Positions 1-64,000 of a DNA stretch of 64,000 nt are shown in pieces; the stretch's first letter is position 1, and each line of letters begins with the position of its first letter. The notes below the pieces were generated by a model. It did not search any database. It worked only from the letters and a program-made list of their open reading frames with translations, and was not told the origin of the DNA. The DNA comes from Salegentibacter sediminis (GTDB lineage: Bacteria > Bacteroidota > Bacteroidia > Flavobacteriales > Flavobacteriaceae): NCBI RefSeq assembly GCF_002078605.1, contig NZ_MSJR01000010.1, positions 1-64,000 on the forward strand, read 5' to 3'. The translations under genes and the position numbers were made by a program.

Positions 1-1
1 T

Positions 2-1144
2 GATATCACAACCACAGATCCAGATTTCATTTGTGTGGGCGATTCAATTGATCTATCTATGTATGTGACCAATCCTGATGGTGGAGAGTTAACTTACCAT
101 ACTAGTATGACTGATGCAGACACTGATACAGGAGCTTTATTAAGTTCTGTGGTTACTCCGGATCTGGGAGAGAATATCTACTGGGTGCGCAGTGAGTTGA
201 CTTATGGAGATAATGTTTGTTATAGTATAGCAAGTATTACTGTAAGCGTACAGGAATGCATAACCTGTGAAACTGCTTTTGCTTATGATGGAGAGGATAA
301 TTCCTTCTGCTTCAGTGAATACCCTGAGATGATACCAAATGATAGTCGTTGGGGTTGGACAAACTTTTATGATAGTGCAGCTGATGCAGCTGAGGCTGAA
401 CTGAAATTATACGCAGGTGCAGCTCAATGTAACATAAAAGATGCGGCCGTTGGAGAAGTGACTGTCTATGACAATGAAAATGGCACTATTGATGTGACTT
501 TTACAGCCTATGAAAATTATATTCTAAGTTCTGTACATCTATATGTTGGATGTGAGCCTCTTCAATATAAGAAACAAGGCAAAAATTACAGTTACACCGT
601 TGCTCCCGGACAGTATAACATGAACCCGAATGGCGATATAGGTTATGTAAGCAGTTACACCATCGAGAATATTGAAGTAAGTGGTGGATTCTACTTAATT
701 GCGCATGCCGATGTATGTACCAGTGAATATTCTGAAATAATTGAGGATCTACGCGCAGAAAGTGTTCCTGGGGTTTATACTTTAAACAAGAGGTTTAGCG
801 CTATGCAGGCTTGTATTCCTGAAGGAAAACCTAATAAAACTGCTTCAACAGTGGAAGCTCAATCAGCAGAAACAAATACAGATGGCTTCTCTGCATATCC
901 GGTACCCTTTACTGAGGTTCTTAATATAGAGTATGACTTTGAGTTCACTGCTGATGCAACTATTGAGATCTATGACTTTAAAGGACAATTCTTACGTTCC
1001 TATAGAGCAGATGGAGTTACTAAAGGAGATGTAACTACAATTCAGGTAGACTTTGCCTTGAGAAGTAATCAGGTTTATATAGTAAATGTTATCGCAAATG
1101 GTAACCGCTATAGTAAAACTGTAATTTCAGGCAACGGTAAATGA
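2..1144 (+). CDS. C-terminal part of a secreted protein with type IX secretion sorting domain (5' end outside window)
   Basis: The frame is open from base 2, so the gene starts left of the window; the GTG at 35 is only an internal codon. The visible ~380 residues begin with an Ig/PKD-like stretch (ICVGDSIDL, then beta-rich repeats with paired Cys). They end in a typical Por-secretion (T9SS type A) sorting domain: a PVPF...LNIEYDF motif near nt 898, TIEIYDFKGQ, and a YSKTVI ending. Family knowledge: such C-terminal domains send the protein across the outer membrane by the type IX machinery for release or surface attachment. The substrate or role of the passenger cannot be told. A strong hairpin terminator follows at 1177-1208. 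Confidence 0.8.
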   Translation, partial: DITTTDPDFICVGDSIDLSMYVTNPDGGELTYHTSMTDADTDTGALLSSVVTPDLGENIYWVRSELTYGDNVCYSIASITVSVQECITCETAFAYDGEDNSFCFSEYPEMIPNDSRWGWTNFYDSAADAAEAELKLYAGAAQCNIKDAAVGEVTVYDNENGTIDVTFTAYENYILSSVHLYVGCEPLQYKKQGKNYSYTVAPGQYNMNPNGDIGYVSSYTIENIEVSGGFYLIAHADVCTSEYSEIIEDLRAESVPGVYTLNKRFSAMQACIPEGKPNKTASTVEAQSAETNTDGFSAYPVPFTEVLNIEYDFEFTADATIEIYDFKGQFLRSYRADGVTKGDVTTIQVDFALRSNQVYIVNVIANGNRYSKTVISGNGK

Positions 1145-1176
1145 GAGTAATCAGGTTAATTACTTAGTTGAATGGA

Positions 1177-1208
1177 GAAGCAGCCGGTAAAACGGCTGCT
1201 TCTTTTTT
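1177..1208 (+). terminator. Rho-independent terminator of the T9SS-sorted protein gene
   Basis: A perfect 10-bp stem (GAAGCAGCCG paired with CGGCTGCTTC), a six-base loop and a run of six T follow 32 bases after the stop codon. Confidence 0.9.
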
Positions 1209-1227
1209 GTATGCTTCCTCCATAAGG

Positions 1228-1305
1228 AGTCACAGCCAGCGTGAGGGATAGGAGCAGTTAGGGTGTAACGCGGATAGCCCGACGCGTAGGGGCACGCCCA
1301 AAAAA
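1228..1305. repeat. Degenerate conserved intergenic element of flavobacterial type
   Basis: The words CAGCGTGAGGGATAGGAGC and GCGGATAGCCCGACGC followed by GGCACGCCC recur downstream of genes in many Bacteroidota genomes (recognised from memory, not searched). This copy is internally deleted. No function is claimed; it fills most of the gap between the terminator at 1177 and the lipoprotein gene at 1474. Confidence 0.5.
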
Positions 1306-1473
1306 CCGTCTTAAATCTTTCTGAAAACCTGTTAAACTGCTCGTAAAATGATACTTCAAAATAATAGCATTAACCTAAGTGCGTTTTAAAGGCAAAGCAG
1401 AAGGTATGATTTAGAAATACCTGAATTAAGTGTAACCCAAATCCGTCGTCTTAGACGATAAAATTAAACAACT

Positions 1474-2439
1474 ATGAATTTAAAGTATTTATTTAAAACA
1501 GGAATTTTGATGTTATCCATGGGGCTTTTGGTCTCATGTTCAGATGATGAAGGTGATCTGGGAACGGGAGAACCCGATGCCCAGACCTATGAGACACAGG
1601 TGTACCTAACAGACTCTCCGGTAGATAATGCTGAAGTGCAAGGAGTATTTGTGACTGTGGCCCAGGTGATGATCAACGGCCAGGCCATTGAAGGTTTTGA
1701 GAAAACCACCATCGAGGTGAGCAGTCTGCAAAGCGGGGAAGCTGAATTATTAGGTAGCCTGGACCTGGAGAGCGGAACAACCTCTGATATCACTCTGGTA
1801 CTGGATAACGAGACCGATGCCTCAGGAGAAGCTCCTGGTAATTATGTGCTTACAACCAGTGGAGAAAAGAAAGCCTTGACGAGTTCGTCTAATGAGCTAA
1901 GCCTTGGTGATAATGTGGAAATCCACGAGAGCAATGATAATGCTGTAGTACTGGATTTTGACCTTAGAAAGGCGGTGGTAACCAATGAAAGTGGGGAATA
2001 TAGCTTTACTTCAGATAATCGTCTGTCAAACAGCATTCGTGCGGTGAACAGCATCGAAACCGGAACCATCACCGGGAATGTGTCTGATTTTGGTACTGCC
2101 AGCGCAGATGCCGTAGTGGTTTACGCCTACGAAACCGGAGCTTATGGAGAATCTGAAACCTCTGCCGATGAGGAGGGATTGAGGTTCGCCAATGCGGTGA
2201 ACAGTACTGTAGTAGCTGAAGGTAGTGGAGACTTTGAACTTCATTTTATAGAAGAAGGCGATTATGAATTGCACTTTGTATCTTATGAAGATACCGATGC
2301 CGATGAGCAACTGGAATTCAAGGGAGAGCTGGAGGCAGCTAGTGCTACTGATGTGGATCTAGACCTGCTGGATCTTTCTGTTGATGCCAATACCGAAGTA
2401 AATCTTGAGGTTGTGATTATAGGTTTGCTGAACCTGTAA
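1474..2439 (+). CDS. DUF4382-domain lipoprotein
   Basis: The 321-residue product begins with a lipoprotein signal (hydrophobic residues 7-20, lipobox LLVSC with Cys22, then SDDEGD), so it should be lipid-anchored and face the periplasm or cell surface. Residues ~43-190 carry the DUF4382 pattern (YLTDSPVDNAEVQGVFVTV, then ITLVLD), a beta-sandwich of unknown role. The rest is a second beta-rich, acidic part. It is monocistronic: a perfect small palindrome (TCGTC-TTA-GACGA, 1446-1458) sits just upstream and a strong terminator follows at 2461. No ligand or partner is known. Confidence 0.8.
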   Translation: MNLKYLFKTGILMLSMGLLVSCSDDEGDLGTGEPDAQTYETQVYLTDSPVDNAEVQGVFVTVAQVMINGQAIEGFEKTTIEVSSLQSGEAELLGSLDLESGTTSDITLVLDNETDASGEAPGNYVLTTSGEKKALTSSSNELSLGDNVEIHESNDNAVVLDFDLRKAVVTNESGEYSFTSDNRLSNSIRAVNSIETGTITGNVSDFGTASADAVVVYAYETGAYGESETSADEEGLRFANAVNSTVVAEGSGDFELHFIEEGDYELHFVSYEDTDADEQLEFKGELEAASATDVDLDLLDLSVDANTEVNLEVVIIGLLNL

Positions 2440-2460
2440 TGTCTGTTATATAAAAAGCAA

Positions 2461-2489
2461 AGTCCCGCCATTGGCGGGACTTTTTTTTT
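2461..2489 (+). terminator. Rho-independent terminator
   Basis: Stem AGTCCCGCC / GGCGGGACT (2461-2469 with 2473-2481), a three-base loop and eight or more T, 21 bases after the lipoprotein stop. The 279 bases from 2490 to 2768 hold no gene; they include GACTA/TAGTC-type words (2700-2770) like those at 9500-9770. Confidence 0.93.
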
Positions 2490-2768
2490 CTATTTTCTGC
2501 TCCGGGCTTAATTAAAATAATCCAACCCGGAATTAAATATTTGACTAATTCCGATATTAACTTGGGTCTCATCCTTTGCTTGACTCAGGATGACATCGGA
2601 GTCTGCTAATTATGTAAGCCCGTTTCAGATTAAAAACTCAATTTTAGATAATTTACGGCAAGAAAAGAATGAGCCGAAAACCGGCAACAAATAAAGATTA
2701 CTGTCTATGGACTAATCTCAATAGCTATTGGGAATAGAGACTAAAGACCATCGACTAAAAACTTTAAA

Positions 2769-4043
2769 CTAATCAAGCTGCTCCCTAATCTTTTCTATCG
2801 CATTCTGTATATCCTTATCGGGTTCTATGATGTTATTGCTGCCCCAGAATTCCGGGTCGCTGAAGCCTGATACGTCATCGGTCATGACCACCGTGGGCTT
2901 CAGGTAGCTGTCGCTTCTTCTCGGGTTGACATCTCCGGGATCCGGTTTCCATCCGGTTACGGCCATTTCGCTATGTACATAATACCGGGAATTAAATAAC
3001 TTCCGTTTCCAGTTTACGACGAAAGTAAGGTCGGCGCTCCCGTAGCCGTAAAACCATTTTCCGTCCTGCTGCTGGTAGTCAATCAGATATTTCACCTCAA
3101 TAGGGTATACCCGCGTGCTCCCGGGTTTCTTACTTACAAAGAGCCTGGAGGCTACCGAACGGTTATCGACGTTTAAGTTGAGTTCTGCCCGCACCAGACT
3201 ATTGGATTGCGCATCTATATAAAGCTTTCCGAAATACCAGGGAGCGCTTCTTTCTTTCGCTTCAAAATTCACCACATAAAGATACCTGCCATCGATCTGG
3301 GTAGGCTCATTAAAGCTAAAACTGTAATCGCTGATATCATCGATATAAAAAACATATTCGGGATATTTCATCACATCTACAAAGAGGGCGTTGTATGGCC
3401 CCCCGCGTAATTTAAGTGCCAGGGTATCCAATTTATCATAATCAGCTGTTTTACGGGCTCTAATCAGCTCTATATCTTCCTTGCCGGAAGAAGTATAAGG
3501 TTTCTTATGAATTTTAATTACCGCCTCGCTTAGGGAAACGTTCTTGCGTCCTTTACGGATACTCTCCCGGTAAAAGGCCGTCATATTCGTGTTACGATCA
3601 AGGTAATTATCCCCACGCTTGGCTAGCATGCTTCTAACGAGCTTCCCGGCATCTTCTGCCTGGAAGATACTGATTTCACTGAGTTCCTCTACGGAAGGGT
3701 CCAGGAAGATCTCGGTGCCTTCTTCGCTGAAGTATTCCAGGGCTACGTTCTTGCTCTCAAAGCCCAGGTAGCTTACCCGCACAATCGCCGATCCGATATT
3801 GGAAGGAACCTTCAGGGAAAATTCTCCATCAGCATTGGTAACAGTTGCAATATTGGTATTGAGAACAGTAAGTTGGGCAGAGCCCACAGGTCTTTCCCGG
3901 TCGCTGCTTAGCACCCGGCCTTTATATTCGGTGTATTCCTGGTCCTGTTGCAGGTCCTGGAGAAGCGTGGCTGCGTGCGTTTCCGGGGAAAACGAAAACA
4001 GCGCCGCCAGCACCAAGAATATGGTAATAAAATATCTTTTCAC
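2769..4043 (-). CDS. Exported protein with carboxypeptidase-like regulatory domain
   Basis: The 424-residue product starts with a clear signal peptide (MKRYFITIFLVLAALF, cleavage near THA-ATLL, residue 24). Residues ~40-115 form a CarboxypepD_reg-like beta-sandwich (YKGRVLSSD...NADGEFSLKVP), the module also found at the N-terminus of TonB-dependent receptors. The remainder (TAFYRESIRKGRKNVSLSEA onward) is the long beta-rich domain common to flavobacterial proteins annotated only as carboxypeptidase-like regulatory proteins. There is no peptidase active site, so an enzymatic role should not be assumed. It is transcribed alone, leftward, away from gmd. Confidence 0.75.
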   Translation of the reverse strand: MKRYFITIFLVLAALFSFSPETHAATLLQDLQQDQEYTEYKGRVLSSDRERPVGSAQLTVLNTNIATVTNADGEFSLKVPSNIGSAIVRVSYLGFESKNVALEYFSEEGTEIFLDPSVEELSEISIFQAEDAGKLVRSMLAKRGDNYLDRNTNMTAFYRESIRKGRKNVSLSEAVIKIHKKPYTSSGKEDIELIRARKTADYDKLDTLALKLRGGPYNALFVDVMKYPEYVFYIDDISDYSFSFNEPTQIDGRYLYVVNFEAKERSAPWYFGKLYIDAQSNSLVRAELNLNVDNRSVASRLFVSKKPGSTRVYPIEVKYLIDYQQQDGKWFYGYGSADLTFVVNWKRKLFNSRYYVHSEMAVTGWKPDPGDVNPRRSDSYLKPTVVMTDDVSGFSDPEFWGSNNIIEPDKDIQNAIEKIREQLD

Positions 4044-4358
4044 AGTAGTAATCGTTACGGTTTTATACTCTCTAAGATACTGATTTTTAACTAATTTTTA
4101 AGTTGTACAAGTGTTAATTTCGGTGGTATCAGGTAATGGTGCCGGATTATTGATTTAAGCAATCCCAGTTCCCAAATCATCAAATTCTACATTTGCAAAT
4201 TAGTTTATTTTCTTTCTCTCCATTCTTCAGTCACAATATCACGTAACACCTCCGGCCACTGCCAATTAAATACTGTTTTATGTCGGAAGCAGGTTAATTA
4301 GTATATTAGAATCCGAAATATCCGCGGAATCCCTTATAATCCGCGCAATTATAAAAGT
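4044..4358. other. Divergent intergenic region upstream of gmd
   Basis: 315 bases with no gene between two divergent starts. A weak -7-like TATCTTAG lies on the minus strand (4080 down to 4073). The last ~40 bases (TATCCGCGGAATCCCTTATAATCCGCG) repeat words that recur at 5500-5520. No convincing operator or RNA was seen. Confidence 0.5.
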
Positions 4359-5474
4359 ATGAAGAAAGTAGCATTAATCACCGGGGTGACCGGGCAGGAT
4401 GGGGCTTATTTGAGTGAGTTCCTTCTAAAGAAGGGGTATATAGTTCATGGAATAAAGAGGCGGGCCTCGCAATTCAACACCAACAGAGTGGATCATCTGT
4501 ATCAGGATCCTCATGAGGAAGACAGGAATTTTATCCTACACTATGGTGATATGACCGACAGTACCAACCTTATCCGACTCATTCAGGAGATACAACCCGA
4601 CGAGATTTATAACCTGGCAGCGATGAGTCACGTGCAGGTTTCTTTCGAGATGCCTGAGTATACCGGGAATACCGATGGCCTTGGAGCGCTGCGCTTGTTG
4701 GATGCGGTGAGGCTGCTGGGGTTGGAGAAAAAGACCAGAATTTACCAGGCTTCGACTTCAGAGTTGTTCGGGAAGGTAAAGGAGTCGCCACAATCGGAGA
4801 ATACTCCTTTCCATCCCCGGAGTCCGTATGGGGTGGCGAAGATTTATGCTTACTGGATCACGGTGAACTACCGCGAGGCATACGGGATGTTTGCTGCCAA
4901 TGGTATCCTCTTCAATCATGAATCACCGCGCCGGGGTGAGACCTTTGTCTCGCGCAAGATCACTCGGGCGGCTGCCAGGATCGCGTTGGGGCTGCAGGAT
5001 AAATTCTACCTGGGCAATCTCGATGCGAAAAGGGACTGGGGCCACGCCAAAGACTATGTGAAAGTGATGTGGATGATCCTGCAGGCCGAAGAGCCGGAAG
5101 ATTGGGTGATCGCCACCGGGGAGACCCATTCGGTGCGTGATTTCGTGAAAATGGCCTTCGCCGAAGTGGGAATCAGCCTGGAATTCAAAGGAAAAGGAGC
5201 AGAGGAGAAAGCTTATGTGCTTAAATGTGAAGATCCCGACTTTCAGCTGGAACCGGGAAAAGAGGTGTTGAGTATTGATCCTAAATATTTCCGCCCTGCG
5301 GAAGTTGACCTGCTAAGAGGTGATGCTACCAAGGCCCGAACCAAACTGGATTGGACCCCGGATCATGACCTGAATAGCCTGATTAAGGAAATGATGCAAA
5401 GCGATGTGGAATTGATGAAAAAGGAACAACATCTCAAAGATGGGGGCTATTCGACGATGAATTATTTCGAATAA
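4359..5474 (+). CDS. gmd: GDP-mannose 4,6-dehydratase
   Basis: This cytoplasmic short-chain dehydrogenase converts GDP-D-mannose to GDP-4-dehydro-6-deoxy-D-mannose, the first step to GDP-L-fucose. The 371-residue length is usual for Gmd. Seen: the NAD(P) motif [10 protein letters not shown] (residues 8-17), STSELFGKV with the catalytic Ser/Thr region, the YxxxK pair at Tyr157/Lys161 (YGVAK), and the family block [19 protein letters not shown]. The fcl gene follows after 92 bases on the same strand, so the two probably form one unit supplying GDP-fucose to the capsule genes downstream. Confidence 0.96.
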
Positions 5475-5566
5475 CTTTATAGATTACACTGATTTAAACG
5501 GATTATCCGCGGAATCAAGAAAATCCATGGGTGGACAGGATCATCCAGCAAAAACGAGAACATTAA

Positions 5567-6493
5567 ATGGAAAAAGACACTAGAATATACATCGCCGGTC
5601 ATAGGGGAATGGTAGGCTCGGCTATTTGGCGGAAACTGGAAGCTGAAGGCTTTACCAATCTTATAGATAGAACTTCCAGGGAACTGGATCTGAGGCATCA
5701 GGAGTCGGTGGAAGCCTTTTTTGAGCAGGAAGAACCGGATGTGGTCATAGCTGCCGCGGCCAGGGTGGGAGGAATCCTGGCAAACCGGGACCATCCCTAT
5801 GAGTTCCTGGTGGAGAACCTGCAGATTCAGAATAATCTTATTGAAGCCTCCCACAGGCTGGAGGTGCAGAAATTTATCTATCTTGGAAGCTCATGTATCT
5901 ATCCCAAATTGGCCCCGCAACCCATTAAGGAGGAATACCTGCTCACCGGCCCCCTGGAACCAACCAATGAGACCTATGCAATCGCCAAGATCGCGGGGCT
6001 AAAGGCCTGTGAAGCCATCCGGAAACAATATGGCAAGGATTTTATCAGTCTGATGCCTACTAATCTTTACGGCTACAATGATAATTTCGATTTGGAGAGC
6101 TCACACGTTTTGCCGGCCTTGCTCCGGAAGTTTCACGAAGCAAAGATAAACGGAAATGAGCCCGTAGAAGTCTGGGGTAGCGGGAGTCCGTTGCGGGAGT
6201 TTCTGTATGCCGACGATCTGGCCGATGCGGTACACTTTGTCCTGGAACATAAGCTCCCGGAAAGCTATTACAATGTAGGGACAGGCAGGGAAATCAGTAT
6301 AAAAGAACTGGCTCTGTTAATCCAGGAAATCGTGAGGCATCGCGGGGAGATTAGATGGGATAAGACCAAACCCGATGGTACACCCCGAAAATTGCTGGAT
6401 GTGAGCAAGCTGAAGGCTGAAGGTTGGGAAGCAAGTACTTCGCTGGAAGAAGGGATCAGGAATACTTATACCTGGTATTGTAAGCAGTTGTGA
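5567..6493 (+). CDS. fcl: GDP-L-fucose synthase
   Basis: Epimerase-reductase that turns GDP-4-dehydro-6-deoxy-D-mannose into GDP-L-fucose. The 308 residues match the family length. Seen: AGHRGMVGSA near residue 10, YLGSSCIYPK with the catalytic Ser/Cys region, the YAIAK motif (YxxxK), and MPTNLYGYNDNFD typical of WcaG/Fcl. It lies 92 bases after gmd; the gap carries only short GATTACAC-like repeat words. No terminator is obvious before the repeat region at 6494. An alternative name is wcaG. Confidence 0.95.
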   Translation: MEKDTRIYIAGHRGMVGSAIWRKLEAEGFTNLIDRTSRELDLRHQESVEAFFEQEEPDVVIAAAARVGGILANRDHPYEFLVENLQIQNNLIEASHRLEVQKFIYLGSSCIYPKLAPQPIKEEYLLTGPLEPTNETYAIAKIAGLKACEAIRKQYGKDFISLMPTNLYGYNDNFDLESSHVLPALLRKFHEAKINGNEPVEVWGSGSPLREFLYADDLADAVHFVLEHKLPESYYNVGTGREISIKELALLIQEIVRHRGEIRWDKTKPDGTPRKLLDVSKLKAEGWEASTSLEEGIRNTYTWYCKQL

Positions 6494-6561
6494 TTTCTCA
6501 GTTCCTGGTTTGTGGTTTATTGTTTGGGGGTTGTTGTTCTCTTTTCTTCAAGTGTCAAGAC

Positions 6562-6634
6562 CGTCATTGCGAGGAAACATCTGACTGGAAGGAGAATGTT
6601 GACGTGGCAATCCTTTGGATGGGGAATTGAGAGT
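6562..6634 (+). repeat. CGTCATTGCGAGG dispersed repeat, copy 1
   Basis: About 73 bases running from CGTCATTGCGAGGAAACAT through GTTGACGTGGCAATC to GGGAATTGAGAGT. Five further copies lie at 29354, 29833, 30724, 31678 and 31946. A GTTCTC word array sits just upstream, as with most other copies. Confidence 0.85.
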
Positions 6635-6667
6635 GGAAAGTAGAGAAAAGATCCAAAAGGTTTTGGA

Positions 6668-6725
6668 ACTTCTAAGCTGTTCTCGATACGATCCCGATTT
6701 ACATCGGGACCACTCGAACTCAAGG
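6668..6725 (+). repeat. Conserved-arm palindromic element, single copy
   Basis: Left arm ACTTCTAAGCTGTTCTCGATAC and right arm CACTCGAACTCAAGG enclose the stem GATCCCGAT / ATCGGGACC with loop TTAC. The arms are shared with copies at 9007, 10151, 25980, 26610, 27470 and 29685, while the stem sequence is specific to this copy. Confidence 0.85.
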
Positions 6726-6754
6726 TTCGGTGATTTTAACTATTTATATTGTTT

Positions 6755-6858
6755 CCGTCATTCCTCCCGATAGCGATCGGGATGACCCGGAATCTCATCC
6801 AGGGCCATAGTTTGATTTTCAGGATGAGATGCTGAATCAAGTTCAGCATGACGGATTT
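6755..6858. repeat. REP-like hairpin pair (CGTCATTCC / GATGAGAT class)
   Basis: Two small palindromes, CCCGATAGCGATCGGG and CTGAATCAAGTTCAG, are embedded in CGTCATT...GATGAGATGCTGAA...CATGACGG. Related hairpins recur at 30487, 30853, 31779, 31880 and 32055. Confidence 0.75.
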
Positions 6859-6888
6859 TAAAATAGTTATGGTATGTAAACAGTCCTT

Positions 6889-6943
6889 GGTAGGGAGCAG
6901 GTAGGGCGTAGATAGGAAGAAGGTAGGGAGAAGATAGGGCTTA
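6889..6943 (+). repeat. Five tandem copies of an 11-bp G-rich unit
   Basis: Units GGTAGGGAGCA, GGTAGGGCGTA, GATAGGAAGAA, GGTAGGGAGAA and GATAGGGCTTA follow each other without spacer. The period equals about one helical turn, and the GGG runs could fold as a G-quadruplex. Confidence 0.85.
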
Positions 6944-7161
6944 GGCCTTGCAAATAAAGGGGTTGTGTGAGAATATGGGGTTCTGAAAGGTAACGGGAGA
7001 GGAAGTTTGGGTGCTTTAAGGGAAAAAAGGTGTTTGGGAGGCCGGTTGGGGTTATTGAAGTTTTGAATGTTGCTTCAAAGGTTTTTTAATGCCAAGGCAG
7101 GTGTTTTCCGTAGTAAAAAGTGGGATTAAGGATTAAAAGGGTCGTGATGACGCCCCTGCTA

Positions 7162-7192
7162 TTGCGCTGTATTACAATGTGTTATAGGTTTG
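7162..7192 (+). promoter_or_regulatory. Bacteroidota-type promoter of the 7223 gene
   Basis: TTG at 7162-7164, a 20-base spacer and a perfect -7 element TAGGTTTG at 7185-7192 match the Bacteroidota sigma consensus TTG-N19-21-TAnnTTTG. The ATG is 30 bases downstream. Confidence 0.75.
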
Positions 7193-7222
7193 TCTCATTA
7201 TTAATCCTTTAAATTTTATATT

Positions 7223-7975
7223 ATGGGAAAAAACAATGGGATCTTATCAAAGATCGAGGGAACGTTAGACAACATAACGTTCTACAAAACACAGGACGGG
7301 TCTTTAGTAAAGACCAAAAGCGGAGTATCCAAAAAACGAATCCTTAGGGATCCGGCTTTTGCGAGAACCCGGGAGAACATGAGCGAGTTCACCAGCAATG
7401 CACAGGCCGGTAAACTTATGCGACAATCGGTTAATGACATCTTACAAAGGGCAAAGGACAATCGCCTAACCAGCAGGTTGACCAAAGTGATGAGTGAGAT
7501 TCAGAAATTTGACAGCACCAGCGTACGTGGCCAGCGTAGCGTTGCGGTTGGAATCCAGGATCCGGAGGCATTGGCTTTATTGAATGATTTTAATTTCAAT
7601 ATTAACGCGCCTCTGGCCAGCATCCTAAAAGCGGTGGTGAGCATAGATACGCTTACCGGAGAGGTAGGTATTCCTAACTTTATTCCAAACCGTGACATCG
7701 TGAGCCCGGAAGGAGCTACTCATGTTAGTCTGCAAGGGGCTTATGTGAAGACTGATTTTGGGTTAGGCACTTATGAATGTAGTGTGAGTCCGGTTGAAAA
7801 CCTGGCTCTGGACAACACGTCTACGGATGTTAGTCTGATACCGGATTCGGTTCCCGGCGGTACTGGGGTGGTATTTATTTTGCTGTTAGCAGAGTTCTTT
7901 CAGGAGGTGAATACGGTGCAGTACGGCCTGCGTAACGGGGCGTTTAATTCCCTGTGTATTCTGGCTACCGCTTAG
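7223..7975 (+). CDS. Uncharacterised flavobacterial protein (MGKNNGI family)
   Basis: 250 residues with no signal peptide, no transmembrane segment and no motif known to me. The N-terminus (MGKNNGILSKIEGTLDNITF, then KTKSGVSKKRI) is basic. The middle is helical and rich in Arg/Lys (ARTRENMSEF), and the C-terminal half is beta-rich and hydrophobic (VVFILLLAEFFQEVNTVQYG). I recall similar proteins as multi-copy hypotheticals in Flavobacteriia, but no function. It has its own promoter (7162-7192) and terminator (8006-8044), so it is monocistronic. It lies in a repeat-dense stretch between the GDP-fucose genes and the capsule operon, facing a small possible DNA-binding gene at 8479. Confidence 0.8.
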   Translation: MGKNNGILSKIEGTLDNITFYKTQDGSLVKTKSGVSKKRILRDPAFARTRENMSEFTSNAQAGKLMRQSVNDILQRAKDNRLTSRLTKVMSEIQKFDSTSVRGQRSVAVGIQDPEALALLNDFNFNINAPLASILKAVVSIDTLTGEVGIPNFIPNRDIVSPEGATHVSLQGAYVKTDFGLGTYECSVSPVENLALDNTSTDVSLIPDSVPGGTGVVFILLLAEFFQEVNTVQYGLRNGAFNSLCILATA

Positions 7976-8005
7976 GTTGAAAAGGAATCTGTTTTCAGAT
8001 TTGAG

Positions 8006-8044
8006 AACCCCTGCTTTTTTTTAAAAAAAGGTGGGGGTTTTTTT
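8006..8044 (+). terminator. Rho-independent terminator of the 7223 gene
   Basis: AACCCC with a T8 run pairs with A7GG...GGGGTT and is followed by seven T, 30 bases after the stop. Confidence 0.8.
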
Positions 8045-8478
8045 GTTCGGTTCTCAGTTCTCAGTTCTCTGTTGTGGGTTTTGGGTTATCGGTTTCCTCC
8101 CGTGTTTATAGTTTGGTATTCAACGTTCAATGTTCAATGTGGATTTTGGATTGTCAGGTTGAGCCCGACCGGAGGGAGGATGGTCGAAACCTTTTATACG
8201 GTTCTCTGTTCTCTGTTGGAAGTTTCTGGTCTCGGTTTGGGGTATGGTTTATTGTTTGGGGTTTGTTGTTCAAATGTTTTTAATTCGCTTCGCTCATTTT
8301 TCTTCACTTCGCTCAGAGGGGCTATTCTTTGATCCGCATTTTTAAGATTCCTGCGGCGTTCAAGGTTTGTTTCTTCGGTTTTCAGGAATACTTCGCCTGG
8401 GGGATAGTAAGGTACCAGATTCATCTATCCAATTGGAAATATGGCAAAGAAAAGGATGAGAAATTGCCTTTGTAAAGC
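8045..8478. repeat. GTTCTC/GGTTT degenerate word array and gene-free stretch
   Basis: Repeated words of the type GGTTCTCAGTTCTCTGTTG and GGTTTATTGTTTGGG fill 8045-8275, followed by TTCGCTTCGCTCATTTTTC-like words. Open frames here are low-complexity translations of the repeat. Similar arrays occur at 6494, 25797, 26225, 29160, 29325, 29800, 30675 and 31630. Confidence 0.65.
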
Positions 8479-8748
8479 TTAAGAATTATCAGGAAATTGT
8501 GTTTGATAAATTCCTTTCGAAACCCGGGATTTGCCGGGAGTTGCAGTATAGGAGTTGATACGGTTGATCTCGTTATATACCCTGAGTGTGTTTAGGCCGG
8601 TGAACTCACAGAATTCATCTATAGTTACACATTGATGTTTTTCCTTGTGGTAGTGAGTGCGGATGAGTCTTAATTTTTTCTGAGCTGATTTCAGGCTAAT
8701 ACCCATAATTTGCGCTACATCGTGAGAGTAAATACATAGTCTGTTCAT
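8479..8748 (-). CDS. Small possible helix-turn-helix protein, function unknown
   Basis: 89 residues. Residues ~6-30 (YSHDVAQIMGISLKSAQKKL) look like a helix-turn-helix, and VTIDEFCEFTGLN reads as a second short helix pair. The arrangement is reminiscent of small excisionase or MerR-like DNA-binding proteins, but I cannot name a family with confidence. It is transcribed toward the 7223 gene from the far side of a repeat array. I recall similar short proteins near flavobacterial polysaccharide loci as hypotheticals. A role in regulating the capsule genes or neighbouring repeats would be pure inference. Confidence 0.6.
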   Translation of the reverse strand: MNRLCIYSHDVAQIMGISLKSAQKKLRLIRTHYHKEKHQCVTIDEFCEFTGLNTLRVYNEINRINSYTATPGKSRVSKGIYQTQFPDNS

Positions 8749-8935
8749 GGCAAAGGATTTTTTGGTTAATACTGCTTGATTATCCTCTGAAAAATGAAAT
8801 TTGATGTAGGGAAGTGATGTAATATACTAAAAATTAGATAAGTAGGTGGTTTTTTATGGTTTTTTTAAAAATACTGAACCATTCATCGATATTTTTAGTC
8901 TCTGGTCTTTATTTAGGTTGTTAGTTTAAAATCGG

Positions 8936-9071
8936 GCGTTGACTTCGAGTTTTTTTATGAAGCGGGAGCGGAATAAAAAAGTATCGAGAAGTCTTGGGGA
9001 GTTCTTACTTCTAAGCTGTTCTCGATACAAATTCAATCCGTTCCCGCATTTTGAATTTACCGAACTCAACG
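8936..9071. repeat. Conserved-arm palindromic element, inverted doublet
   Basis: First monomer 8936-8993: GCGTTGACTTCGAGT, a T-rich/A-rich stem around AAGCGGGAGCGGAAT, then GTATCGAGAAGTC. Second monomer 9007-9071 runs in inverse orientation: TTCTAAGCTGTTCTCGATAC, stem AAATTCA / TTGAATTT, CGAACTCAACG. The same head-to-head layout recurs at 25922, 26528 and 27390. Confidence 0.85.
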
Positions 9072-9099
9072 AGGGGATAAGTCGAGAAACGAGGTATCC

Positions 9100-9235
9100 C
9101 GAGTTAACGAATTAACGATTCCCGAACTAACGAACTAACGAATCCCTAATTAATCAATTAACCAATTAACTCCATCACAGCGTCACTCCATCACAACGTC
9201 CCTCGATCACAGTATCACAGCATCACCTCCAAATA
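9100..9235. repeat. TAACGAA and ATCACAGC degenerate word arrays
   Basis: About 8 copies of TAACGAA/TTAACCAA-like words are followed by five TCACAGCGTC/TCACAGCATC words. Copies are imperfect and spacing is irregular. No coding or structural role is seen. Confidence 0.6.
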
Positions 9236-9309
9236 ACTACAGATTAAAGTCCAGCGACTACCAACTGATCACTTTGTGTACAAATCACAAAAAAATTAAC
9301 AAATTAAGT

Positions 9310-9341
9310 TTGTCTTAAAGAAATGTGAAACTTTATATTTG
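9310..9341 (+). promoter_or_regulatory. Candidate capsule operon promoter 1
   Basis: TTG (9310-9312), 21-base spacer, perfect -7 element TATATTTG (9334-9341). It would give a leader of about 610 bases before the first capsule gene. Confidence 0.65.
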
Positions 9342-9366
9342 CAGTCCCTTAAGAGAACACGTCTTT

Positions 9367-9412
9367 ATTACGGTTTCCCGTAATTATTTAAGCCAAAAGC
9401 CCTTTACCTTTG
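9367..9412 (+). promoter_or_regulatory. Leader hairpin and candidate capsule promoter 2
   Basis: A 7-bp hairpin (ATTACGG-TTTC-CCGTAAT, 9367-9384) is followed by a second perfect -7 element TACCTTTG (9405-9412), without a clear -33 TTG. It lies 71 bases below promoter 1. Confidence 0.5.
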
Positions 9413-9476
9413 CGTTTTTCTTAAAGGTTTATTTAACAGCAATTTAAGGTTTCGAGGAGAAGCAGGAATGTGACTC

Positions 9477-9492
9477 ACGGCGGCGAAGCCGT
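9477..9492 (+). promoter_or_regulatory. GC-rich leader hairpin, candidate antiterminator recruitment site
   Basis: ACGGC-GGCGAA-GCCGT folds as a 5-bp hairpin in the otherwise AT-rich leader, about 60-130 bases after the candidate promoters. NusG paralogues such as RfaH load at a small hairpin of this kind (ops). The link to the upxY product at 30917 is inference. Confidence 0.35.
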
Positions 9493-9499
9493 ACCTGGT

Positions 9500-9770
9500 T
9501 TAGTCGGTAGTCTTTAGTTTTTAGTCGGTAGAAAGTGGAGAGTGGAAAGTGGAGAGTGGAAAGTGAATTCTTCTTGACTATAAAAGTTTACCGTCTACAG
9601 ACTAAGTCTAGATCTAAGGCCTAACCACTACCGTGTAGAGATTAAAAAATATCGTCTAACGACTACAATCTAACGACTAACAGAAATTACCGTCTAAAGT
9701 CTAACGACTACAGACTAATAAAAAACCCAATCTATCGTCTACGGACTAACAACTAACGACTAATCTTGCA
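9500..9770. repeat. GTCTA/GACTA and GTGGAAA degenerate word arrays
   Basis: About fifteen imperfect GTCTAACGACTA-type words occupy 9500-9770, interrupted at 9531-9566 by four GTGGAAA/GTGGAGA words. The latter are the same words found in frame inside the next gene (10201-10267). Shorter GTCTA/GACTA runs occur at 2700-2770, 9240-9270 and 22497-22530. Confidence 0.7.
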
Positions 9771-9960
9771 TTCCCTACACCGCAAGAGACCTAAATTAAT
9801 TATGGTGTAAATCACAACCGCATTCCGGCGGTAAAATTCCTAAGTTTTTAATTGCCAGATTGAAACATTTGAGAAAATGTTACTAGCTATGCTCATGTTC
9901 CTACGGAACGCAGATTACACGGATTTAGACTGATTACACGGATTGAAACTAACTAACAAC

Positions 9961-11382
9961 ATGAACAAAGAAAACATTAAAATAGCCATAATTGGCTTAG
10001 GCTACGTAGGGCTGCCCCTGGCGAGGCTTTTTGCGACGAAGTTTCCTGTGATAGGATACGATATTAATGAGGCTAGAGTGGCGGAGCTTAGGCGTGGTCA
10101 CGACTCTACCCTGGAAGTGGAGGATGATATTCTTCAGTCCGTTTTAGTGGACTTCTCGATACATTCTGAAGATCACTCCCGTGCTCTTCAGAACACTCGA
10201 AGAGGAGAGTGGAAAGTGGATTCTGAAATGAAGGGAAAAGTGGAAAGTGGAGAGTGGAAAGTGGAGGAAAATGATGTTGCAATTGAAGTTGCACCTGCTG
10301 CTACGGGGCTTTATTGTACGACTGACCTGGAAGATATTGCCGATTGCAACTACTACATCATCACCGTACCCACCCCAATAGACAAAAACAACCGCCCCGA
10401 TCTTACTCCGCTATATAAGAGCAGTGAAAGCGTAGGGAAAGTTTTAAAGAAAGGTGATATCGTGATCTATGAATCTACAGTTTATCCCGGGGTGACTGAA
10501 GACGAATGTGTCCCGGTGCTGGAAAAAAGCAGCGGACTCAAATTCAACGAAGATTTCTTTGTGGGTTATTCGCCGGAACGTATAAATCCTGGAGATAAAG
10601 AACATACCGTAGAAAAAATATTAAAAGTAACGGCAGGCTCTACACCCGAGATTGGTGAGAAAGTAGATGCTTTATATAAAGATGTGATCACTGCCGGGAC
10701 GCATTTAGCACCGACTATTAAAGTGGCTGAAGCTGCTAAGGTTATAGAAAACTCGCAACGGGATATTAATATCGCTTTTGTCAATGAGTTGGCTAAGATC
10801 TTTAATAAGATGGAGATCGATACCAACGATGTTTTGGAAGCAGCGGGTACCAAATGGAACTTTTTGCCGTTTAAACCCGGTCTTGTGGGTGGGCATTGTA
10901 TTGGGGTAGATCCTTATTACCTAGCGCAAAAAGCCCAGGAACTGGGCTATCACCCGGAGATTATTCTTGCTGGAAGGCGTATGAACGACTCTATGGGGCA
11001 ATATGTAGCCTCAGAAGTTATCAAATTGATGCTGCAAAACGATCTTAAAGTAAAAGGTGCCAACATTTTGGTATTGGGAATCACTTTTAAAGAGAATTGC
11101 CCAGATGTGCGGAATACCAAAGTGGTTGATGTGGTAAAAGAACTGCAATCTTATGGCACCAACATTACTATTTACGATCCCCTGGCAAATCCTGCCGAGG
11201 TGAAACATGAATATACATTAAAAACAACGAACAAGCTACCTAAGCAAAATTTTAATGCAATTGTTTTAGCGGTAGCTCATAAGGAGTTTTTAGATCTCAA
11301 TTTTGAAGTTCTTAAAAATGAAGAGGCGGTGGTGTATGATGTGAAGGGGGTTTTGGGTGAAAAAGCCAATAATAAATTATAG
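9961..11382 (+). CDS. wbpA: UDP-N-acetylglucosamine 6-dehydrogenase (WbpA type) carrying an in-frame repeat insertion
   Basis: NAD-dependent oxidation of UDP-GlcNAc (or UDP-GalNAc) to the uronic acid, first step of the ManNAc(3NAc)A route in the cytoplasm. Seen: GLGYVGLPLARLF (residues 12-24), TVPTPID, YSPERINPGD, KVIENSQRDINIAF, and the catalytic Cys in GGHCIGVDPYYL. I chose ATG 9961; the frame also opens at a TTG at 9943. The product is 473 residues, about 40 more than usual. Residues ~64-103, between DDILQSV and GLYCTTDLEDI, are encoded by a conserved-arm palindrome plus GTGGA repeats, a spot that is a surface loop in relatives. Substrate choice (GlcNAc versus GalNAc) is inferred from the wbpD/E/B neighbours. 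Confidence 0.92.
   Translation: MNKENIKIAIIGLGYVGLPLARLFATKFPVIGYDINEARVAELRRGHDSTLEVEDDILQSVLVDFSIHSEDHSRALQNTRRGEWKVDSEMKGKVESGEWKVEENDVAIEVAPAATGLYCTTDLEDIADCNYYIITVPTPIDKNNRPDLTPLYKSSESVGKVLKKGDIVIYESTVYPGVTEDECVPVLEKSSGLKFNEDFFVGYSPERINPGDKEHTVEKILKVTAGSTPEIGEKVDALYKDVITAGTHLAPTIKVAEAAKVIENSQRDINIAFVNELAKIFNKMEIDTNDVLEAAGTKWNFLPFKPGLVGGHCIGVDPYYLAQKAQELGYHPEIILAGRRMNDSMGQYVASEVIKLMLQNDLKVKGANILVLGITFKENCPDVRNTKVVDVVKELQSYGTNITIYDPLANPAEVKHEYTLKTTNKLPKQNFNAIVLAVAHKEFLDLNFEVLKNEEAVVYDVKGVLGEKANNKL
10151..10200 (+). repeat. Palindromic element inside the wbpA reading frame
   Basis: ACTTCTCGATACA, perfect 9-bp stem TTCTGAAGA / TCTTCAGAA (10164-10172 with 10185-10193, 12-base loop), then CACTCGA. 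Both arms match the intergenic copies at 6668, 9007, 25980, 27470 and 29685. It is read in frame without a stop. Confidence 0.88.
10201..10267 (+). repeat. GTGGAAA word array inside the wbpA reading frame
   Basis: Words GAGAGTGGAAAGTGGA occur twice around a TTCTGAAATGAAGG spacer and encode RGEWKVDSEMKGKVESGEWK. The identical words occur non-coding at 9531-9566. Confidence 0.85.
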
Positions 11383-11384
11383 AA

Positions 11385-11966
11385 ATGGAAGATAAATATT
11401 TTGTACATCCAACAGCTGTAATAGATGAAGGTTGTGAAATTGCTGTAGGAGTAAAGATCTGGCATTTTTCTCATATCATGCCCAACTGTATAATTGGGGA
11501 ACGCTGTAATATAGGCCAGAATGTGGTTATTTCTCCAGAGGTTGTTTTAGGCACTAACGTTAAAGTGCAGAACAATGTTTCCATTTATACCGGAGTAATT
11601 TGCGAAGACGATGTTTTCCTTGGGCCTTCTATGGTTTTCACCAATGTAATTAATCCAAGAAGTGCGGTTAATAGAAAAGCGGAATATGCTAAAACCACGG
11701 TAAAAAAAGGTGCTTCTATTGGAGCCAATGCAACTATAGTATGCGGCAATGATATTGGAAAATATGCTTTCATAGGAGCGGGTGCTGTGGTTACCAAAAC
11801 TATCCTGGATTATGCCCTGGTGGTAGGTAATCCTGCCAAACAAATTGGTTGGGTAAGTGAATATGGGCATAAACTTCAATTTGATGAAAACGGTCTGGGA
11901 ACATGCCCTGAAACTAAACAGGTTTATAGATTAACAAATAATAAGGTCGCAAAGATTAATGAATAA
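11385..11966 (+). CDS. wbpD: UDP-2-acetamido-3-amino-glucuronate N-acetyltransferase (WbpD type)
   Basis: A 193-residue left-handed beta-helix acetyltransferase: hexapeptide-repeat turns run from residue ~8 (VHPTAVIDEGCEIAVG) through IGERCNIGQNVVISP to ATIVCGNDIGKYAFIGAGAVV, ending in the usual VVGNPAKQIGWVSEYG. It transfers acetyl from acetyl-CoA to the 3-amino group of UDP-GlcNAc3NA. The loop NPRSAVNRKAEYAKTTVKKG is typical of WbpD/WlbB. It begins 2 bases after wbpA and overlaps wbpE by 8 bases, so it is translationally coupled in the operon. Confidence 0.9.
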   Translation: MEDKYFVHPTAVIDEGCEIAVGVKIWHFSHIMPNCIIGERCNIGQNVVISPEVVLGTNVKVQNNVSIYTGVICEDDVFLGPSMVFTNVINPRSAVNRKAEYAKTTVKKGASIGANATIVCGNDIGKYAFIGAGAVVTKTILDYALVVGNPAKQIGWVSEYGHKLQFDENGLGTCPETKQVYRLTNNKVAKINE

Positions 11967-13065
11967 ACCTACTACTATCGATTTTGCTAATCTTTCATTG
12001 GCATACCAAGAACATAAGGCTGATTTTGATGAAGCCATAGGAGAAGTCCTCTCTAATTCAAACTATATTATGGGAGAACCCATTAGTGTCCTGGAGAGAA
12101 AATTAGAAGATTTTACCGGAGCTAAATTTGCTATCTCTTGTTCATCGGGAACCGATGCTCTTTTACTTGCGTTAATGGCAATGGATATTCAACCTGGGGA
12201 TGAAGTTATCACTACTCCTTTCACCTTCATTGCAACTGCAGAAACCATTGCATTTTTAAAGGCAAAACCGGTATTCGTAGATATTGAAGATACTTCTTAT
12301 AATATCGATCCTGCAAAGATTGAAGAAAAAATAACTTCCTGTACCAAAGCTATTATGCCTGTATCCATTTTCGGACAAACCGCCGATATGGATACTATAA
12401 ATGCAATTGCCGAAAAACATAATCTAATTGTTATTGAAGATGCGGCTCAGAGTTTTGGTGCGACTTATAAAGGAAAACGAAGTTGTAATCTTAGCACCTT
12501 TGCCTGCACCAGTTTTTTCCCGGCAAAACCCTTGGGTTGTTTCGGAGACGGAGGAGCAGTTTTTACCAGTGATGAGAAATTTGCAGAAAAGATAAAGAGC
12601 CTTCGTCTTCACGGTCAAACTGAACGCTATCACCATAAGTATATTGGGATGGGGGGCAGGATGGATACCATTCAGGCTGCTGTTCTTAATGTAAAAATGG
12701 AACATTACGAGAAAGATATAATGAACCGCCAACGGGTAGCAGAAAAATATTCTAAGCTGCTTTCTGATTCCCTTATAACGCCAATGCTTCTGGATACAAA
12801 TACATCTGTTTGGGCACAGTATTCTATTAGGGTGGAGAACAGAGATGTGATAGCGAAAGAACTAAAAGAAGCAGGAATACCCACAGCCATTCATTACCCT
12901 AGACCTTTGCATTTGCAGGAATGCTTTGCATACCTGGAATATGCTGCAGGAGATTTTCCGATTGCAGAAAAAGTCTCAAATGAAATTCTGAGTTTACCTA
13001 TGAATCCTTATTTAAAGAATGAGGAAATAGAATATATATCGAACCAACTAAAAACCGCTTTATAA
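11959..13065 (+). CDS. wbpE: PLP-dependent UDP-2-acetamido-3-keto-glucuronate aminotransferase (WbpE type)
   Basis: DegT/DnrJ/EryC1 family, 368 residues. It transfers an amino group from glutamate to the 3-keto sugar made by WbpB. Seen: the PLP pocket SCSSGTDALLLALMA (residues ~68-82), VIEDAAQSFGA, and the Schiff-base Lys190 in FFPAKPLGCFGDGGA. The C-terminal part includes AIHYPRPLHLQECF. It overlaps wbpD by 8 bases and shares a base with the wbpB start. WbpE and WbpB are known to work as a coupled pair, which fits the adjacency. Confidence 0.92.
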   Translation: MNKPTTIDFANLSLAYQEHKADFDEAIGEVLSNSNYIMGEPISVLERKLEDFTGAKFAISCSSGTDALLLALMAMDIQPGDEVITTPFTFIATAETIAFLKAKPVFVDIEDTSYNIDPAKIEEKITSCTKAIMPVSIFGQTADMDTINAIAEKHNLIVIEDAAQSFGATYKGKRSCNLSTFACTSFFPAKPLGCFGDGGAVFTSDEKFAEKIKSLRLHGQTERYHHKYIGMGGRMDTIQAAVLNVKMEHYEKDIMNRQRVAEKYSKLLSDSLITPMLLDTNTSVWAQYSIRVENRDVIAKELKEAGIPTAIHYPRPLHLQECFAYLEYAAGDFPIAEKVSNEILSLPMNPYLKNEEIEYISNQLKTAL

Positions 13066-14039
13066 TGAAAAATTTTGCCCTAATTGGTGCTTCAGGATAT
13101 ATCGCTCCAAGACACCTAAAAGCTATTAAAGATACGAATAACAATTTGCTTGCTGCGCTAGATCGCTTTGATAGTGTTGGGATTATGGATAGTTATTTTC
13201 CGGATGCTGACTTTTTCGTAGAAACAGAGCGTTTTGATAGGCACATTGAAAAGCTAAGGCATGAGCAAAATATTTCTCCAGATTATTTTAGTATTTGCAC
13301 TCCAAATTACCTTCACGACTCACATATAAGAATGGCTTTAAGAAGGGGGGCTGATGCTATATGTGAAAAACCTTTGGTTTTAAACCCGTGGAACTTAGAT
13401 GCCCTTCAATACATGGAACAGGAAACGGGGCAAAGGGTATGGAATATTTTGCAGTTACGGCTTCACGAAAGCATTATCGAACTTAAGAAAAAAGTCGCGG
13501 CTGCTCCAAAAGATAAAATTTTCGATGTAGATCTTACGTATTTAACTTCAAGAGGAAACTGGTATTATACTTCCTGGAAAGGAAATAAGGATAAATCTGG
13601 TGGTATAGCCACAAATATTGGAGTGCATTTTTATGATATGTTATCCTGGGTTTTTGGTGAGCTAAAAAGAAATGACGTTCATGTACAAACTCATGACAGA
13701 GCCGCGGGTTATTTAGAATTTGAAAGAGCCAGAGTAAGATGGTTTTTATCCATTAATTATGATGTGCTACCTGAGGAAATTAAGCTAAAAGGACAGAGAA
13801 CCTATAGGTCTATTACGATAGAGGGAGAAGAACTTGAATTTAGTGGGGGCTTTACAGATTTACACACCAAAGTTTATCAAGGTGTCTTAGATGGTGATGG
13901 TTACGGTTTAGAAGATGCGAGAACAGCTATCGAGCTAGTTCATAATATTAGAAATTCTAAACCTATTGGATTAAAAGGTGATTATCATCCTTTTGCCGGA
14001 AAAGAATTGACTGAGCATCCTTTTTCTCAAACATTTTAG
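13065..14039 (+). CDS. wbpB: UDP-N-acetyl-2-amino-2-deoxyglucuronate 3-oxidase (WbpB/WlbA type)
   Basis: Gfo/Idh/MocA oxidoreductase of 324 residues. Seen: an N-terminal Rossmann motif (ALIGASGYIAPRHLKAI), the CTPNYLHDSHIRMAL block and the family EKP motif (CEKPLVLNP, residue ~98). It oxidises C3 of UDP-GlcNAcA using NAD, with 2-oxoglutarate regenerating the cofactor in studied homologues. The start codon overlaps the wbpE stop (ATAATGA). This completes the A-D-E-B block. Confidence 0.92.
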   Translation: MKNFALIGASGYIAPRHLKAIKDTNNNLLAALDRFDSVGIMDSYFPDADFFVETERFDRHIEKLRHEQNISPDYFSICTPNYLHDSHIRMALRRGADAICEKPLVLNPWNLDALQYMEQETGQRVWNILQLRLHESIIELKKKVAAAPKDKIFDVDLTYLTSRGNWYYTSWKGNKDKSGGIATNIGVHFYDMLSWVFGELKRNDVHVQTHDRAAGYLEFERARVRWFLSINYDVLPEEIKLKGQRTYRSITIEGEELEFSGGFTDLHTKVYQGVLDGDGYGLEDARTAIELVHNIRNSKPIGLKGDYHPFAGKELTEHPFSQTF

Positions 14040-14049
14040 TAAGTGTAGA

Positions 14050-15306
14050 ATGGGATTAATAAAGGGTTCGTTTACGATACTTTTTTTTAAAATAGCTGGA
14101 GCTGGTATGATGCTTCTAGTGAATCTTCTACTTTCTAATCTTTATGGTGCAAAATATCTAGGTGTTTTCAATCTCCTTTTCACTATTATTCAAATTAGTT
14201 CTATGATTTCGCGTGTGGGGATAGACATTTATTTTTTAAAAATAATTCCCTCACTAAATACGCCAAATCAGGTGACGGGTTTTTTAAGAAAATCCTTTTT
14301 CAGGATAACTTTATCAAGCATTATTATTGGTGCATTATTAGTTATATTAGCACCACTGCTTGATGATTATTTTTTCAAAGAATTTGACGCTATTGAGTAT
14401 ATTATTTGGATTTCTCTACTCTTATTGCCTTATACATTCTTTACTATTATACCTGAAATACTGAGAGCTTATGAAAATGTAGTAGTTTTTTCTTTTATTA
14501 GGAACTTACTATTTCAACTTTCGCTAGTAAGTGCTATGCTTTTATTAATATTACTGAACCTTGGTAATATTATTGATGCTTTAAACTATGGTATTATTAT
14601 ATCATTTATCGTCTCTCTTTCGATCTTGTATTTCTTTTTAAAAAAGAAAAATCTTTCTTTTTTAAAAACTACGAAATACTCAAATCCAATACTTCGAAAT
14701 AGTTACCACATGTTCTTAACTTCATCCATCCTTTTGTTTATGGGGAACTTAGATAAGTTTATGATCGGATACTTTATTGACGAAGAAAATGTAGGTTACT
14801 ACTCTGCATGTATTAGATTATCAATAATGGTTACTTTCGTGTTATCATCTGTTACAAGTTATATAACCCCCAAAATATCTAAGGCATACGCATTAAGAGA
14901 CTTTGAGCAACTGAAATTACACTATAACAAAGCCACGCGGTTAATCATTATATCCTCTTTACCCTTTATTTTAATATTAGTAATTTTTCCGAATTTTTTC
15001 TTGGGTTTATTTGGAGAAAGCTTTAAGGATCTTAAAAATATTTTCTATCTAGTAGTAGCAATGAACTTGGCTAATATATTTTTTGGTCCTCTATTATATA
15101 TATTAAATATGATGGATTTGCAGGTATATGTTAGAAATGTACTGTTTTTTGCTTTCATCTTTAACTTTTTATTGAATATTTTACTTATACCTCAGTTTGG
15201 AATTTCAGGGGCTGCAGTTTCTACTTTAATTTCTACCATATTTTGGAAAAGTATACTATTCATTAAGCTTCAAACTAAATTAAAAAATCTAAATGTTTCA
15301 CATTAA
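14050..15306 (+). CDS. wzx: Wzx-type oligosaccharide flippase
   Basis: 418 residues, almost entirely hydrophobic, with about 12 transmembrane segments (for example residues 7-40, 76-98, 116-140). It is the expected lipid-linked repeat-unit flippase of a Wzx/Wzy-dependent capsule pathway, acting in the inner membrane. The N-terminus KGSFTILFFKIAGAGMMLL and the GNLDKFMIGYF segment are typical of the MATE-like polysaccharide exporters (RfbX). From this gene on, base composition becomes visibly AT-rich. The 3' end overlaps the next gene by 14 bases. The substrate cannot be predicted. Confidence 0.85.
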   Translation: MGLIKGSFTILFFKIAGAGMMLLVNLLLSNLYGAKYLGVFNLLFTIIQISSMISRVGIDIYFLKIIPSLNTPNQVTGFLRKSFFRITLSSIIIGALLVILAPLLDDYFFKEFDAIEYIIWISLLLLPYTFFTIIPEILRAYENVVVFSFIRNLLFQLSLVSAMLLLILLNLGNIIDALNYGIIISFIVSLSILYFFLKKKNLSFLKTTKYSNPILRNSYHMFLTSSILLFMGNLDKFMIGYFIDEENVGYYSACIRLSIMVTFVLSSVTSYITPKISKAYALRDFEQLKLHYNKATRLIIISSLPFILILVIFPNFFLGLFGESFKDLKNIFYLVVAMNLANIFFGPLLYILNMMDLQVYVRNVLFFAFIFNFLLNILLIPQFGISGAAVSTLISTIFWKSILFIKLQTKLKNLNVSH

Positions 15307-16120
15307 AAAGTCTATTCGAAGATTTCAATACTCTATTAACGATTTAATCTATCCCAACGCAATAAAGATAGATTATGCAGTTAAAAAAAATAATTTCGGA
15401 GATATTCTTAATCCAATTGTTGTTGAGTATTTAACTGATAAAAAAACTAAACGGGTAGCAACTGCATACACTAATAAAACACACTTACTAGGCATTGGAT
15501 CTATTTTAAATAGAGCGAATAAAAATTCTATTGTTTGGGGGGCTGGATTTATAAAAGATAAATCTTTTGTTATAGGGCCTCCTAAAAAAATTCTTGCCGT
15601 TCGAGGACCAAAAACAAGAAAACGACTATTAGAGTTGAACATTGAATGTCCCGAAATTTATGGTGATCCCGCACTACTAATGCCTAATATATACAATCCG
15701 AAAATTGACAAAAAATATAAGTTAGGGATTATTCCACATTATGTTGATTTTAATGATGATAGGTTAAAACATATCAATGATGATAATGTTTTAGTTATAG
15801 ATATTTGTAATCCAGACCCATTTTTGGTTATCGATCAACTCTTACGATGCGAAAAAGTTGCTTCAAGTTCTTTGCATGGATTAATTGTAAGCGATGCATA
15901 TGGTATACCAAATGCTTGGATAAAGTTTAGTGATAAGGTTGTTGGAGGAGATTTTAAATTCTTAGACTACTTTCAATCAATAGATAGAGCAACAAAAACT
16001 CCATACGACATTGGAGAAAATATTATTATTAAAGATTTAATTGATAATTGCAATCTACATAAAGTAAGGCTTAACTTGAGGCCTCTTACCGCTCAAATCA
16101 AAAAAGAATACTCAGAATAG
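15293..16120 (+). CDS. Polysaccharide pyruvyl transferase family protein
   Basis: 275 residues. It shows family blocks FGDILNPIVVEYLT (N-terminus), VWGAGFI, ILAVRGPKTRKRLLE, IYGDPALLMP and the C-terminal SSSLHGLIVSDAYGIPNAW. The family adds pyruvate ketals to sugars from phosphoenolpyruvate or transfers related groups, which gives an acidic decoration on the repeat unit. It starts inside the last 14 bases of wzx, so it is translationally coupled. The acceptor sugar is unknown. Confidence 0.85.
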   Translation: MFHIKKSIRRFQYSINDLIYPNAIKIDYAVKKNNFGDILNPIVVEYLTDKKTKRVATAYTNKTHLLGIGSILNRANKNSIVWGAGFIKDKSFVIGPPKKILAVRGPKTRKRLLELNIECPEIYGDPALLMPNIYNPKIDKKYKLGIIPHYVDFNDDRLKHINDDNVLVIDICNPDPFLVIDQLLRCEKVASSSLHGLIVSDAYGIPNAWIKFSDKVVGGDFKFLDYFQSIDRATKTPYDIGENIIIKDLIDNCNLHKVRLNLRPLTAQIKKEYSE

Positions 16121-16132
16121 TTATTTATATTT

Positions 16133-17062
16133 ATGAAGGTCTTAATTGTACATTCTGGTACTCAAAATAAAACATCTGCATATATTAAAGAGCAGGTTGA
16201 TTCTTTAATTAGTTTAGGATTAGAAATAAACTATTTTACTATTACTAAAAAAGGCGTAAAAGGCTACCTATCACATTTACCGAAGTTATATAAAAAAATC
16301 AATGAATTTAAACCAGACATTATCCATGCACATTATGGAATATCTGGCCTATTTGCGAATTTACAAAGAAAAATTCCTGTAATTACATCTTTTCATGGTT
16401 CTGATGTATATAAGTCGAAAAATGTAGTGCTTTCAAAAATCGCTTATTATTTAAGTAAAGAGACAATATTTGTATCCTCAAAATTAAAGACGAAATTTGG
16501 TGTGAAAAGAGGTAATATTATTACCTGTGGGGTTGATATGAATTTATTTAAACCAGCTTCACCACTATTTGAAAGAGAATCTATTATACTTTTTAGCGGA
16601 TCTGCTGATAATAAAGTTAAAAATTATCCTCTCGCAAATGAAGGTGTTAAAATTTTTAACAATCATTTTGTGAAATGTGATTTACATTTTAGACTTACAG
16701 AGTTAAAAAATAAATCAAGAAAAGAAGTAGTTCATTTAATGAACACTGCTCAATTACTATTAATAACTTCCATATATGAAGGCTCTTCACAAGTTCTTAA
16801 AGAGGCAATGGCGTGCAATTGTCCTGTGGTAACCACAAATGTTGGTTCTGTTCGAGATTTGATTTCTAAAGAATCAAAGGCAGGAATTATAGTAGAACCG
16901 TTTCCTGAATCTATAGCAAATGGTATACACAAGGTGTTGTCTGAAGATTTTAAGCATGGGAGGAAAGAGTTAGTTGAATACGAAATTGGTTTAGGTCAAG
17001 TTGCTCAACGAATTCTGATGCTTTACAATAAGGTAGCATCAAATTCTACAAATAGGTCTTAA
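16133..17062 (+). CDS. Glycosyltransferase, GT4-like
   Basis: 309 residues, GT-B fold. Seen: N-terminal MKVLIVHSGTQNKTSAYIK, DIIHAHYGISG, SFHGSDVYKSKN, and the C-terminal nucleotide-sugar signature EGSSQVLKEAMACNCPVV followed by TTNVGSVRDLI. It is short for GT4 (usually 350-400), mostly because the region after the central linker is compact. It presumably adds one sugar of the repeat unit at the cytoplasmic membrane face. The decayed gene at 18649 carries the same N- and C-terminal motifs and may be an old paralogue. Confidence 0.85.
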   Translation: MKVLIVHSGTQNKTSAYIKEQVDSLISLGLEINYFTITKKGVKGYLSHLPKLYKKINEFKPDIIHAHYGISGLFANLQRKIPVITSFHGSDVYKSKNVVLSKIAYYLSKETIFVSSKLKTKFGVKRGNIITCGVDMNLFKPASPLFERESIILFSGSADNKVKNYPLANEGVKIFNNHFVKCDLHFRLTELKNKSRKEVVHLMNTAQLLLITSIYEGSSQVLKEAMACNCPVVTTNVGSVRDLISKESKAGIIVEPFPESIANGIHKVLSEDFKHGRKELVEYEIGLGQVAQRILMLYNKVASNSTNRS

Positions 17063-17085
17063 TTCAATTTTAAAACTCCTCTTAA

Positions 17086-17295
17086 AATATTCAAATTTAT
17101 CAAGATGAACCGGGAAAAATTGAATTCCGTATTCAATGTGAACATCCGTTGGCGGAATATTCAAAAGAGAAATTCATAAAAACTCTACATGAGTATTTTT
17201 AAAATTTTGTTTTCTCAGAACATAATTTCATTCCTGTTGAGAAAAATAGAAAATATAAGAAGGTTCATAATATTGAAATCTTAATTTATAGCTGA
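17086..17295 (+). pseudogene. Remnant of an adenylate-forming (CapK/PaaK-like) enzyme C-terminus
   Basis: Between two real genes one frame reads IYQDEPGKIEFRIQCEHPLA and EKFIKTLHEYF, stops at TAA (17200-17202), and continues in the same frame as NFVFSEHNFIPVEKNRKYKKV to TGA at 17293-17295. The sequence has protein-like character on both sides of the in-frame stop. The ending resembles the last domain of phenylacetate-CoA-ligase/CapK proteins that occur in capsule loci. The family guess is from memory. No start or N-terminal part survives. Confidence 0.5.
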
Positions 17296-18642
17296 ATGCC
17301 CCTCATAAAATCCATTAGTTTTTGGTACCTTTTATTCTCTGTATTATTATATTCTTTATTCTTAGGATTAGGAGGAGGGGGAAATTGGGAGCTTAGTTTT
17401 TTACACCTTTTATCAGTTGTTACTTACTTTTTGGTTATACATGCCCAGACAGGAATGACTCATACTTTCTACAATTCCAAAAATTTGGGATGGACAATTC
17501 TGGCGTACACATTAATATTTATTTTCCTTTACAATTTTATTTCTTACTCTTTCAGTAATAATTATTTTGTCTTCAGCACAGCTGATGCACTTTTTTATCA
17601 CAAAGAGTCAATAAAAATAAATTCTGGCTCTTTTATTAATGGGATTTCTAATTTTCTTAATGATTGGACTTTTGAAGATTTAGGTGCAGTATTGGTTATA
17701 AGTTCTGTATATAAAATTTTTGAATCAAACCTTTTACTAAACTTATTTTATTTGGTATTGACGGTTTTTTCTGGTATTGGTATCTTTAAAATCGGACGTT
17801 ACCTTCTGGATCATAAATCTGCCTATTTGGCTGCCTTAACGTTTAGTATTTCATCCTATTTTATTTGGTTTAATTCCTCTGGATTAAAAGAAAGTATTTT
17901 AATTTTCCTTGTAATCTATTCCTTTTTAAATTACTATAATTATCTTTTTCAAAGAAAGATAATTTATATTTTTTATACGTTATTTTTTCTAGCATCAATA
18001 ATGTATTTTCGGCCGGCTATAACAGTTCTAATTATAGCTGCACTCATTACCACATATATTCTACAACAAAGGAAATCACTTTTTAGCAAGATTATAATAA
18101 TAATTTTTATAGGAGGAATGATTTATGGAAGTACCTTTTTAGAAACTCTTTTAAATCGATATCTGTTAGGGGGAATTGATGAGATGATAGAAACTAAAGA
18201 AATCTCTGGAATGGTTAAAGGCGGAATTGGATTTACATATGCCATAAATATTTTAGCCGGAATGATTGGGCCATTACCAACTATTTTACCAAATAAGTCA
18301 GTAATTTTATCTTTTTATGCCCCTGGTCTAATATATAAATCACTCATATCTATTCCCTTTTGGTTTGGAGTTTATAACATTTTTAAAAAAGGTTTATGCC
18401 TCTTTTATCCCATGATTTTCTTTGTTATGTATGAGACCTTCTCTTTAGTATTTATTTTAGAAGGTCTGGAACTTAGAAAATCTCTTCCTCATTTTCCTTT
18501 TATCTATATTATTGCTTTTGCTTTTATAAGCTTTTTTTATCAAGATTTTTTTGACAGAAAAAGAAAATTTTACATTAGCAATTTTATGAATATTCTATTT
18601 GTTGGGATTTTTATTTTACTAATTTTCTGGAATTATAGATAA
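17296..18642 (+). CDS. Polytopic membrane protein, candidate Wzy polysaccharide polymerase
   Basis: 448 residues with about 11-12 predicted membrane segments and a periplasmic-type loop (ALFYHKESIKINSGSFINGI, residues ~100-130) between early helices. There is no sequence signature beyond that. It sits where a Wzx/Wzy locus needs its polymerase, and no other polytopic candidate is present, so Wzy is inferred by position and topology. A GT39-like membrane glycosyltransferase is the main alternative. It is very AT-rich, like its neighbours, and is flanked on both sides by decayed genes. Confidence 0.6.
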   Translation: MPLIKSISFWYLLFSVLLYSLFLGLGGGGNWELSFLHLLSVVTYFLVIHAQTGMTHTFYNSKNLGWTILAYTLIFIFLYNFISYSFSNNYFVFSTADALFYHKESIKINSGSFINGISNFLNDWTFEDLGAVLVISSVYKIFESNLLLNLFYLVLTVFSGIGIFKIGRYLLDHKSAYLAALTFSISSYFIWFNSSGLKESILIFLVIYSFLNYYNYLFQRKIIYIFYTLFFLASIMYFRPAITVLIIAALITTYILQQRKSLFSKIIIIIFIGGMIYGSTFLETLLNRYLLGGIDEMIETKEISGMVKGGIGFTYAINILAGMIGPLPTILPNKSVILSFYAPGLIYKSLISIPFWFGVYNIFKKGLCLFYPMIFFVMYETFSLVFILEGLELRKSLPHFPFIYIIAFAFISFFYQDFFDRKRKFYISNFMNILFVGIFILLIFWNYR

Positions 18643-18648
18643 GTAATT

Positions 18649-19032
18649 ATGAAAATATTAATCTTTTCAAACGGAAATAGTCTTACAGGTTTAGATTCAA
18701 TTATTAAAAATCAAGGTTAATTCTTAATTGATTTAGAAGGAAATATTCAGTTTTATACTATTCAATGAAAAGTATTAAAAGGCTATCTCCTAATGTTATA
18801 AAAGAGGCAATTCCATGGAAACTAATTTTGGCCACAAATGTTGGAGATATAAGAGATCTAAAAAAGAAAGCTTCAAGATGTTAATTGACTAGCTTTATTA
18901 AGGTAGATATTGCTAAAAAAATTTAAAAGGCTCTGAAGTATAAAAAAACAACAGGGAGAGGATATCAGCTGTTGAGAATCTTCTATAATTGCCAAGAGAA
19001 TTATTGATTTATATAATTCCAACTTAAACTAA
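18649..19032 (+). pseudogene. Decayed, internally deleted GT4 glycosyltransferase gene
   Basis: It opens with ATG and MKILIFSNGNSLTGLDSII, a typical GT4 N-terminus, then stops at TAA after 23 codons. Further pieces in shifting frames read LIDLEGNIQFYTI, KVLKG-like words, then KEAIPWKLILATNVGDIRDL (the GT4 C-terminal nucleotide-sugar motif region) and a final RIIDLYNSNLN followed by TAA right before the next start. At 384 bases against ~1.1 kb for an intact gene, it has lost its middle. The order of pieces is exactly that of a GT4 enzyme, so chance is unlikely. Confidence 0.7.
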
Positions 19033-20133
19033 ATGAAAATATTATTTTACTTCGGCCATCCGGCTCAATACCTATTTGCTCGGGCAACTATAAAACGATT
19101 ACTGAGCAACCCAGATTTTGAAATTATTATATTAATAAAAACAAAGGATGTTCTTGAAAATTTATTAAAATCTGACCGGATTCCCTATCAAAATATTTTA
19201 CCCCAGGAAAGAGGTAAGTCAAAATTTCATATTGCCTGGAGTTTGGTTAAGAGGAATTTTAAAATCTTACCTATAATATTAAAGAATCGGCCCGATTTAA
19301 TGATTGGAACAGATGCCTCGATTGCCCAGTTAGGAAGAATGCTTAAAATAGATTGTGTAAGCATTACTGAGGATGATTATGAAGTAATAAAAACTCTTGG
19401 GGATTTAACCTATCCCTTTACTCATAATATACTTTGTCCTGAGGTATGTGATGTTGGTAAATGGAATGATAAGAAGATAGGATATAAAGGGTATATGAAA
19501 TTAGGTTATCTTCATCCAAACGTATTTACTCCCAATAATTCTGTTAAGGATAAATATAATCTACCGGATAATTACGTGATAATACGTCTGGCCAAATTAA
19601 CCGCTCACCATGACTTTGGAATCAAAGGGATTAATCAAAAACTGCTTACTCAAATTATTATCATGGTTGAGGAGAAAGGCCTATCACCATTTATTTCTAC
19701 TGAGGATGTAATTTATGAAGATTTAAGGAAGTTCGAACTTGTTATCGATCCCAGTGATATGCATGACATTCTCTCATTTTCCAAACTATTAATTTGCGAT
19801 AGCCAAAGCATGAGTGTGGAGTCAGCAATGTTAGGAGTCCCATCCATTAGATATAGCGATTTTGCAGGCAGAATATCTGTACTCGAGGAACTTGAAATAA
19901 AATACGGATTGACTTATGGTTTTAAAGTTGGAGATGAGAATTCTATTATAAATAAAATCTCAGAATTACTTGAACTGGAAAATTTAAGTAAAAAATTTCA
20001 GACAAAAAGAAAGAGGATGCTGAACGATAAGATAGATGTTACAGAATTTTTAGAATGGTTTATTTGTAATTATCCCGATAGTCAAAAAATAATTAAAAAT
20101 AAACCTGATTATCAAAATCGATTTATATGTTAA
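19033..20133 (+). CDS. DUF354 (GT-B fold) polysaccharide biosynthesis protein
   Basis: 366 residues. The start MKILFYFGHPAQYLFARATI, the NRPDLMIGTDASIAQLGR block and the C-terminal DSQSMSVESAMLGVPSIR with YSDFAGRISVLEE match DUF354 proteins. These resemble UDP-GlcNAc 2-epimerase/glycosyltransferases and are found in capsule and LPS loci. The exact reaction is not established; an atypical glycosyltransferase is the likely role. It starts directly after the stop of the decayed GT4 frame and overlaps wbpI by 7 bases, so it is coupled to it. Confidence 0.8.
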   Translation: MKILFYFGHPAQYLFARATIKRLLSNPDFEIIILIKTKDVLENLLKSDRIPYQNILPQERGKSKFHIAWSLVKRNFKILPIILKNRPDLMIGTDASIAQLGRMLKIDCVSITEDDYEVIKTLGDLTYPFTHNILCPEVCDVGKWNDKKIGYKGYMKLGYLHPNVFTPNNSVKDKYNLPDNYVIIRLAKLTAHHDFGIKGINQKLLTQIIIMVEEKGLSPFISTEDVIYEDLRKFELVIDPSDMHDILSFSKLLICDSQSMSVESAMLGVPSIRYSDFAGRISVLEELEIKYGLTYGFKVGDENSIINKISELLELENLSKKFQTKRKRMLNDKIDVTEFLEWFICNYPDSQKIIKNKPDYQNRFIC

Positions 20134-21275
20134 AACTTCTCACTATAGTTGGTGCCCGTCCTCAAATTATTAAGGCGGCGGCATTAAGCAGAACCATAAA
20201 AAAGAACTTTAGCTCAGAGATTGAAGAGATCATTGTACATACTGGTCAGCATTATGATGAAAATATGTCCCAAATTTTCTTTGATGAGTTGCAAATTCCA
20301 AAACCCAATTATAATTTAAATGTGGGTTCAGGATCCCATGGGAAGCAAACTGCTGCAATGATAGAGGGTATTGAAGAAATTTTAATTTCTGAAGAACCTA
20401 ACTATATAGTTTTGTATGGAGATACTAATTCTACTTTGGCTGGAGCAATTGCAGCTTCTAAGATCCATATTCCAATCGTGCATATCGAAGCCGGTTTGAG
20501 GTCATTTAATAAAAGTATGCCGGAAGAAATTAACAGGATTATGTGTGATCATTCTTCAACTTTCCTATTCACACCTACACTTACAGGGTACAAAAATTTA
20601 TTAAATGAGGGTTTCGAAGAGAATAACGGTTCATTTAATATTGACAACCCTGGAATATTCCACTGCGGTGATGTAATGTATGACAATTCTTTATTTTTTT
20701 CTGATATATCAGATAGTAAGTCCTCAATTCAATTCTCTTTAGATCTAAAGGATAAATCTTATATACTCACTACTATTCATCGAAATAATAATACGGACGA
20801 TCCAGTGAGATTAAGTAATATATTTCAAGGCTTAATAGAAATAATAGAAACCTCCAAATTGCAGGTTGTGCTACCCCTTCATCCAAGAACAAAAAATAAA
20901 TTACAACAATTACCAGAAGAACTTCAACAAAGAATTAAAAATAATAAGAAGTTAAGGATAATTGATCCAGTTTCTTTTCTGGATATGATCCAATTAGAAA
21001 AGAATGCAGAATTAATTATTACTGATTCTGGAGGCGTTCAAAAAGAGGCATATTTTTTCCAAAAGCCTTGTTTAATATTGCGTAATGAAACCGAATGGGT
21101 TGAAATTATCAAAGAAGGTTCGGGGGTATTAGTAAATGCAAATCACGATAAAATTATCGACTCCTTTAAAAAAATGTATAAATCAAAAAAGTCATTTCCT
21201 CCGATTTTTGGGGATGGAAATTCAGCAAACTTTATTTGTGAAAAACTTATCGAAAATTTGATTAGTTCTTCCTGA
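20127..21275 (+). CDS. wbpI: UDP-2,3-diacetamido-2,3-dideoxyglucuronate 2-epimerase (WbpI type)
   Basis: 382 residues of the non-hydrolysing UDP-GlcNAc 2-epimerase family. Seen: TIVGARPQIIKAAALSRTI, VHTGQHYDENMSQIFFDEL, YGDTNSTLAGAIAA, HIEAGLRSFNKSMPEEINR and TDSGGVQKEAYFF. The family includes WecB (UDP-GlcNAc) and WbpI (UDP-GlcNAc3NAcA). The choice of WbpI rests on the wbpA/D/E/B block in the same operon plus local similarity I recall (FFDELQIPKPNYNLNVGSGS). It would give UDP-ManNAc3NAcA. It lies 6 kb from its partner genes, separated by the AT-rich assembly genes. Confidence 0.85.
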   Translation: MLKLLTIVGARPQIIKAAALSRTIKKNFSSEIEEIIVHTGQHYDENMSQIFFDELQIPKPNYNLNVGSGSHGKQTAAMIEGIEEILISEEPNYIVLYGDTNSTLAGAIAASKIHIPIVHIEAGLRSFNKSMPEEINRIMCDHSSTFLFTPTLTGYKNLLNEGFEENNGSFNIDNPGIFHCGDVMYDNSLFFSDISDSKSSIQFSLDLKDKSYILTTIHRNNNTDDPVRLSNIFQGLIEIIETSKLQVVLPLHPRTKNKLQQLPEELQQRIKNNKKLRIIDPVSFLDMIQLEKNAELIITDSGGVQKEAYFFQKPCLILRNETEWVEIIKEGSGVLVNANHDKIIDSFKKMYKSKKSFPPIFGDGNSANFICEKLIENLISSS

Positions 21276-21375
21276 ATTTCCACTCATCGTACTATCAAAA
21301 TATTAGCCACCGCCCACTCCCTACAGTGGGTAATCATAATTCTCTTCTACTCCCAACCTACAAACAAAAACAATT

Positions 21376-22443
21376 ATGGTTATAACTGACTTCCTACATG
21401 ACCAAAATTTAAACAAAGAAGATTTTATCAAAGTAAAAATCGGCACAACAGCTTATAAAAAAGTTGTAGCAGATTCCGTAGATGTGGAAGCGTGCCAGGT
21501 AACTTCCAGTTTATGCCATACTTCAATATTAGGATTGGAAGAAGGTTTAGAAAAGATAATAAACCTGGAACGTCTAAATGATATCAGATATTTAAATAAA
21601 TTTCTGGAGGCAATCAATTCCCGATTATCTAATGGCGGGGAATTTATAGGGAGGTTTGAAGAATACAATTCGCGAAAGCGTAGAATTATTCATCCCCAAA
21701 AAAAACCTTTTAACTATGTAGTTCATTCCGGTGATATACTTTTAAACCGGGTAACACCAAAATTTCCTGTTGCAAAGAAGATATATTTCGGAATTACCAA
21801 AGGCAAAGACAGGGTTTTATCAAAGGCGGAGGCTTTTGGTCGGCTTTATTCGTGTGGCTTTGAAATTACTGAGGAACATGATATAGAAGAAGAAACCTAT
21901 TTTACTGCGCGTAAAATAAAAGAACCGGTTTTTGATAAATATCCCAGTTACGGGCCATTGATAAAATTGAGACGAGTAGGCAAAGATGGAAAACTTATTA
22001 AAGTATATAAGTTAAGAACCATGCATCCATATTCGGAATATTTACAGGATTATATTTTTCAAAAGAATGAGCTGCAGGAAGGTGGGAAGTTTAAGGATGA
22101 TTTTCGAATTTCCAAAGAAGGTAAGCTCTTCAGGAAGTTTTGGCTAGATGAAATACCCATGTTCATCAATCTTTTTAAAGGTGAGATGAAACTAATAGGA
22201 GTTAGGCCATTAAGTCAGCAATACTTTAATTTATACACTAAAGAGTTGCAAGAAAAAAGGACAAAAACCAAACCGGGTCTTTTACCACCTTTTTATGCTG
22301 ATATGCCTAAAACAATTGAAGAGATTATCAATTCAGAACTGAAATATCTTGAAGCCTATGAAAGAGCACCTATAAAAACAGACGCTAAGTATCTGTGGAT
22401 GGCGATAAGGAATATAGTTTTTAAGGGCGAGAGGAGTAAATAA
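21376..22443 (+). CDS. Initiating sugar-1-phosphate transferase with unusual N-terminal domain
   Basis: 355 residues. The C-terminal ~150 residues are the bacterial sugar transferase domain (PF02397 type): KLRTMHPYSEYLQDY near residue 213, GKLFRKFWLDEIPMFINLFKG, MKLIGVRPLS and KPGLLPPFYADMPKT. This moves a sugar phosphate from UDP-sugar to undecaprenyl phosphate, starting the repeat unit. Instead of the usual N-terminal four-helix membrane domain, residues 1-200 are soluble-looking. They include GGEFIGRFEEYNSRKRRI and SKAEAFGRLYSCGFEI, words like those of SAM-methyltransferase-related proteins. Membrane contact may rest on one re-entrant segment near residues 118-140. A 100-base gap separates it from wbpI. 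Confidence 0.85.
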   Translation: MVITDFLHDQNLNKEDFIKVKIGTTAYKKVVADSVDVEACQVTSSLCHTSILGLEEGLEKIINLERLNDIRYLNKFLEAINSRLSNGGEFIGRFEEYNSRKRRIIHPQKKPFNYVVHSGDILLNRVTPKFPVAKKIYFGITKGKDRVLSKAEAFGRLYSCGFEITEEHDIEEETYFTARKIKEPVFDKYPSYGPLIKLRRVGKDGKLIKVYKLRTMHPYSEYLQDYIFQKNELQEGGKFKDDFRISKEGKLFRKFWLDEIPMFINLFKGEMKLIGVRPLSQQYFNLYTKELQEKRTKTKPGLLPPFYADMPKTIEEIINSELKYLEAYERAPIKTDAKYLWMAIRNIVFKGERSK

Positions 22444-22578
22444 GTTTTGGTTGTGCCCCGATAGCTATCGGGACGGGATGACGGAACAAAAAAACTACCA
22501 ACTAAAGTCTAAAGACTACTGACTAATATTAAGGAATAATTAACATAAATCAATATATTCGCACAAATTTTGAAAATA
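22444..22578. promoter_or_regulatory. Short intergenic region with a possible wza promoter
   Basis: Contains a CCCGATAGCTATCGGG palindrome (22456 region), a GTCTAAAGACTA word run (22500-22530) and TATATTCG (22554-22561), one mismatch from the -7 consensus, before wza. Confidence 0.4.
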
Positions 22579-23376
22579 ATGAAATTCCCCAAATCATTTA
22601 AGATTCCGGCCTTAGGGCTTTTTGCTTTCATACTGGCTACTTCCTGTGTTTCGAGGCAGGAGGTGGTGTACTTCCAGGGACTGGAAGAAGCGCAGGCCAG
22701 GATGGATAATCAGCAACAGAAAAGCTTACGCATAAAACCCAATGACCTGCTTACCATAAGTGTTGCCGCAGCCCAGCAACAGGCTGCGTTGCCTTTTAAC
22801 CTGCCGGTGATAGGCGTGCCACAAGGTGGGATGGATATGGGAATGACGGTTGGTGGTCGCCAGCAGTTGCAGACCTACCTGGTGGAAGAAGCCGGGACTA
22901 TTGATTTTCCTGTATTAGGAAAGGTGAATGCAGCAGGATTATCCCAGGAACAACTTGCCGCAAAACTCAAGGAGCAGATAAGGGAGTATGTGCAGGATCC
23001 TATCGTGAACGTGCGGGTGGTAAATTTCCAGGTAAGCGTATTGGGAGAAGTGAACCAACCCGGAACCTTCGAGGTGCAGGATGATTATTTTTCGCTACCC
23101 CAGGCCCTTGGAATGGCGGGAGATTTAAGTATTTACGGCAGGCGCGATAATGTGCTGGTAGTACGCGAAGAAGGCGGGACAAAAACCCATGCTTACCTCG
23201 ACCTCACCGATGCCGATGCGATCAACTCGCCATATTATTATTTACAACAAAACGATGTGGTATATGTGGAGCCAAACAAGGCGCAGCGACAAAGCGCCAG
23301 TTATAACCGTAATGCCTCGGTGTATATCTCCATCGCTTCCGTATTAGTTTCAGTAGCAGTACTTCTAACAAGATAA
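22579..23376 (+). CDS. wza: Wza-type polysaccharide export lipoprotein
   Basis: 265 residues, outer-membrane/periplasmic export channel component. A lipobox is visible (FILATSCVSRQ), followed by the poly-export domain (LRIKPNDLLTISVAAAQQQ) and SLBB-type beta-grasp (VSVLGEVNQPGTFEVQDDYF). A C-terminal hydrophobic helix (VYISIASVLVSVAVLL) is typical of the Bacteroidota form, which ends in a transmembrane segment. I chose the ATG at 22579; the frame also opens at TTG 22570. It starts a wza-wzc pair 6 bases apart. GC content returns here to the genome-like level. Confidence 0.9.
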   Translation: MKFPKSFKIPALGLFAFILATSCVSRQEVVYFQGLEEAQARMDNQQQKSLRIKPNDLLTISVAAAQQQAALPFNLPVIGVPQGGMDMGMTVGGRQQLQTYLVEEAGTIDFPVLGKVNAAGLSQEQLAAKLKEQIREYVQDPIVNVRVVNFQVSVLGEVNQPGTFEVQDDYFSLPQALGMAGDLSIYGRRDNVLVVREEGGTKTHAYLDLTDADAINSPYYYLQQNDVVYVEPNKAQRQSASYNRNASVYISIASVLVSVAVLLTR

Positions 23377-23382
23377 TCTACA

Positions 23383-25791
23383 ATGTCTCAACAACAATCT
23401 ACTTATAACCCCCCCCAGGAAGGAGAAATCAATTTAAGGGAAGAACTGGACAAGTACCTTCGGTACTGGCCCTGGTTCGTAATAGGCGTGGTGATAGCCC
23501 TGCTTTTCGCCTTTGTTTATTTAAAATATAGCACTCCTGAATATAGTACCACTGCCAGCATCATTATTAAAGATGAAGAGGGTAAAAACGCCGGTTCAGA
23601 AATGGCCGCTTTCGCCGATCTCGGTTTGCTTGGTGGGATGGGTGCCAGCAGCATCGAGAATGAGATCGGGATACTGAATTCAAAGCGTCTAATGAGCAAC
23701 GTGGTAAAGGCTTTGAATTTGAATGTGACCTATTTCGAGGAAGGCCCGGTGAAAGCGGTGGAGCTCTATGAGAGGAGTCCGCTGCAGGTGCAGGTGCTGA
23801 AGATGGATGAACGGGAATTGCGCAGAACTATTCAGAATGAAGCCGGAAATAGTTTCAGAATAAAACTTCAGGAAAACGGAAAGCTGGAGGTGATCAACAC
23901 CGAAACCGAAGAAGTGATGCAGGCAGAAATAGGAAAACCTTTCAGCCTTGACTTCGCGGAAGTGGTGCTTGTAGATAATATAGACAGCGATCCCCTGGAC
24001 CTGGCGGAAACTGAAGCTGTATTGGTAAAGTTCAGTCCGGTAGAAAGCGTGGTGCAGAAATACCGTGGCGCGGTGCAGGTGAATTTAACCGACAAGAATT
24101 CGAGTTTACTGGAGCTTAGTCTGCAGGATCCTGTGAAGGCCAAGGCCCAGGATATCCTGGACCAGCTGGTTTTGGAATACAACCGGGAGGCTATAGAGGA
24201 CAAGAACCTGGTAGCGCGAAACACCGCTTCTTTTATTGATGAGCGGCTTGCAATCATCAACGAGGAACTGGATTCGGTGGAAGTAGGCAAAGAAGAGTTC
24301 AAAGAGACCAATCAGCTTACCGATATCCAGGCCGAATCGGAAATGTTTATCGAGACGGCCAGCGAATATAAAAAGCGCAACCAGGAGGTAGGCACCCAAA
24401 TGGAGCTCGCCAATGCGATGATCGACTTTTTAAAAGCTTCAAGTGAGAGCGACCTGCTTCCCGCTAATCTCGGGCTACAAGGTGAAGGGGTGAATCAGCA
24501 GATAGAAGAATTCAATAATCTGGTACTTGAACGCAACCGTATCTTAAGTGGCTCTACCGAGCGCAACCCTGTAGTTGTAAGACTTAATTCCCAGATCAAC
24601 CAGATAAAAGGAAATATTTTACAAAGCCTGGAGCGGATGCGTTCTAATCTGCAAATAGCCCAGGCAGACCTGCAGCGACAAGGGGCAGCAATAGGTTCCC
24701 AGATCTCGGCGGTTCCGGCCAAGGAAAGACAATACCGGGGAATAGAACGCCAACAGAATATCAAGGAGGCGCTTTATCTTTTCCTATTGGAGAAGAGGGA
24801 GGAAAACTCCCTGAGCCTTGCAGTAACCGCCCCAAAGGCGAAGATTGTAGACCGGGCTTACAGCGGAAATGAACCTGTGTCGCCTAAATCGAAGATCGTA
24901 CTACTGGCAGCATTGATCCTGGGCTTGCTGGTTCCGTTTTTGTTTATTTATATCAGGAACCTGTTGAATAATAAGATTACGGATAGAACGGATATAGAAA
25001 ATGCATCTAAGGATATACCTATTGTAGGTGAGATTCCAAGAATTGCAAAGAAGGAGAGCGACCTTATTACCGTTAATGATCGTTCGGTACTTTCAGAATC
25101 CTTTAGGATCATGGTAACTAATCTGCAATATTTATTAGTGAATTCCTTGGACAGGGAAAAGGGTGTAAAATTATTTGTAACCTCTACGGTTAAAGGTGAA
25201 GGAAAAACCTTTATCGCTTTCAACCTGGGAATAACCTTTGCCAATATGAAGAAAAAGGTGATTATTGTTGGTGCTGACTTACGTAACCCGCAGCTTCAAC
25301 GATACGAAACCAATGCGCGAAATTATACAGGGGTTAGTGATTACCTGTATGATCCCCAGATTAATCTTGAGGATATAATAAGCAAGTCAGAATCTCATCC
25401 AAAAATGGATATTCTGGCATCGGGAAGTATTCCTCCAAATCCGTCAGAATTGCTTCGAAGTGAAAGAATGCTAAAGTTATTAAATGAGCTTCAGGCGATG
25501 TATGATTATGTGATTGTGGATACAGCCCCTTCAATGCTGGTAGCTGATACTTTTCTGATAAATAAATTTGCCGATTTAACACTTTATGTAACCCGTGCCG
25601 GATATACTGAAAAGAAGCTGCTTGGATTTGCAACAGATGCCAAGAAAGAAGGGAAGTTACACCATGTGAGTTTTGTATTAAACGATGTGGAAATGGCAAA
25701 TTTCGGTTATGGAAACAAATACGGCTATGTCTACGGAGAGGAAAAGAAATCTTTTTTAAAGCGACTTAAAGATAAGGCTGCGATATTTTAA
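23383..25791 (+). CDS. wzc: Wzc-type chain-length determinant and tyrosine autokinase
   Basis: 802-residue inner-membrane protein. Residues ~18-110 are a Wzz domain with the first membrane helix (WPWFVIGVVIALLFAFVYL). A long periplasmic coiled region follows to ~500, then a second helix (VLLAALILGLLVPFLFIYI, ~503-525) and a cytoplasmic BY-kinase domain. Walker A is STVKGEGKTFIAF (~599-611), Walker A' IIVGADLRNPQL (~627), Walker B YVIVDTAPSM (~707). The tail carries a Tyr cluster (YGNKYGYVYGEE), the usual autophosphorylation site. It controls polymer length and export with Wza. The pair closes the main capsule operon. Confidence 0.93.
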   Translation: MSQQQSTYNPPQEGEINLREELDKYLRYWPWFVIGVVIALLFAFVYLKYSTPEYSTTASIIIKDEEGKNAGSEMAAFADLGLLGGMGASSIENEIGILNSKRLMSNVVKALNLNVTYFEEGPVKAVELYERSPLQVQVLKMDERELRRTIQNEAGNSFRIKLQENGKLEVINTETEEVMQAEIGKPFSLDFAEVVLVDNIDSDPLDLAETEAVLVKFSPVESVVQKYRGAVQVNLTDKNSSLLELSLQDPVKAKAQDILDQLVLEYNREAIEDKNLVARNTASFIDERLAIINEELDSVEVGKEEFKETNQLTDIQAESEMFIETASEYKKRNQEVGTQMELANAMIDFLKASSESDLLPANLGLQGEGVNQQIEEFNNLVLERNRILSGSTERNPVVVRLNSQINQIKGNILQSLERMRSNLQIAQADLQRQGAAIGSQISAVPAKERQYRGIERQQNIKEALYLFLLEKREENSLSLAVTAPKAKIVDRAYSGNEPVSPKSKIVLLAALILGLLVPFLFIYIRNLLNNKITDRTDIENASKDIPIVGEIPRIAKKESDLITVNDRSVLSESFRIMVTNLQYLLVNSLDREKGVKLFVTSTVKGEGKTFIAFNLGITFANMKKKVIIVGADLRNPQLQRYETNARNYTGVSDYLYDPQINLEDIISKSESHPKMDILASGSIPPNPSELLRSERMLKLLNELQAMYDYVIVDTAPSMLVADTFLINKFADLTLYVTRAGYTEKKLLGFATDAKKEGKLHHVSFVLNDVEMANFGYGNKYGYVYGEEKKSFLKRLKDKAAIF

Positions 25792-25921
25792 TTCAGTTTT
25801 CGGTTGTGAGTTCTCGGTTGTCGGTTATGGGGTCTCAGTTTCACCGGGTTTCTGGTTTGTTGTTTGGTGTTCATGGTTTAATATTCAAGGTTTAAGGTTT
25901 TTGTCTTAATTCTTTAAACGT

Positions 25922-26060
25922 ACGTTGACTTCGAGTTTTTTTATGAAGCGATAGCGGAATAAAAAAAGTATCGAGAAGTCTTGATTAGTACAAACTTCTT
26001 AGCTGTTCTCGATACACCTTTTCTGCGCTAGCGCTTCGAAAAGGCACTCGAACCCAACGG
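25922..26060. repeat. Conserved-arm palindromic element, inverted doublet
   Basis: Monomer 1: ACGTTGACTTCGAG ... AAGCGATAGCGGAAT ... GTATCGAGAAGTC (25922-25980). A TTGATTAGTACAAA spacer separates monomer 2: CTTCTTAGCTGTTCTCGATAC, stem CCTTTTC / GAAAAGG around GCGCTAGCGC, CACTCGAACCCAACGG (25994-26060). Confidence 0.9.
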
Positions 26061-26499
26061 GCGAAGTTATTAAAGAGCGGGAAAGAAGAAGAGTATAAAT
26101 CTTCGTTTCACCCCGTCCCTAAAGGGAGCCGAAGATTTTTAAGATGTAGAAGCTGGAGATATAAATTTTAGAACCTAAAAATCCCTTTACCCTCCTGATG
26201 GTTATCGGGATTTATCGAGAAGTCTTTTTTCAGTTGGCAGTTTTGAGTTTTCAGTTCTCGGATTAATTAATGTGGGTATTGCAGTTCCAGACTGAGTCTT
26301 TTTTCCGGCTGGCGGGAAGTAGAAAGGGAGGGATGAAGTCGTTTTTCAGCACGTCATCGCGAGGAAAGTATAGACCGGAGGGAGATACTTGAAGCGTGGA
26401 TCCTTTGTTACCAATCTTTGAAGCTAAAATAAAAGATTGCCTCAGTTTCCTTATCGGGATCCTTCGCAATGACGAAACTTTCAATGTTCAAGGTTCAAA

Positions 26500-26688
26500 A
26501 TTTAAGTAGTTGTAGTCCTTAAAACAGGGCGTTGACTTCGAGTGTTTTTTATAAAGCGATAGCGGAATAAAAAAAGTATCGAGAAGTCTTGATTAGTACA
26601 AACTTCTAAGCCGATACATCTTTTCTACGCTAGCGCTTCGAAAAGACACTCGAACCCATCGGTTAAGTTAATAAAGAGCGGGAAAAGA
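26500..26688. repeat. Long direct repeat, left copy, containing a palindromic doublet
   Basis: Runs from ATTTAAGTAGTTGTAGTCC to AAAGAGCGGGAAAAGA and includes the doublet 26528-26662. It matches 27362-27556 almost base for base except for a six-base gap (TGTTCT missing) in the second monomer. The pair flanks the DUF559 gene. Confidence 0.88.
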
Positions 26689-26831
26689 TTTCGAGAATTC
26701 TTCGTTCTATCCCTATCCCAAATAGTTATAGAATTAGGAATAAAGAAGGAAAAGAAGATTAGACTTTTTTATATTAGAGGAGGAAATTAAAGTGAATGGC
26801 CGGTTAAGGGGAATAAATAAAGTCAGAAAGT

Positions 26832-27227
26832 TTGAAAAAAGATCATCCCGGATATGATACCAGCATGTGGAAAGGAGCACCTCTACAGAATTTTTCTAAG
26901 GCTAGAAAATTGAGAAGGGATATGACTTCTGCCGAGGAAATGTTATGGGAATATTTAAGGAATAATCAACTAGGTTATAAATTTAGGAGGCAGCATCCAG
27001 TACATTATTTTATTGTCGACTTTTACTGTCATCAATTTAAACTCGTTATCGAAGTCGATGGGGGATATCATAACAGCAAGCAACAAAAAATTGCCGATAA
27101 AGAGCGTGAAGAATTACTTGAATTTCAAGATTTACATATTATAAGGTTTACGAATGAAGAGGTTATTGGGAATGTGAAAGGGATTATACAACGAATCCTG
27201 GAAAAGATAAATGAATTGAAATTGTAA
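26832..27227 (+). CDS. DUF559 (PD-(D/E)XK, Vsr-like) endonuclease-domain protein
   Basis: 131 residues. Seen: SKARKLRRDMTSAEEMLWEYL, YKFRRQHPVHYFIVDFYCHQ and LVIEVDGGYHNSKQ. These are the DUF559 core with the putative catalytic D...E-V-D arrangement of a very short patch repair-like nuclease fold. The first possible start is TTG 26832; an ATG at 26865 would give 120 residues and is also acceptable. Function in cells is not established for the family. It stands alone between two long direct repeats that contain palindromic doublets, so it could be part of a small mobile unit or simply caught in a duplication. Confidence 0.8.
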   Translation: MKKDHPGYDTSMWKGAPLQNFSKARKLRRDMTSAEEMLWEYLRNNQLGYKFRRQHPVHYFIVDFYCHQFKLVIEVDGGYHNSKQQKIADKEREELLEFQDLHIIRFTNEEVIGNVKGIIQRILEKINELKL

Positions 27228-27790
27228 ATATTATTAGGACTACTTTTCCCGCCACCCGTTAGGGTAAGGGGCGGAGCGGGAAAAGAGTAGAGAAATCTTC
27301 GTTTCACCCCTCCCGATAGCTATCGGGATCCTAGGCAATTATGAAATCTTCAAGCTTTAAGATTTAAGTAGTTGTAGTCCTTAAAACAGGGCGTTGACTT
27401 CGAGTGTTTTTTATAAAGCGATAGCGGAATAAAAAAAGTATCGAGAAGTCCTGATAAGTAAAAACTTCTAAGCTGTTCTCGATACACCTTTTCTACGCTA
27501 GCGCTTCGAAAAGGCACTCGAACCCAACGGTTAAGTTAATAAAGAGCGGGAAAAGAGTAGAGAAATCTTCGTTTCACCCCTCCCGATAGCTATCGGGACT
27601 AAAGGGAGCCGAAGATTTCTATTCGAGAACTAAAGGAAGGATTTCACATTAAGTTTCGCCCTTTTCCCGCCACCCTTTAGGGTAAGGGGTCAAGTGGGAA
27701 AAGATTTCTATTCTATACCAGGAAAACCAAATAAACAAGCTTCGAATACCGAATTAACAAATTAACTATTTCTAAGACTAATAATCATAC
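27228..27790. other. Gene-free region before wzi
   Basis: Contains the right copy of the long direct repeat and TCCCGATAGCTATCGGGA palindromes with AAAGGGAGCCGAAGATTTC words (27310 and 27590). CCGCCACCCGTTAGGGTAAGGGG words occur at 27250 and 27668, and again at 29580. No gene is seen. Confidence 0.65.
27362..27556. repeat. Long direct repeat, right copy, containing a palindromic doublet
   Basis: Second copy of the 26500-26688 unit, 862 bases downstream. The doublet spans 27390-27530 with intact TGTTCTCGATAC and stem CCTTTTC / GAAAAGG. Confidence 0.88.
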
Positions 27791-29158
27791 ATGTATACTA
27801 TTTTCAAAGCTTTTACTATATTTTTAATTTTGGGATCTTTGATCCCTTTTTCTTTGTCGGCACAGGATTCGTTTTCCGGCGGTGTGAAGCTTAGCGCTTA
27901 CTATGATGGTACAGAGAAGGGTTTGCCTTTCTGGATGTATCATAATCAGCGGGGGCGGGTTTCCGAATTCACCGATCTTAGCGGGCTGGTAAACGCCCAA
28001 TATCGCCTGGACCTGGGGACGGGGACGCAGCTGGAGTTTGGATTGGGAGCGGCGTATGATAATGCCGGTAGGGATGAGGTTTTCCCGGATGAAATTTATA
28101 TGCAGTATAAAAATCCCTGGCTTCGGGCTTCGTTGGGCATAAAACAAAAACAGCAGCACTACCAGGGTCTGAGCGCTTCGGATGAGAATATCCTCTGGAG
28201 CACTAATGCAAGACCGATGCCGGGGCTGGAGCTGGAAACCAATGGGCCTGTATTTATTAACAGGGCTCAGAGCTGGGGCTTTGAAGCCCGCTGGGCGGAA
28301 TATCTGATGGAAAAAGACCGGCATGTAGAAGGGGCTAAGCTGCATCATAAGATGTTCAGGCTGGTACACGATGCCGGGAACGGTTGGCGCTTTAAGGTCG
28401 GCATCCAACATTTTGCGCAGTGGGGCGGGACCTCTCCCGACAGAGGAGAACAACCGGAAGGTATTGAGGATTACTTCAGGATTGTTACCGGGAGGGCTGG
28501 AGGGGAAGCTGCTCTGCAGGGAGACATAAATAATGTTCTGGGAAACCATCTGGGTTCCTGGGAAATCTATGCCGATAAACAGTACCAGGATTTTAAGTTG
28601 AGCTTTATCTATAATAATATTTTTGAAGATGGCTCCGGAAGTCGGTTCGACAATTTTCCCGATGGACGTTATGGGATTTATTTTGAGAATGATAAAAAAG
28701 ACCGGCTTCTGAATGCTTTTATCTATGAACTTTACTACACCCGGGACCAAAGCAATGATGTGAATCATTGGGGAGCAGATAATTACCTGGGGCATAGTGT
28801 GGCCTATTATTCCGGCTGGACCTATAAAAGCCGAATCCTGGGGGCTCCTTTTTTTAAGTATGATGAGAAACAGCAGCTTATCGTCAACAATAAGTTCATT
28901 ACACATCATTTTGGCTTTGGCGGTCAGGTTTCTACTTTCTGGAATTCTTATCCCTATAAACTGCTGCTGAGCTACGCCCATAATGAGGGTACTTTTCGAA
29001 GAGATTTGCCCTTCGGAAATGAGGATGTGCTCCATATCTTCGGGGAAACCCTGCTCCTGAATGATCCTTTCCAGGTGAGTTTGATGCTTTCGGCAGATAT
29101 CAACAGCAATTATAATCCGCTTTTTGGGGTGGGAGTGAGTTTGGAGCGGAGGTTTTAG
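27791..29158 (+). CDS. wzi: Wzi-type capsule assembly outer-membrane protein
   Basis: 455 residues with a signal peptide (hydrophobic residues 8-23, SLSA-QDSF cleavage). The rest is beta-barrel-like, with the capsule assembly Wzi pattern: GLPFWMYHNQRGR near residue 44, NPWLRASLGIKQKQQHYQGL, an internal FSLSFIYN-like strand series and a final VGVSLERRF ending in Phe, as outer-membrane barrels do. The homologue in E. coli anchors K30 capsule to the surface. It is separated from wza/wzc by 2 kb of repeats but is on the same strand. The long antisense frame over this gene is a codon-bias shadow. Confidence 0.88.
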   Translation: MYTIFKAFTIFLILGSLIPFSLSAQDSFSGGVKLSAYYDGTEKGLPFWMYHNQRGRVSEFTDLSGLVNAQYRLDLGTGTQLEFGLGAAYDNAGRDEVFPDEIYMQYKNPWLRASLGIKQKQQHYQGLSASDENILWSTNARPMPGLELETNGPVFINRAQSWGFEARWAEYLMEKDRHVEGAKLHHKMFRLVHDAGNGWRFKVGIQHFAQWGGTSPDRGEQPEGIEDYFRIVTGRAGGEAALQGDINNVLGNHLGSWEIYADKQYQDFKLSFIYNNIFEDGSGSRFDNFPDGRYGIYFENDKKDRLLNAFIYELYYTRDQSNDVNHWGADNYLGHSVAYYSGWTYKSRILGAPFFKYDEKQQLIVNNKFITHHFGFGGQVSTFWNSYPYKLLLSYAHNEGTFRRDLPFGNEDVLHIFGETLLLNDPFQVSLMLSADINSNYNPLFGVGVSLERRF

Positions 29159-29273
29159 ATTCAGTTGTCGGTTCTGAGTTCTCTGTTGTCGTTTTTGTCC
29201 CTGACCACGATTAAAACCGTGGTTTGATCGAGTTTTGGCGTTTTAGAAATCTTCGTTTTGAAGAAGAAAGGTT

Positions 29274-29330
29274 TGGAACTTCTAAGCGGTTCTAGATACA
29301 ATCCCGATTTACATCAGGATCAGTTTTGAG
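29274..29330 (+). repeat. Conserved-arm palindromic element, degenerate copy
   Basis: GGAACTTCTAAGCGGTTCTAGATAC with stem ATCCCGATTTACATCAGGAT resembles the copy at 6668, but the right arm is lost. Confidence 0.6.
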
Positions 29331-29353
29331 TTGTGGGTTCTCTCTTTCCGGTT

Positions 29354-29425
29354 CGTCATTGCGAGGAAACATTTGACTGAAGGAGAATGTTGACGTGGCA
29401 ATCTTTTGGTTGGGGGATTGAGAGT
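29354..29425 (+). repeat. CGTCATTGCGAGG dispersed repeat, copy 2
   Basis: CGTCATTGCGAGGAAACATTT to GGGGGATTGAGAGT; a GGGTTCTCTCTTTCCGGTT word precedes it. Confidence 0.85.
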
Positions 29426-29684
29426 AGCATCTGAATTTATATTTGTAAGGGCTACCGGGATTGAAAAATCCCTCTACCCCGACCCTAAAGGGAGGGGATT
29501 TTTCTTTAAAACGGAAAATTCAAATTCTTATCACTTTCAGATATTGTTCAGCAAAACTTATTGATTATTGTACTTTTTCCGCCACCCTTTAGGGTAAGGG
29601 GTCAAGCGGGAGAAGACTTAAAAACATTTTCTTTCATAAATAGTTGGCTTAGGTGGTCAACCTATATCAGGGACATACAGCGTT

Positions 29685-29753
29685 CTTACTTATAAACAGT
29701 TCTCGATACACCTTTGCTCCGCTATCGCTCTACAAAGGCACTCGAACTCAACG
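29685..29753 (+). repeat. Conserved-arm palindromic element, single copy
   Basis: TTACTTATAAACAGTTCTCGATAC, stem CCTTTG / CAAAGG around CCGCTATCGCTC, then CACTCGAACTCAACGGG. Confidence 0.85.
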
Positions 29754-29832
29754 GGCTTTGTTAGAAGAGAGGAGATTGTGCTTCGGTAGCTATCGGGATC
29801 GGTTTTGAGTTGTGGGTTCTCTGTTCCCGGTT

Positions 29833-29905
29833 CGTCATTGCGAGGAAACATTTGACTGAAGGGAAAATGTTGACGTGGCAATCTTTCTGTTGTGGAATTG
29901 AGAGT
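29833..29905 (+). repeat. CGTCATTGCGAGG dispersed repeat, copy 3
   Basis: CGTCATTGCGAGGAAACATTT to GGAATTGAGAGT; a GGGTTCTCTGTTCCCGG word lies directly upstream. Confidence 0.85.
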
Positions 29906-30486
29906 GGTATCTGAAATTTTTGTTGGATCCCCTCTCCCGAATCCATTCTGTTAACTATTTATCTCGACCATGGTTTAAATCATGGTATGCTGAGTGTTTG
30001 CACCTGCCTGCCTTAACCCCACCGTCTTTTCCGCTACCGCGAAAATGTCACCTCCCTTTGCAAAACTTCTGCGAGCTTTGAGTAAAAATACGTTATTTTA
30101 TTACCTCATTTTTACCAGCTAAATTATTATTCTCTGGATTAAAGGAACTTTTGGAATTGTCTGCCCTTTCATTTTTTGCTCGCCCAAAAAACGAAACAAA
30201 AAAGGGCGTCCTATGTGCAGGTATTTTTTTGGCATATGCCTTCCTCTTCCTCTGGTCGTCGGAGGCAGAAAAAACCGCAGATCGGAACCTAAATTTTCTC
30301 CAAGGCTTCGAAAATTTTTAACGGTCCCAACCTGCTACACTCACATAGGAAATTCGCTTTGCTCAATTTTCTAATCGAATCCCGATTCAACGAATTAACC
30401 CGCGGCCATCTTTTTGTTGAGGAATTGAGAGTCGATCTCTCCCTGCCGTGAAGGGAATCATTCAATATTAATTATGCTCCTCTTCT

Positions 30487-30590
30487 TCTCAGGATGAGAT
30501 TCCTCCTTCGTCGGAATGACAATGGGGAAAGACTTTTGGGGAAGATTTTAATAATCAGATGGGATTCCGGATCAAGTCCGGAATGACGCC
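30487..30590. repeat. REP-like hairpin group
   Basis: GATGAGATTCCTCCTTCGTC-GGAATGAC and GGATTCCGGATCAAGTCC-GGAATGACG, two small palindromes. The first recurs at 30853 and 32063, the second in altered form at 32130. Confidence 0.7.
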
Positions 30591-30723
30591 TTTCGGATAA
30601 ACTTCCTTCCTGCATCCCTTCATCACTCCATTGTTTTAACACTTAGCCTAAAAGAAGCCGAAGGTTTGAGGCCTTTTTCCTGTTGGCGAGTTTTTGGGTT
30701 CTCTGTTGTTCATGGTTTAAGCC

Positions 30724-30796
30724 CGTCATTGCGAGGAAACATTTGACGGCAGGGAGAATGTTGACGCGGCAATCTTTCTGTTGGGGAATTGAGAGT
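30724..30796 (+). repeat. CGTCATTGCGAGG dispersed repeat, copy 4
   Basis: CGTCATTGCGAGGAAACATTT to GGGAATTGAGAGT, preceded by GGTTCTCTGTTGTTCATGG. Confidence 0.85.
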
Positions 30797-30916
30797 CCGC
30801 CTCTCCCTGCCGTAAAGGGAATCATTAAATATTAAGTAAGCTCTTCTTCTTTTTAGGATGAGATTCCTCCTTCGTCGGAATGACAATAGGGGAGGTAAAC
30901 CCAAAAAAAGAAAGAA

Positions 30917-31417
30917 TTAGAGCACCTCCCTGGTCTTCACTACTACCGAAAATCCCATTTCGGGGAGGATGAGGCGCATTTGTTTTTTCCCGACTTCCCG
31001 CACGATGGCTTCTTTGCCCTCCAGGGAACCATTGTTGATCATAATCTTATCACCGGGGGAGATCTCGTTTATTTCCATCTGCTCAACCTCGTCGTTGTTG
31101 AGCCATTTCTCAATGGTTTCTATCTCGTGGTTGCGGACTACCGCCGGTTTCCCGAGCCAGTGCATATAGCGCACGACTCCCGGGACATTAAATACCAGGT
31201 TGCGTTGCTTTTCACGAAGTTTTACGAAGACATAAGATTTAAAAAGAGGAGTGCTTACCTTTTTCTTGCGATCGCTCCATGTACGAAGCTCGGTGATCAT
31301 CGGGCAATAGACCTGGACCCCTAATTGGTCCAGCCGCTGCGCGACTTTTTGTTCCGATCTCGGTTTAGTGTATAAGACGTACCACAACATATTATCTTTA
31401 TTTTGCGCGCTCTCCAT
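30917..31417 (-). CDS. upxY: UpxY-family transcription antiterminator (NusG paralogue)
   Basis: 166 residues. The N-terminal NGN domain is clear (MLWYVLYTKPRSEQKVAQRL, YCPMITELRTWSDRKKKV, PLFKSYVFVKL, VFNVPGVVRYMHWLGKP). The C-terminal KOW domain follows (SPGDKIMINNGSLEGKEAIV). UpxY proteins in Bacteroides prevent premature termination in the long leaders of capsule operons, each acting on its own locus. Here the gene lies at the right end of the capsule region, pointing inward. A leader of ~130 bases with a -7 element at 31554-31547 and a GC-rich hairpin (31436-31454) precedes it. The start could also be Met10 (31390). Confidence 0.92.
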   Translation of the reverse strand: MESAQNKDNMLWYVLYTKPRSEQKVAQRLDQLGVQVYCPMITELRTWSDRKKKVSTPLFKSYVFVKLREKQRNLVFNVPGVVRYMHWLGKPAVVRNHEIETIEKWLNNDEVEQMEINEISPGDKIMINNGSLEGKEAIVREVGKKQMRLILPEMGFSVVVKTREVL

Positions 31418-31435
31418 GGATAAGCGCTATTATGC

Positions 31436-31554
31436 CGGCGACACTAAGTCGCCGTTGCGAATCCGATTTCATCAGATACGGGAAATAAAGACCTTCTTGT
31501 AGGGTGTCTCAGAAATGAGGAGAAAAAGGTCAGTTAGTTAGTCAGACAAAATTA
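31436..31554 (-). promoter_or_regulatory. upxY promoter and leader hairpin
   Basis: On the minus strand a perfect -7 element TAATTTTG (31554 to 31547) is followed ~95 bases later by a 7-bp hairpin CGGCGAC-TTAGT-GTCGCCG, 19 bases before the start codon. This parallels the promoter plus GC-rich hairpin of the capsule operon leader at 9310-9492. Confidence 0.5.
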
Positions 31555-31677
31555 AGAACATTTTATGATAATCAGGCTTTTTTTCCGGGGTTTTCTGCGG
31601 AAGATCCCGGAGGGGTTGGGGCTGAGATTGTTGTGGGGTTCTCTGTTGTCTTTTCTCTTTTATTCTTGGTTTAAGGT

Positions 31678-31740
31678 CGTCATTGCGAGGAAACATAGGA
31701 CCGTAGGGAGAATGTTGACGTGGCAATCTTTTGGTTGGGG
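31678..31740 (+). repeat. CGTCATTGCGAGG dispersed repeat, copy 5
   Basis: CGTCATTGCGAGGAAACATAG to GGCAATCTTTTGGTTGGGG; shorter at its right end than other copies. Confidence 0.82.
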
Positions 31741-31778
31741 TAAAGGCTTGTTGGTATGTTCCGAAATGCTAAACTTCC

Positions 31779-31920
31779 GTCATCCCGGACTCGATCCGGG
31801 ATCTCATCCTGTTTTGCTGAGGCGATTGGGTGAGCTTGTTTTCGAAGATCTGTCCTTCCTTGTTAACTCTCAAAATTTCACTTCTATTATGAGACCCTGA
31901 ATCAAGTTCAGAGTGACGTT
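31779..31920. repeat. REP-like hairpins
   Basis: CGTCATCCCGGACTCGATCC-GGGATCTC (31779-31808) and GACCCTGAATCAAGTTCAGAG (31890-31915), related to those at 6755 and 30487. Confidence 0.7.
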
Positions 31921-31945
31921 CAATTAACTCCGTGCGGTTGAAGCT

Positions 31946-32018
31946 CGTCATTGCGAGGAAACATTTGACTGGAAGGAGAATGCTGCCGTGGCAATCTTTT
32001 TGTTTGGGAATTGAGAGT
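31946..32018 (+). repeat. CGTCATTGCGAGG dispersed repeat, copy 6
   Basis: CGTCATTGCGAGGAAACATTT to GGGAATTGAGAGT. It is the only full copy without a GTTCTC array directly upstream. Confidence 0.83.
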
Positions 32019-32054
32019 CCGCTTCCTGCAGTAAAAGTCATTTCTGCTCTTCTT

Positions 32055-32172
32055 CTTAGCAGAATGAGATTCCTCCTTCGTCGGAATGACAATGGGGAAG
32101 GACATTTGGGGAAGATTTTATTAATCAGATGGGATTCCGGATTATCCCGATAGCCTTCGGGACGGAATGTCG
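32055..32172. repeat. REP-like hairpin group
   Basis: GATTCCTCCTTCGTCGGAATG and GGATTCCGGATTATCCCGAT with AGCCTTCGGGA, near-copies of 30487-30590 in the same order. Confidence 0.7.
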
Positions 32173-32267
32173 CCTTTCGAATTAACTTCTTTCCTGGATC
32201 ATATCTCCCAATAAAAAATTCCATAACCCACAAAAAACTCCTAATTTAGGCCTCTAAAAAATATTTC

Positions 32268-32900
32268 ATGCTTGCAAAACTAGAAGAGGCTTATCATTTT
32301 ATTTTTGAAAAAGCCTTAATAAAAGAAATATCAGAGGTAGGGATCCTAAAACACGTGGAAGCGGGGGAAAAGATCATCGAGATAGGCGATTATGTGAAGA
32401 TGATGCCGCTGCTTTTGGAGGGGGCTATCAAAATCATGCGGGATGATAAGGATGGCGACGAACTGCTGTTATATTTCCTGGAGCGGGGCGATACCTGTGC
32501 AATGACCCTTTCCTGTTGTATGGGACAAACCCGTAGCGAAATTCGTGCAGTGGCTGAACGCGATACCAGCCTTATAATGATTCCTATCGAAAAGATGGAA
32601 GAGTGGACTTCAAAGTATAAGAGTTGGCGTAATTACGTCTTTGAAAGCTATCACGCCCGACTTACAGAAATGCTGGATACCATAGATACCATTGCCTTTA
32701 TGAATATGGACCAGCGGCTAATGAAATACCTGCAGGACAAGGCCAAGATCAATCAGCATGAAATCGTAAACAATACTCACCAGCAAATAGCCTACGACCT
32801 TCACACCTCGAGGGTGGTGATTTCCCGTTTACTTAAAAAACTGGAGCTGGAAGGTAAAATAAAACTTCAACGCAATAGCATTGAGGTACTTCAGCTTTAA
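32268..32900 (+). CDS. Crp/Fnr-family transcription regulator with Cys cluster
   Basis: 210 residues. Residues ~25-120 form the cyclic-nucleotide-binding-like beta-roll (GILKHVEAGEKIIEIGDYVK, GDELLLYFLERGD). Residues ~165-205 form a winged helix-turn-helix (HQQIAYDLHTSRVVISRLLKKL). Three Cys (77, 83, 84) sit in GDTCAMTLSCCMGQ, where CRP proteins bind effector; FNR-type N-terminal Fe-S Cys are absent. It lies directly upstream of a TauE exporter. Palindromes of FNR-like spacing precede that gene and the other sulfur operons to 46.7 kb, so it is the natural candidate activator. Sensing of sulfide, persulfide or a redox signal by the Cys is inference. Confidence 0.9.
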   Translation: MLAKLEEAYHFIFEKALIKEISEVGILKHVEAGEKIIEIGDYVKMMPLLLEGAIKIMRDDKDGDELLLYFLERGDTCAMTLSCCMGQTRSEIRAVAERDTSLIMIPIEKMEEWTSKYKSWRNYVFESYHARLTEMLDTIDTIAFMNMDQRLMKYLQDKAKINQHEIVNNTHQQIAYDLHTSRVVISRLLKKLELEGKIKLQRNSIEVLQL

Positions 32901-32965
32901 ATTGTAGCGAAAAAAGCAGTATCTTTTCATAAGTTTTCCAAAAGCCCTTGCTAATATGTTCTTGT

Positions 32966-33009
32966 GTAACCCTTGTTACTGTAACCGGGCGCTCAAGGCA
33001 GTACTTTTG
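32966..33009 (+). promoter_or_regulatory. Crp/Fnr-type operator and promoter of the TauE gene
   Basis: Perfect inverted repeat GTAAC-CCTT-GTTAC (32966-32979) and perfect -7 element TACTTTTG (33002-33009). Centre to first base of the -7 element is 29.5 bp, putting the operator at about -41.5. No -33 TTG is present, as expected for an activator-dependent promoter. Confidence 0.85.
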
Positions 33010-33034
33010 CAGCGGTAAAAACTAAACTAAACTT

Positions 33035-33832
33035 ATGGAAATAATTGAAATTTTGGGTTACGTTGGGGCGTTGACCATCGGAGTTGTTTTGGGACTAATT
33101 GGAGGTGGAGGATCGATTTTAACCGTACCGGTGCTGGTGTACCTGATGTCGGTTAATCCTGTTACCGCTACCGCTTATTCCCTTTTCGTGGTAGGCTCGT
33201 CTTCCCTGGTGGGTGCGATAAAAAACATGAAAAAGGGATTGGTAGACCTTAGAACAGCGATAGTATTCGCTATTCCTGCATTTATCGCCGTTTACGTTAC
33301 CCGAATGTACATCGTGCCGGCTATTCCAGAGCATTTATTTAATGTTGCCGGTTTCGAGATCACCAAGAATATTGGGATCATGCTCTTTTTCGCGATCATT
33401 ATGATCCTGGCCTCTATCTCGATGATTCGGGAGAAAAAATCTTTAAAACCGGAACCTGCAGAGGTGTCTTATAATTATCCCTTGATTATTGTGGAAGGGG
33501 TAGTGGTAGGAGTACTTACCGGAATTGTTGGTGCCGGAGGTGGATTCCTTATCATTCCTGCGCTAGTGCTGTTAGCAAAGCTACCGATGAAAAAAGCGGT
33601 GGCAACATCTCTTCTTATCATCGCGGTAAAATCACTTATCGGATTTATAGGCGATGTGCAGAACCTGGAGATAGACTGGCCATTCCTGCTTATCTTTACT
33701 GCGCTTTCTATAGCTGGTATTTTCCTGGGAGTTTATCTGAACAAGTTTATAGACGGAAAGAAACTGAAAAAAGCTTTTGGTTGGTTCGTGCTAATTATGG
33801 GTATTTACATAGTTTGGGCTGAATTGGCGTAA
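33035..33832 (+). CDS. TauE/SafE-family sulfite/sulfur-anion exporter
   Basis: 265 residues, about 8 membrane helices, with the two-fold repeat of the family: GALTIGVVLGLIGGGGSILTV near residue 10 and GVVVGVLTGIVGAGGGFLII near residue 150. The family exports sulfite, sulfoacetate or thiosulfate-type anions, and in Staphylococcus aureus a member is part of the cst persulfide-stress operon. It is preceded by the operator-promoter at 32966-33009 and followed by a terminator, so it forms its own unit next to the Crp/Fnr gene. Confidence 0.92.
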   Translation: MEIIEILGYVGALTIGVVLGLIGGGGSILTVPVLVYLMSVNPVTATAYSLFVVGSSSLVGAIKNMKKGLVDLRTAIVFAIPAFIAVYVTRMYIVPAIPEHLFNVAGFEITKNIGIMLFFAIIMILASISMIREKKSLKPEPAEVSYNYPLIIVEGVVVGVLTGIVGAGGGFLIIPALVLLAKLPMKKAVATSLLIIAVKSLIGFIGDVQNLEIDWPFLLIFTALSIAGIFLGVYLNKFIDGKKLKKAFGWFVLIMGIYIVWAELA

Positions 33833-33866
33833 GCTTTTCTGTTCTTCGATTTTAAATATAAAAAAG

Positions 33867-33900
33867 AACCTTCTCTTTCCTAAGAGGAGGTTTTTGTTTT
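33867..33900 (+). terminator. Terminator of the TauE gene
   Basis: AACCTTCTCTT and AAGAGGAGGTT form an 11-base stem with one mismatch, followed by a T-rich tail. Confidence 0.8.
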
Positions 33901-34149
33901 TTCAAAAGCACAAACTTCAAAAACCAGTTCGGAAAAAGGTTCACTGGGAACTGAAGACTTCCTGATTTAAAAATGATTTCTAGCCTTGGCTTCGAGTGTC
34001 CCGCCGGGAGTCGGGATATTTCCTCCATCACTTAGTCACCAAATCAATCAATTCCCCAATTAACCAAACCCCCAATTCCAAACATTACAAGCTCACTACC
34101 GAAAGAATACCTGATCAAGATCAGTTCCTCCAAAAATTTCTCTGTCAGT
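33901..34149. other. Intergenic stretch with a truncated palindromic element
   Basis: At 33990-34021 CTTCGAGTG, stem TCCCG / CGGGA and a right flank form a half copy of the conserved-arm element. The rest is AATTAACCAA-like words; no gene. Confidence 0.55.
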
Positions 34150-34193
34150 GTAACCCTCGTTACAAGGCTATTAGTTAACTTTAACTAAATTAG
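34150..34193 (+). promoter_or_regulatory. Crp/Fnr-type operator and promoter of sqr
   Basis: GTAAC-CCTC-GTTAC (34150-34163) with -7-like TAAATTAG (34186-34193, one mismatch from TAnnTTTG). Centre-to--7 distance is again 29.5 bp. The ATG follows at 34211. Confidence 0.8.
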
Positions 34194-34210
34194 TGCAAAA
34201 TTAAAATACT

Positions 34211-35458
34211 ATGAATTCCAAACATCAGATACTTATTATAGGTGCCGGTACCGGTGGCCTAATGATGGCTTCACGCCTTAAGAGAAAGCATAAAGATTTA
34301 GATATCGCGATTATTGATCCTGCCAAAACCCATTACTATCAGCCTGCCTGGACGCTGGTAGGAGCCGGGACTTACGATTTTGAAGATACAGCAAGACCTA
34401 TGGCCGATCTTATTCCGGGAGGAGTAAAATGGTATCAGGATAAGGTTACCGCGATGGATCCCGACAGTAATTCGGTTTCTACAGAGAAATCAGGGGAGAT
34501 CAAGTATGATTACCTTGTGGTCTCACCCGGACTTACTTACGATATGAGCCTTGTGCCCGGACTTTCCGAAGCAATAGATAAAGGCAATGTTTGTTCCAAT
34601 TATACCGATCCTAAACATACCCTGGAGGTTCTTAAGAACTTTAAAGGAGGGACCGCGCTGTTCACCCAGCCTACCACCCCGATTAAATGTGGGGGAGCGC
34701 CACAGAAGATTATGTACCTGGCAGAAGCATACTTTAAAAAACACGGACTGAAAGATAAGACCAATGTGGTTTTTGCTACCAATGGAACCGTGATCTTTGC
34801 CGTGCCTGAGATCAAGGAAACCCTGATGAAAATTGTAGACCGGAAGAATATCAACCTGAAATTCTACCATGCTCTTAAAAGAATAGATGCTGAAAAACAA
34901 ATCGCATGGTATGAACTTGCGCCTGAAGCCTACGAACATAACCCTGCTAAACTAAAGATAGAGAAAGATGGAAATATGGTGGGTATCCATTACGATATGC
35001 TTCACCTGGCACCACCATCGGTGGCTCCTGAATTCGTAAGGAAATCGAAACTCGCCAATGCTGAAGGCTGGCTGGATGTAGATCATCATTCCCTGCAACA
35101 CAATAAATACCCGAATGTTTTTGGCCTGGGTGATGTTGCTGCCCTGCCAACCGCGAAAACCGGTGCGGCCATCAGAAAGCAGGTGCCCGTAGTACTGGAT
35201 AACATTGAAAAACTGATGAAAAATAAAGCGGCCGATAATAAGAAATACAATGGGTATTCTTCTTGTCCGCTGGTTACTGAATACGGGAAAATGGTGCTGG
35301 CAGAATTTGATTATGACAATAAATTCACCCCCGATCCCGAATTAAAGAAAATGCTCATCTTCGATTCTTCGAAAGAACACTGGAGGTTATGGATGCTTAA
35401 AAAATACGGTCTCCCATACCTGTACTGGAATAAAATGTTAAAAGGGAAGGATGTATAG
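34211..35458 (+). CDS. sqr: Sulfide:quinone oxidoreductase, type II
   Basis: 415-residue FAD enzyme on the inner membrane that oxidises sulfide to a persulfide and passes electrons to menaquinone. Seen: N-terminal FAD motif ILIIGAGTGGLMMASRL, YYQPAWTLVGAG, the Cys pair in NVCSNYTD (~133) and PIKCGGAPQKIMYL (~156), FGLGDVAALPTAKTGAAIRK, and the type II ending SSCPLVTEYGKMVLAEFDY. The Cys pair and the APQK block match the SQRDL-like type II group as I remember it. It has the operator at 34150. The persulfide made would be the substrate of the dioxygenase at 47668. Confidence 0.93.
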   Translation: MNSKHQILIIGAGTGGLMMASRLKRKHKDLDIAIIDPAKTHYYQPAWTLVGAGTYDFEDTARPMADLIPGGVKWYQDKVTAMDPDSNSVSTEKSGEIKYDYLVVSPGLTYDMSLVPGLSEAIDKGNVCSNYTDPKHTLEVLKNFKGGTALFTQPTTPIKCGGAPQKIMYLAEAYFKKHGLKDKTNVVFATNGTVIFAVPEIKETLMKIVDRKNINLKFYHALKRIDAEKQIAWYELAPEAYEHNPAKLKIEKDGNMVGIHYDMLHLAPPSVAPEFVRKSKLANAEGWLDVDHHSLQHNKYPNVFGLGDVAALPTAKTGAAIRKQVPVVLDNIEKLMKNKAADNKKYNGYSSCPLVTEYGKMVLAEFDYDNKFTPDPELKKMLIFDSSKEHWRLWMLKKYGLPYLYWNKMLKGKDV

Positions 35459-35473
35459 AAGAGCTCCGGTAAT

Positions 35474-35926
35474 TTGAATCTCAAAGCGAAGGATATTGCT
35501 TATGTGGGTTTACAGTTGACGCTGTTTTTAAGTTTTTTATTAGATATTTCGCTTCTAAACTTCAGATTACCGGTATGGATTGATTATTTATTGCTACCCC
35601 TCATCTTTTTAGGTGCAGGGGTAGTCATTATAGCGCTGCTTCAACTTAAAACCAACCTTTCTATCTTCCCAAGTCCGCTAAACGGCTCTCAACTAATCAC
35701 CCACGGACTTTTTAAATATATCCGGCATCCTATTTATTCGGGGATCCTGCTTACGGCTTTCTCGCTGGCGTTTTATCTGGGTTCGGGTTATAAATTACTA
35801 ATCGCCTTTCTATTGCTTATCCTCTTTTATTTTAAAAGTAGTTATGAAGAAAAGCTATTGCTTCAGAAATTTCCTGAGTATAGGGATTATATGAAGCGCA
35901 GCGGAAGGTTTTGGCCTGGGGGTTAG
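35474..35926 (+). CDS. Isoprenylcysteine/phospholipid methyltransferase-like membrane protein
   Basis: 150 residues with four hydrophobic helices and the ICMT/PEMT signature: LITHGLFKYIRHPIYSGIL, then EEKLLLQKFPEYRDYMK. The start is a TTG (35474); no in-frame ATG lies near it. It begins 15 bases after sqr, so it is probably cotranscribed. Family members methylate small or lipid substrates using S-adenosylmethionine. A link to sulfide handling (S-methylation) is only suggested by position. Confidence 0.8.
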   Translation: MNLKAKDIAYVGLQLTLFLSFLLDISLLNFRLPVWIDYLLLPLIFLGAGVVIIALLQLKTNLSIFPSPLNGSQLITHGLFKYIRHPIYSGILLTAFSLAFYLGSGYKLLIAFLLLILFYFKSSYEEKLLLQKFPEYRDYMKRSGRFWPGG

Positions 35927-36206
35927 TTTTTGTAAATGCCTGCCATTCCGTAGACTTCTAAGTACAAGCGGCCGGCTCGGCCTCAATCCATCCCCATTAA
36001 TATCCCCCAACTAGCTTCGCGCTCTTTACTAAACCTCTGCGAGCCAATCCCTAGTTAACCAATTAACCACTCCCCAAATAACGAATCCTGAAATAACCAA
36101 ATTCTCCCCATAATTAATGCTGGAATTATAGCGGAAGCCCTGGATTTTTTTCTAAATTTAATATCCCAAAATCGGGCTTGTTAAAGACCCGAAAAATATA
36201 TACTTG
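35927..36206. other. Intergenic region upstream of cydA
   Basis: 280 bases with TTAACCAATTAACC words and a weak -7-like TAAATTTA near 36154. No GTAAC-N4-GTTAC palindrome is present, in contrast to the neighbouring sulfur genes. Confidence 0.5.
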
Positions 36207-37505
36207 ATGGAGAATCTGGATTATGCAAGGCTGCAAATGGCCTTTACCCTTGGCTTTCATATAATTTTTGCCTGTATAGGGATGGTGATGCCCTTCTTCA
36301 TGGTGGTTTCACACCACAAATGGTTAAAGACCCGTAACCCTATTTACCTTAAACTCACCAAAGCCTGGTTGAAAGGGGTAGCTATATTTTTTGCAACCGG
36401 AGCGGTTTCCGGTACGGCATTATCTTTTGAGCTCGGAATGCTCTGGCCGGAGTTTATGAAACACGCGGGCCCTATTTTCGGGATGCCGTTTTCCCTGGAA
36501 GGAGCGGCTTTCTTTGTTGAAGCCATAGCGCTTGGCTTTTATCTTTACGGTTGGAAGAAGCTGCCAGAAAAATTTCACTGGTTTACCGGGATCATCGTGG
36601 GCATCGCCGGGGTGGCCTCGGGAATCCTGGTTGTTTCGGCAAATGGATGGATGAATGCACCTTCCGGATTTGATTATATCAATGGGGAGTTTCTTAATAT
36701 TGATCCCGTGCAGGCGCTGCTCAATCCTGCCTGGTTCACCCAGGCCCTGCACATGACCCTGGCTGCCTTTGTAGCTACTAGTTTTGCGGTGGCAGGAGTG
36801 CACGCGCTGCAGATCTTCCGCGGAAAAAATATCGAACTGCATACCAAAGCCTTTAAAATTGCGATTGTATTCGGGGCTGTGGCCGCATTTTTACAACCGC
36901 TGAGTGGTGATCTTTCCGCTAAGGATGTGGCAGGGCGCCAGCCTGTGAAGCTTGCCGCTATGGAAGCCCATTATGAGACACAAAAAGGAGCTCCGCTTTA
37001 TATCGGCGGAATTGTGGATGAGGAAAAGCGGGAGGTTAGCCACAAGATCGAAATCCCGGGAGCTTTATCCTTTCTGGCCTTCGGCGATTTTGATGCTGAA
37101 GTAAAAGGCCTGAACGATTTTCCCGATGACGAATTGCCCCCGGTAGCCATTGTGCACTATGCCTTTCAGCTAATGGTTGGCCTGGGTACTTTGCTGATGC
37201 TTGCCGGGCTCGTCTATTTTATCAGCCTTAAAAAGAAACACTGGCTTAAGAGTCGAAAATACTGGTTATTGTTTATCATCACTGCGCCCATGGGCTTTAT
37301 CGCCCTGGAAGCCGGTTGGGTAGTGACCGAGGTGGGGCGGCAACCCTGGATTATCCACCAGGTGATGCGTACCGAAGATGCTGTAACCCCTATGCCGGGA
37401 ATGAAATACAGTTTCTTCTTTTACCTGTTTTTGTATATTATACTGGGTATTACCGTGACCTGGCTTATGAACCGGCAGATGAAAGCCCTGAATAAAGAAG
37501 AATAA
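36207..37505 (+). CDS. cydA: Cytochrome bd-type quinol oxidase subunit I
   Basis: 432 residues, inner membrane, quinol-oxidising and O2-reducing subunit with haems b558, b595 and d. Seen: DYARLQMAFTLGFHIIFACIG (haem-ligand His near residue 18), the GRQPWIIHQVMRT block, and a short quinol loop. The length points to the short-loop (CioA-like) form. I chose the ATG at 36207 over the preceding TTG. cydB follows after 2 bases. Bd oxidases resist sulfide inhibition of haem-copper oxidases, which suits their place between sqr and the other sulfur genes; that functional link is inference. Confidence 0.94.
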   Translation: MENLDYARLQMAFTLGFHIIFACIGMVMPFFMVVSHHKWLKTRNPIYLKLTKAWLKGVAIFFATGAVSGTALSFELGMLWPEFMKHAGPIFGMPFSLEGAAFFVEAIALGFYLYGWKKLPEKFHWFTGIIVGIAGVASGILVVSANGWMNAPSGFDYINGEFLNIDPVQALLNPAWFTQALHMTLAAFVATSFAVAGVHALQIFRGKNIELHTKAFKIAIVFGAVAAFLQPLSGDLSAKDVAGRQPVKLAAMEAHYETQKGAPLYIGGIVDEEKREVSHKIEIPGALSFLAFGDFDAEVKGLNDFPDDELPPVAIVHYAFQLMVGLGTLLMLAGLVYFISLKKKHWLKSRKYWLLFIITAPMGFIALEAGWVVTEVGRQPWIIHQVMRTEDAVTPMPGMKYSFFFYLFLYIILGITVTWLMNRQMKALNKEE

Positions 37506-37507
37506 TT

Positions 37508-38539
37508 ATGTTGTATATCGTGCTTTTTTTCCTGTTGTTTTCTCTCCTGCTATATGTGCTGCTTGGCGGCGCCGATTTTGGGGCAGGGATCGTGGAATTA
37601 TTTTCTTCCCGTAAAAATAGAAAGGTTACTCGTGATACGATCTACCGGGTGATGGGACCCGTTTGGGAAGCTAATCATATTTGGCTTATCATCCTGCTGG
37701 TAATCCTGTGGGTAGGTTTTCCGGCCTATTTCAATGTGATGATGATCTATCTCCATATCCCACTTATACTGGTGTTGCTTGGGATTACCATAAGGGGTGT
37801 GGCTTTCGTTTTCAGGCATTATGATGCGGTGGTAGACAGCTCACAAATTTGGTATAACCGATTATTCCGGATTGGGAGTTTGGTCACGCCGGTATTTCTG
37901 GGAATGTCTTTTGCCTCCCTGATAAGCGGAAAAATAATCATTACTGATGATTACACCAATTACGGTTTTTATGACCTGTTTATGGAGCCCTGGCTTCATC
38001 TTTTTGGTTTGTTGATAGGCTTGTTTTATGCAGCCCTCTGTGCTTTTCTCGCTGCCAACTACCTGATAGCCGAAACGGAAGGCGAGGTGAGAAAGCTCTA
38101 CAGGAAGAAATCGGCCCTGTACACGGTGGTGTTGGTAGTGTTGGGATCTGTCCTGCTTATTTACGGGTATTTTGCCGGGTTTATATTCATAGAGGATTTT
38201 ATCCATAATCCGATTTCTTTGATTAGTGTTGGAATCTCAGGTTTATTGTTGATCCCATTATGGCGAAGTATAAAAAGTGGAAGCAAGATATGGAGCCGCT
38301 ACCTGGCAGGTTTACAGGCGGTACTGGTTATGTTTGCCGCTATTATTGCTCATTTCCCTTACATTATCATTACTGCTGAAAAAGAGCTGAGTTTGCTGGA
38401 GAATCTGGCGCCCGAAGCTACAATAAATAACCTCGCGTTAATGTTGCTTATAGGGGGATTGGTAATTCTGCCCGGATTATTTCACCTTATGAAAAGTTTT
38501 AATATGATAAAAATTCTTAATAAGTCTAATCCTAATTAG
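37508..38539 (+). CDS. cydB: Cytochrome bd-type quinol oxidase subunit II
   Basis: 343 residues, about 8 membrane helices. Seen: LLGGADFGAGIVELFSS near residue 18, VMGPVWEANHIWLIILLVI and RGVAFVFRHYD, all CydB blocks. It starts 2 bases after cydA. No cydX-like small frame was recognised directly downstream. Confidence 0.94.
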   Translation: MLYIVLFFLLFSLLLYVLLGGADFGAGIVELFSSRKNRKVTRDTIYRVMGPVWEANHIWLIILLVILWVGFPAYFNVMMIYLHIPLILVLLGITIRGVAFVFRHYDAVVDSSQIWYNRLFRIGSLVTPVFLGMSFASLISGKIIITDDYTNYGFYDLFMEPWLHLFGLLIGLFYAALCAFLAANYLIAETEGEVRKLYRKKSALYTVVLVVLGSVLLIYGYFAGFIFIEDFIHNPISLISVGISGLLLIPLWRSIKSGSKIWSRYLAGLQAVLVMFAAIIAHFPYIIITAEKELSLLENLAPEATINNLALMLLIGGLVILPGLFHLMKSFNMIKILNKSNPN

Positions 38540-38566
38540 CTATCAGGAATCAAAGAATAAAGAAGT

Positions 38567-39184
38567 ATGAGTACAGCCTCAAAGAGTCATTGGGAGAAAG
38601 TATATGAGAGTAAGAAATATGAAGAAGCCACCTGGTACCAGGAAAAGCCGGAAACTTCCCTGGAAATGATTGCCGCCCTGGACCTGCCTTTAATCGCGAG
38701 AATAATTGATGTTGGGGGAGGTGATTCTAACCTGGTGGATTACCTTATGGAGGAAGGATACCGGGATATTTCGGTGCTGGATATTTCAGAAAAGGCGCTG
38801 GACCATGCCAGGGATCGGTTGGGAGTAAAGGCAGAACAGATAAGCTGGATTGCTGCCGATGCAGCCTCTTTTGAACCGGAAAAGATGTACCACCTCTGGC
38901 ACGATCGTGCTGCTTTTCATTTTCTAACAGAAAAAGAACAGGTGGAAGGATATATAAAAAACCTGGAACGTGCTGTGAAACGCGGGGGTTTTGTGGTGCT
39001 GGCCACCTTTTCTGAAAACGGCCCCACCAAATGCAGCGGTAGGGAGATCAGGCAGTATTCAAAAGAAGAGCTGAGCGCCCTCTTACAAGAAAAATTTGAA
39101 ACCCTGGAGTGCAGAAATGTTGATCATATCACTCCCTCGGGAGGGAAACAGAACTTTACTTTCTGCAGTTTCAGAAAAAAATAG
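38567..39184 (+). CDS. Class I SAM-dependent methyltransferase
   Basis: 205 residues. The SAM motif I is IIDVGGGDSNLVDYLMEEG (residues ~47-65), followed by ISVLDISEKALDHAR and WHDRAAFHFLTEKEQVEGYI. The N-terminal HWEKVYESKKYEEATWYQ is typical of small-molecule methyltransferases related to TehB and thiopurine/thiol methyltransferases. It is 28 bases from cydB and 7 bases ahead of a second methyltransferase. Substrate unknown; a thiol or metalloid is a reasonable guess from context. Confidence 0.85.
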   Translation: MSTASKSHWEKVYESKKYEEATWYQEKPETSLEMIAALDLPLIARIIDVGGGDSNLVDYLMEEGYRDISVLDISEKALDHARDRLGVKAEQISWIAADAASFEPEKMYHLWHDRAAFHFLTEKEQVEGYIKNLERAVKRGGFVVLATFSENGPTKCSGREIRQYSKEELSALLQEKFETLECRNVDHITPSGGKQNFTFCSFRKK

Positions 39185-39191
39185 AAGAATT

Positions 39192-39803
39192 ATGAAAGAT
39201 TTTTGGAATGAACGTTACTCGGAAAAAGAGTATGTCTACGGAAAAAAACCAAACACTTATTTTCAGGAGAAGTTGGATGAGTTAAGACCGGGAAGGATCC
39301 TTTTGCCGGCAGAAGGGGAAGGAAGGAATGCGGTATATGCTGCCAGGATGGATTGGGAGGTTTTTGCTTTCGATATTAGTAAGGAAGGAAAAAAGAAGGC
39401 CCGAAAACTAGCCCGGGAATACAAGGTCGATTTTGACTATCAGGTGGGGAAGCTTGAAGAGCTGGATTATAAAAAAGAAGAATTTGATGCTGTCGCACTC
39501 ATTTTTGCGCATTTCCCGAAAGATATCAGGGAACATTACTTTCAGCAATTCGATAAATACCTTCGACCGGGCGGAGTGGTGATTTTTGAAGGCTTCAGCA
39601 GAGAACAAATAGAATTTCAGAAGCAGAACCCGCAATCGGGCGGGCCCAAAGATGCTGAAATGCTTTATACCAAAGAGGAGCTGGAAGCGGCATTTAGCGG
39701 GTATAAATTTGAAGAATTTGAAGAGCTGGAGGTCGAACTGGAGGAAGGAGAATATCACAAAGGCAAAGCCGCTGTAATACGATTTCTGGCCCGAAAAGCC
39801 TAA
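39192..39803 (+). CDS. Class I SAM-dependent methyltransferase, TehB/thiol type
   Basis: 203 residues from ATG 39192 (MKDFWNERYSEKEYVYGKKP). An earlier in-frame start at 39096 lies inside the previous gene and is rejected. SAM motif: GRILLPAEGEGRNAVYAARM. The DFWNERYSEKEYVYGKKPN...F start matches tellurite-resistance-like/thiol methyltransferases I recall. It is adjacent to its paralogue-like neighbour at 38567 and probably cotranscribed with it. Confidence 0.85.
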   Translation: MKDFWNERYSEKEYVYGKKPNTYFQEKLDELRPGRILLPAEGEGRNAVYAARMDWEVFAFDISKEGKKKARKLAREYKVDFDYQVGKLEELDYKKEEFDAVALIFAHFPKDIREHYFQQFDKYLRPGGVVIFEGFSREQIEFQKQNPQSGGPKDAEMLYTKEELEAAFSGYKFEEFEELEVELEEGEYHKGKAAVIRFLARKA

Positions 39804-39859
39804 AAATCTGCTGTTTTATATGTACCTTAGATAATGATAAACACAAAAATCAATTAAAT

Positions 39860-40171
39860 ATGAAAAATGTATTTTTAAAAAGCATGTTTGTCGGGTTGGT
39901 ATTTATGTTTTTTGCCTGTGGAGAAACCAGTACCGTGGAATCTGGAACTTACCAGGGCACCGTGGATGAGGTAGAACCCGAAAAAACGGAGATTTATGTT
40001 AAAACCGACGACAACAAAACCCTTGAACTGTACTTCACCGATGAGACCGTACTAAGTAGAGGCGGGAACGAGGTGGAATTCTCTGAACTTCAAAAGGGAC
40101 AGAAAGTAGAGGTAGAAGTGGAAAAGGTAGGAAAAAGATTAGATCCTATTTCAGTAAAAATCATGGAATAA
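39860..40171 (+). CDS. Small lipoprotein of unknown function
   Basis: 103 residues. The lipoprotein signal is clear (hydrophobic residues 9-19, FFACGE with Cys20). The mature part is one small beta-barrel-like domain (TYQGTVDEVEPEKTEIYVKT, LQKGQKVEVEVEKVGKRLDP), reminiscent of OB-fold or DUF5666 modules. A -7-like site was not found. It ends 3 bases before the next gene. Confidence 0.75.
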   Translation: MKNVFLKSMFVGLVFMFFACGETSTVESGTYQGTVDEVEPEKTEIYVKTDDNKTLELYFTDETVLSRGGNEVEFSELQKGQKVEVEVEKVGKRLDPISVKIME

Positions 40172-40174
40172 CCA

Positions 40175-40663
40175 ATGCAGGAAATCCCCGATTTTTGGAG
40201 GACAGAGGTTTTTCATCCTCTGTCCGTTCATTTTCCTATAGCCTTACTTCTTGTAGCCACTTTATTTAAAATTGTTTCGCTCTGGAGCAGGAATAAGCTC
40301 TGGCCGCAGGCAGGAAGTATCCTTCTAGGCTTGGGCATCCTCGGAGCCTGGATCGCTATCTATACCGGGAACCAGGCCGATGGCATTGTCTCCCGTCAAC
40401 TCTGTGATCCCACTGTTTTGAAGGATCACGAGAACCTGGCTTATATTACGGCCTGGATTTTCACCGCTGGCTTTGCTTTAGATCTGGCGCTTACTTATGG
40501 TATGCTTAATTTCAAAAGAAACATATTTAAATTTATCCTGGTTCTGGGAATGTTAAGCGGTTCAGCTCTACTGGGCTATGCAGGACATTTAGGAGCCACC
40601 CTGGTTTACCAGCAGGCGGCCGGGGTTTATACTCCTTCTGAAGATTGCCAGGAGTTTAATTAG
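40175..40663 (+). CDS. DUF2231 membrane protein
   Basis: 162 residues with four membrane helices. The HPLSVHFPIALLLVATLF start and the LKDHENLAYITAWIFT block are DUF2231 features, with conserved His residues that could bind haem or metal. Two Cys (CDPT, EDCQ) face the periplasm by prediction. It lies 3 bases after the lipoprotein gene and ends before a bidirectional terminator. Confidence 0.8.
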   Translation: MQEIPDFWRTEVFHPLSVHFPIALLLVATLFKIVSLWSRNKLWPQAGSILLGLGILGAWIAIYTGNQADGIVSRQLCDPTVLKDHENLAYITAWIFTAGFALDLALTYGMLNFKRNIFKFILVLGMLSGSALLGYAGHLGATLVYQQAAGVYTPSEDCQEFN

Positions 40664-40711
40664 CATCTCGTAAAGCCTGGCGCAATTTTTATCAGAATAT
40701 AAGATTAAAAA

Positions 40712-40741
40712 AAAGGGCTGTCTTTTTAGACAGCCCTTTGC
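40712..40741. terminator. Bidirectional terminator
   Basis: Perfect 12-bp stem AAAGGGCTGTCT / AGACAGCCCTTT with a TTTT loop, A-rich on the left and T-rich on the right, between convergent genes. Confidence 0.92.
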
Positions 40742-40762
40742 ATTTTCATAACTCAAAAGTTC

Positions 40763-42421
40763 CTAATGGAACTCATAATCTGTACCGGGAACGGTAGAGA
40801 AGGAGTTAGGGCCTAAGTGTTCACAATAAGCTCGTTTCTCCAGTTTTGGTGATACCGGGGAGTTTTCCCTAAGGTACTCCTCAACAACATCATGGATGTA
40901 ATAATCCTTAACCTCTACATCTTTAACATTTGGCATACGGCAAAGATTGTCCAGCGGATCGCCCGGGCGCACACAGGCCGAGATGGTATAGTACTCATCA
41001 TCTTTCATCTCCTCTCCATTTACTTTAACCGAGTTAATTCGTTCGCCCTTTTTCCCCTGGCTGTTGAAATCGACTTCCATTCCTGAGAAGCGCACCAGCC
41101 AACCTCCAAAACGTTCGGTAGCTACCTGGGCAAAGGCGTTGTGCATTTCACTTTCCAGCCACTCCTTGATCTGTTTTCCTGTAGCTTTTCCGGTTTTCAC
41201 TTTTTCGTTTACGGGTAGCAGGTTCCAAAGGTTTGCCCGGGTTATAGGGGCCGGTTTGCCATCTTCGGGTACAATTGGATTTCCGAATCGGAAACCATTT
41301 GAAATAGAGATGTCGGCGCCGGTCTTCCAGCGGGCGGCATCGGTGATCATATTGTCCATAGGGTTTTCTACGGTTAGATACCGGTAGATAGGAGTTGTAG
41401 TATAGCCCACTACGGTTTCCAGGTGTTCTTCATAAGGCTCTTTGGCTTTGTCTACCAACTCTGCAATCTGTGGATCGGCCGGGTATTTTTCAGGGTCTAC
41501 ATCCATCAATTCATAATCTTCTTTTACGATCTTTCCGTCAACAAAATACAGGTCCATTTTCCCAACAAAAGAACCAAAGGCTCCGGGCTCGGTCACCCTG
41601 GCATATTTTCCCTGAATGGGTTCACGAACACGTTCGTGAGTATCGTTACCCAGAATGTAATCCACATCTTTTACAATTGGATTGCTGGCTAGTTCTACCT
41701 GCTTAAAGATCCCAAAGTGGGTCACCAGGAATAGTGCATCCACACCTTCCTCGTGCTTTACTTTTTTGATGAGGTCCTTGACGCTGTCATCAATTCCGCT
41801 GAAATCGATTCCTTCACTAAAGATAGGATTCTGGCGTACAGGTACATCGGGATCGTTTATACCGATAAATCCGAGTTTCACCCCGTCTATCTCCTTGATC
41901 CAGTAAGGAGGGAAAAGCTCTTTCTTTTCCCCGTCATCGTGGAACATATTCTGAGCGATGATAGGTTTTTCAAAGCCTTGCATCACATTCATCATCACTT
42001 CTTTTCCATATACCACTTCCCAGTTTCCTGGAACGATGAGATCATAATCCATATTTTTAATGATATCGGGAAAGATAGCTCCTTCTGAAAGTGCTGCATA
42101 ACCACTCCCCTGGATAAGATCGCCTCCGTCAATAATTACGGTATTACCGGGATTCTTGGCTTTTTCTTCCTTAAATAGAGTTTGGATATGAGCCAGGCCA
42201 CCCCGATCTCTAAAGATAATACTGTCGTTTTCCCAGAATAATTCCGGGTGCGGATCCAGCTGTCCATGGATATCGGCGGTTTGTAGTATGGTGATCTTTG
42301 TGGTGTCAGTTGGAACTGCAGCCTCTTTATCGCCATTTGAACCGGAAATACTGTTGCAGGAAGTAAGTCCCAAAGTAATTATTCCCAGTCCTAAAAGCAT
42401 TGAACTTAATTTAAATGTCAT
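40763..42421 (-). CDS. SoxB-like/5'-nucleotidase-family metallohydrolase lipoprotein
   Basis: 552 residues. The lipobox is LGLTSCNSIS (Cys22). The metallophosphatase domain has QTADIHGQLDPH (~48), GGDLIQGSG, PGNWEVVYGKEV, LVTHFGIFKQ and LGNDTHERVRE. The C-terminal nucleotidase-like domain runs from ~340 (ENPMDNMITDAARW). The asparagine-tryptophan-glutamate block (NWEVVYG) resembles SoxB (HWEFTYG) more than the usual GNHEFD of nucleotidases. SoxB is a periplasmic thiosulfohydrolase. With DsrE, DoxX and sulfide enzymes around it, a sulfur-compound hydrolase is more likely than a nucleotidase, but this is inference. It is last gene of a leftward operon. Confidence 0.75.
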   Translation of the reverse strand: MTFKLSSMLLGLGIITLGLTSCNSISGSNGDKEAAVPTDTTKITILQTADIHGQLDPHPELFWENDSIIFRDRGGLAHIQTLFKEEKAKNPGNTVIIDGGDLIQGSGYAALSEGAIFPDIIKNMDYDLIVPGNWEVVYGKEVMMNVMQGFEKPIIAQNMFHDDGEKKELFPPYWIKEIDGVKLGFIGINDPDVPVRQNPIFSEGIDFSGIDDSVKDLIKKVKHEEGVDALFLVTHFGIFKQVELASNPIVKDVDYILGNDTHERVREPIQGKYARVTEPGAFGSFVGKMDLYFVDGKIVKEDYELMDVDPEKYPADPQIAELVDKAKEPYEEHLETVVGYTTTPIYRYLTVENPMDNMITDAARWKTGADISISNGFRFGNPIVPEDGKPAPITRANLWNLLPVNEKVKTGKATGKQIKEWLESEMHNAFAQVATERFGGWLVRFSGMEVDFNSQGKKGERINSVKVNGEEMKDDEYYTISACVRPGDPLDNLCRMPNVKDVEVKDYYIHDVVEEYLRENSPVSPKLEKRAYCEHLGPNSFSTVPGTDYEFH

Positions 42422-42452
42422 TTTTTAGTTTTTAGTGATTGATACTTAGTGA

Positions 42453-42878
42453 TTAGAGTCCGAGGCTATAGAAGCCTTTTTTCTGAAGTTGGAGGTTGTG
42501 CAGAATCCCGTTTTCTACTACGGTCATTTCCTTAGGAATCTCATTGCGGTCTACCTCGAATTTATTCAGGGAGAAACCACAGGCAACCAATTCTACGCCT
42601 AATTTACTGGCTTGCTCCACGAAAGGAGTCATTTTCGGTTTATTGGTTAACTGAGAAATATCCTTACCACAAACGATCACCTGGAACTCTCCAAAGTGGT
42701 CGCCGTCCTCTTCAGCAAGTGCTTCGGCGGTTAGCAGGATAGGTTTTAACTGATCTACTTTCTTGGTAAGCACCACATAATCTTTATTATGATCGTGGTT
42801 GGGTTGTTCCTGTGCAGCTACCTGTGTACTGAATAAAGTGAGGAACATTGCGAAACTGCTTAATAAAATAGTCTTCAT
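42453..42878 (-). CDS. Periplasmic DsrE-family protein
   Basis: 141 residues with signal peptide (MKTILLSSFAMFLTLFSTQVAA-QEQ). The DsrE/F-like fold is recognised by FQVIVCGKDIS, EQASKLGVELVACGFSLNKF and the ending ENGILHNLQLQKKGFYSLGL. DsrE proteins carry sulfur as Cys persulfide; Cys residues in VIVCGKD and LVACGFS are the candidates. It lies 31 bases upstream of the SoxB-like gene on the same strand. Confidence 0.82.
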   Translation of the reverse strand: MKTILLSSFAMFLTLFSTQVAAQEQPNHDHNKDYVVLTKKVDQLKPILLTAEALAEEDGDHFGEFQVIVCGKDISQLTNKPKMTPFVEQASKLGVELVACGFSLNKFEVDRNEIPKEMTVVENGILHNLQLQKKGFYSLGL

Positions 42879-42991
42879 TTTAGTATAGAATTTAATACGC
42901 TTTTGCGTGTGGTTATTATAATTTTTCGTTTTTACTCGATAATCGAGATTTAAATGCTCAGAGGCTTGCCTCTATTTTAAAAAAATCTGAA

Positions 42992-43408
42992 TTATTCTTC
43001 CTGGGCTTGCCACGGGGTTCTTGATTTAAAATCGTTAAATATGAAAAAAATGAGTCCTCCCATAATTGCGATATTTTTAAAGAGCGGTCCCAGGGTGTTA
43101 ATCTGGCCTACCTGCACGGTAAGCGTTATTGGCAATAATACAAGGGCCAGAATAATTGCTGAATAGCGGGTTTTAAAGCCGATTAATAAAGCAAATCCGG
43201 CAAGAAGCATTACCACTCCGGAGAGGATAACCAGTAATTCTGGATTTCCAAAAAAGTAGGCTATCCCTTTAAAGTTGGCCTGGTCTATCCGGTTTACGGT
43301 CTTTTCTACATTCAGCAGGTGGTTAAAACTTGCTACGAGGAAAATCCCGCTAAGCAACACCCTGAATATTTGAACCGAACGTCGGTTTACTAATATTTTA
43401 GTTGTCAT
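42992..43408 (-). CDS. DoxX-family membrane protein
   Basis: 138 residues, four membrane helices, with the DoxX pattern RVLLSGIFLVASFNHLLNVEK, VVMLLAGFALLIGF and a short Lys/Arg-rich end. The archaeal namesake is a thiosulfate:quinone oxidoreductase subunit; bacterial members also serve in redox stress. It lies between a small secreted protein gene and dsrE in the leftward sulfur operon. A quinone-linked sulfur role is plausible but not shown by sequence alone. Confidence 0.82.
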   Translation of the reverse strand: MTTKILVNRRSVQIFRVLLSGIFLVASFNHLLNVEKTVNRIDQANFKGIAYFFGNPELLVILSGVVMLLAGFALLIGFKTRYSAIILALVLLPITLTVQVGQINTLGPLFKNIAIMGGLIFFIFNDFKSRTPWQAQEE

Positions 43409-43480
43409 TCTGTATTAAAGTTATGAAAGTAATTTATTATAGAGTCTTCAGAATCAATATTCTGTAGACTTTTATAGCTA

Positions 43481-43846
43481 TTATGCAATCAAAACTTTTG
43501 GAGGGGGATAGAATTTATCGTGATATGCTGAAATCACCGCGGGGTTTCGGTAATCATAATACTGAAAATTTGGCTCGGCTTGAGGTGCTGGCCAATATAT
43601 ATTGGAAAAATTAAAAGGAGAATTACAAATAGCCTCGGCATTGATAACCAGTATATTTGATGATTGTTCAAAGTCGGCCGGTTTATTTTCTTCGGAAAAA
43701 TTCAGGAAGGTGTTTTTACAAAATGTGTTCACCCAACTGGTATCTTCGGATTCTAATATACTTCCGAAGAATTTAGCATCAAGCATGAAGAATTTTCCCA
43801 GGAAGACCAGGGCAAAGAAAACAGCTATGTAAGATTTAATTTTCAT
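43481..43846 (-). CDS. Small exported or membrane-anchored protein of unknown function
   Basis: 121 residues from the ATG at 43846 (the frame opens one codon earlier at TTG). One N-terminal hydrophobic segment (KSYIAVFFALVFLGKFFML) acts as signal or anchor. The rest is soluble with two Cys (NTFCKNTF, AEAICNSPF) and an aromatic, Pro-rich end. No family was recognised. It is the first gene of the leftward operon and is preceded by a perfect promoter and a Crp/Fnr-type operator (43858-43901), so it belongs to the sulfur regulon. Confidence 0.7.
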   Translation of the reverse strand: MKIKSYIAVFFALVFLGKFFMLDAKFFGSILESEDTSWVNTFCKNTFLNFSEENKPADFEQSSNILVINAEAICNSPFNFSNIYWPAPQAEPNFQYYDYRNPAVISAYHDKFYPPPKVLIA

Positions 43847-43857
43847 CAATTAGCAGC

Positions 43858-43901
43858 CAAATATAAACTTTGAGAGTGAAACATGATGTGACTAATGTTA
43901 C
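43858..43901 (-). promoter_or_regulatory. Crp/Fnr-type operator and promoter of the leftward sulfur operon
   Basis: On the minus strand a perfect -7 element TATATTTG (43865 to 43858) follows the palindrome GTGAC-TAAT-GTTAC (43888-43901, one mismatch). Centre 43894.5 to the first -7 base is 29.5 bp, the same as at the other sites. Confidence 0.8.
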
Positions 43902-43909
43902 ACAGACCT

Positions 43910-43953
43910 GTAACCCTTGTTACTGATTTCGGATTTTATTTTAGCTTCTTTCG
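43910..43953 (+). promoter_or_regulatory. Crp/Fnr-type operator of the rightward porin-MFS operon
   Basis: Perfect palindrome GTAAC-CCTT-GTTAC (43910-43923), only 8 bases from the leftward operator. At the expected 29.5-bp distance the plus strand has TTCTTTCG (43946-43953), two mismatches from the -7 consensus, so the promoter call is weaker than the operator. Confidence 0.65.
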
Positions 43954-43980
43954 CAAGCCCATTCCAGAAAAACTTTATAT

Positions 43981-45357
43981 ATGAATTATTTATTAAAATG
44001 GCCTTTGGCCCTGTTTTTATTATTGCTGAATTTATCAGTTTACTCCCAGGAGGAGCATCATGAGGAATCCCAGGAACCTGAGCATTTGCGGGATATTTTC
44101 AGGGAGTCCCATTTGCATGGGCACATCAGGAATTATTTTATGAATACCATAAACCGTGGCGATCTAAAGGACTATTATACCAATGCTACCGGGGGAGCAG
44201 TTGGCTTTACTACCGGAAATTATAAAGGTTTTGAAGCCGGGGTAAAAGGGATTTTTACTTATAAAACTTTCGGGAACGACCTGGGAATGGAAGACCCAAT
44301 AACGGGTAAAAATGCCAGGTACGAATACGAACTCTATGATGTACTTAACAAAGGAAATTTTAAGGATCTGGATAGATTGGAGGAATTGTTCATTCGATAC
44401 AGGTTTGGGAATTCTTATCTTACCTACGGAAAAATAGAAACCGAGTACACTCCCTTGCTAAATCATAGCGATGGCCGGATGAAACCTTTTGCCCATCGTG
44501 GAGGCTGGGCGCATTTCAATTTTGGGAGACGGCATCAGTTCAATCTTGGCTGGCTAAACGGGATGTCTCCCCGGGCCACCACCGAGTGGTTTAACTTTGA
44601 AGAAGGGCTGGGACTTTTTTATAATGGTTTTCAACCCAACGGGGAGGAAGCTCACTACCACGAGTATTATGAGTCTTCCGGAATGGGAATATTCAATTAT
44701 AGATACCGTAGAAACAATATTAGCTTTAAAGTTTATGATTTTTATCTGGATAAGGTAATGAATACCCTGTGGACCGAGGTGGATTATGAATTTAATGATT
44801 TCAACCTGGGAATTCAGTATGTATACCAGTCGCCATTTTCTTACAATGAGGAGCTGGCCTACGAACATCGTTATGTGCAGCCCGGGGAGAACGGGCAGGT
44901 GCTGAGCTCACAGCTTAGCTGGCAAAGATCCAGGTTGCGCTTTGCGGCCGCCTATACTCACGCCTTTGATACGGGCCGCTTTTTATTTCCGAAGGAATTG
45001 GGAAGGGACCATTTCTTTACTTCTATCTCCCGTTCCCGCCTGGAAGGAATGGGCAATGTTGATATTGTTGCTTTAAAAGGAGAATATACCTTTTTAAAGC
45101 CCAATCTGCATTTGGGCGTGGAGATGCAACAAATTCTGGGCGCCGAACCGGGAGAATTCAAATACAATAAATATAATGTTGATGAGTCTTTTCAGGTGAA
45201 TACCCACCTGCGTTATAATGTAGAGGGATTCCTTGATGGGTTAAGTTTCGATCTATTGTGGGTGTACAGGGAAAACCAGAATCACCTGGATGCAGAAAGT
45301 ATCTTTAATAAAAGTAACTTCAACCAGATCAATTTCGTTACGAATTTTTATTTTTAA
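43981..45357 (+). CDS. Outer-membrane porin-like beta-barrel protein
   Basis: 458 residues with signal peptide (MNYLLKWPLALFLLLLNLSVYS-QEE) and a His/Glu-rich N-terminal stretch (EEHHEESQEPEHL). The rest alternates polar and hydrophobic residues as barrel strands and ends in FVTNFYF. The HIRNYFMNTINRGDLKDYY and GKIETEYTPLLNHSDGRMKP blocks recall Bacteroidota OprD-like porins. It is followed after 13 bases by an MFS carrier, so the two may form an uptake or export pair for the same compound. Confidence 0.8.
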   Translation: MNYLLKWPLALFLLLLNLSVYSQEEHHEESQEPEHLRDIFRESHLHGHIRNYFMNTINRGDLKDYYTNATGGAVGFTTGNYKGFEAGVKGIFTYKTFGNDLGMEDPITGKNARYEYELYDVLNKGNFKDLDRLEELFIRYRFGNSYLTYGKIETEYTPLLNHSDGRMKPFAHRGGWAHFNFGRRHQFNLGWLNGMSPRATTEWFNFEEGLGLFYNGFQPNGEEAHYHEYYESSGMGIFNYRYRRNNISFKVYDFYLDKVMNTLWTEVDYEFNDFNLGIQYVYQSPFSYNEELAYEHRYVQPGENGQVLSSQLSWQRSRLRFAAAYTHAFDTGRFLFPKELGRDHFFTSISRSRLEGMGNVDIVALKGEYTFLKPNLHLGVEMQQILGAEPGEFKYNKYNVDESFQVNTHLRYNVEGFLDGLSFDLLWVYRENQNHLDAESIFNKSNFNQINFVTNFYF

Positions 45358-45370
45358 CAAAATTATCTGA

Positions 45371-46612
45371 ATGGATGACGTAAAACTCGGACTTAAAGAA
45401 AACTGGAAACAGTTCAGTTTGCTGGTGTTGGTCAACGCCTTTGTAGGAGGTATGGTTGGTTTGGAACGCAGTATTCTGCCCGAGATCGCTGAAAAAGAAT
45501 TTGAAATTGCCGCCACAACGGCAATTTTATCTTTTATAGTGGTTTTTGGAGCGGTGAAAGCGATTTCTAATTATTACGCCGGTGCCCTTGCAAATAAATT
45601 TGGTCGTAAAAACTTGCTGGTGCTGGGGTGGGTCTTTGCCATTCCTATTCCTTTTATTTTGATTTTTGCTGAAAACTGGAATTGGATCATTGCGGCTAAC
45701 GTGCTGTTGGGAGTCAACCAGGGGCTCGCATGGTCCAGTACAGTAGTGATGAAAATAGACTTGGTAGGAGAGAAGCAAAGAGGTTTCGCGATGGGCCTGA
45801 ACGAATTTGCCGGTTATTTCGCAGTTGCTGTAGTAGCCTTTTTAACCGGATGGATAGCGGCGGAATATGGGCTGAGACCTTACCCCTTCTACCTGGGCAT
45901 AGGCCTGATGCTACTTGGCTTATTCTTCAGTAATTTCCTGATAAAGGATACCCGGCATCATGTAGCTAAAGAAGAGAATACCAGCGAGGTATCCCGCTTA
46001 AAAAATATTTTTAAGGAAACCACCTGGACTCACAAAAACCTTGGTTCTGTTAGTCAGGCCGGGCTTATAAACAACCTTAACGACGGGATGGCCTGGGGGC
46101 TTTTTCCTATCCTGCTTTCCCATAAAGGCTTTAACCTGGAACAGATAGGGATAGTGACCGCCCTGTATCCTGCGGTTTGGGGGATAGGCCAGTTGTTTAC
46201 CGGAAAAATGGCCGATATCTTCAGCAAAAAGGATATGTTGTTTATAGGGATGTTGCTTCAGGCAATAGTACTGGTAATTTTGGTATGGGCAGAAACGATG
46301 ACTCATTATGTAGTCCTTTCGGCGCTTCTGGGCTGGGGGACGGCGATGGTTTACCCAACCTTTCTGGCTACTATTGCCGAAAATACCCACCCGCAGGATA
46401 GAGCAAAGAGCATAGGAGTTTTTAGATTATGGCGGGATCTGGGCTACGCGATTGGAGCCATACTCACCGGGGTGATCGCCGATTTGGTGAGTACAGAGGC
46501 CGCAGTTATGCTAATAGGAATACTTACCCTAATCTCTGCCCTTATTATTTTATTCCGAATGGATTACAGGGATAAGGGGGCTATTAAGATCCTTGGCTGG
46601 TTTAATGGTTAA
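45371..46612 (+). CDS. MFS transporter
   Basis: 413 residues, 12 predicted membrane helices, with the loop 2-3 motif ALANKFGRKNLLVLGW and its repeat TGKMADIFSKKDMLFIG. FNEFAGYFAVAVVAFLTGWI and ENTHPQDRAKSIGVFRLWRD are further family-like blocks. Substrate unknown. It is coupled to the porin gene (13 bases) and lies under the operator at 43910, so a sulfur anion, sulfonate or detoxification product is a reasonable guess. Confidence 0.85.
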   Translation: MDDVKLGLKENWKQFSLLVLVNAFVGGMVGLERSILPEIAEKEFEIAATTAILSFIVVFGAVKAISNYYAGALANKFGRKNLLVLGWVFAIPIPFILIFAENWNWIIAANVLLGVNQGLAWSSTVVMKIDLVGEKQRGFAMGLNEFAGYFAVAVVAFLTGWIAAEYGLRPYPFYLGIGLMLLGLFFSNFLIKDTRHHVAKEENTSEVSRLKNIFKETTWTHKNLGSVSQAGLINNLNDGMAWGLFPILLSHKGFNLEQIGIVTALYPAVWGIGQLFTGKMADIFSKKDMLFIGMLLQAIVLVILVWAETMTHYVVLSALLGWGTAMVYPTFLATIAENTHPQDRAKSIGVFRLWRDLGYAIGAILTGVIADLVSTEAAVMLIGILTLISALIILFRMDYRDKGAIKILGWFNG

Positions 46613-46694
46613 ATATTGGTTAATATTAGGGTAGCGATAAATTAGGCTAAACAATTAGCTGAATTATTTTGTAACTTACAGTAGGTCAGATATT

Positions 46695-46738
46695 GTAACA
46701 AAAGTTACTGCTTAAGCCTTATGTTTTGTATATTTTTG
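46695..46738 (+). promoter_or_regulatory. Crp/Fnr-type operator and promoter of the hydroxylase-persulfide dioxygenase operon
   Basis: Perfect palindrome GTAAC-AAAA-GTTAC (46695-46708) and perfect -7 element TATTTTTG (46731-46738), again 29.5 bp from centre to -7. No -33 TTG at the usual place. Confidence 0.87.
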
Positions 46739-46761
46739 CCACTGAAATTTTAATAATCCGG

Positions 46762-47655
46762 TTGGAGAAGTACCTTAACATTATACAGAATTCCTTTACA
46801 GGATATTTTAATTATCTGGTAGAGGAAATAAGCAATCCGGGCTGGACCAATTATTTTTATTGGCTCCTGCTCTTGTCCCTGGTGGTTTGGGTGCTGGAAA
46901 TTTTTATTCCCTGGAGGAAGAATCAAAAGGTTTTTCGAAAAGGCTTCTGGCTGGATACGTTCTATATCATATTTAATTTTTTCCTGTTTTCCCTGGTTGG
47001 GTATAATGCGATCTCGAATGTAGCGGTGGAATTATTCAATGATTTTCTGGCTCTTTTGGGAATAAGTAATATCGTGGCCATCGAAGTGCAGAATTTCCCC
47101 GTTTGGGCGCAGTTGTTAATTATGTTCATTGTTGCCGATTTTATTCAGTGGAATGTACACCGGCAATTGCATAAGCGCTCCTGGCTATGGGAATTTCATA
47201 AAGTGCACCACAGCGTTAAAGAAATGGGTTTTGCAGCACAGTTCAGGTTTCATTTTATGGAGACCATCGTTTATAAAACCGTGCAATACATCCCGCTGGC
47301 GATGATAGGTTTTGGAATACAGGAATTCTTTGTGGTTCATATGTTCGCAGTTTTAGTAGGGCACTTAAACCATGCGAATGTGGGCTGGAGCTATGGGTTT
47401 TTAGGTTATATTTTCAATAATCCTAAAATGCATATCTGGCATCATTCAAAAGAACTCCCGGAGGCACACCCCTATGGAATGAATTTCGGGCTTAGCCTGA
47501 GTATTTGGGATTATTTGTTCGGGACGGCCTATATTCCGAAGGAAGGAAGAGATATAGAACTTGGTTTTGAAGGAGACAGTGATTTCCCTGAGGATTTCAA
47601 AAATCAGATGCTCTTTCCATTTAAGAAAAATAAACAATCACTAAATAATAATTAA
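46762..47655 (+). CDS. Sterol desaturase/fatty acid hydroxylase family protein
   Basis: 297 residues from a TTG at 46762. The longer frame starting at 46726 would overlap the promoter and is rejected. There are four membrane helices and the di-iron His motifs of the family: HRQLHKRSWLWEFHKVHHS, HLNHANVGW and HIWHHSKELPEAHP. These integral-membrane di-iron enzymes hydroxylate or desaturate lipids using O2. It lies 12 bases before the persulfide dioxygenase gene under the same operator, an unexpected partner for sulfide oxidation. A membrane-lipid change under sulfide stress is a possible reason (inference). Confidence 0.88.
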   Translation: MEKYLNIIQNSFTGYFNYLVEEISNPGWTNYFYWLLLLSLVVWVLEIFIPWRKNQKVFRKGFWLDTFYIIFNFFLFSLVGYNAISNVAVELFNDFLALLGISNIVAIEVQNFPVWAQLLIMFIVADFIQWNVHRQLHKRSWLWEFHKVHHSVKEMGFAAQFRFHFMETIVYKTVQYIPLAMIGFGIQEFFVVHMFAVLVGHLNHANVGWSYGFLGYIFNNPKMHIWHHSKELPEAHPYGMNFGLSLSIWDYLFGTAYIPKEGRDIELGFEGDSDFPEDFKNQMLFPFKKNKQSLNNN

Positions 47656-47667
47656 ACAGAAATTAAG

Positions 47668-49026
47668 ATGAAGATAAAACAGTTTAAAGACGAGCCTTTA
47701 GCGCATTATTCCTATGCTTTAGTAAGTAACGGGGAGATGGCCCTGGTAGACCCAAGCCGAAACCCAATGCCTTACTATAAGTATGCTGAAGAAAACAATG
47801 CAAAGATCGTAGCGGTTTTTGAAACTCACCCTCACGCCGATTTCGTGAGTAGTCACCTACAGATTCATAAAGAAACCGGAGCGACTATTTACATTAGCGA
47901 AATGGTAGGGGTAAGTTATCCGCATACTGGTTTTGACGAGGGGCAGAGCGTAAAAATTGGAGGTGCGACTGTAAAACCATTGCATACTCCCGGTCACTCT
48001 CCAGACAGTTTGACCTTTATCGCAGAAGAAAATGGAGAAACTGCAATGTTTAGCGGGGATACTCTTTTTATCGGAAACGTAGGTCGTCCTGACCTTCGTG
48101 AGAAAGCGGGTAATATGAAAGCTAAGAGGGTAGAACTTGCTAAGGCTATGTATAAAACCATGCAAACCAAGTTCAATGATCTTCCAGACGATACGGTAGT
48201 TTATCCTGCTCACGGTGCCGGTTCACTTTGTGGAAAGAACATGAGTGATGCTTCTTCCAGTACCTTAGGAAACGAACGGCAGGGGAACTGGGCTTTTAAA
48301 GACCAGACTGAAGAAGAGTTCGTGGAAGAAATCCTTAAAGATCAGCCATTCATTCCGGCTTACTTCGGATTTAACGTAGATGTTAACCGAAAAGGAGCTA
48401 TGAATGTCCAGAAAGCGAAATACAGTGTGCCGGTGAAACTTTTGGTGGAAAGCCTTGAAGATGACACCGTAGTGGTAGATAGTCGTGGCCGTGAAACTTA
48501 CAGAGAGGGTCACCTTCCTCACACTATCAATATCATGGGAGTGACAGAAGAGGATAAGCTGGAGACCTGGTTAGGCGCCATTATCGCTCCTGAAGAACCA
48601 TTCTATATGGTGGTGAAGAGTGTGGATGATATGGAAGATACTCTTGAAAGGATCGCTAAGATCGGTTATGAGCAACAAATGAAAGGTATTGTAACACTTT
48701 CAGAAAAAGTTTCTCTTACTACTCAAGCTTTCGATCACGAAGATTTCAAGAAGAACAGAGATAAGTATACTGTAGTAGATGTGCGCAACGAAGCAGAAGT
48801 TGAAACCGATGGAAAATTTATCGAAGGTTCTTTGAACATTCCTTTGAATGAACTAAGAAACAGAGCAGATGAAGTGCCAACCGATAAGCCTGTGGTAGTA
48901 CACTGTGCCGGTGGGTTCAGATCTGCAGCCGGTAGTAGTATTCTTGAAAATAAACTTAAAGATGCTAAAGTTTTTGATTTCAGTGAAGAAATCGAAGAAT
49001 ATAAAGAAGCTGCAACTTCAAAATAA
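47668..49026 (+). CDS. Persulfide dioxygenase-rhodanese fusion (CstB-like)
   Basis: 452 residues in three parts. Residues 1-250 are a metallo-beta-lactamase-fold persulfide dioxygenase (HPHADFVSSHLQIHK, LHTPGHSPDS, FSGDTLFIGNVGRPDL, YPAHGAGSLCG). Residues ~265-350 are a rhodanese-like domain without active Cys (VVDSRGRETYREGHLPHTIN). Residues ~360-450 are a rhodanese with active Cys in VVHCAGGFRSAAGSS. This order matches CstB of the S. aureus cst operon, which turns persulfides made by SQR into thiosulfate. It acts in the cytoplasm. It is cotranscribed with the hydroxylase gene 12 bases upstream and ends at a strong terminator. Confidence 0.93.
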   Translation: MKIKQFKDEPLAHYSYALVSNGEMALVDPSRNPMPYYKYAEENNAKIVAVFETHPHADFVSSHLQIHKETGATIYISEMVGVSYPHTGFDEGQSVKIGGATVKPLHTPGHSPDSLTFIAEENGETAMFSGDTLFIGNVGRPDLREKAGNMKAKRVELAKAMYKTMQTKFNDLPDDTVVYPAHGAGSLCGKNMSDASSSTLGNERQGNWAFKDQTEEEFVEEILKDQPFIPAYFGFNVDVNRKGAMNVQKAKYSVPVKLLVESLEDDTVVVDSRGRETYREGHLPHTINIMGVTEEDKLETWLGAIIAPEEPFYMVVKSVDDMEDTLERIAKIGYEQQMKGIVTLSEKVSLTTQAFDHEDFKKNRDKYTVVDVRNEAEVETDGKFIEGSLNIPLNELRNRADEVPTDKPVVVHCAGGFRSAAGSSILENKLKDAKVFDFSEEIEEYKEAATSK

Positions 49027-49049
49027 TTAAGTTGAAGTTTATATAAAAA

Positions 49050-49080
49050 AAGTGGCTGTCCAAACGGGCAGCCACTTTTG
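49050..49080. terminator. Bidirectional terminator
   Basis: AAGTGGCTG(T)CC / GG(G)CAGCCACTT hairpin with A-rich and T-rich flanks between convergent genes. Confidence 0.9.
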
Positions 49081-49097
49081 TTTTTTAATAGCTCATT

Positions 49098-49517
49098 TTA
49101 ATCATCTTCTTCATGAAGCCTGGCATTAGCATCGAATTCCAATTCAGTACCATTGGCTAATTTTACTTCATACCCATCGGCTTCTTTTTTATATTTCACC
49201 ACTTTCACATCCTTGTGATTGGTGTTTAGGTAATTGGCGATGTCTTCTGGTAGAGCCTCCGGCCAGAACCCCTTCTTACTATCAATGCTGGTAGGGTGAC
49301 CTTCAACATCGAATTCAATCTCGGTTCCGTCAGACATTTTAACCTCATACGCATCATCCTGGTCATCCAGATCTACATGCATATCCATAATACTTTCATT
49401 GGAAAAGTGCTCTGATAGCCAGGCGGAAATCTCTGCAGACACCTGCTCCTCTGTTTGTGCTACTCCTGAGCTCATTGCAAATACGGCAAGTAGCCCTGTT
49501 AAAATTAATTTTTTCAT
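49098..49517 (-). CDS. Periplasmic PepSY-like (DUF2874-type) protein
   Basis: 139 residues with signal peptide (MKKLILTGLLAVFAMSSGVA-QTE). There are two PepSY-like repeats of about 50 residues each (residues ~28-78 and ~85-135; VDLDDQDDAYEVKMSDGTEI against YKKEADGYEVKLANGTELEF). It is very acidic (ending HEEDD). The family is described as beta-lactamase-inhibitor-like small periplasmic proteins of unknown role. Monocistronic, no operator seen. Confidence 0.8.
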   Translation of the reverse strand: MKKLILTGLLAVFAMSSGVAQTEEQVSAEISAWLSEHFSNESIMDMHVDLDDQDDAYEVKMSDGTEIEFDVEGHPTSIDSKKGFWPEALPEDIANYLNTNHKDVKVVKYKKEADGYEVKLANGTELEFDANARLHEEDD

Positions 49518-49707
49518 AATTCACCGGTTTTAGGTTCATTCTAAGTTAAGCTGATTAGAAAAGCCCTTGCTTTAATATTATGTGAATTCACGCTTTCTTA
49601 ACAGTTGGAGAGAAGTAAAATCTTCCTGTAAAGCTATTCTTTAAAAGCTATATAGTTTTTCTATATTTACATCAGCAGCTTCAAATTCTATTTGAAAACC
49701 AATATAT

Positions 49708-50193
49708 ATGGAAAAAAAATTCAGCGTTAAGGTGAACGATTCTTTTGAATTCGAATTTACCCAGGACGAGATCAATGCTTTAGACACTCAACAGGTTTCC
49801 GTGAATAATTATCATATGCTAAGCGAAAACCGAAGCTTTAAGGGCACTATTGCCAAAGCCGATTTCCTAAACCGGGAATATCAGGTGAAAATTAATTCCA
49901 ATAACTACCAGGTAAAGATTTCCAATGAGCTGGACCAGCTTATAGATAAGATGGGCCTAAGCCTGAGTTCTGCTTTGATGGTTAACGACATTAAAGCGCC
50001 AATGCCGGGACTAATTCTCGATGTGATGGTGAAGGAAGGTGATGAGGTGAAAGAAGGTGATTACCTGCTTGTGCTGGAGGCCATGAAGATGGAGAACACC
50101 CTTAGTGCCCCTCGGGATGGAGTAGTGAAAGCCATTTCAGTAGAAAAAGGCCAGGGCGTGGATAAGAATCAATTGCTTATTGAAATGGATTAG
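49708..50193 (+). CDS. Biotin carboxyl carrier protein of an acyl-CoA carboxylase
   Basis: 161 residues. The C-terminal ~75 residues are a biotinyl domain with Lys in LEAMKMENTLSAPRDG; IKAPMPGLILDVMVKEGDEV precedes it. The N-terminal half (FEFTQDEINALDTQQVSVNN) is the usual flavobacterial leader domain. It pairs with the biotin carboxylase 46 bases downstream. Which acyl-CoA is carboxylated (acetyl, propionyl, methylcrotonyl) cannot be told because no carboxyltransferase gene follows. Confidence 0.88.
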   Translation: MEKKFSVKVNDSFEFEFTQDEINALDTQQVSVNNYHMLSENRSFKGTIAKADFLNREYQVKINSNNYQVKISNELDQLIDKMGLSLSSALMVNDIKAPMPGLILDVMVKEGDEVKEGDYLLVLEAMKMENTLSAPRDGVVKAISVEKGQGVDKNQLLIEMD

Positions 50194-50239
50194 CTCCGGT
50201 GATAATAGAGGTGAAATAATTACAAAGTACAAGCAAGAA

Positions 50240-51682
50240 ATGAAAAAAATATTAGTTGCCAACCGTGGAGAAATCGCTTTACGGGTAATGAAGACGATAC
50301 AAAAAATGGGGATAAAAACCGTCGCGGTCTATTCTGAAGCCGATAGAAATGCCCCACATGTAAAGTTTGCCGATGAGGCTATTTGTATAGGAAAAGCTGC
50401 TTCCAGCGAATCTTATCTTAAAGCTGATAAAATAATTGAAGTCGCAAAGAAACTTGAGGTAGATGGTATTCATCCCGGTTATGGCTTTCTTAGTGAAAAT
50501 GCCGAATTTGCAGAAGCTGTAGAAAAGGCGGGAATCACCTGGATTGGGCCGGGCTCAAAAGCCATTCGGATTATGGGAAGCAAACTGGCCGCCAAGGATG
50601 CGGTGAAAGAGTATGACATACCAATGGTGCCGGGAATAGACGAGGCCATTACCGATGTTGAAAAAGCAAAAAAAATAGCCAGCAAAATAGGGTATCCAAT
50701 TCTCATAAAAGCCTCTGCCGGGGGTGGAGGAAAGGGAATGCGCATTGTAGAACGGGATAAAGACCTGGAAGACCAGATGAAAAGGGCTATTAGTGAAGCC
50801 GAGTCGGCATTTGGGGATGGGTCGGTATTTATCGAAAAGTATGTGACTTCTCCCAGGCATATAGAAATTCAGGTGCTGGCCGATACTCAAGGGAATATCA
50901 TCCATTTATTTGAAAGGGAGTGCAGTGTGCAGCGAAGGCACCAGAAGGTGGTAGAGGAAGCACCATCGGTGGTGTTAGACTCCAAAATAAGAAAGCAGAT
51001 GGGGAAAGCCGCCGTAAAAGTAGCCCGCGCCTGTGATTATGTAGGAGCCGGAACTGTGGAATTCCTTTTTGATGAAAATAAAAACTTTTATTTCCTGGAG
51101 ATGAATACCCGCCTGCAGGTGGAGCATCCCGTAACCGAACTAATTACCGGAATCGACCTCGTAGAAGAACAAATAAAGATCGCCAGGGGAGAAAAATTAA
51201 GATATCACCAGGAAGACTTAACTATTAAAGGGCACGCGCTGGAATTAAGGGTTTATGCCGAAGATCCTATGGAAGATTTTATGCCAAGTGTGGGAAAACT
51301 TGAAAGATACCGAATGCCCGCGGGTCCTGGAATAAGAGTGGACAACGGATTTGAAGAGGGAATGGATGTGCCTATTTATTACGATCCCATGCTTAGTAAG
51401 CTTATCACTTACGGGAAAACCCGGGAAGAGGCTATTCAGTTAATGTTGAAAGCCATAAGCGACTATGAAGTAAAAGGGGTAAGCACTACACTTCCTTTCG
51501 GGAAGTTTGTTTTCGAACATGAAGCTTTCAGAAGCGGGAATTTCGACACCCATTTTGTGAAGAATTATTATTCAGCAGAAAAACTTCAGGAAGAGATAAG
51601 AGAAGAGGCCAGGCTGGCTGCTTTACTCGCTTTAAAACAATATATTTCCGATAAAAAACAATTGCGGTTACCGCTTACCTAA
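50240..51682 (+). CDS. accC: Biotin carboxylase subunit of acyl-CoA carboxylase
   Basis: 480 residues from ATG 50240 (MKKILVANRGEIALRVMKTI). An upstream in-frame start at 50180 inside the carrier gene is rejected. It shows ATP-grasp features: IHPGYGFLSENAEFAEA, KASAGGGGKGMRIVE, VFIEKYVTSPRHIEIQVLAD, FLEMNTRLQVEHPVTE. It uses ATP and bicarbonate to carboxylate the biotin of the carrier protein. The symbol accC reflects the family; it could equally serve a propionyl-CoA carboxylase. Confidence 0.92.
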   Translation: MKKILVANRGEIALRVMKTIQKMGIKTVAVYSEADRNAPHVKFADEAICIGKAASSESYLKADKIIEVAKKLEVDGIHPGYGFLSENAEFAEAVEKAGITWIGPGSKAIRIMGSKLAAKDAVKEYDIPMVPGIDEAITDVEKAKKIASKIGYPILIKASAGGGGKGMRIVERDKDLEDQMKRAISEAESAFGDGSVFIEKYVTSPRHIEIQVLADTQGNIIHLFERECSVQRRHQKVVEEAPSVVLDSKIRKQMGKAAVKVARACDYVGAGTVEFLFDENKNFYFLEMNTRLQVEHPVTELITGIDLVEEQIKIARGEKLRYHQEDLTIKGHALELRVYAEDPMEDFMPSVGKLERYRMPAGPGIRVDNGFEEGMDVPIYYDPMLSKLITYGKTREEAIQLMLKAISDYEVKGVSTTLPFGKFVFEHEAFRSGNFDTHFVKNYYSAEKLQEEIREEARLAALLALKQYISDKKQLRLPLT

Positions 51683-51712
51683 AGCTTTAGATAAGGCAGG
51701 TAACCGCTTGTG
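51664..51712. terminator. Hairpin between convergent accC and peptidase genes
   Basis: GCGGTTACC / GGTAACCGC, a perfect 9-bp stem with a 26-base loop, overlaps the accC stop codon; a T-rich tail follows. Confidence 0.65.
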
Positions 51713-51714
51713 AT

Positions 51715-53406
51715 TTAATTTTTTCTGAAGAATTTAGCTTCGTAAGTAGTGCTGTTGCCAACATTGTCGGTAACGATAAGCTTAAAATCATTTTCGGTTT
51801 CGGTAACCACCCCATCATCGAAATTGTGGGTAAGCGTGTTGTTTTTATATTCGTATTCCATTAGAATGAACTTTCCGTTAACCGTGGCCCGATAACTCTT
51901 TATTCCGGAGAGATCATCGGAGATCTTAAGCCTCAGGTCATTATTAGAGGAAATCCACTGCCCGTCACCGAAATTTACGGGAGTTATTTTCGGGGCGGTG
52001 ACATCGGCGGCCAAAGTATATTCTCCAAAGGTTCTGATGCCTGTGGTGAAACGATCCCCCTTTTTGTAGGTTGAGGAGTAGAGAGGTCTTCCGCGGTAGC
52101 CTAAACGCGCGATAAATAGTTTTTCCCGGTCTTTGGGACTGTATTTACTTACATCAAATCCCAGGGTGATGTTTTTATGGATGGGAGTATCGTCGGTATG
52201 GAAATTTATTGTATCTCCTTTAAACTCAACATCGAGGTAAGTATTCTCATATAAACTTCCTGCAGGAATATAAAAGTCGATTCCGTTTTCTTCGGCAGCA
52301 TAAGCCTGATTGGCGTTAACGAAATAATCGGTTTTATTTATTTTTTTAGGTTGAATTTCCCCGCTGTTTCGTCCGCGTATTGGGATCCTTATCAGTCTTT
52401 CATTTCCTGAGAAATCGGTCACCCTGATGGTGTAATTATAATCCAGGCTATCCTCTATATTCAGTTTTCCTTCGGAAATCACTTTGTCGTAAACACTCAG
52501 CGGGTTTCCGGGTTCTACGTAGAGTTTCTGAACCCTGCTTTTGTGATTAGCGTAGTATTCATAATCTATAAGCTGGTTGAGATGCCTGGTTTCAGAAAAA
52601 GAAAAGCGGTTAAACCTGAGCGCGAAGATATCGTCTCCATTTACCGAAGTTTCAACCTTATAGACGCCGTTTTTATTAGGAGCCATATCCTGCTGGTCTA
52701 CCGTAGAAACCCCGAAGCCAATATTGCCGCAGGCATCGATCTTTTCGGTGGTATAACTCCCATCCTGTAAGGGGATGAGCCGTATTTTTTGTCTTTCAGC
52801 TGAATTGTTTACATGCGATTCTCCGTCAAGGGGATAGGCAAAAAGCGAATTGATGATTGGAGGACGTGAATCTTTTATTTGAACGCCAAAAAGTTTGGGG
52901 TTCATAGGGCGTTGATTGCCATCCCTAATTTCGTAGTGTAGGTGAGGGCCGCCACTGCCGCCAGTGTTTCCACTAAAGGCAATGAGTTCATTTTGAGAGA
53001 CTTTAAGTTCCCCGGCTTCAGGGAAAAGTTCAATCTCATAGGTTTCGTTGGCGTATTGGCGTTTTTTTACATAGGCTTCAATTTCTGGAGAAAATTTCTG
53101 CAAATGCGCATATACTGTGGTGTAGCCGTTGGGATGCTGTACGTACAGGGCTTTTCCGTAGCCATAATGTTGAATATTTATTCGGCTCACATAACCTTCG
53201 GCAGTAGCGAGCACCTTTAGTCCCTGGCGGTGTTGGGTTTTGATATCCAGGCCGCTGTGAAAATGATTGGAACGTAACTCCCCAAAAGTACCGGAGAGCA
53301 CAAGAGGAACCTCCAGGGGAGAAGAGAAATAATCTTCGGGGACACTGGGCTGGGTATAAAGGTTTAAGCCTGTTAATAATAAGCTTAGAATGGTGATAAT
53401 TTTCAT
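51715..53406 (-). CDS. M23-family zinc metallopeptidase (LytM-type)
   Basis: 563 residues with signal peptide (MKIITILSLLLTGLNLYT). The M23 domain is near the N-terminus (~30-180): LRSNHFHSGLDIKTQHRQGL (first Zn ligands His/Asp), GYGKALYVQHPNGYTTVYAHL and GPHLHYEIRDGNQ (HxH ligand pair). The remaining ~380 residues are beta-rich Ig-like domains. Such enzymes cut peptidoglycan cross-bridges in the periplasm during growth or division. It ends in convergence with accC. Confidence 0.88.
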   Translation of the reverse strand: MKIITILSLLLTGLNLYTQPSVPEDYFSSPLEVPLVLSGTFGELRSNHFHSGLDIKTQHRQGLKVLATAEGYVSRINIQHYGYGKALYVQHPNGYTTVYAHLQKFSPEIEAYVKKRQYANETYEIELFPEAGELKVSQNELIAFSGNTGGSGGPHLHYEIRDGNQRPMNPKLFGVQIKDSRPPIINSLFAYPLDGESHVNNSAERQKIRLIPLQDGSYTTEKIDACGNIGFGVSTVDQQDMAPNKNGVYKVETSVNGDDIFALRFNRFSFSETRHLNQLIDYEYYANHKSRVQKLYVEPGNPLSVYDKVISEGKLNIEDSLDYNYTIRVTDFSGNERLIRIPIRGRNSGEIQPKKINKTDYFVNANQAYAAEENGIDFYIPAGSLYENTYLDVEFKGDTINFHTDDTPIHKNITLGFDVSKYSPKDREKLFIARLGYRGRPLYSSTYKKGDRFTTGIRTFGEYTLAADVTAPKITPVNFGDGQWISSNNDLRLKISDDLSGIKSYRATVNGKFILMEYEYKNNTLTHNFDDGVVTETENDFKLIVTDNVGNSTTYEAKFFRKN

Positions 53407-53593
53407 AAAATATTAGGTTAAGAATAGCAATTTCCTGGTGGTAAATTTAATCAAACTTTATGCAAAAAATAAAGCCTTAAGCCTTAATATGTTAGCTTCG
53501 GGTTTAGGTAAAATCTAAAATAGCAATAAAAAGTATTGGGATATTTCAAAGCGTATGTTAACTTTGTGGAAATAAGCATTAGATTGCGCTTTT

Positions 53594-53884
53594 ATGAGTG
53601 AATTGACAGAAATAGTTGATAATCTTGAAAATAGAATCAGCAAGTTGCTTCATAAGTATGAAGCTTTGAGGCAAAACTTGGGTTCTCTTCAGGATGAAAT
53701 GACCAGACTTACTTCTGAAAATACCCGGCTCAAGGAAGAACTTGAAAATTCTGGAGAACGGATTCAAACTCTTAAAGCAGCCAACGCGATGCTGGGCAGT
53801 AAAGATTACAAGACAGAAACAAAGCTCAAGATAAACAGCTTGATTAGAGAAATTGATCAATGTATTGTTCAATTATCGGAATAA
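53594..53884 (+). CDS. Small coiled-coil protein, division-associated by context
   Basis: 96 residues, nearly all a heptad coiled coil (ENRISKLLHKYEALRQNLGS, LTSENTRLKEELENSGERI). It resembles ZapB-like or FtsB-like coils in form but shows no diagnostic signature. It sits 9 bases before zapA on the same strand, so it is probably a partner of ZapA at the division ring. Functional naming is inference from context. Confidence 0.75.
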   Translation: MSELTEIVDNLENRISKLLHKYEALRQNLGSLQDEMTRLTSENTRLKEELENSGERIQTLKAANAMLGSKDYKTETKLKINSLIREIDQCIVQLSE

Positions 53885-53893
53885 ATAGGCATC

Positions 53894-54184
53894 ATGGATA
53901 AATTAAGAATTAAGATCTCCATTGCAGACAGGGTTTATCCCTTAACAATCGAGCCTCACCAGGAGGAAGGTTTGAGGAAGGCTGCAAAAAAGATCGAGGC
54001 CATGATAAAACAATTTGAGCAGAGTTATGCCGTTAGGGATAAGCAGGATGTACTGGCCATGTGTGCCTTGCAGTTTGCAGCCCAAACCGAGCAAAAAGAT
54101 ATAGAAGCAGCAGGAGATATGCAGGAAGCTGAAGAAAAGTTAAGATCGCTTAACGAGCTTTTGCAACAGCACCTGGCCTCTTAA
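53894..54184 (+). CDS. zapA: Cell division protein ZapA
   Basis: 96 residues. The N-terminal globular head KLRIKISIADRVYPLTIEPH is followed by GLRKAAKKIEAMIKQFEQSY, then DVLAMCALQFAAQTEQ and a C-terminal coil, all ZapA features. ZapA bundles FtsZ filaments at the septum. The 6S RNA gene and rny follow, an arrangement I recall as common in Bacteroidota. Confidence 0.9.
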   Translation: MDKLRIKISIADRVYPLTIEPHQEEGLRKAAKKIEAMIKQFEQSYAVRDKQDVLAMCALQFAAQTEQKDIEAAGDMQEAEEKLRSLNELLQQHLAS

Positions 54185-54212
54185 AAAGTTCTTTAAATAA
54201 AATAAGGTTACT

Positions 54213-54375
54213 GCCTGTATTAGTGATTTTGAGAAACTCAACACGAATTCTTTAAGAAGGGTGAGTTTAAGTTGTAAAAGCGCGCCGTATCCCTCGGGAA
54301 AGCGGATTCTTGAGCAGCTTGTTAGCCCTAAACCTGATTTTAAAGAGTTTACTTCAAACCAATACTAATACAGGC
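54213..54375 (+). ncRNA. ssrS: 6S RNA (Bacteroidota/Flavobacteria type)
   Basis: About 163 bases between zapA and rny closed by a perfect 12-bp stem GCCTGTATTAGT / ACTAATACAGGC (54213-54224 with 54364-54375), followed by nine T (54376-54384). A second paired segment, AAACTC (54234-54239) with GAGTTT (54345-54350), and a large open middle fit the 6S layout: a long rod with a central bubble. 6S RNA binds the housekeeping RNA polymerase and imitates an open promoter. The genomic position beside zapA supports the call; identity was not checked against a covariance model. Confidence 0.8.
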
Positions 54376-54384
54376 TTTTTTTTT
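54376..54384 (+). terminator. T-run ending the 6S RNA
   Basis: The closing stem of the 6S RNA, directly followed by nine T, acts as an intrinsic terminator 16 bases before the rny start. Confidence 0.75.
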
Positions 54385-54400
54385 ATATAAACATTCAACA

Positions 54401-55963
54401 ATGGAAATCACTACTATAATTATAGGTTTGGTCTTAGGTGTAGCAATAGGCTATGCCATCGCAAAATTGCTGGAACGCAAGCAAGCCTCCCGCACAATTA
54501 AAAACGCCAAGAAATCGGCGGCCAATATCCTTAAGGAGGCAAAATCGGAAGGAGAGAGCATTAAAAAGGATAAGATCCTGCAGGCCAAAGAAAAGTTTAT
54601 CGAGCTTAAGACAGAGCACGAGAAGGTGATCATGGGCCGGGATAAAAAGATTAATGAAACCGAAAAGAGAGTAAGGGATAAGGAATCCCAGGTTTCCAGC
54701 GAGCTTGCCAAAAACAAGAAGCTCAATAAAGAATTGGAAGAGAAATTAAAAGACTATTCCTATCGTACCGAATATCTTGAGAAGAAACAGGAGGAGATAG
54801 ATAAGCTTCATAACAGCCAAATTCAGCAGTTGGAAGTTATTTCAGGTCTTTCGGCAGATGATGCCAAATCACAGCTTACCGAAGCCTTAAAAGATAGCGC
54901 AAAGGCCGATGCAATGGCCCTGATACAGGATACTGTTGAAGAAGCCAAACTCACTGCACAGCAGGAAGCTAAAAAAATCATTATTACTACCATCCAGCGT
55001 ATAGGCACAGAAGAGGCCGTAGAGAACTGTGTTTCTGTGTTTAACCTGGAGAGCGATGATGTTAAAGGTAGAATTATTGGAAGAGAAGGGCGTAATATTC
55101 GTGCCCTGGAGGCTGCTACCGGTGTAGAAATTATCGTAGATGACACCCCGGAAGCAATTATTCTTTCATGTTTCGACTCGGTAAGAAGAGAAGTCGCCAG
55201 GTTGTCCCTTCATAAACTGGTAACCGATGGACGTATTCACCCGGCCCGAATTGAGGAAGTGGTGAAAAAGACCAGAAAACAAATTGAAGAGGAGATAATT
55301 GATATAGGAAAACGTACTGTTATTGACCTTGGTATTCATGGACTTCACCCGGAGCTTATAAAGATTGTGGGTAGAATGAAATACCGTTCTTCGTATGGCC
55401 AGAACCTCTTGCAACACTCTCGGGAAGTCGCTAAACTCTGTGGAGTTATGGCTGCTGAGCTCGGGCTAAACCCTAAACTTGCCAAGCGTGCCGGATTATT
55501 ACATGATATTGGAAAAGTACCGGATACAGAAACCGAAGTTCCTCACGCTATTCTCGGGATGCAATGGGCTGAGAAATTCGGGGAGAAACCCGAGGTTTGT
55601 AATGCCATTGGAGCTCACCACGATGAGATAGAGATGAACTCCCTTCTTTCTCCAATCGTGCAGGTTTGTGATGCGATAAGCGGGGCCAGGCCAGGCGCCA
55701 GACGCCAGGTGCTGGATTCTTATATTCAGCGTTTAAAAGACCTGGAGGAGATCGCTTTCGGTTTCCCCGGGGTTAAGAAGGCTTATGCAATTCAGGCGGG
55801 TAGAGAATTGAGAGTTATCGTAGAAAGTGAAAAAGTGAATGATGAAAAGGCAACTAATCTTTCATTTGAGATCTCGCAAAAGATCCAAACAGATATGACT
55901 TATCCCGGACAGGTTAAGATTACCGTGATACGGGAAACACGGGCGGTCAATATCGCCAAGTAA
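54401..55963 (+). CDS. rny: Ribonuclease Y
   Basis: 520 residues, membrane-anchored endoribonuclease that starts mRNA decay. Seen: N-terminal helix ([21 protein letters not shown]), long charged coiled coil (~25-150), KH domain ([20 protein letters not shown], ~225) and HD domain with [14 protein letters not shown] (~365) and GAHHDEIE. Length and order are standard. It follows the 6S RNA directly and ends in a strong terminator. Confidence 0.95.
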
Positions 55964-55977
55964 AAAAATAATCAAAA

Positions 55978-56012
55978 AAAAAAGCCCTGCAATTGCAGGG
56001 CTTTTTTTATTA
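55978..56012. terminator. Bidirectional terminator
   Basis: AAAGCCCTGCAATTGCAGGG-CTTT, a 10-bp stem with AATT centre, flanked by A8 and T7, between rny and the convergent reductase gene. Confidence 0.93.
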
Positions 56013-56024
56013 TAAGAAGAAGTA

Positions 56025-56987
56025 TTAAGCTTTATAATCGTCATCATCAAAAATGTTTTCATAGGAGTTGCCTTTTGTTACAAAGAATTCTCCTGTTACA
56101 TACCGGAAATGTCTATCAAGGCCTGCAATTTCCGAAAGATCATCCTCGTCCAGATTTACTCCCATACTTTGAATGTTTTCAATGATCCGACCTTCGTTGG
56201 TTGATTTTGGAATTACAGCTGTGCCTCTTAATACGCTCCATTTTATGAGTACTTGCCCCGGGCTTGCCCCGTGTTTTTTTGCGATCTTTTGAATTACTTT
56301 ATTTTCGAGAAGCGAAGGCTCGTTGGGAGCTTTTATGGCCTCATTTCGGTCGCCGCTGCCTAAAGGGGAATAAGCAGTGAGATTAATATCATGTTTGCTG
56401 CAAAATTCTAGCAATTCCGGTTGCTGAAGATAAGGATGCAGTTCCACCTGGTTCATTTCGGGAATGTCCTCTGTCTCTTCCATGAGTTCTTCCAGTTTCA
56501 TGCTACTGAAATTTGAAACTCCAATATGCTTTACAAGACCCAGTTTTTTAGCCTCAATCATCATTTTCCAGGTTTCTATGATAGGAGCTTCTTCAAGGCT
56601 TAAATAATCCTCATCGTTTTCGGGAAAGCTAACGCCTCTTTTAAAGGCTACCGGCCAGTGAATGAGATACAGGTCCAGGTAATCCAGCTGAAGATCTTTG
56701 AGGGTTTCCTTTAAGGCAGGAATGACATCTTCTTTTTTATGGGCATCATTCCAAAGTTTGGAAGTAACCCAAACCTCTTCTCTTTTAATTTTTCCTTCTG
56801 AAAATATTTCTGTGAAGGCTTCCCCAATTTCAGCCTCATTGCCGTAGGTTGCGGCACAGTCTATATGCCTGTAACCGTTATTAAGGGCGATCTTTACCGC
56901 ATTTCCCACTTCGCCTTTACCCGATTTCCAGGTGCCGAGACCTATTGCAGGCATTTCATCATTATTTTTAAACTTAAGTGTCCTCAT
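56025..56987 (-). CDS. Aldo/keto reductase
   Basis: 320 residues, NADPH-dependent TIM-barrel reductase. The catalytic tetrad is visible: Asp in GYRHIDCAATYGNE together with the Tyr, Lys in VTSKLWND, His in LYLIHWPVA. The cofactor region KWSVLRGTAVIPKSTNEGRI is also present. The substrate is a carbonyl compound that cannot be named. It ends FDDDDYKA. It stands alone and is convergent with rny. Confidence 0.92.
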   Translation of the reverse strand: MRTLKFKNNDEMPAIGLGTWKSGKGEVGNAVKIALNNGYRHIDCAATYGNEAEIGEAFTEIFSEGKIKREEVWVTSKLWNDAHKKEDVIPALKETLKDLQLDYLDLYLIHWPVAFKRGVSFPENDEDYLSLEEAPIIETWKMMIEAKKLGLVKHIGVSNFSSMKLEELMEETEDIPEMNQVELHPYLQQPELLEFCSKHDINLTAYSPLGSGDRNEAIKAPNEPSLLENKVIQKIAKKHGASPGQVLIKWSVLRGTAVIPKSTNEGRIIENIQSMGVNLDEDDLSEIAGLDRHFRYVTGEFFVTKGNSYENIFDDDDYKA

Positions 56988-57082
56988 TTAATTAAAATTT
57001 TATATTCTTTTATGTCGCCTTAATTTAATGATAATCCTGCGGAAAATCCTGTAATTTAAAGGCTTTAGCAGAAATTTAATAT

Positions 57083-57979
57083 TCAGGCCCGTGGGTGAAA
57101 TTGCTCTAACACCTGCCGCAGATGTTTGCGGTCTATATGCATATAAACTTCGGTTGTAGTAATGCTTTCATGACCAAGCATCTGCTGAATGGCTCTTAGA
57201 TCGGCGCCGTTTTCAAGTAAATGAGTAGCAAAGGAATGTCTGAAGGTGTGCGGACTTATCTTTTTATTAATTCCGGCTTCTTCGGAAAGTCGGCGTACAA
57301 TTGTAAAAATCATTGCCCGGGTGAGTTTATTCCCTCTCCTGTTTAAAAAAAGCGTGTCGCTGGCCTCTTTCTTTACCGGTAGATGTGGTCTCATCTCTTT
57401 CAGATAGATATTTATATATTTCTCGGTGTATGGAGACACGGGTACGAACCGCTGTTTGTTGCCTTTCCCGGTAACTTTTATAAAACCTTCCTCGAAATAG
57501 AGATCAGAGATTTGCAGGTTTACCAATTCTGAAACCCGAAGTCCACAGCCGTAAAGGGTTTCAAGGATAGCTCGGTTTCTTTCACCTTCGGCCTTTCCCA
57601 GATCTATGGCAGAGATTAGTCGGTCTATTTCTTCCGTAGAAATCACATCGGGAAGTTTACGGCCTGTTTTGGGGGCTTCAATCAGGTCCAGTGGGTTATC
57701 TTTTCTGTAATCTTCAAAAACAAGAAAATTAAAGAATCCCCGAAGTCCTGAAATCAACCTTGCCCTGGTACGCGGGTTAAGACTTTTAGCCATCTCGTAT
57801 ATAAAATGCTGTATGGTTTCTTCAGTTATATCAAGAGGGGAGAGTTTTATTTTATTAACTTCTAAAAAGTTGATAAGCTTTTGAACATCCAGGTTGTAAT
57901 TCTGAATTGAATTATCTGAGAGTCCGCGTTCTAAGCGTAAATACAAGCAATAGTCTTCCAGGGCGCGGGTCCATTTCAT
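57083..57979 (-). CDS. xerD: Site-specific tyrosine recombinase XerD
   Basis: 298 residues. It has an N-terminal SAM-like core-binding domain (LEDYCLYLRLERGLSDNSIQ) and a catalytic domain with the R-K-H-R-H-Y set: Arg in YGCGLRVSELVNL, Lys in VTGKGNKQRFVP, HTFRHS, LGHESITTTEVY and the nucleophile Tyr in EVYMHID. It resolves chromosome dimers at dif with XerC. The family also includes integrases, but the housekeeping surroundings and length support XerD. Confidence 0.93.
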   Translation of the reverse strand: MKWTRALEDYCLYLRLERGLSDNSIQNYNLDVQKLINFLEVNKIKLSPLDITEETIQHFIYEMAKSLNPRTRARLISGLRGFFNFLVFEDYRKDNPLDLIEAPKTGRKLPDVISTEEIDRLISAIDLGKAEGERNRAILETLYGCGLRVSELVNLQISDLYFEEGFIKVTGKGNKQRFVPVSPYTEKYINIYLKEMRPHLPVKKEASDTLFLNRRGNKLTRAMIFTIVRRLSEEAGINKKISPHTFRHSFATHLLENGADLRAIQQMLGHESITTTEVYMHIDRKHLRQVLEQFHPRA

Positions 57980-58058
57980 GTGTTAAAGATAAAAACAATC
58001 GCGTAATAACTTAGTAATACTTTAGGCTTGCATAACATTTTATTAAGAAGTTGCCTCC

Positions 58059-58066
58059 TACATTTG
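58059..58066 (+). promoter_or_regulatory. -7 promoter element
   Basis: Perfect TACATTTG, 27 bases before the start of the barrel protein gene; a -33 TTG at normal spacing was not found. Confidence 0.55.
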
Positions 58067-58092
58067 CCCCTGTAACTAAAAAATCGAATGTG

Positions 58093-58689
58093 ATGAAAAA
58101 ATCAGTTTTAATTGCAGTATTAGCCGTGTTTGGTTTAACAACCACCGCCTCTGCACAGGAGTTTGTCTATTTTGGTGTAAAGGGAGGGGTTAATTTTTCT
58201 AATATGACCTCTGATGGTTTTGAAGATGAAAATAGCCGCACCGGATTTCATTTAGGGCTGCTTTCGGAAATCCCTTTAGGAGATCGTTTTTCCGTGCAAC
58301 CCGAGGTGCTTTATTCTACCCAGGGGACCGAAGCTTATAATAGCAGTTTAGGCCAGGGAGAATATCAATTAGATTATGTTCATGTGCCTGTACTTGCCAA
58401 GGTATATCTAATCGATGGTTTATCGCTGGAAGCGGGTCCATCTTTTAACTTCCTGGTGGAAGAGGAGTATGAATTTGATTCAGGAGCCGGAGATGTTGAA
58501 TTTGATACTGAGATGGGAAGCACCTTCGAATTTGGAGGAGCCCTTGGAGCTTCATATAAGTTCAATAACGGATTTTTCGCTTCTGCACGTTATACTCACG
58601 GTTTCACCGATGCTTTCGACAGTGATAACTGGGATGATGATGCCGTTAACAATAACGGGTTCCAACTTGGGGTAGGCCTAATGTTTTAA
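58093..58689 (+). CDS. Outer-membrane beta-barrel protein (PorT-like)
   Basis: 198 residues from ATG 58093; the frame opens earlier at a TTG within the promoter, which is rejected. Signal peptide MKKSVLIAVLAVFGLTTTASA-QEF. The mature part is one 8-stranded barrel of the type annotated porin family/PorT: YFGVKGGVNFSNMTSDGF, GLLSEIPLGDRFSVQPEVLY, LDYVHVPVLAKVYLIDGLSL and a final FQLGVGLMF. The role is not specific. A terminator hairpin follows at 58722. Confidence 0.88.
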   Translation: MKKSVLIAVLAVFGLTTTASAQEFVYFGVKGGVNFSNMTSDGFEDENSRTGFHLGLLSEIPLGDRFSVQPEVLYSTQGTEAYNSSLGQGEYQLDYVHVPVLAKVYLIDGLSLEAGPSFNFLVEEEYEFDSGAGDVEFDTEMGSTFEFGGALGASYKFNNGFFASARYTHGFTDAFDSDNWDDDAVNNNGFQLGVGLMF

Positions 58690-58721
58690 ATCAGCTTATA
58701 TCACACACCTATGAAAAGCTG

Positions 58722-58751
58722 TAAAGCGGGAGAGAGATCTTCCGCTTTTTT
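58722..58751 (+). terminator. Terminator of the barrel protein gene
   Basis: AAAGCGG(G)AGA / TCT(T)CCGCTTT stem with T6 tail. Confidence 0.8.
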
Positions 58752-58850
58752 GGTTAAGGTTCCTACGGGTTTTTATGTAATATTAAGCTGAATATCAGGT
58801 TTTTGTATTAATCTCATTAAATTGATGTCTTAACCAGAAATTAAAATATT

Positions 58851-59345
58851 ATGATGAAAAAATTACTTTTATTTAGCGCATTGATCTTTTTGGGTTTTAA
58901 TCAAGTACAAGCCCAGGGAGAACTGAAATTAGGAATTAACGGAGGTTTGCCTGTAGGTGATGCCGAGGATTTCTCGAACTTTCAACTGGGAGCAGATATT
59001 GCTTACCTCTTTGGAGTGATGAATGTTATAGAAGTTGGCCCTATGCTTGGTTACTCCAGGTTTTTTGTGGAAGATATAGAAACCGGTTTTGGTGAATTGG
59101 ATGCAGATGATATCAGCTTCCTTCCAATTGCCGCTTCCGGAAGATTGGGAGTAGGTATGGCTTTTTTGGGCTTAGATCTGGGGTATGCCATTAGCCTAAT
59201 GGAAGATGGAGAAGGCGGGTTTTATTACAGACCAAAAATCGGGGTTTGCTTAGGTATTTTTTCTATAATCGGTTCTTACCAGGGGATAAGCAATAATGGT
59301 GAAAACCTCTCTTCGGTGAATGTGGGACTGGAATTTAAACTTTAA
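58851..59345 (+). CDS. Small outer-membrane barrel protein of unknown role
   Basis: 164 residues with signal peptide (KLLLFSALIFLGFNQVQA-QGE). The mature part repeats short beta strands ending in VNVGLEFKL, as in 8-stranded barrels. It resembles the neighbours at 58093 and 59429 in size and strand pattern (LKLGINGGLPVGDAED). No family-specific motif was recognised. Confidence 0.8.
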   Translation: MMKKLLLFSALIFLGFNQVQAQGELKLGINGGLPVGDAEDFSNFQLGADIAYLFGVMNVIEVGPMLGYSRFFVEDIETGFGELDADDISFLPIAASGRLGVGMAFLGLDLGYAISLMEDGEGGFYYRPKIGVCLGIFSIIGSYQGISNNGENLSSVNVGLEFKL

Positions 59346-59428
59346 AAGCTTTTTAGGTATCTTAAAGAATATTAGATTGGGTAATTAAATTTTTTCGTTA
59401 ATTGCAGGGAATAAACCTTCAATCTAAT

Positions 59429-59983
59429 ATGTTTAGAAATCTTTTTTTAACGCTGCTGGCATTGTTCATTTTTGAAAATGCCCGGAGTCAGGTTTTTAAT
59501 TCTCCTTCTGTTAATTTATCCGTTCAGGCCGGGTATATAGCTATCGATCCATCCTTTTCTACTTTTTACTCTGAAGTTGGCGGTGAGTTTATCACCGGAG
59601 AAGCCGGCGTGTTTTTAGGGGTTAATTATAACTTAAGGCTTAACAGGGATTTCTCCATAGTTCCTGAAGTGAGTTTTATAAGCAATAAAGAATCCGTGCA
59701 TTATCGCGTGGCTGGGTTGGTGGAATACCGTATCCCTTCAACCGGTTTATATGGGGTGGGAGGTCCACAGGTTAATATTTTAAGTGGTAATTCCTTGAAT
59801 CCCTATGATAGAGCCGGTTTTGAACTAACCGGGGGGATAGGCTATGATATAAGTTCATCTTTCTACCTGGAAGGGCGATACTCCCACGAGCTTACCAACC
59901 GTTTAAAACCCGAGGATCCGTTTAGCAATAATGATTACTACCGGTTTCGCTCCTATTCAATAGGCCTGGGGTTTCGGTTTTAA
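59429..59983 (+). CDS. Small outer-membrane barrel protein of unknown role
   Basis: 184 residues from ATG 59429 (the open frame starts at a TTG 27 bases upstream). Signal peptide MFRNLFLTLLALFIFENARS-QVF. The barrel pattern includes YNLRLNRDFSIVPEVSFISN and ends in YSIGLGFRF. It is the third barrel gene in a row on this strand; whether they arose by duplication cannot be judged by eye. Confidence 0.8.
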   Translation: MFRNLFLTLLALFIFENARSQVFNSPSVNLSVQAGYIAIDPSFSTFYSEVGGEFITGEAGVFLGVNYNLRLNRDFSIVPEVSFISNKESVHYRVAGLVEYRIPSTGLYGVGGPQVNILSGNSLNPYDRAGFELTGGIGYDISSSFYLEGRYSHELTNRLKPEDPFSNNDYYRFRSYSIGLGFRF

Positions 59984-60060
59984 AAAACAGAACTTTTTAA
60001 GAATGGAGAATTTTATTTCAGTTTAAGGAGGCGGAATAAATCTTTTGATATCTTTATCCT

Positions 60061-60480
60061 ATGAAGATACTTATCATAAATGGTCCCAATTTAAATCTTC
60101 TTGGAACCCGCGAGCCCGATACATACGGAAATAAGAAATTTGAAGATTACTTTGCCGATCTGCAATTTAAGTTCAGGGAAGTTGAGTTATCCTACTTCCA
60201 ATCTAATATTGAAGGAGAGCTAATAAATGAATTACACAAGGCAGTTGGGCAATTTGACGGCATAGTACTTAACGCCGCGGCTTACACTCATACCTCTGTA
60301 GGAATTGGAGATGCTGTAAAGGCTATTGAAGTTCCGGTAGTCGAGGTTCATATTTCCAACACGCATTCCCGAGAGGAGTTCAGGCATAAGTCTTTTATCG
60401 CTCCCGTGGCGAAAGGGGTTATTCTGGGCTTTGGGCTGAAAAGTTACGACCTGGCCATTCAAAGTTTTATCAACTCCTAA
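60061..60480 (+). CDS. aroQ: 3-dehydroquinate dehydratase, type II
   Basis: 139 residues, cytoplasmic, third step of the shikimate pathway. Seen: ILIINGPNLNLLGTREPDTY with the catalytic Tyr region, NAAAYTHTSVGIGDA, and the EVHISNTHSREEFRHKSFIA lid/anion site. The length is normal. The next gene starts 2 bases after its stop. Confidence 0.95.
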   Translation: MKILIINGPNLNLLGTREPDTYGNKKFEDYFADLQFKFREVELSYFQSNIEGELINELHKAVGQFDGIVLNAAAYTHTSVGIGDAVKAIEVPVVEVHISNTHSREEFRHKSFIAPVAKGVILGFGLKSYDLAIQSFINS

Positions 60481-60482
60481 AA

Positions 60483-61211
60483 ATGAAAAAAGCCTATATA
60501 AACTGGAGCAGTGGTAAGGATGCGGCTTTTGCGCTTTATAATGTCCAAAAGGAAGGCGAGTATGAAGTACAAAAACTTGTTTCTACAGTAAATATTGAAA
60601 CAAATAGAGTTTCCATGCATGGGCTCCGCGTTGAATTGATGCAACAGCAGGCCGCTGCCATTGGGATTCCGCTTCAGCTTATTGAAATGGGTGGCAATGT
60701 GAGTATGCAAAGCTATAATGAGCTCATGGAGGTTGAAACCGAAAAACTCCTGGATGACGGATTCAACTACAGTATTTTTGGAGATATCTTTTTAGAAGAT
60801 TTAAGGGAATACCGGGAAAAACAGCTTGGAGAGAAAGGCATTAAAGCGGTCTTTCCTCTTTGGAAAAAAGATACTACGCAAATGATGCAGGATTTCCTTG
60901 AGGCCGGTTTTAAGGCAATAGTTGTTTCCGTTAATGCTGCAAAATTAGATAAGTCTTTCTGCGGAAGATTGCTTGATGAAAGCTTTCTGAAGGATCTGCC
61001 TTCAGAGGTGGATCCGTGTGGAGAACACGGCGAATTTCACACTTTTGTTTATGATGGCCCTAATTTTAGTCAAGAAATAGCCTTTGAGGTAGGGGAGGTA
61101 GTAGAGAAAAATTATAGCTCTTCAGGAGATGAAGATGATGACTGTTTCAGGAATGATAAGGAAAGTTGGGATACCCGGTTTTTCTACTGTGATCTACTTC
61201 CAAAAAAATAA
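60483..61211 (+). CDS. Dph6-like ATP-dependent amidotransferase-type protein (PP-loop)
   Basis: 242 residues. The PP-loop is INWSSGKDAAFALYN (near residue 6-20), with NRVSMHGLRVELMQQQ, IFGDIFLEDLREYREKQL and the ending VDPCGEHGEFHTFVYDGPNF, all of the ATP_bind_4/diphthine-ammonia ligase family. Bacteria lack diphthamide, so the reaction here is not known. It is cotranscribed with aroQ. Confidence 0.85.
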   Translation: MKKAYINWSSGKDAAFALYNVQKEGEYEVQKLVSTVNIETNRVSMHGLRVELMQQQAAAIGIPLQLIEMGGNVSMQSYNELMEVETEKLLDDGFNYSIFGDIFLEDLREYREKQLGEKGIKAVFPLWKKDTTQMMQDFLEAGFKAIVVSVNAAKLDKSFCGRLLDESFLKDLPSEVDPCGEHGEFHTFVYDGPNFSQEIAFEVGEVVEKNYSSSGDEDDDCFRNDKESWDTRFFYCDLLPKK

Positions 61212-61236
61212 CCCCGGCATTTTTGCCAGGGTTATT
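61207..61236. terminator. Bidirectional terminator
   Basis: AATAACCC(C)GGCA / (T)GCC(A)GGGTTATT hairpin between convergent genes. Confidence 0.8.
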
Positions 61237-61256
61237 CAAAATAATTTATTTCAGTT

Positions 61257-62648
61257 TTATAGGTGAATCACTTCGTCGTAAGCAGCTGCTACGGCTTCCA
61301 TCACGGCTTCACTCATTGTTGGGTGAGGGTGAACAGCCTTTAATACTTCATGACCTGTGGTTTCAAGTTTTCTGCCTAAAACAGCTTCAGCGATCATATC
61401 GGTTACTCCGGCGCCAATCATGTGACAACCTAACCATTCTCCATATTTTGCATCGAAGATAACTTTTACAAAACCATCTGATTTTCCTGCAGCTTTGGCT
61501 TTTCCTGAAGCTGAGAACGGGAATTTCCCAATTTTCAGTTCATAACCGGCTTCTTTTGCCTGTTTTTCGGTCATACCTACAGAAGCGATCTCGGGAGTAG
61601 CATAAGTACATCCGGGGATATTGCCGTAATCCAGAGGCTCTACTTCCATTCCCTTTATCTTCTCAACGCAAAGGATACCTTCGGCTGAAGCAACGTGAGC
61701 AAGGGCCGGTCCTTCTACAACATCTCCAATAGCGTAAATTCCGGATACATTGGTTTTATAGAACTCATCAACCACGATCTTATCCTTCTCGGTTTTTATG
61801 CCTAAGTCTTCCAGACCTATATTTTCGATATTGGATTTTATACCAACTGCAGAAAGTACAATATCGGCTTCAAGAGTTTCTTCCCCTTTCTTAGTTTTTA
61901 CTTTAGCTTTAACGGTTTTTCCGGAAGTATCAACACTTTCTACTGAAGAACTGGTCATTACCTTAATCCCGGCTTTTTTCACGCTGCGTTCAAATTGCTT
62001 TGAAACTTCTTCGTCTTCCAGGGGAACTAGGTTGGGAAGGAATTCAACGATAGTCACGTCTGTACCCATCGCGTTATAAAAATGAGCGAATTCCACTCCA
62101 ATGGCACCAGATCCAACCACAATCATAGACTTGGGTTGTTTCTCCAGGCTCATCGCTTCACGGTAGCCAATCACTTTTTTACCATCCTGCTTCAGGCTTG
62201 GTAGTTCACGGGAACGGGCACCTGTAGCCACGATAATATGATCTGCCTGGTATTCTTTAGTGTTTTTATCTTTATCTGTTACCGCAATTTTTTTACCCGA
62301 CTTAAGTTTACCAAAGCCTTCAATAACATCAATCTTATTCTTTTTCATCAGGAATTGCACACCTTTGCTCATTCCGTTTGCCACCTCGCGGCTTCGTTTT
62401 ATCACGGCTCCAAAATCCTTATCAGGATTTTCAAGTTTTAATCCATAATTATCGGCGTGTTTAAGATAGTCGAATACTTCAGCGCTTTTAAGTAAGGCTT
62501 TAGTAGGAATACATCCCCAGTTAAGACAAACCCCACCCAGACTTTCCTTTTCAACAATAGCGGTTTTAAAACCCAGTTGAGAGGCTCTAATGGCGGTTAC
62601 ATAACCCCCAGGGCCACTACCTAAAACAATAATATCATATTTACTCAT
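61257..62648 (-). CDS. lpdA: Dihydrolipoyl dehydrogenase
   Basis: 463 residues, E3 flavoenzyme of pyruvate/2-oxoglutarate dehydrogenase and related complexes. Seen: FAD motif DIIVLGSGPGGYVTAIRASQ, redox disulfide GGVCLNWGCIPTKALLKSAE, NAD-binding VVGSGAIGVEFAHFY, IYAIGDVVEGPALAHVASAE, and the catalytic His/Glu in VHPHPTMSEAVMEA. It is not next to E1/E2 genes here. Confidence 0.96.
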   Translation of the reverse strand: MSKYDIIVLGSGPGGYVTAIRASQLGFKTAIVEKESLGGVCLNWGCIPTKALLKSAEVFDYLKHADNYGLKLENPDKDFGAVIKRSREVANGMSKGVQFLMKKNKIDVIEGFGKLKSGKKIAVTDKDKNTKEYQADHIIVATGARSRELPSLKQDGKKVIGYREAMSLEKQPKSMIVVGSGAIGVEFAHFYNAMGTDVTIVEFLPNLVPLEDEEVSKQFERSVKKAGIKVMTSSSVESVDTSGKTVKAKVKTKKGEETLEADIVLSAVGIKSNIENIGLEDLGIKTEKDKIVVDEFYKTNVSGIYAIGDVVEGPALAHVASAEGILCVEKIKGMEVEPLDYGNIPGCTYATPEIASVGMTEKQAKEAGYELKIGKFPFSASGKAKAAGKSDGFVKVIFDAKYGEWLGCHMIGAGVTDMIAEAVLGRKLETTGHEVLKAVHPHPTMSEAVMEAVAAAYDEVIHL

Positions 62649-62751
62649 AGTCGGAAATTTTTATTGCAGTTATAGAAGTTGCGAATTTAAGGAATAATAG
62701 CTTAAACTGAAAGTTTTAAAAGGGCTCTGTTACCCAGGAAATTACAAAAAT

Positions 62752-62783
62752 AAAGGCTTACCGAGTTCGGTAAGCCTTTTTGA
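62752..62783. terminator. Terminator downstream of the collagen-like lipoprotein gene
   Basis: AGGCTTACCGA / (T)CGGTAAGCCT, near-perfect 11-bp stem with T-rich and A-rich flanks. Confidence 0.88.
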
Positions 62784-62803
62784 TTTAAGTCAATGCAACA
62801 ATA

Positions 62804-63352
62804 CTACATCTGTATGTTTTTAACATCCTGTTCTTGCAGGTCTAATGCGTTCATTACCGCGTTGAAGTTGGCAACATCAATGCCGGTGTCTTCAGCAAAA
62901 TCTGAAGGAACGATCACAAACCTAAAAACCTGGTCCTGGGTGAAGCCCGCGTCCAGGTTACTAAGATCAAAATTTCCATCAATGATAAGTTCTACATCCA
63001 CATCGGTGTGGTTATACACATATTGGATTGTACCCTGATCCAGGAAAAAGTTTTGTGGAATCATACTCCAGGTTTCATAAACCTCGCCATCATCCTCAAT
63101 AACTTCAAGCCTGTAAACCAGAATTGCATCTGAGGTTAGAATCTCCACATCATCTGGCAGCCCGATTATTGTGGAGTGATAGTTTACATCTCCAAAATAA
63201 TCGAAATCCACATCCTCATATTCAAGAGTTTGTCCCACTATATTAACTCCTGGTTCCCCTTCAGGACCGGGAGGTCCCGGCGGGCCCTGGTCGCCATCAC
63301 AGGCGGTAAATAAAAATGCTGTTACAAATAGTGCTGATAATAATTTTTTCAT
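62804..63352 (-). CDS. Lipoprotein with short collagen-like segment
   Basis: 182 residues. The lipobox is FLFTACDGD (Cys18). Directly after it stands a run of Gly-X-Y triplets (GPPGPPGPEGEPG), then an acidic beta-rich domain (LEYEDVDFDYFGDVNYHSTI and following). Bacteroidota carry many such short collagen-like lipoproteins, with no known function. The triplet run is too short for a stable triple helix by itself. Confidence 0.82.
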   Translation of the reverse strand: MKKLLSALFVTAFLFTACDGDQGPPGPPGPEGEPGVNIVGQTLEYEDVDFDYFGDVNYHSTIIGLPDDVEILTSDAILVYRLEVIEDDGEVYETWSMIPQNFFLDQGTIQYVYNHTDVDVELIIDGNFDLSNLDAGFTQDQVFRFVIVPSDFAEDTGIDVANFNAVMNALDLQEQDVKNIQM

Positions 63353-63407
63353 TTTGACAAGTTTTAGTTAGACAATTGCCCCGGAAGGGCTTCATAGGTG
63401 TTGATTG

Positions 63408-63800
63408 TTATTTTTTGAAATCCAGGCTAGCCGAATTTACGCAATATCGCTGACCGGTTTCTGTAGGTCCATCATCAAAAATGTGGCCAAGGTGACTTCC
63501 GCAGTTGGCACAAAGGATCTCGGTACGCAGCATCCCGAAGCTTTTATCCTGGACATATTCTATTTTTCCTTCAATGGCGCGATCAAAACTCGGCCAGCCA
63601 CAACCGCTCTCAAATTTCGCATCGCTTTCAAAAAGTTTGGTATGGCAGGCAGCACAGTAGTACTCGCCTGCTTCGAAATGCATATTATATTTTCCAGTAT
63701 TTGGCGCTTCGGTGCCTTTTTCCCGCAGAACCCGGTATTGTTCTTCCCCGAGTTCCTTTTTCCATTCTTCTTCAGTTTTCTCTATAGCGTATTTTTTCAT
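63408..63800 (-). CDS. msrB: Peptide-methionine (R)-S-oxide reductase
   Basis: 130 residues from ATG 63800 (MKKYAIEKTEEEWKKELGEE); an earlier in-frame ATG at 63824 is less likely. Zn-binding CxxC pairs are CAAC and CANC. The catalytic Cys is in GQRYCVNSASLDF, and CGWPSFDRAIEGKIEY is the substrate block. It repairs R-sulfoxides of methionine. A second gene of the same kind seems to lie just upstream, running off the window. Confidence 0.94.
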   Translation of the reverse strand: MKKYAIEKTEEEWKKELGEEQYRVLREKGTEAPNTGKYNMHFEAGEYYCAACHTKLFESDAKFESGCGWPSFDRAIEGKIEYVQDKSFGMLRTEILCANCGSHLGHIFDDGPTETGQRYCVNSASLDFKK

Positions 63801-63814
63801 ATAAATATTTTTTG

Positions 63815-63840
63815 TCATTCCCACGCAGGTGGGAATCTTC
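63815..63840. repeat. REP-like hairpin
   Basis: GTCATTCCCACGCAGGTGGGAATC, a small palindrome of the same general class as those at 6755 and 30487, lies between the two msrB-like genes. Confidence 0.5.
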
Positions 63841-63938
63841 TTTAATTATCTCATCCCGAAACCAGGATAAACTACGGTAGAAATCTCAATGATTCTATCA
63901 TTTCCTTCCTCAAAAGCGGGATAATCTCCGGCAGAAAT

Positions 63939-64000
63939 CTATTTTCCCTCCGGAACAAACTCCATAGCTAATCCGTTGATGCAATGTCTTTTTCCCGTGG
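63939..64000 (-). CDS. C-terminal end of a second MsrB-like gene (truncated by window edge)
   Basis: On the minus strand from the right edge the frame reads TGKRHCINGLAMEFVPEGK and stops at TAG (63941-63939). This matches the MsrB C-terminus, where the catalytic Cys sits in RYCIN/RYCVN. Only about 20 residues are visible. It would be cotranscribed with msrB at 63408 after ~140 bases. Confidence 0.7.
   Translation of the reverse strand, partial: TGKRHCINGLAMEFVPEGK

Follow-up and report, generated by a model that had tools for sequence, protein, structure and literature searches.

Short repeats of unrelated kinds recur in frame within one loop of a nucleotide-sugar dehydrogenase in Salegentibacter

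Described systems and the dehydrogenase insert

Rickettsia palindromic elements (RPEs) are, in the sections of PMC10969869 and PMC3733652 that treat them, short palindromic repeats lying in frame within open reading frames that probably stay functional. The REP sections of PMC3733652 characterize CGTC-tagged REPs by a CGTC end, a stem of 8–9 bp and a loop of 4–5 bases, name a 3-bp tail and head-to-head dimers as further features, and record REPs inside genes, in one instance (Xanthomonas recB) at the same site. Heptanucleotide direct repeats of the word TAACTGA are described, in the relevant portion of PMC4679880, from Beggiatoaceae, Cyanobacteria and some Bacteroidetes, where they are mostly intergenic. 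Coding insertion of short repeats is already known, then, from Rickettsia and from scattered intragenic REPs. Our literature search, covering journal papers readable without subscription, returned no report of in-gene repeats in Salegentibacter, none of repeats with RHPELVSGS, and none of a single loop receiving repeats from several unrelated families.

We analyzed 64,000 nucleotides of Salegentibacter sediminis contig NZ_MSJR01000010.1 (the window). A preliminary description had placed a palindrome and a GTGGA repeat in frame within a nucleotide-sugar dehydrogenase gene and had likened the arrangement to RPEs. Both repeat types were identified, the reading frame is open and the flanks are conserved. 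The likeness to RPEs, as those elements appear in the cited sections (PMC10969869, PMC3733652), is one of description: here too a palindromic repeat stands in frame inside protein genes, but the host belongs to another phylum and several unrelated kinds of repeat, including heptamer arrays, occupy one loop. Against the REP sections of PMC3733652, a second element of this genus, coding for RHPELVSGS in two other genomes (G009 and G002), has the CGTC end, the stem and the loop of a CGTC-tagged REP. The window palindrome, by contrast, is the longer of the two; its arms are fixed, its stem is exchangeable, and its copy in the window has no CGTC end; the copy in a third genome, G013, ends in AGTGACG, which is CGTC on the other strand. 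The TAACTGA repeats, on the portion of PMC4679880 cited, resemble ours as 7-base direct repeats, but our words are others, vary within an array and, when stop-free, occur inside genes as well.

The dehydrogenase gene (TviB/WbpA type by Pfam and NCBIfam matches; 473 aa plus stop) lies at 9961–11382 on the plus strand, and its frame stays open across the insert (ORF 9961–11379). The product has Pfam matches to all three domains (N, central and C) of the family UDPG_MGDP_dh. Its best NCBIfam match, TviB PRK15182, scored 532.9 bits, below the cut-off of 592, and it scored 401.1 against subfamily TIGR03026, above the cut-off of 189.8. Foldseek matched the fold to UDP-ManNAc dehydrogenases and relatives, which confirms the fold and nothing more. 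With the loop left out, dN/dS was 0.05–0.07 against three homologs (L014–L016); the enzyme has therefore been under purifying selection, though the value includes the period before insertion. Pfam searches of 10 hand-picked ORFs among the 29 in positions 1–40000 (one of the ten without a match) found GDP-mannose dehydratase and epimerase families upstream and, after those, an aminotransferase, an oxidoreductase, a flippase-like protein, a glycosyltransferase, a DUF354 protein, a Wzz/GNVR protein and Wzi. This neighborhood is a polysaccharide cluster. The sole Rfam match in the window was 6S-Flavo (RF01685) at 54236–54350; at the gathering score, the repeats themselves had no match in the window.

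Between the flanking peptides LEVEDDILQS and LYCTTDLEDI the window gene codes for 58 residues, against 15 in its own paralog (L028, on contig C12), a net gain of 43. The insert, on the plus strand throughout, begins with an in-frame palindromic repeat at 10146–10202, 57 bases that are identical to a copy in a paralogous gene of G013. Its core (10156–10201) consists of the 5' arm TCGATACA (10156–10163), the 5' half of a 9-bp stem, TTCTGAAGA (10164–10172), a 12-base loop, the 3' half of the stem, TCTTCAGAA (10185–10193), and the 3' arm CACTCGAA (10194–10201); the stem pairs perfectly over its 9 bp, and the arms, found by arm pattern search, are imperfect inverted repeats. A heptamer pattern search delimited two in-frame blocks of GTGGAAA/GTGGAGA words behind it, one at 10202–10220 and one at 10240–10265 that codes for VESGEWKVE. 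GEWK and VDFSIHSEDHSR are parts of the peptide coded by the insert. The remaining extra residues, ENDVAIEVAPAAT (10266–10305), have no counterpart in the paralog and no recognized origin. The interval first proposed, 10151–10267, was right for the two recognizable repeat parts. The insert of about 40 residues is real, but the gain is 43 and 10266–10305 also lacks a counterpart; and the insert, in frame in both its parts, involves two different kinds of repeat.

In an AlphaFold model of fair quality only (36 sequences, mean pLDDT 78.8, pTM 0.70), residues 71–111 fall below pLDDT 50 and are flanked by a helix (55–61) and a strand (116–120), in keeping with the predicted loop; a short helix is modeled at 72–80, within the insert, and two further weak stretches at 299–316 and 381–385. 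In a solved chain, 4r16, 11 residues separate the two aligned parts at the loop position.

The same loop in the genus and among relatives

The dehydrogenase is present in all 15 genus genomes. Twenty genes were compared at full length, in two lineages: b, with six (window, G010, G009, G002, G012 and G006), and a, with 14. Loop length is 37–58 residues in all six b genes; among the 14 a genes it is 15 residues in 12, 37 in G013 and 20 in G003. The contents of these loops differ in kind and in order. The window gene has the palindrome followed by heptamers; the a-lineage gene of G013 has heptamers followed by the palindrome; that of G003 has a heptamer alone. The loop of G009 holds one full and one half copy of RHPELVSGS, and that of G002 a single RHPELVSGS whose DNA has three mismatches to the REP pattern. 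The loop of G006 probably carries a decayed form of the same REP, SYPEQDLESNTI, and that of G012 a decayed palindrome, VDFSTHSENHVAKLQSPRS, to judge by 39 of 57 bases agreeing with the window in a gap-free alignment. No repeat was confirmed in the loop of G010. This recurrence of several repeat families at one loop, as we read the sequences, goes beyond what the preliminary description had envisaged.

The peptide RHPELVSGS is coded by CGTCATCCTGAACTTGTTTCAGGATCT, a REP of the CGTC type; in G009 and G002 this element has CGTC at one end, 8 bp of stem and 5 bases of loop, with variants showing paired changes. REPs of this type (up to two mismatches) occur in 14 of the 15 genomes. At that threshold G002 has just two copies, neither of them inside the dehydrogenase gene, and a 200-kb sample of G009 has eight outside ORFs and none inside.

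Among 80 named relatives the loop measures 5–17 residues in 73 and 21–49 in seven. The seven longer loops are those of a Salegentibacter contig (37), a Chryseobacterium (49) and five others of 21–32 residues without recognized repeat (L122, L090, L132, L139 and L130). Alignment with orthologs, which the preliminary description had called for, showed the insert to be absent from 12 of the 14 a-type genus genes and from most of the 80 relatives; a conserved, constrained domain shared by orthologs was looked for and not seen. Since the loop is varied among the named relatives, its length varies generally and repeats are just one way of filling it.

The 49-residue loop of Chryseobacterium sp. VAUSW3 (L128, 3163–3309) contains repeat-like pieces, CTGAGCGCAGTCGAAGG. 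GAG.GCAGTCGA pieces, present there and in the loops of G009 and G010, resemble a further known repeat. Their pattern, TCGAGYRCAGTCGAG, was not counted as a family, having been found in only two other places among the loci read (G014 and G002) and not at all in the G009 sample. In another genus of the family (G254, L352) the loop carries a palindrome, TCCTCCGCTAAAGCTACGGAGGA, coding for SSSAKATEDK, likewise not counted as a family, having no second copy in a 200-kb sample of that genome. Three dehydrogenases (L025, L020 and L030) have N-terminal extensions with repetitive peptides, PSLQVPGSPGTQSSKSPSFQG in L025.

The repeats elsewhere in the genome and the genus

The arm pattern TCGATACA-N8..38-CACTCGAA has four occurrences in the window, where 100 shuffles gave a mean of 0.00; the three copies besides the dehydrogenase one lie outside convincing ORFs, at 26009–26052, 27479–27522 and 29703–29746, all on the plus strand. 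The whole genome has 11 copies, and the genus 65 exact copies in 13 of the 15 genomes, with reversed controls of 0 in both searches. Stems vary yet pair: counted over up to 9 inner positions on each side, 77% of positions were Watson–Crick in 61 distinct copies, while with the halves shuffled among copies (1000 shuffles) pairing averaged 34% and never exceeded 43%. With up to three mismatches allowed, the stem of the window palindrome, TTCTGAAGATCACTCCCGTGCTCTTCAGAA, was found in only one of 299 family genomes, that of the window itself; the genus members in this sample were G000 (the window genome), G004 and G006. Outside its own genome the exact stem was found only in G013, and no intergenic donor copy was found among the genomes searched.

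At least seven of the 65 exact copies are coding, with 40 examined (38 by ORF scan and two by position), and ORFs of 100–187 residues across other palindromes were judged doubtful and left out of the count. All seven fall in two loops, that of the dehydrogenase (G000, G013) and that of a glycosyltransferase (G001, G005, G006, G008, G014). The latter, a double GT4-type enzyme, has a loop near RGI that contains, in the window genome (contig C18, L253), heptamer peptides of the FKVQ and GTGGAAA types. Compared in 14 of the 15 genomes (G012 was left out), the loop has an exact palindrome in the five just named, a changed palindrome in G004, G007 and G010, heptamers in G000, G002, G003 and G013, and neither repeat recognizably in G009 and G011. 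In G005 and G014, neighbors in the dehydrogenase tree (support 86), the palindrome has opposite orientations at one and the same place and is in frame both ways, as QFECPDGSRDVSR and FSIHPDSRRDTR, the two loci (L259 and L261) having 55 bases in common in reverse complement. Glycosyltransferase matches with stop codons occurred in G010, G011, G012 and one of those of G005. Two glycosyltransferase genes are fused in some genomes and separate in others (L254, L256, L260, L264), and the linker of the fused ones looks heptamer-coded, to go by TTDNPQLTTDN in G006. A methyltransferase on contig C4 (PF13578) also has heptamer-coded loops of variable length, the loop frame being open in each of the 14 genomes (of 15) compared.

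The pattern GTGGAAAGTGGA (up to one mismatch) occurs 10 times in the window; 100 shuffles gave a mean of 0.36 and at most 3. With the same tolerance GTGGARAGTGGARAGTGGA gave 40 partly overlapping matches, all in G000, G003 and G013, while the control had none, and the GTGGARA triplet is confined to three of the 15 genomes, the very three with the heptamer in the dehydrogenase loop. The nearest other heptamer copy is upstream of the gene, in a non-coding plus-strand array of period 7 (9489–9590) in which TAGTCGG words pass into GTGGAAA words. Period-7 arrays outside ORFs were seen in the window at 6490–6548, 8027–8271, 9489–9590, 22489–22545 and 25840–25916; along them the words change (TAGTCGG to GTGGAAA) while the 7-base phase holds. 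Of 23 arrays checked, five lie wholly within ORFs (one in the window gene, one in the methyltransferase, three in the glycosyltransferase), all of stop-free words, and six made up of words like TAGTCGG or CTAAAGA are located outside ORFs or just overlap the end of one.

All 11 exact palindromes of the window genome, and four of its five heptamer clusters, are in contigs C2, C4 and C18, three of 22 contigs with 12.4% of the bases. Two of the three, C2 and C18, are plainly glycan clusters. The third, C4, is one only in part: besides an epimerase and a GNVR/AAA protein, its mixed content includes an ABC protein and a 3-hydroxyacyl-CoA dehydrogenase. Pfam assignments in these repeat contigs come from hand-picked ORFs (5 of the 16 of L279, 5 of the 13 of L283). 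A scan of 128 kb from the three contigs, a looser lag-7 version used in place of a too strict first one, gave 20 segments at lag 7, against 0–3 at lags 4–6 and 8–13, and 9 at lag 14; the stretches were picked with the palindromes already in view, several of them around known matches, so the scan is not blind. In 336 kb elsewhere lag 7 (6 segments) was not commoner than lag 6 (5), with 4 at lag 8, and three of the six came from C1:730–750 kb, a stretch picked for its known heptamer.

GTAG REPs moved by RAYT transposases offer a model for mobilization, resembling the present case in being dispersed palindromes; Y1_Tnp matches number 43, in 14 of the 15 genus genomes. The resemblance ends there: beside the 30 of those 43 loci that were read we found single arms only and no full element, and RAYT mobilization was rejected. 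The RAYT-like Y1_Tnp gene of the window genome itself (contig C22, L001) is ringed by different palindromes, of the CCACGGTTGAAACCGTGG type. IS200-like transposase copies (L194, L195, L206, L207, L212, L213, L217) have at their 3' end an 8-base arm, TTCGAGTG, then a hairpin (ATTCCAA/TTGGAAT). This arrangement, like half of the palindrome studied here, may be a single chance match, since these are copies of one element. Another dispersed element, CGTCATTGCGAGGAAACAT...GACGTGGCAATC, has five copies of 99 bases in the window, at 6536–6634 and within 29807–32018.

The claim that the repeats move can be judged from the block common to the window and G013 genes. Outside the loop these genes are 76% identical in DNA, with synonymous change saturated, and the longest identical runs elsewhere are 11 bases upstream of the insert and 23 downstream; within it, 57 bases are identical. 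This piece has therefore moved from gene to gene, or entered both, lately, and by this comparison the palindrome block is one that the two genes came to share recently. Movement is supported to this extent, but at the 30 Y1_Tnp loci read no transposition machinery could be tied to the repeat. In a tree built without the loop, the window gene groups with those of G010, G009, G002 and G006 (support 100) and next with that of G012 (91), while the G013 gene groups with that of G003 (86) and with the a-lineage paralog of the window genome (66).

How the loops may have been filled

We consider it probable that repeats abundant in and near glycan clusters have been captured repeatedly by indel-tolerant loops, being stop-poor, and have then decayed, inverted or been exchanged. 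Three kinds of repeat, namely the palindromes with their fixed arms and exchangeable stems, the CGTC-type REPs and the period-7 arrays, are dense in stretches of this genome with polysaccharide-synthesis genes and would enter coding DNA through some copying or recombination step. Most insertions would break the gene, the survivors being those that keep the frame open and whose peptide lies in a disordered loop. The frame is likely to stay open: the window palindrome is free of stops in four of six frames, and the 7-base unit is frame-independent, giving an identical 7-residue peptide whichever frame of a strand is read (VESGKWK for GTGGAAA). When constant ends are added to the 61 distinct palindrome copies, any one frame is open in 27–41 of them. 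The dehydrogenase loop, between helix 55–61 and strand 116–120, would have taken up repeats on more than one occasion and of different kinds, and captured repeats would subsequently decay, invert or pass between genes. The loop would be neutrally tolerant and the enzyme presumably still works. The number of independent insertion events is uncertain, as the palindromes of the window and G012 genes may go back to one old insertion. Some weight against this reading comes from long loops in which no repeat was recognized, namely those of the five named relatives and of G010, together with the tail of the window insert, and also from the scarcity of the CGTC-type REP in G002 and the failure to find an intergenic donor among the genomes searched.

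A role of the repeats in DNA or RNA, as recombination sites for glycan-gene exchange or as transcript hairpins, with the protein merely tolerant, seems to us unlikely as the reason for their being kept. Their concentration near glycan genes fits such a role, as do the 57-base block common to two species and the opposite orientations in G005 and G014, and the REP sections of PMC3733652 report a Thauera exopolysaccharide cluster flanked by REP arrays. Yet a number of the copies within genes look decayed (those in the dehydrogenase of G012 and G006 and in the glycosyltransferase of G004, G007 and G010), and as RNA the hairpin is unexceptional (z −1.67), with 14 of 200 shuffles folding as well or better. 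Less likely again is a single old insertion into the dehydrogenase, spread by horizontal transfer or gene conversion, with the loop diversified by substitution and slippage. The gap-free alignment of the window and G012 inserts, in genes whose flanks are 74.5% identical and which both fall on the b side of the tree, would suit it, and the G013 copy points to recent exchange; but the REP and heptamer inserts belong to recognizably other families, each found elsewhere in its genome, and two unrelated enzymes have similar loops. That selection has kept the inserts for a role in the protein, for instance as a segment for regulation or interaction, is very improbable: long loops in all six b-type genes speak for it, but these loops have no sequence in common, model confidence is low there and most named relatives (73 of 80) have short loops. 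Assembly or annotation error, to which repeats in draft assemblies are prone and which might touch G013, a metagenome bin 61% complete, can be set aside almost entirely, as the same kind of insert, with open frames, occurs in independent assemblies including the single-contig genomes G009 and G012.

Repeated capture by tolerant loops remains our preferred reading. A wider extension of it, possible but doubtful, is that repeats near glycan genes form a standing supply of protein segments, by which loops would be overwritten, inverted or swapped, arrays would serve as linkers in fusing glycosyltransferases, clusters would be shuffled and proteins reshaped. Within this one genus, repeats of unrelated kinds come together in the same few enzyme loops, with a recently shared block and opposite orientations to be seen among them. 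Salegentibacter offers a natural series of empty, filled and decayed loops in ordinary metabolic enzymes, one that allows testing whether in-gene repeats are neutral or a source of new protein sequence.
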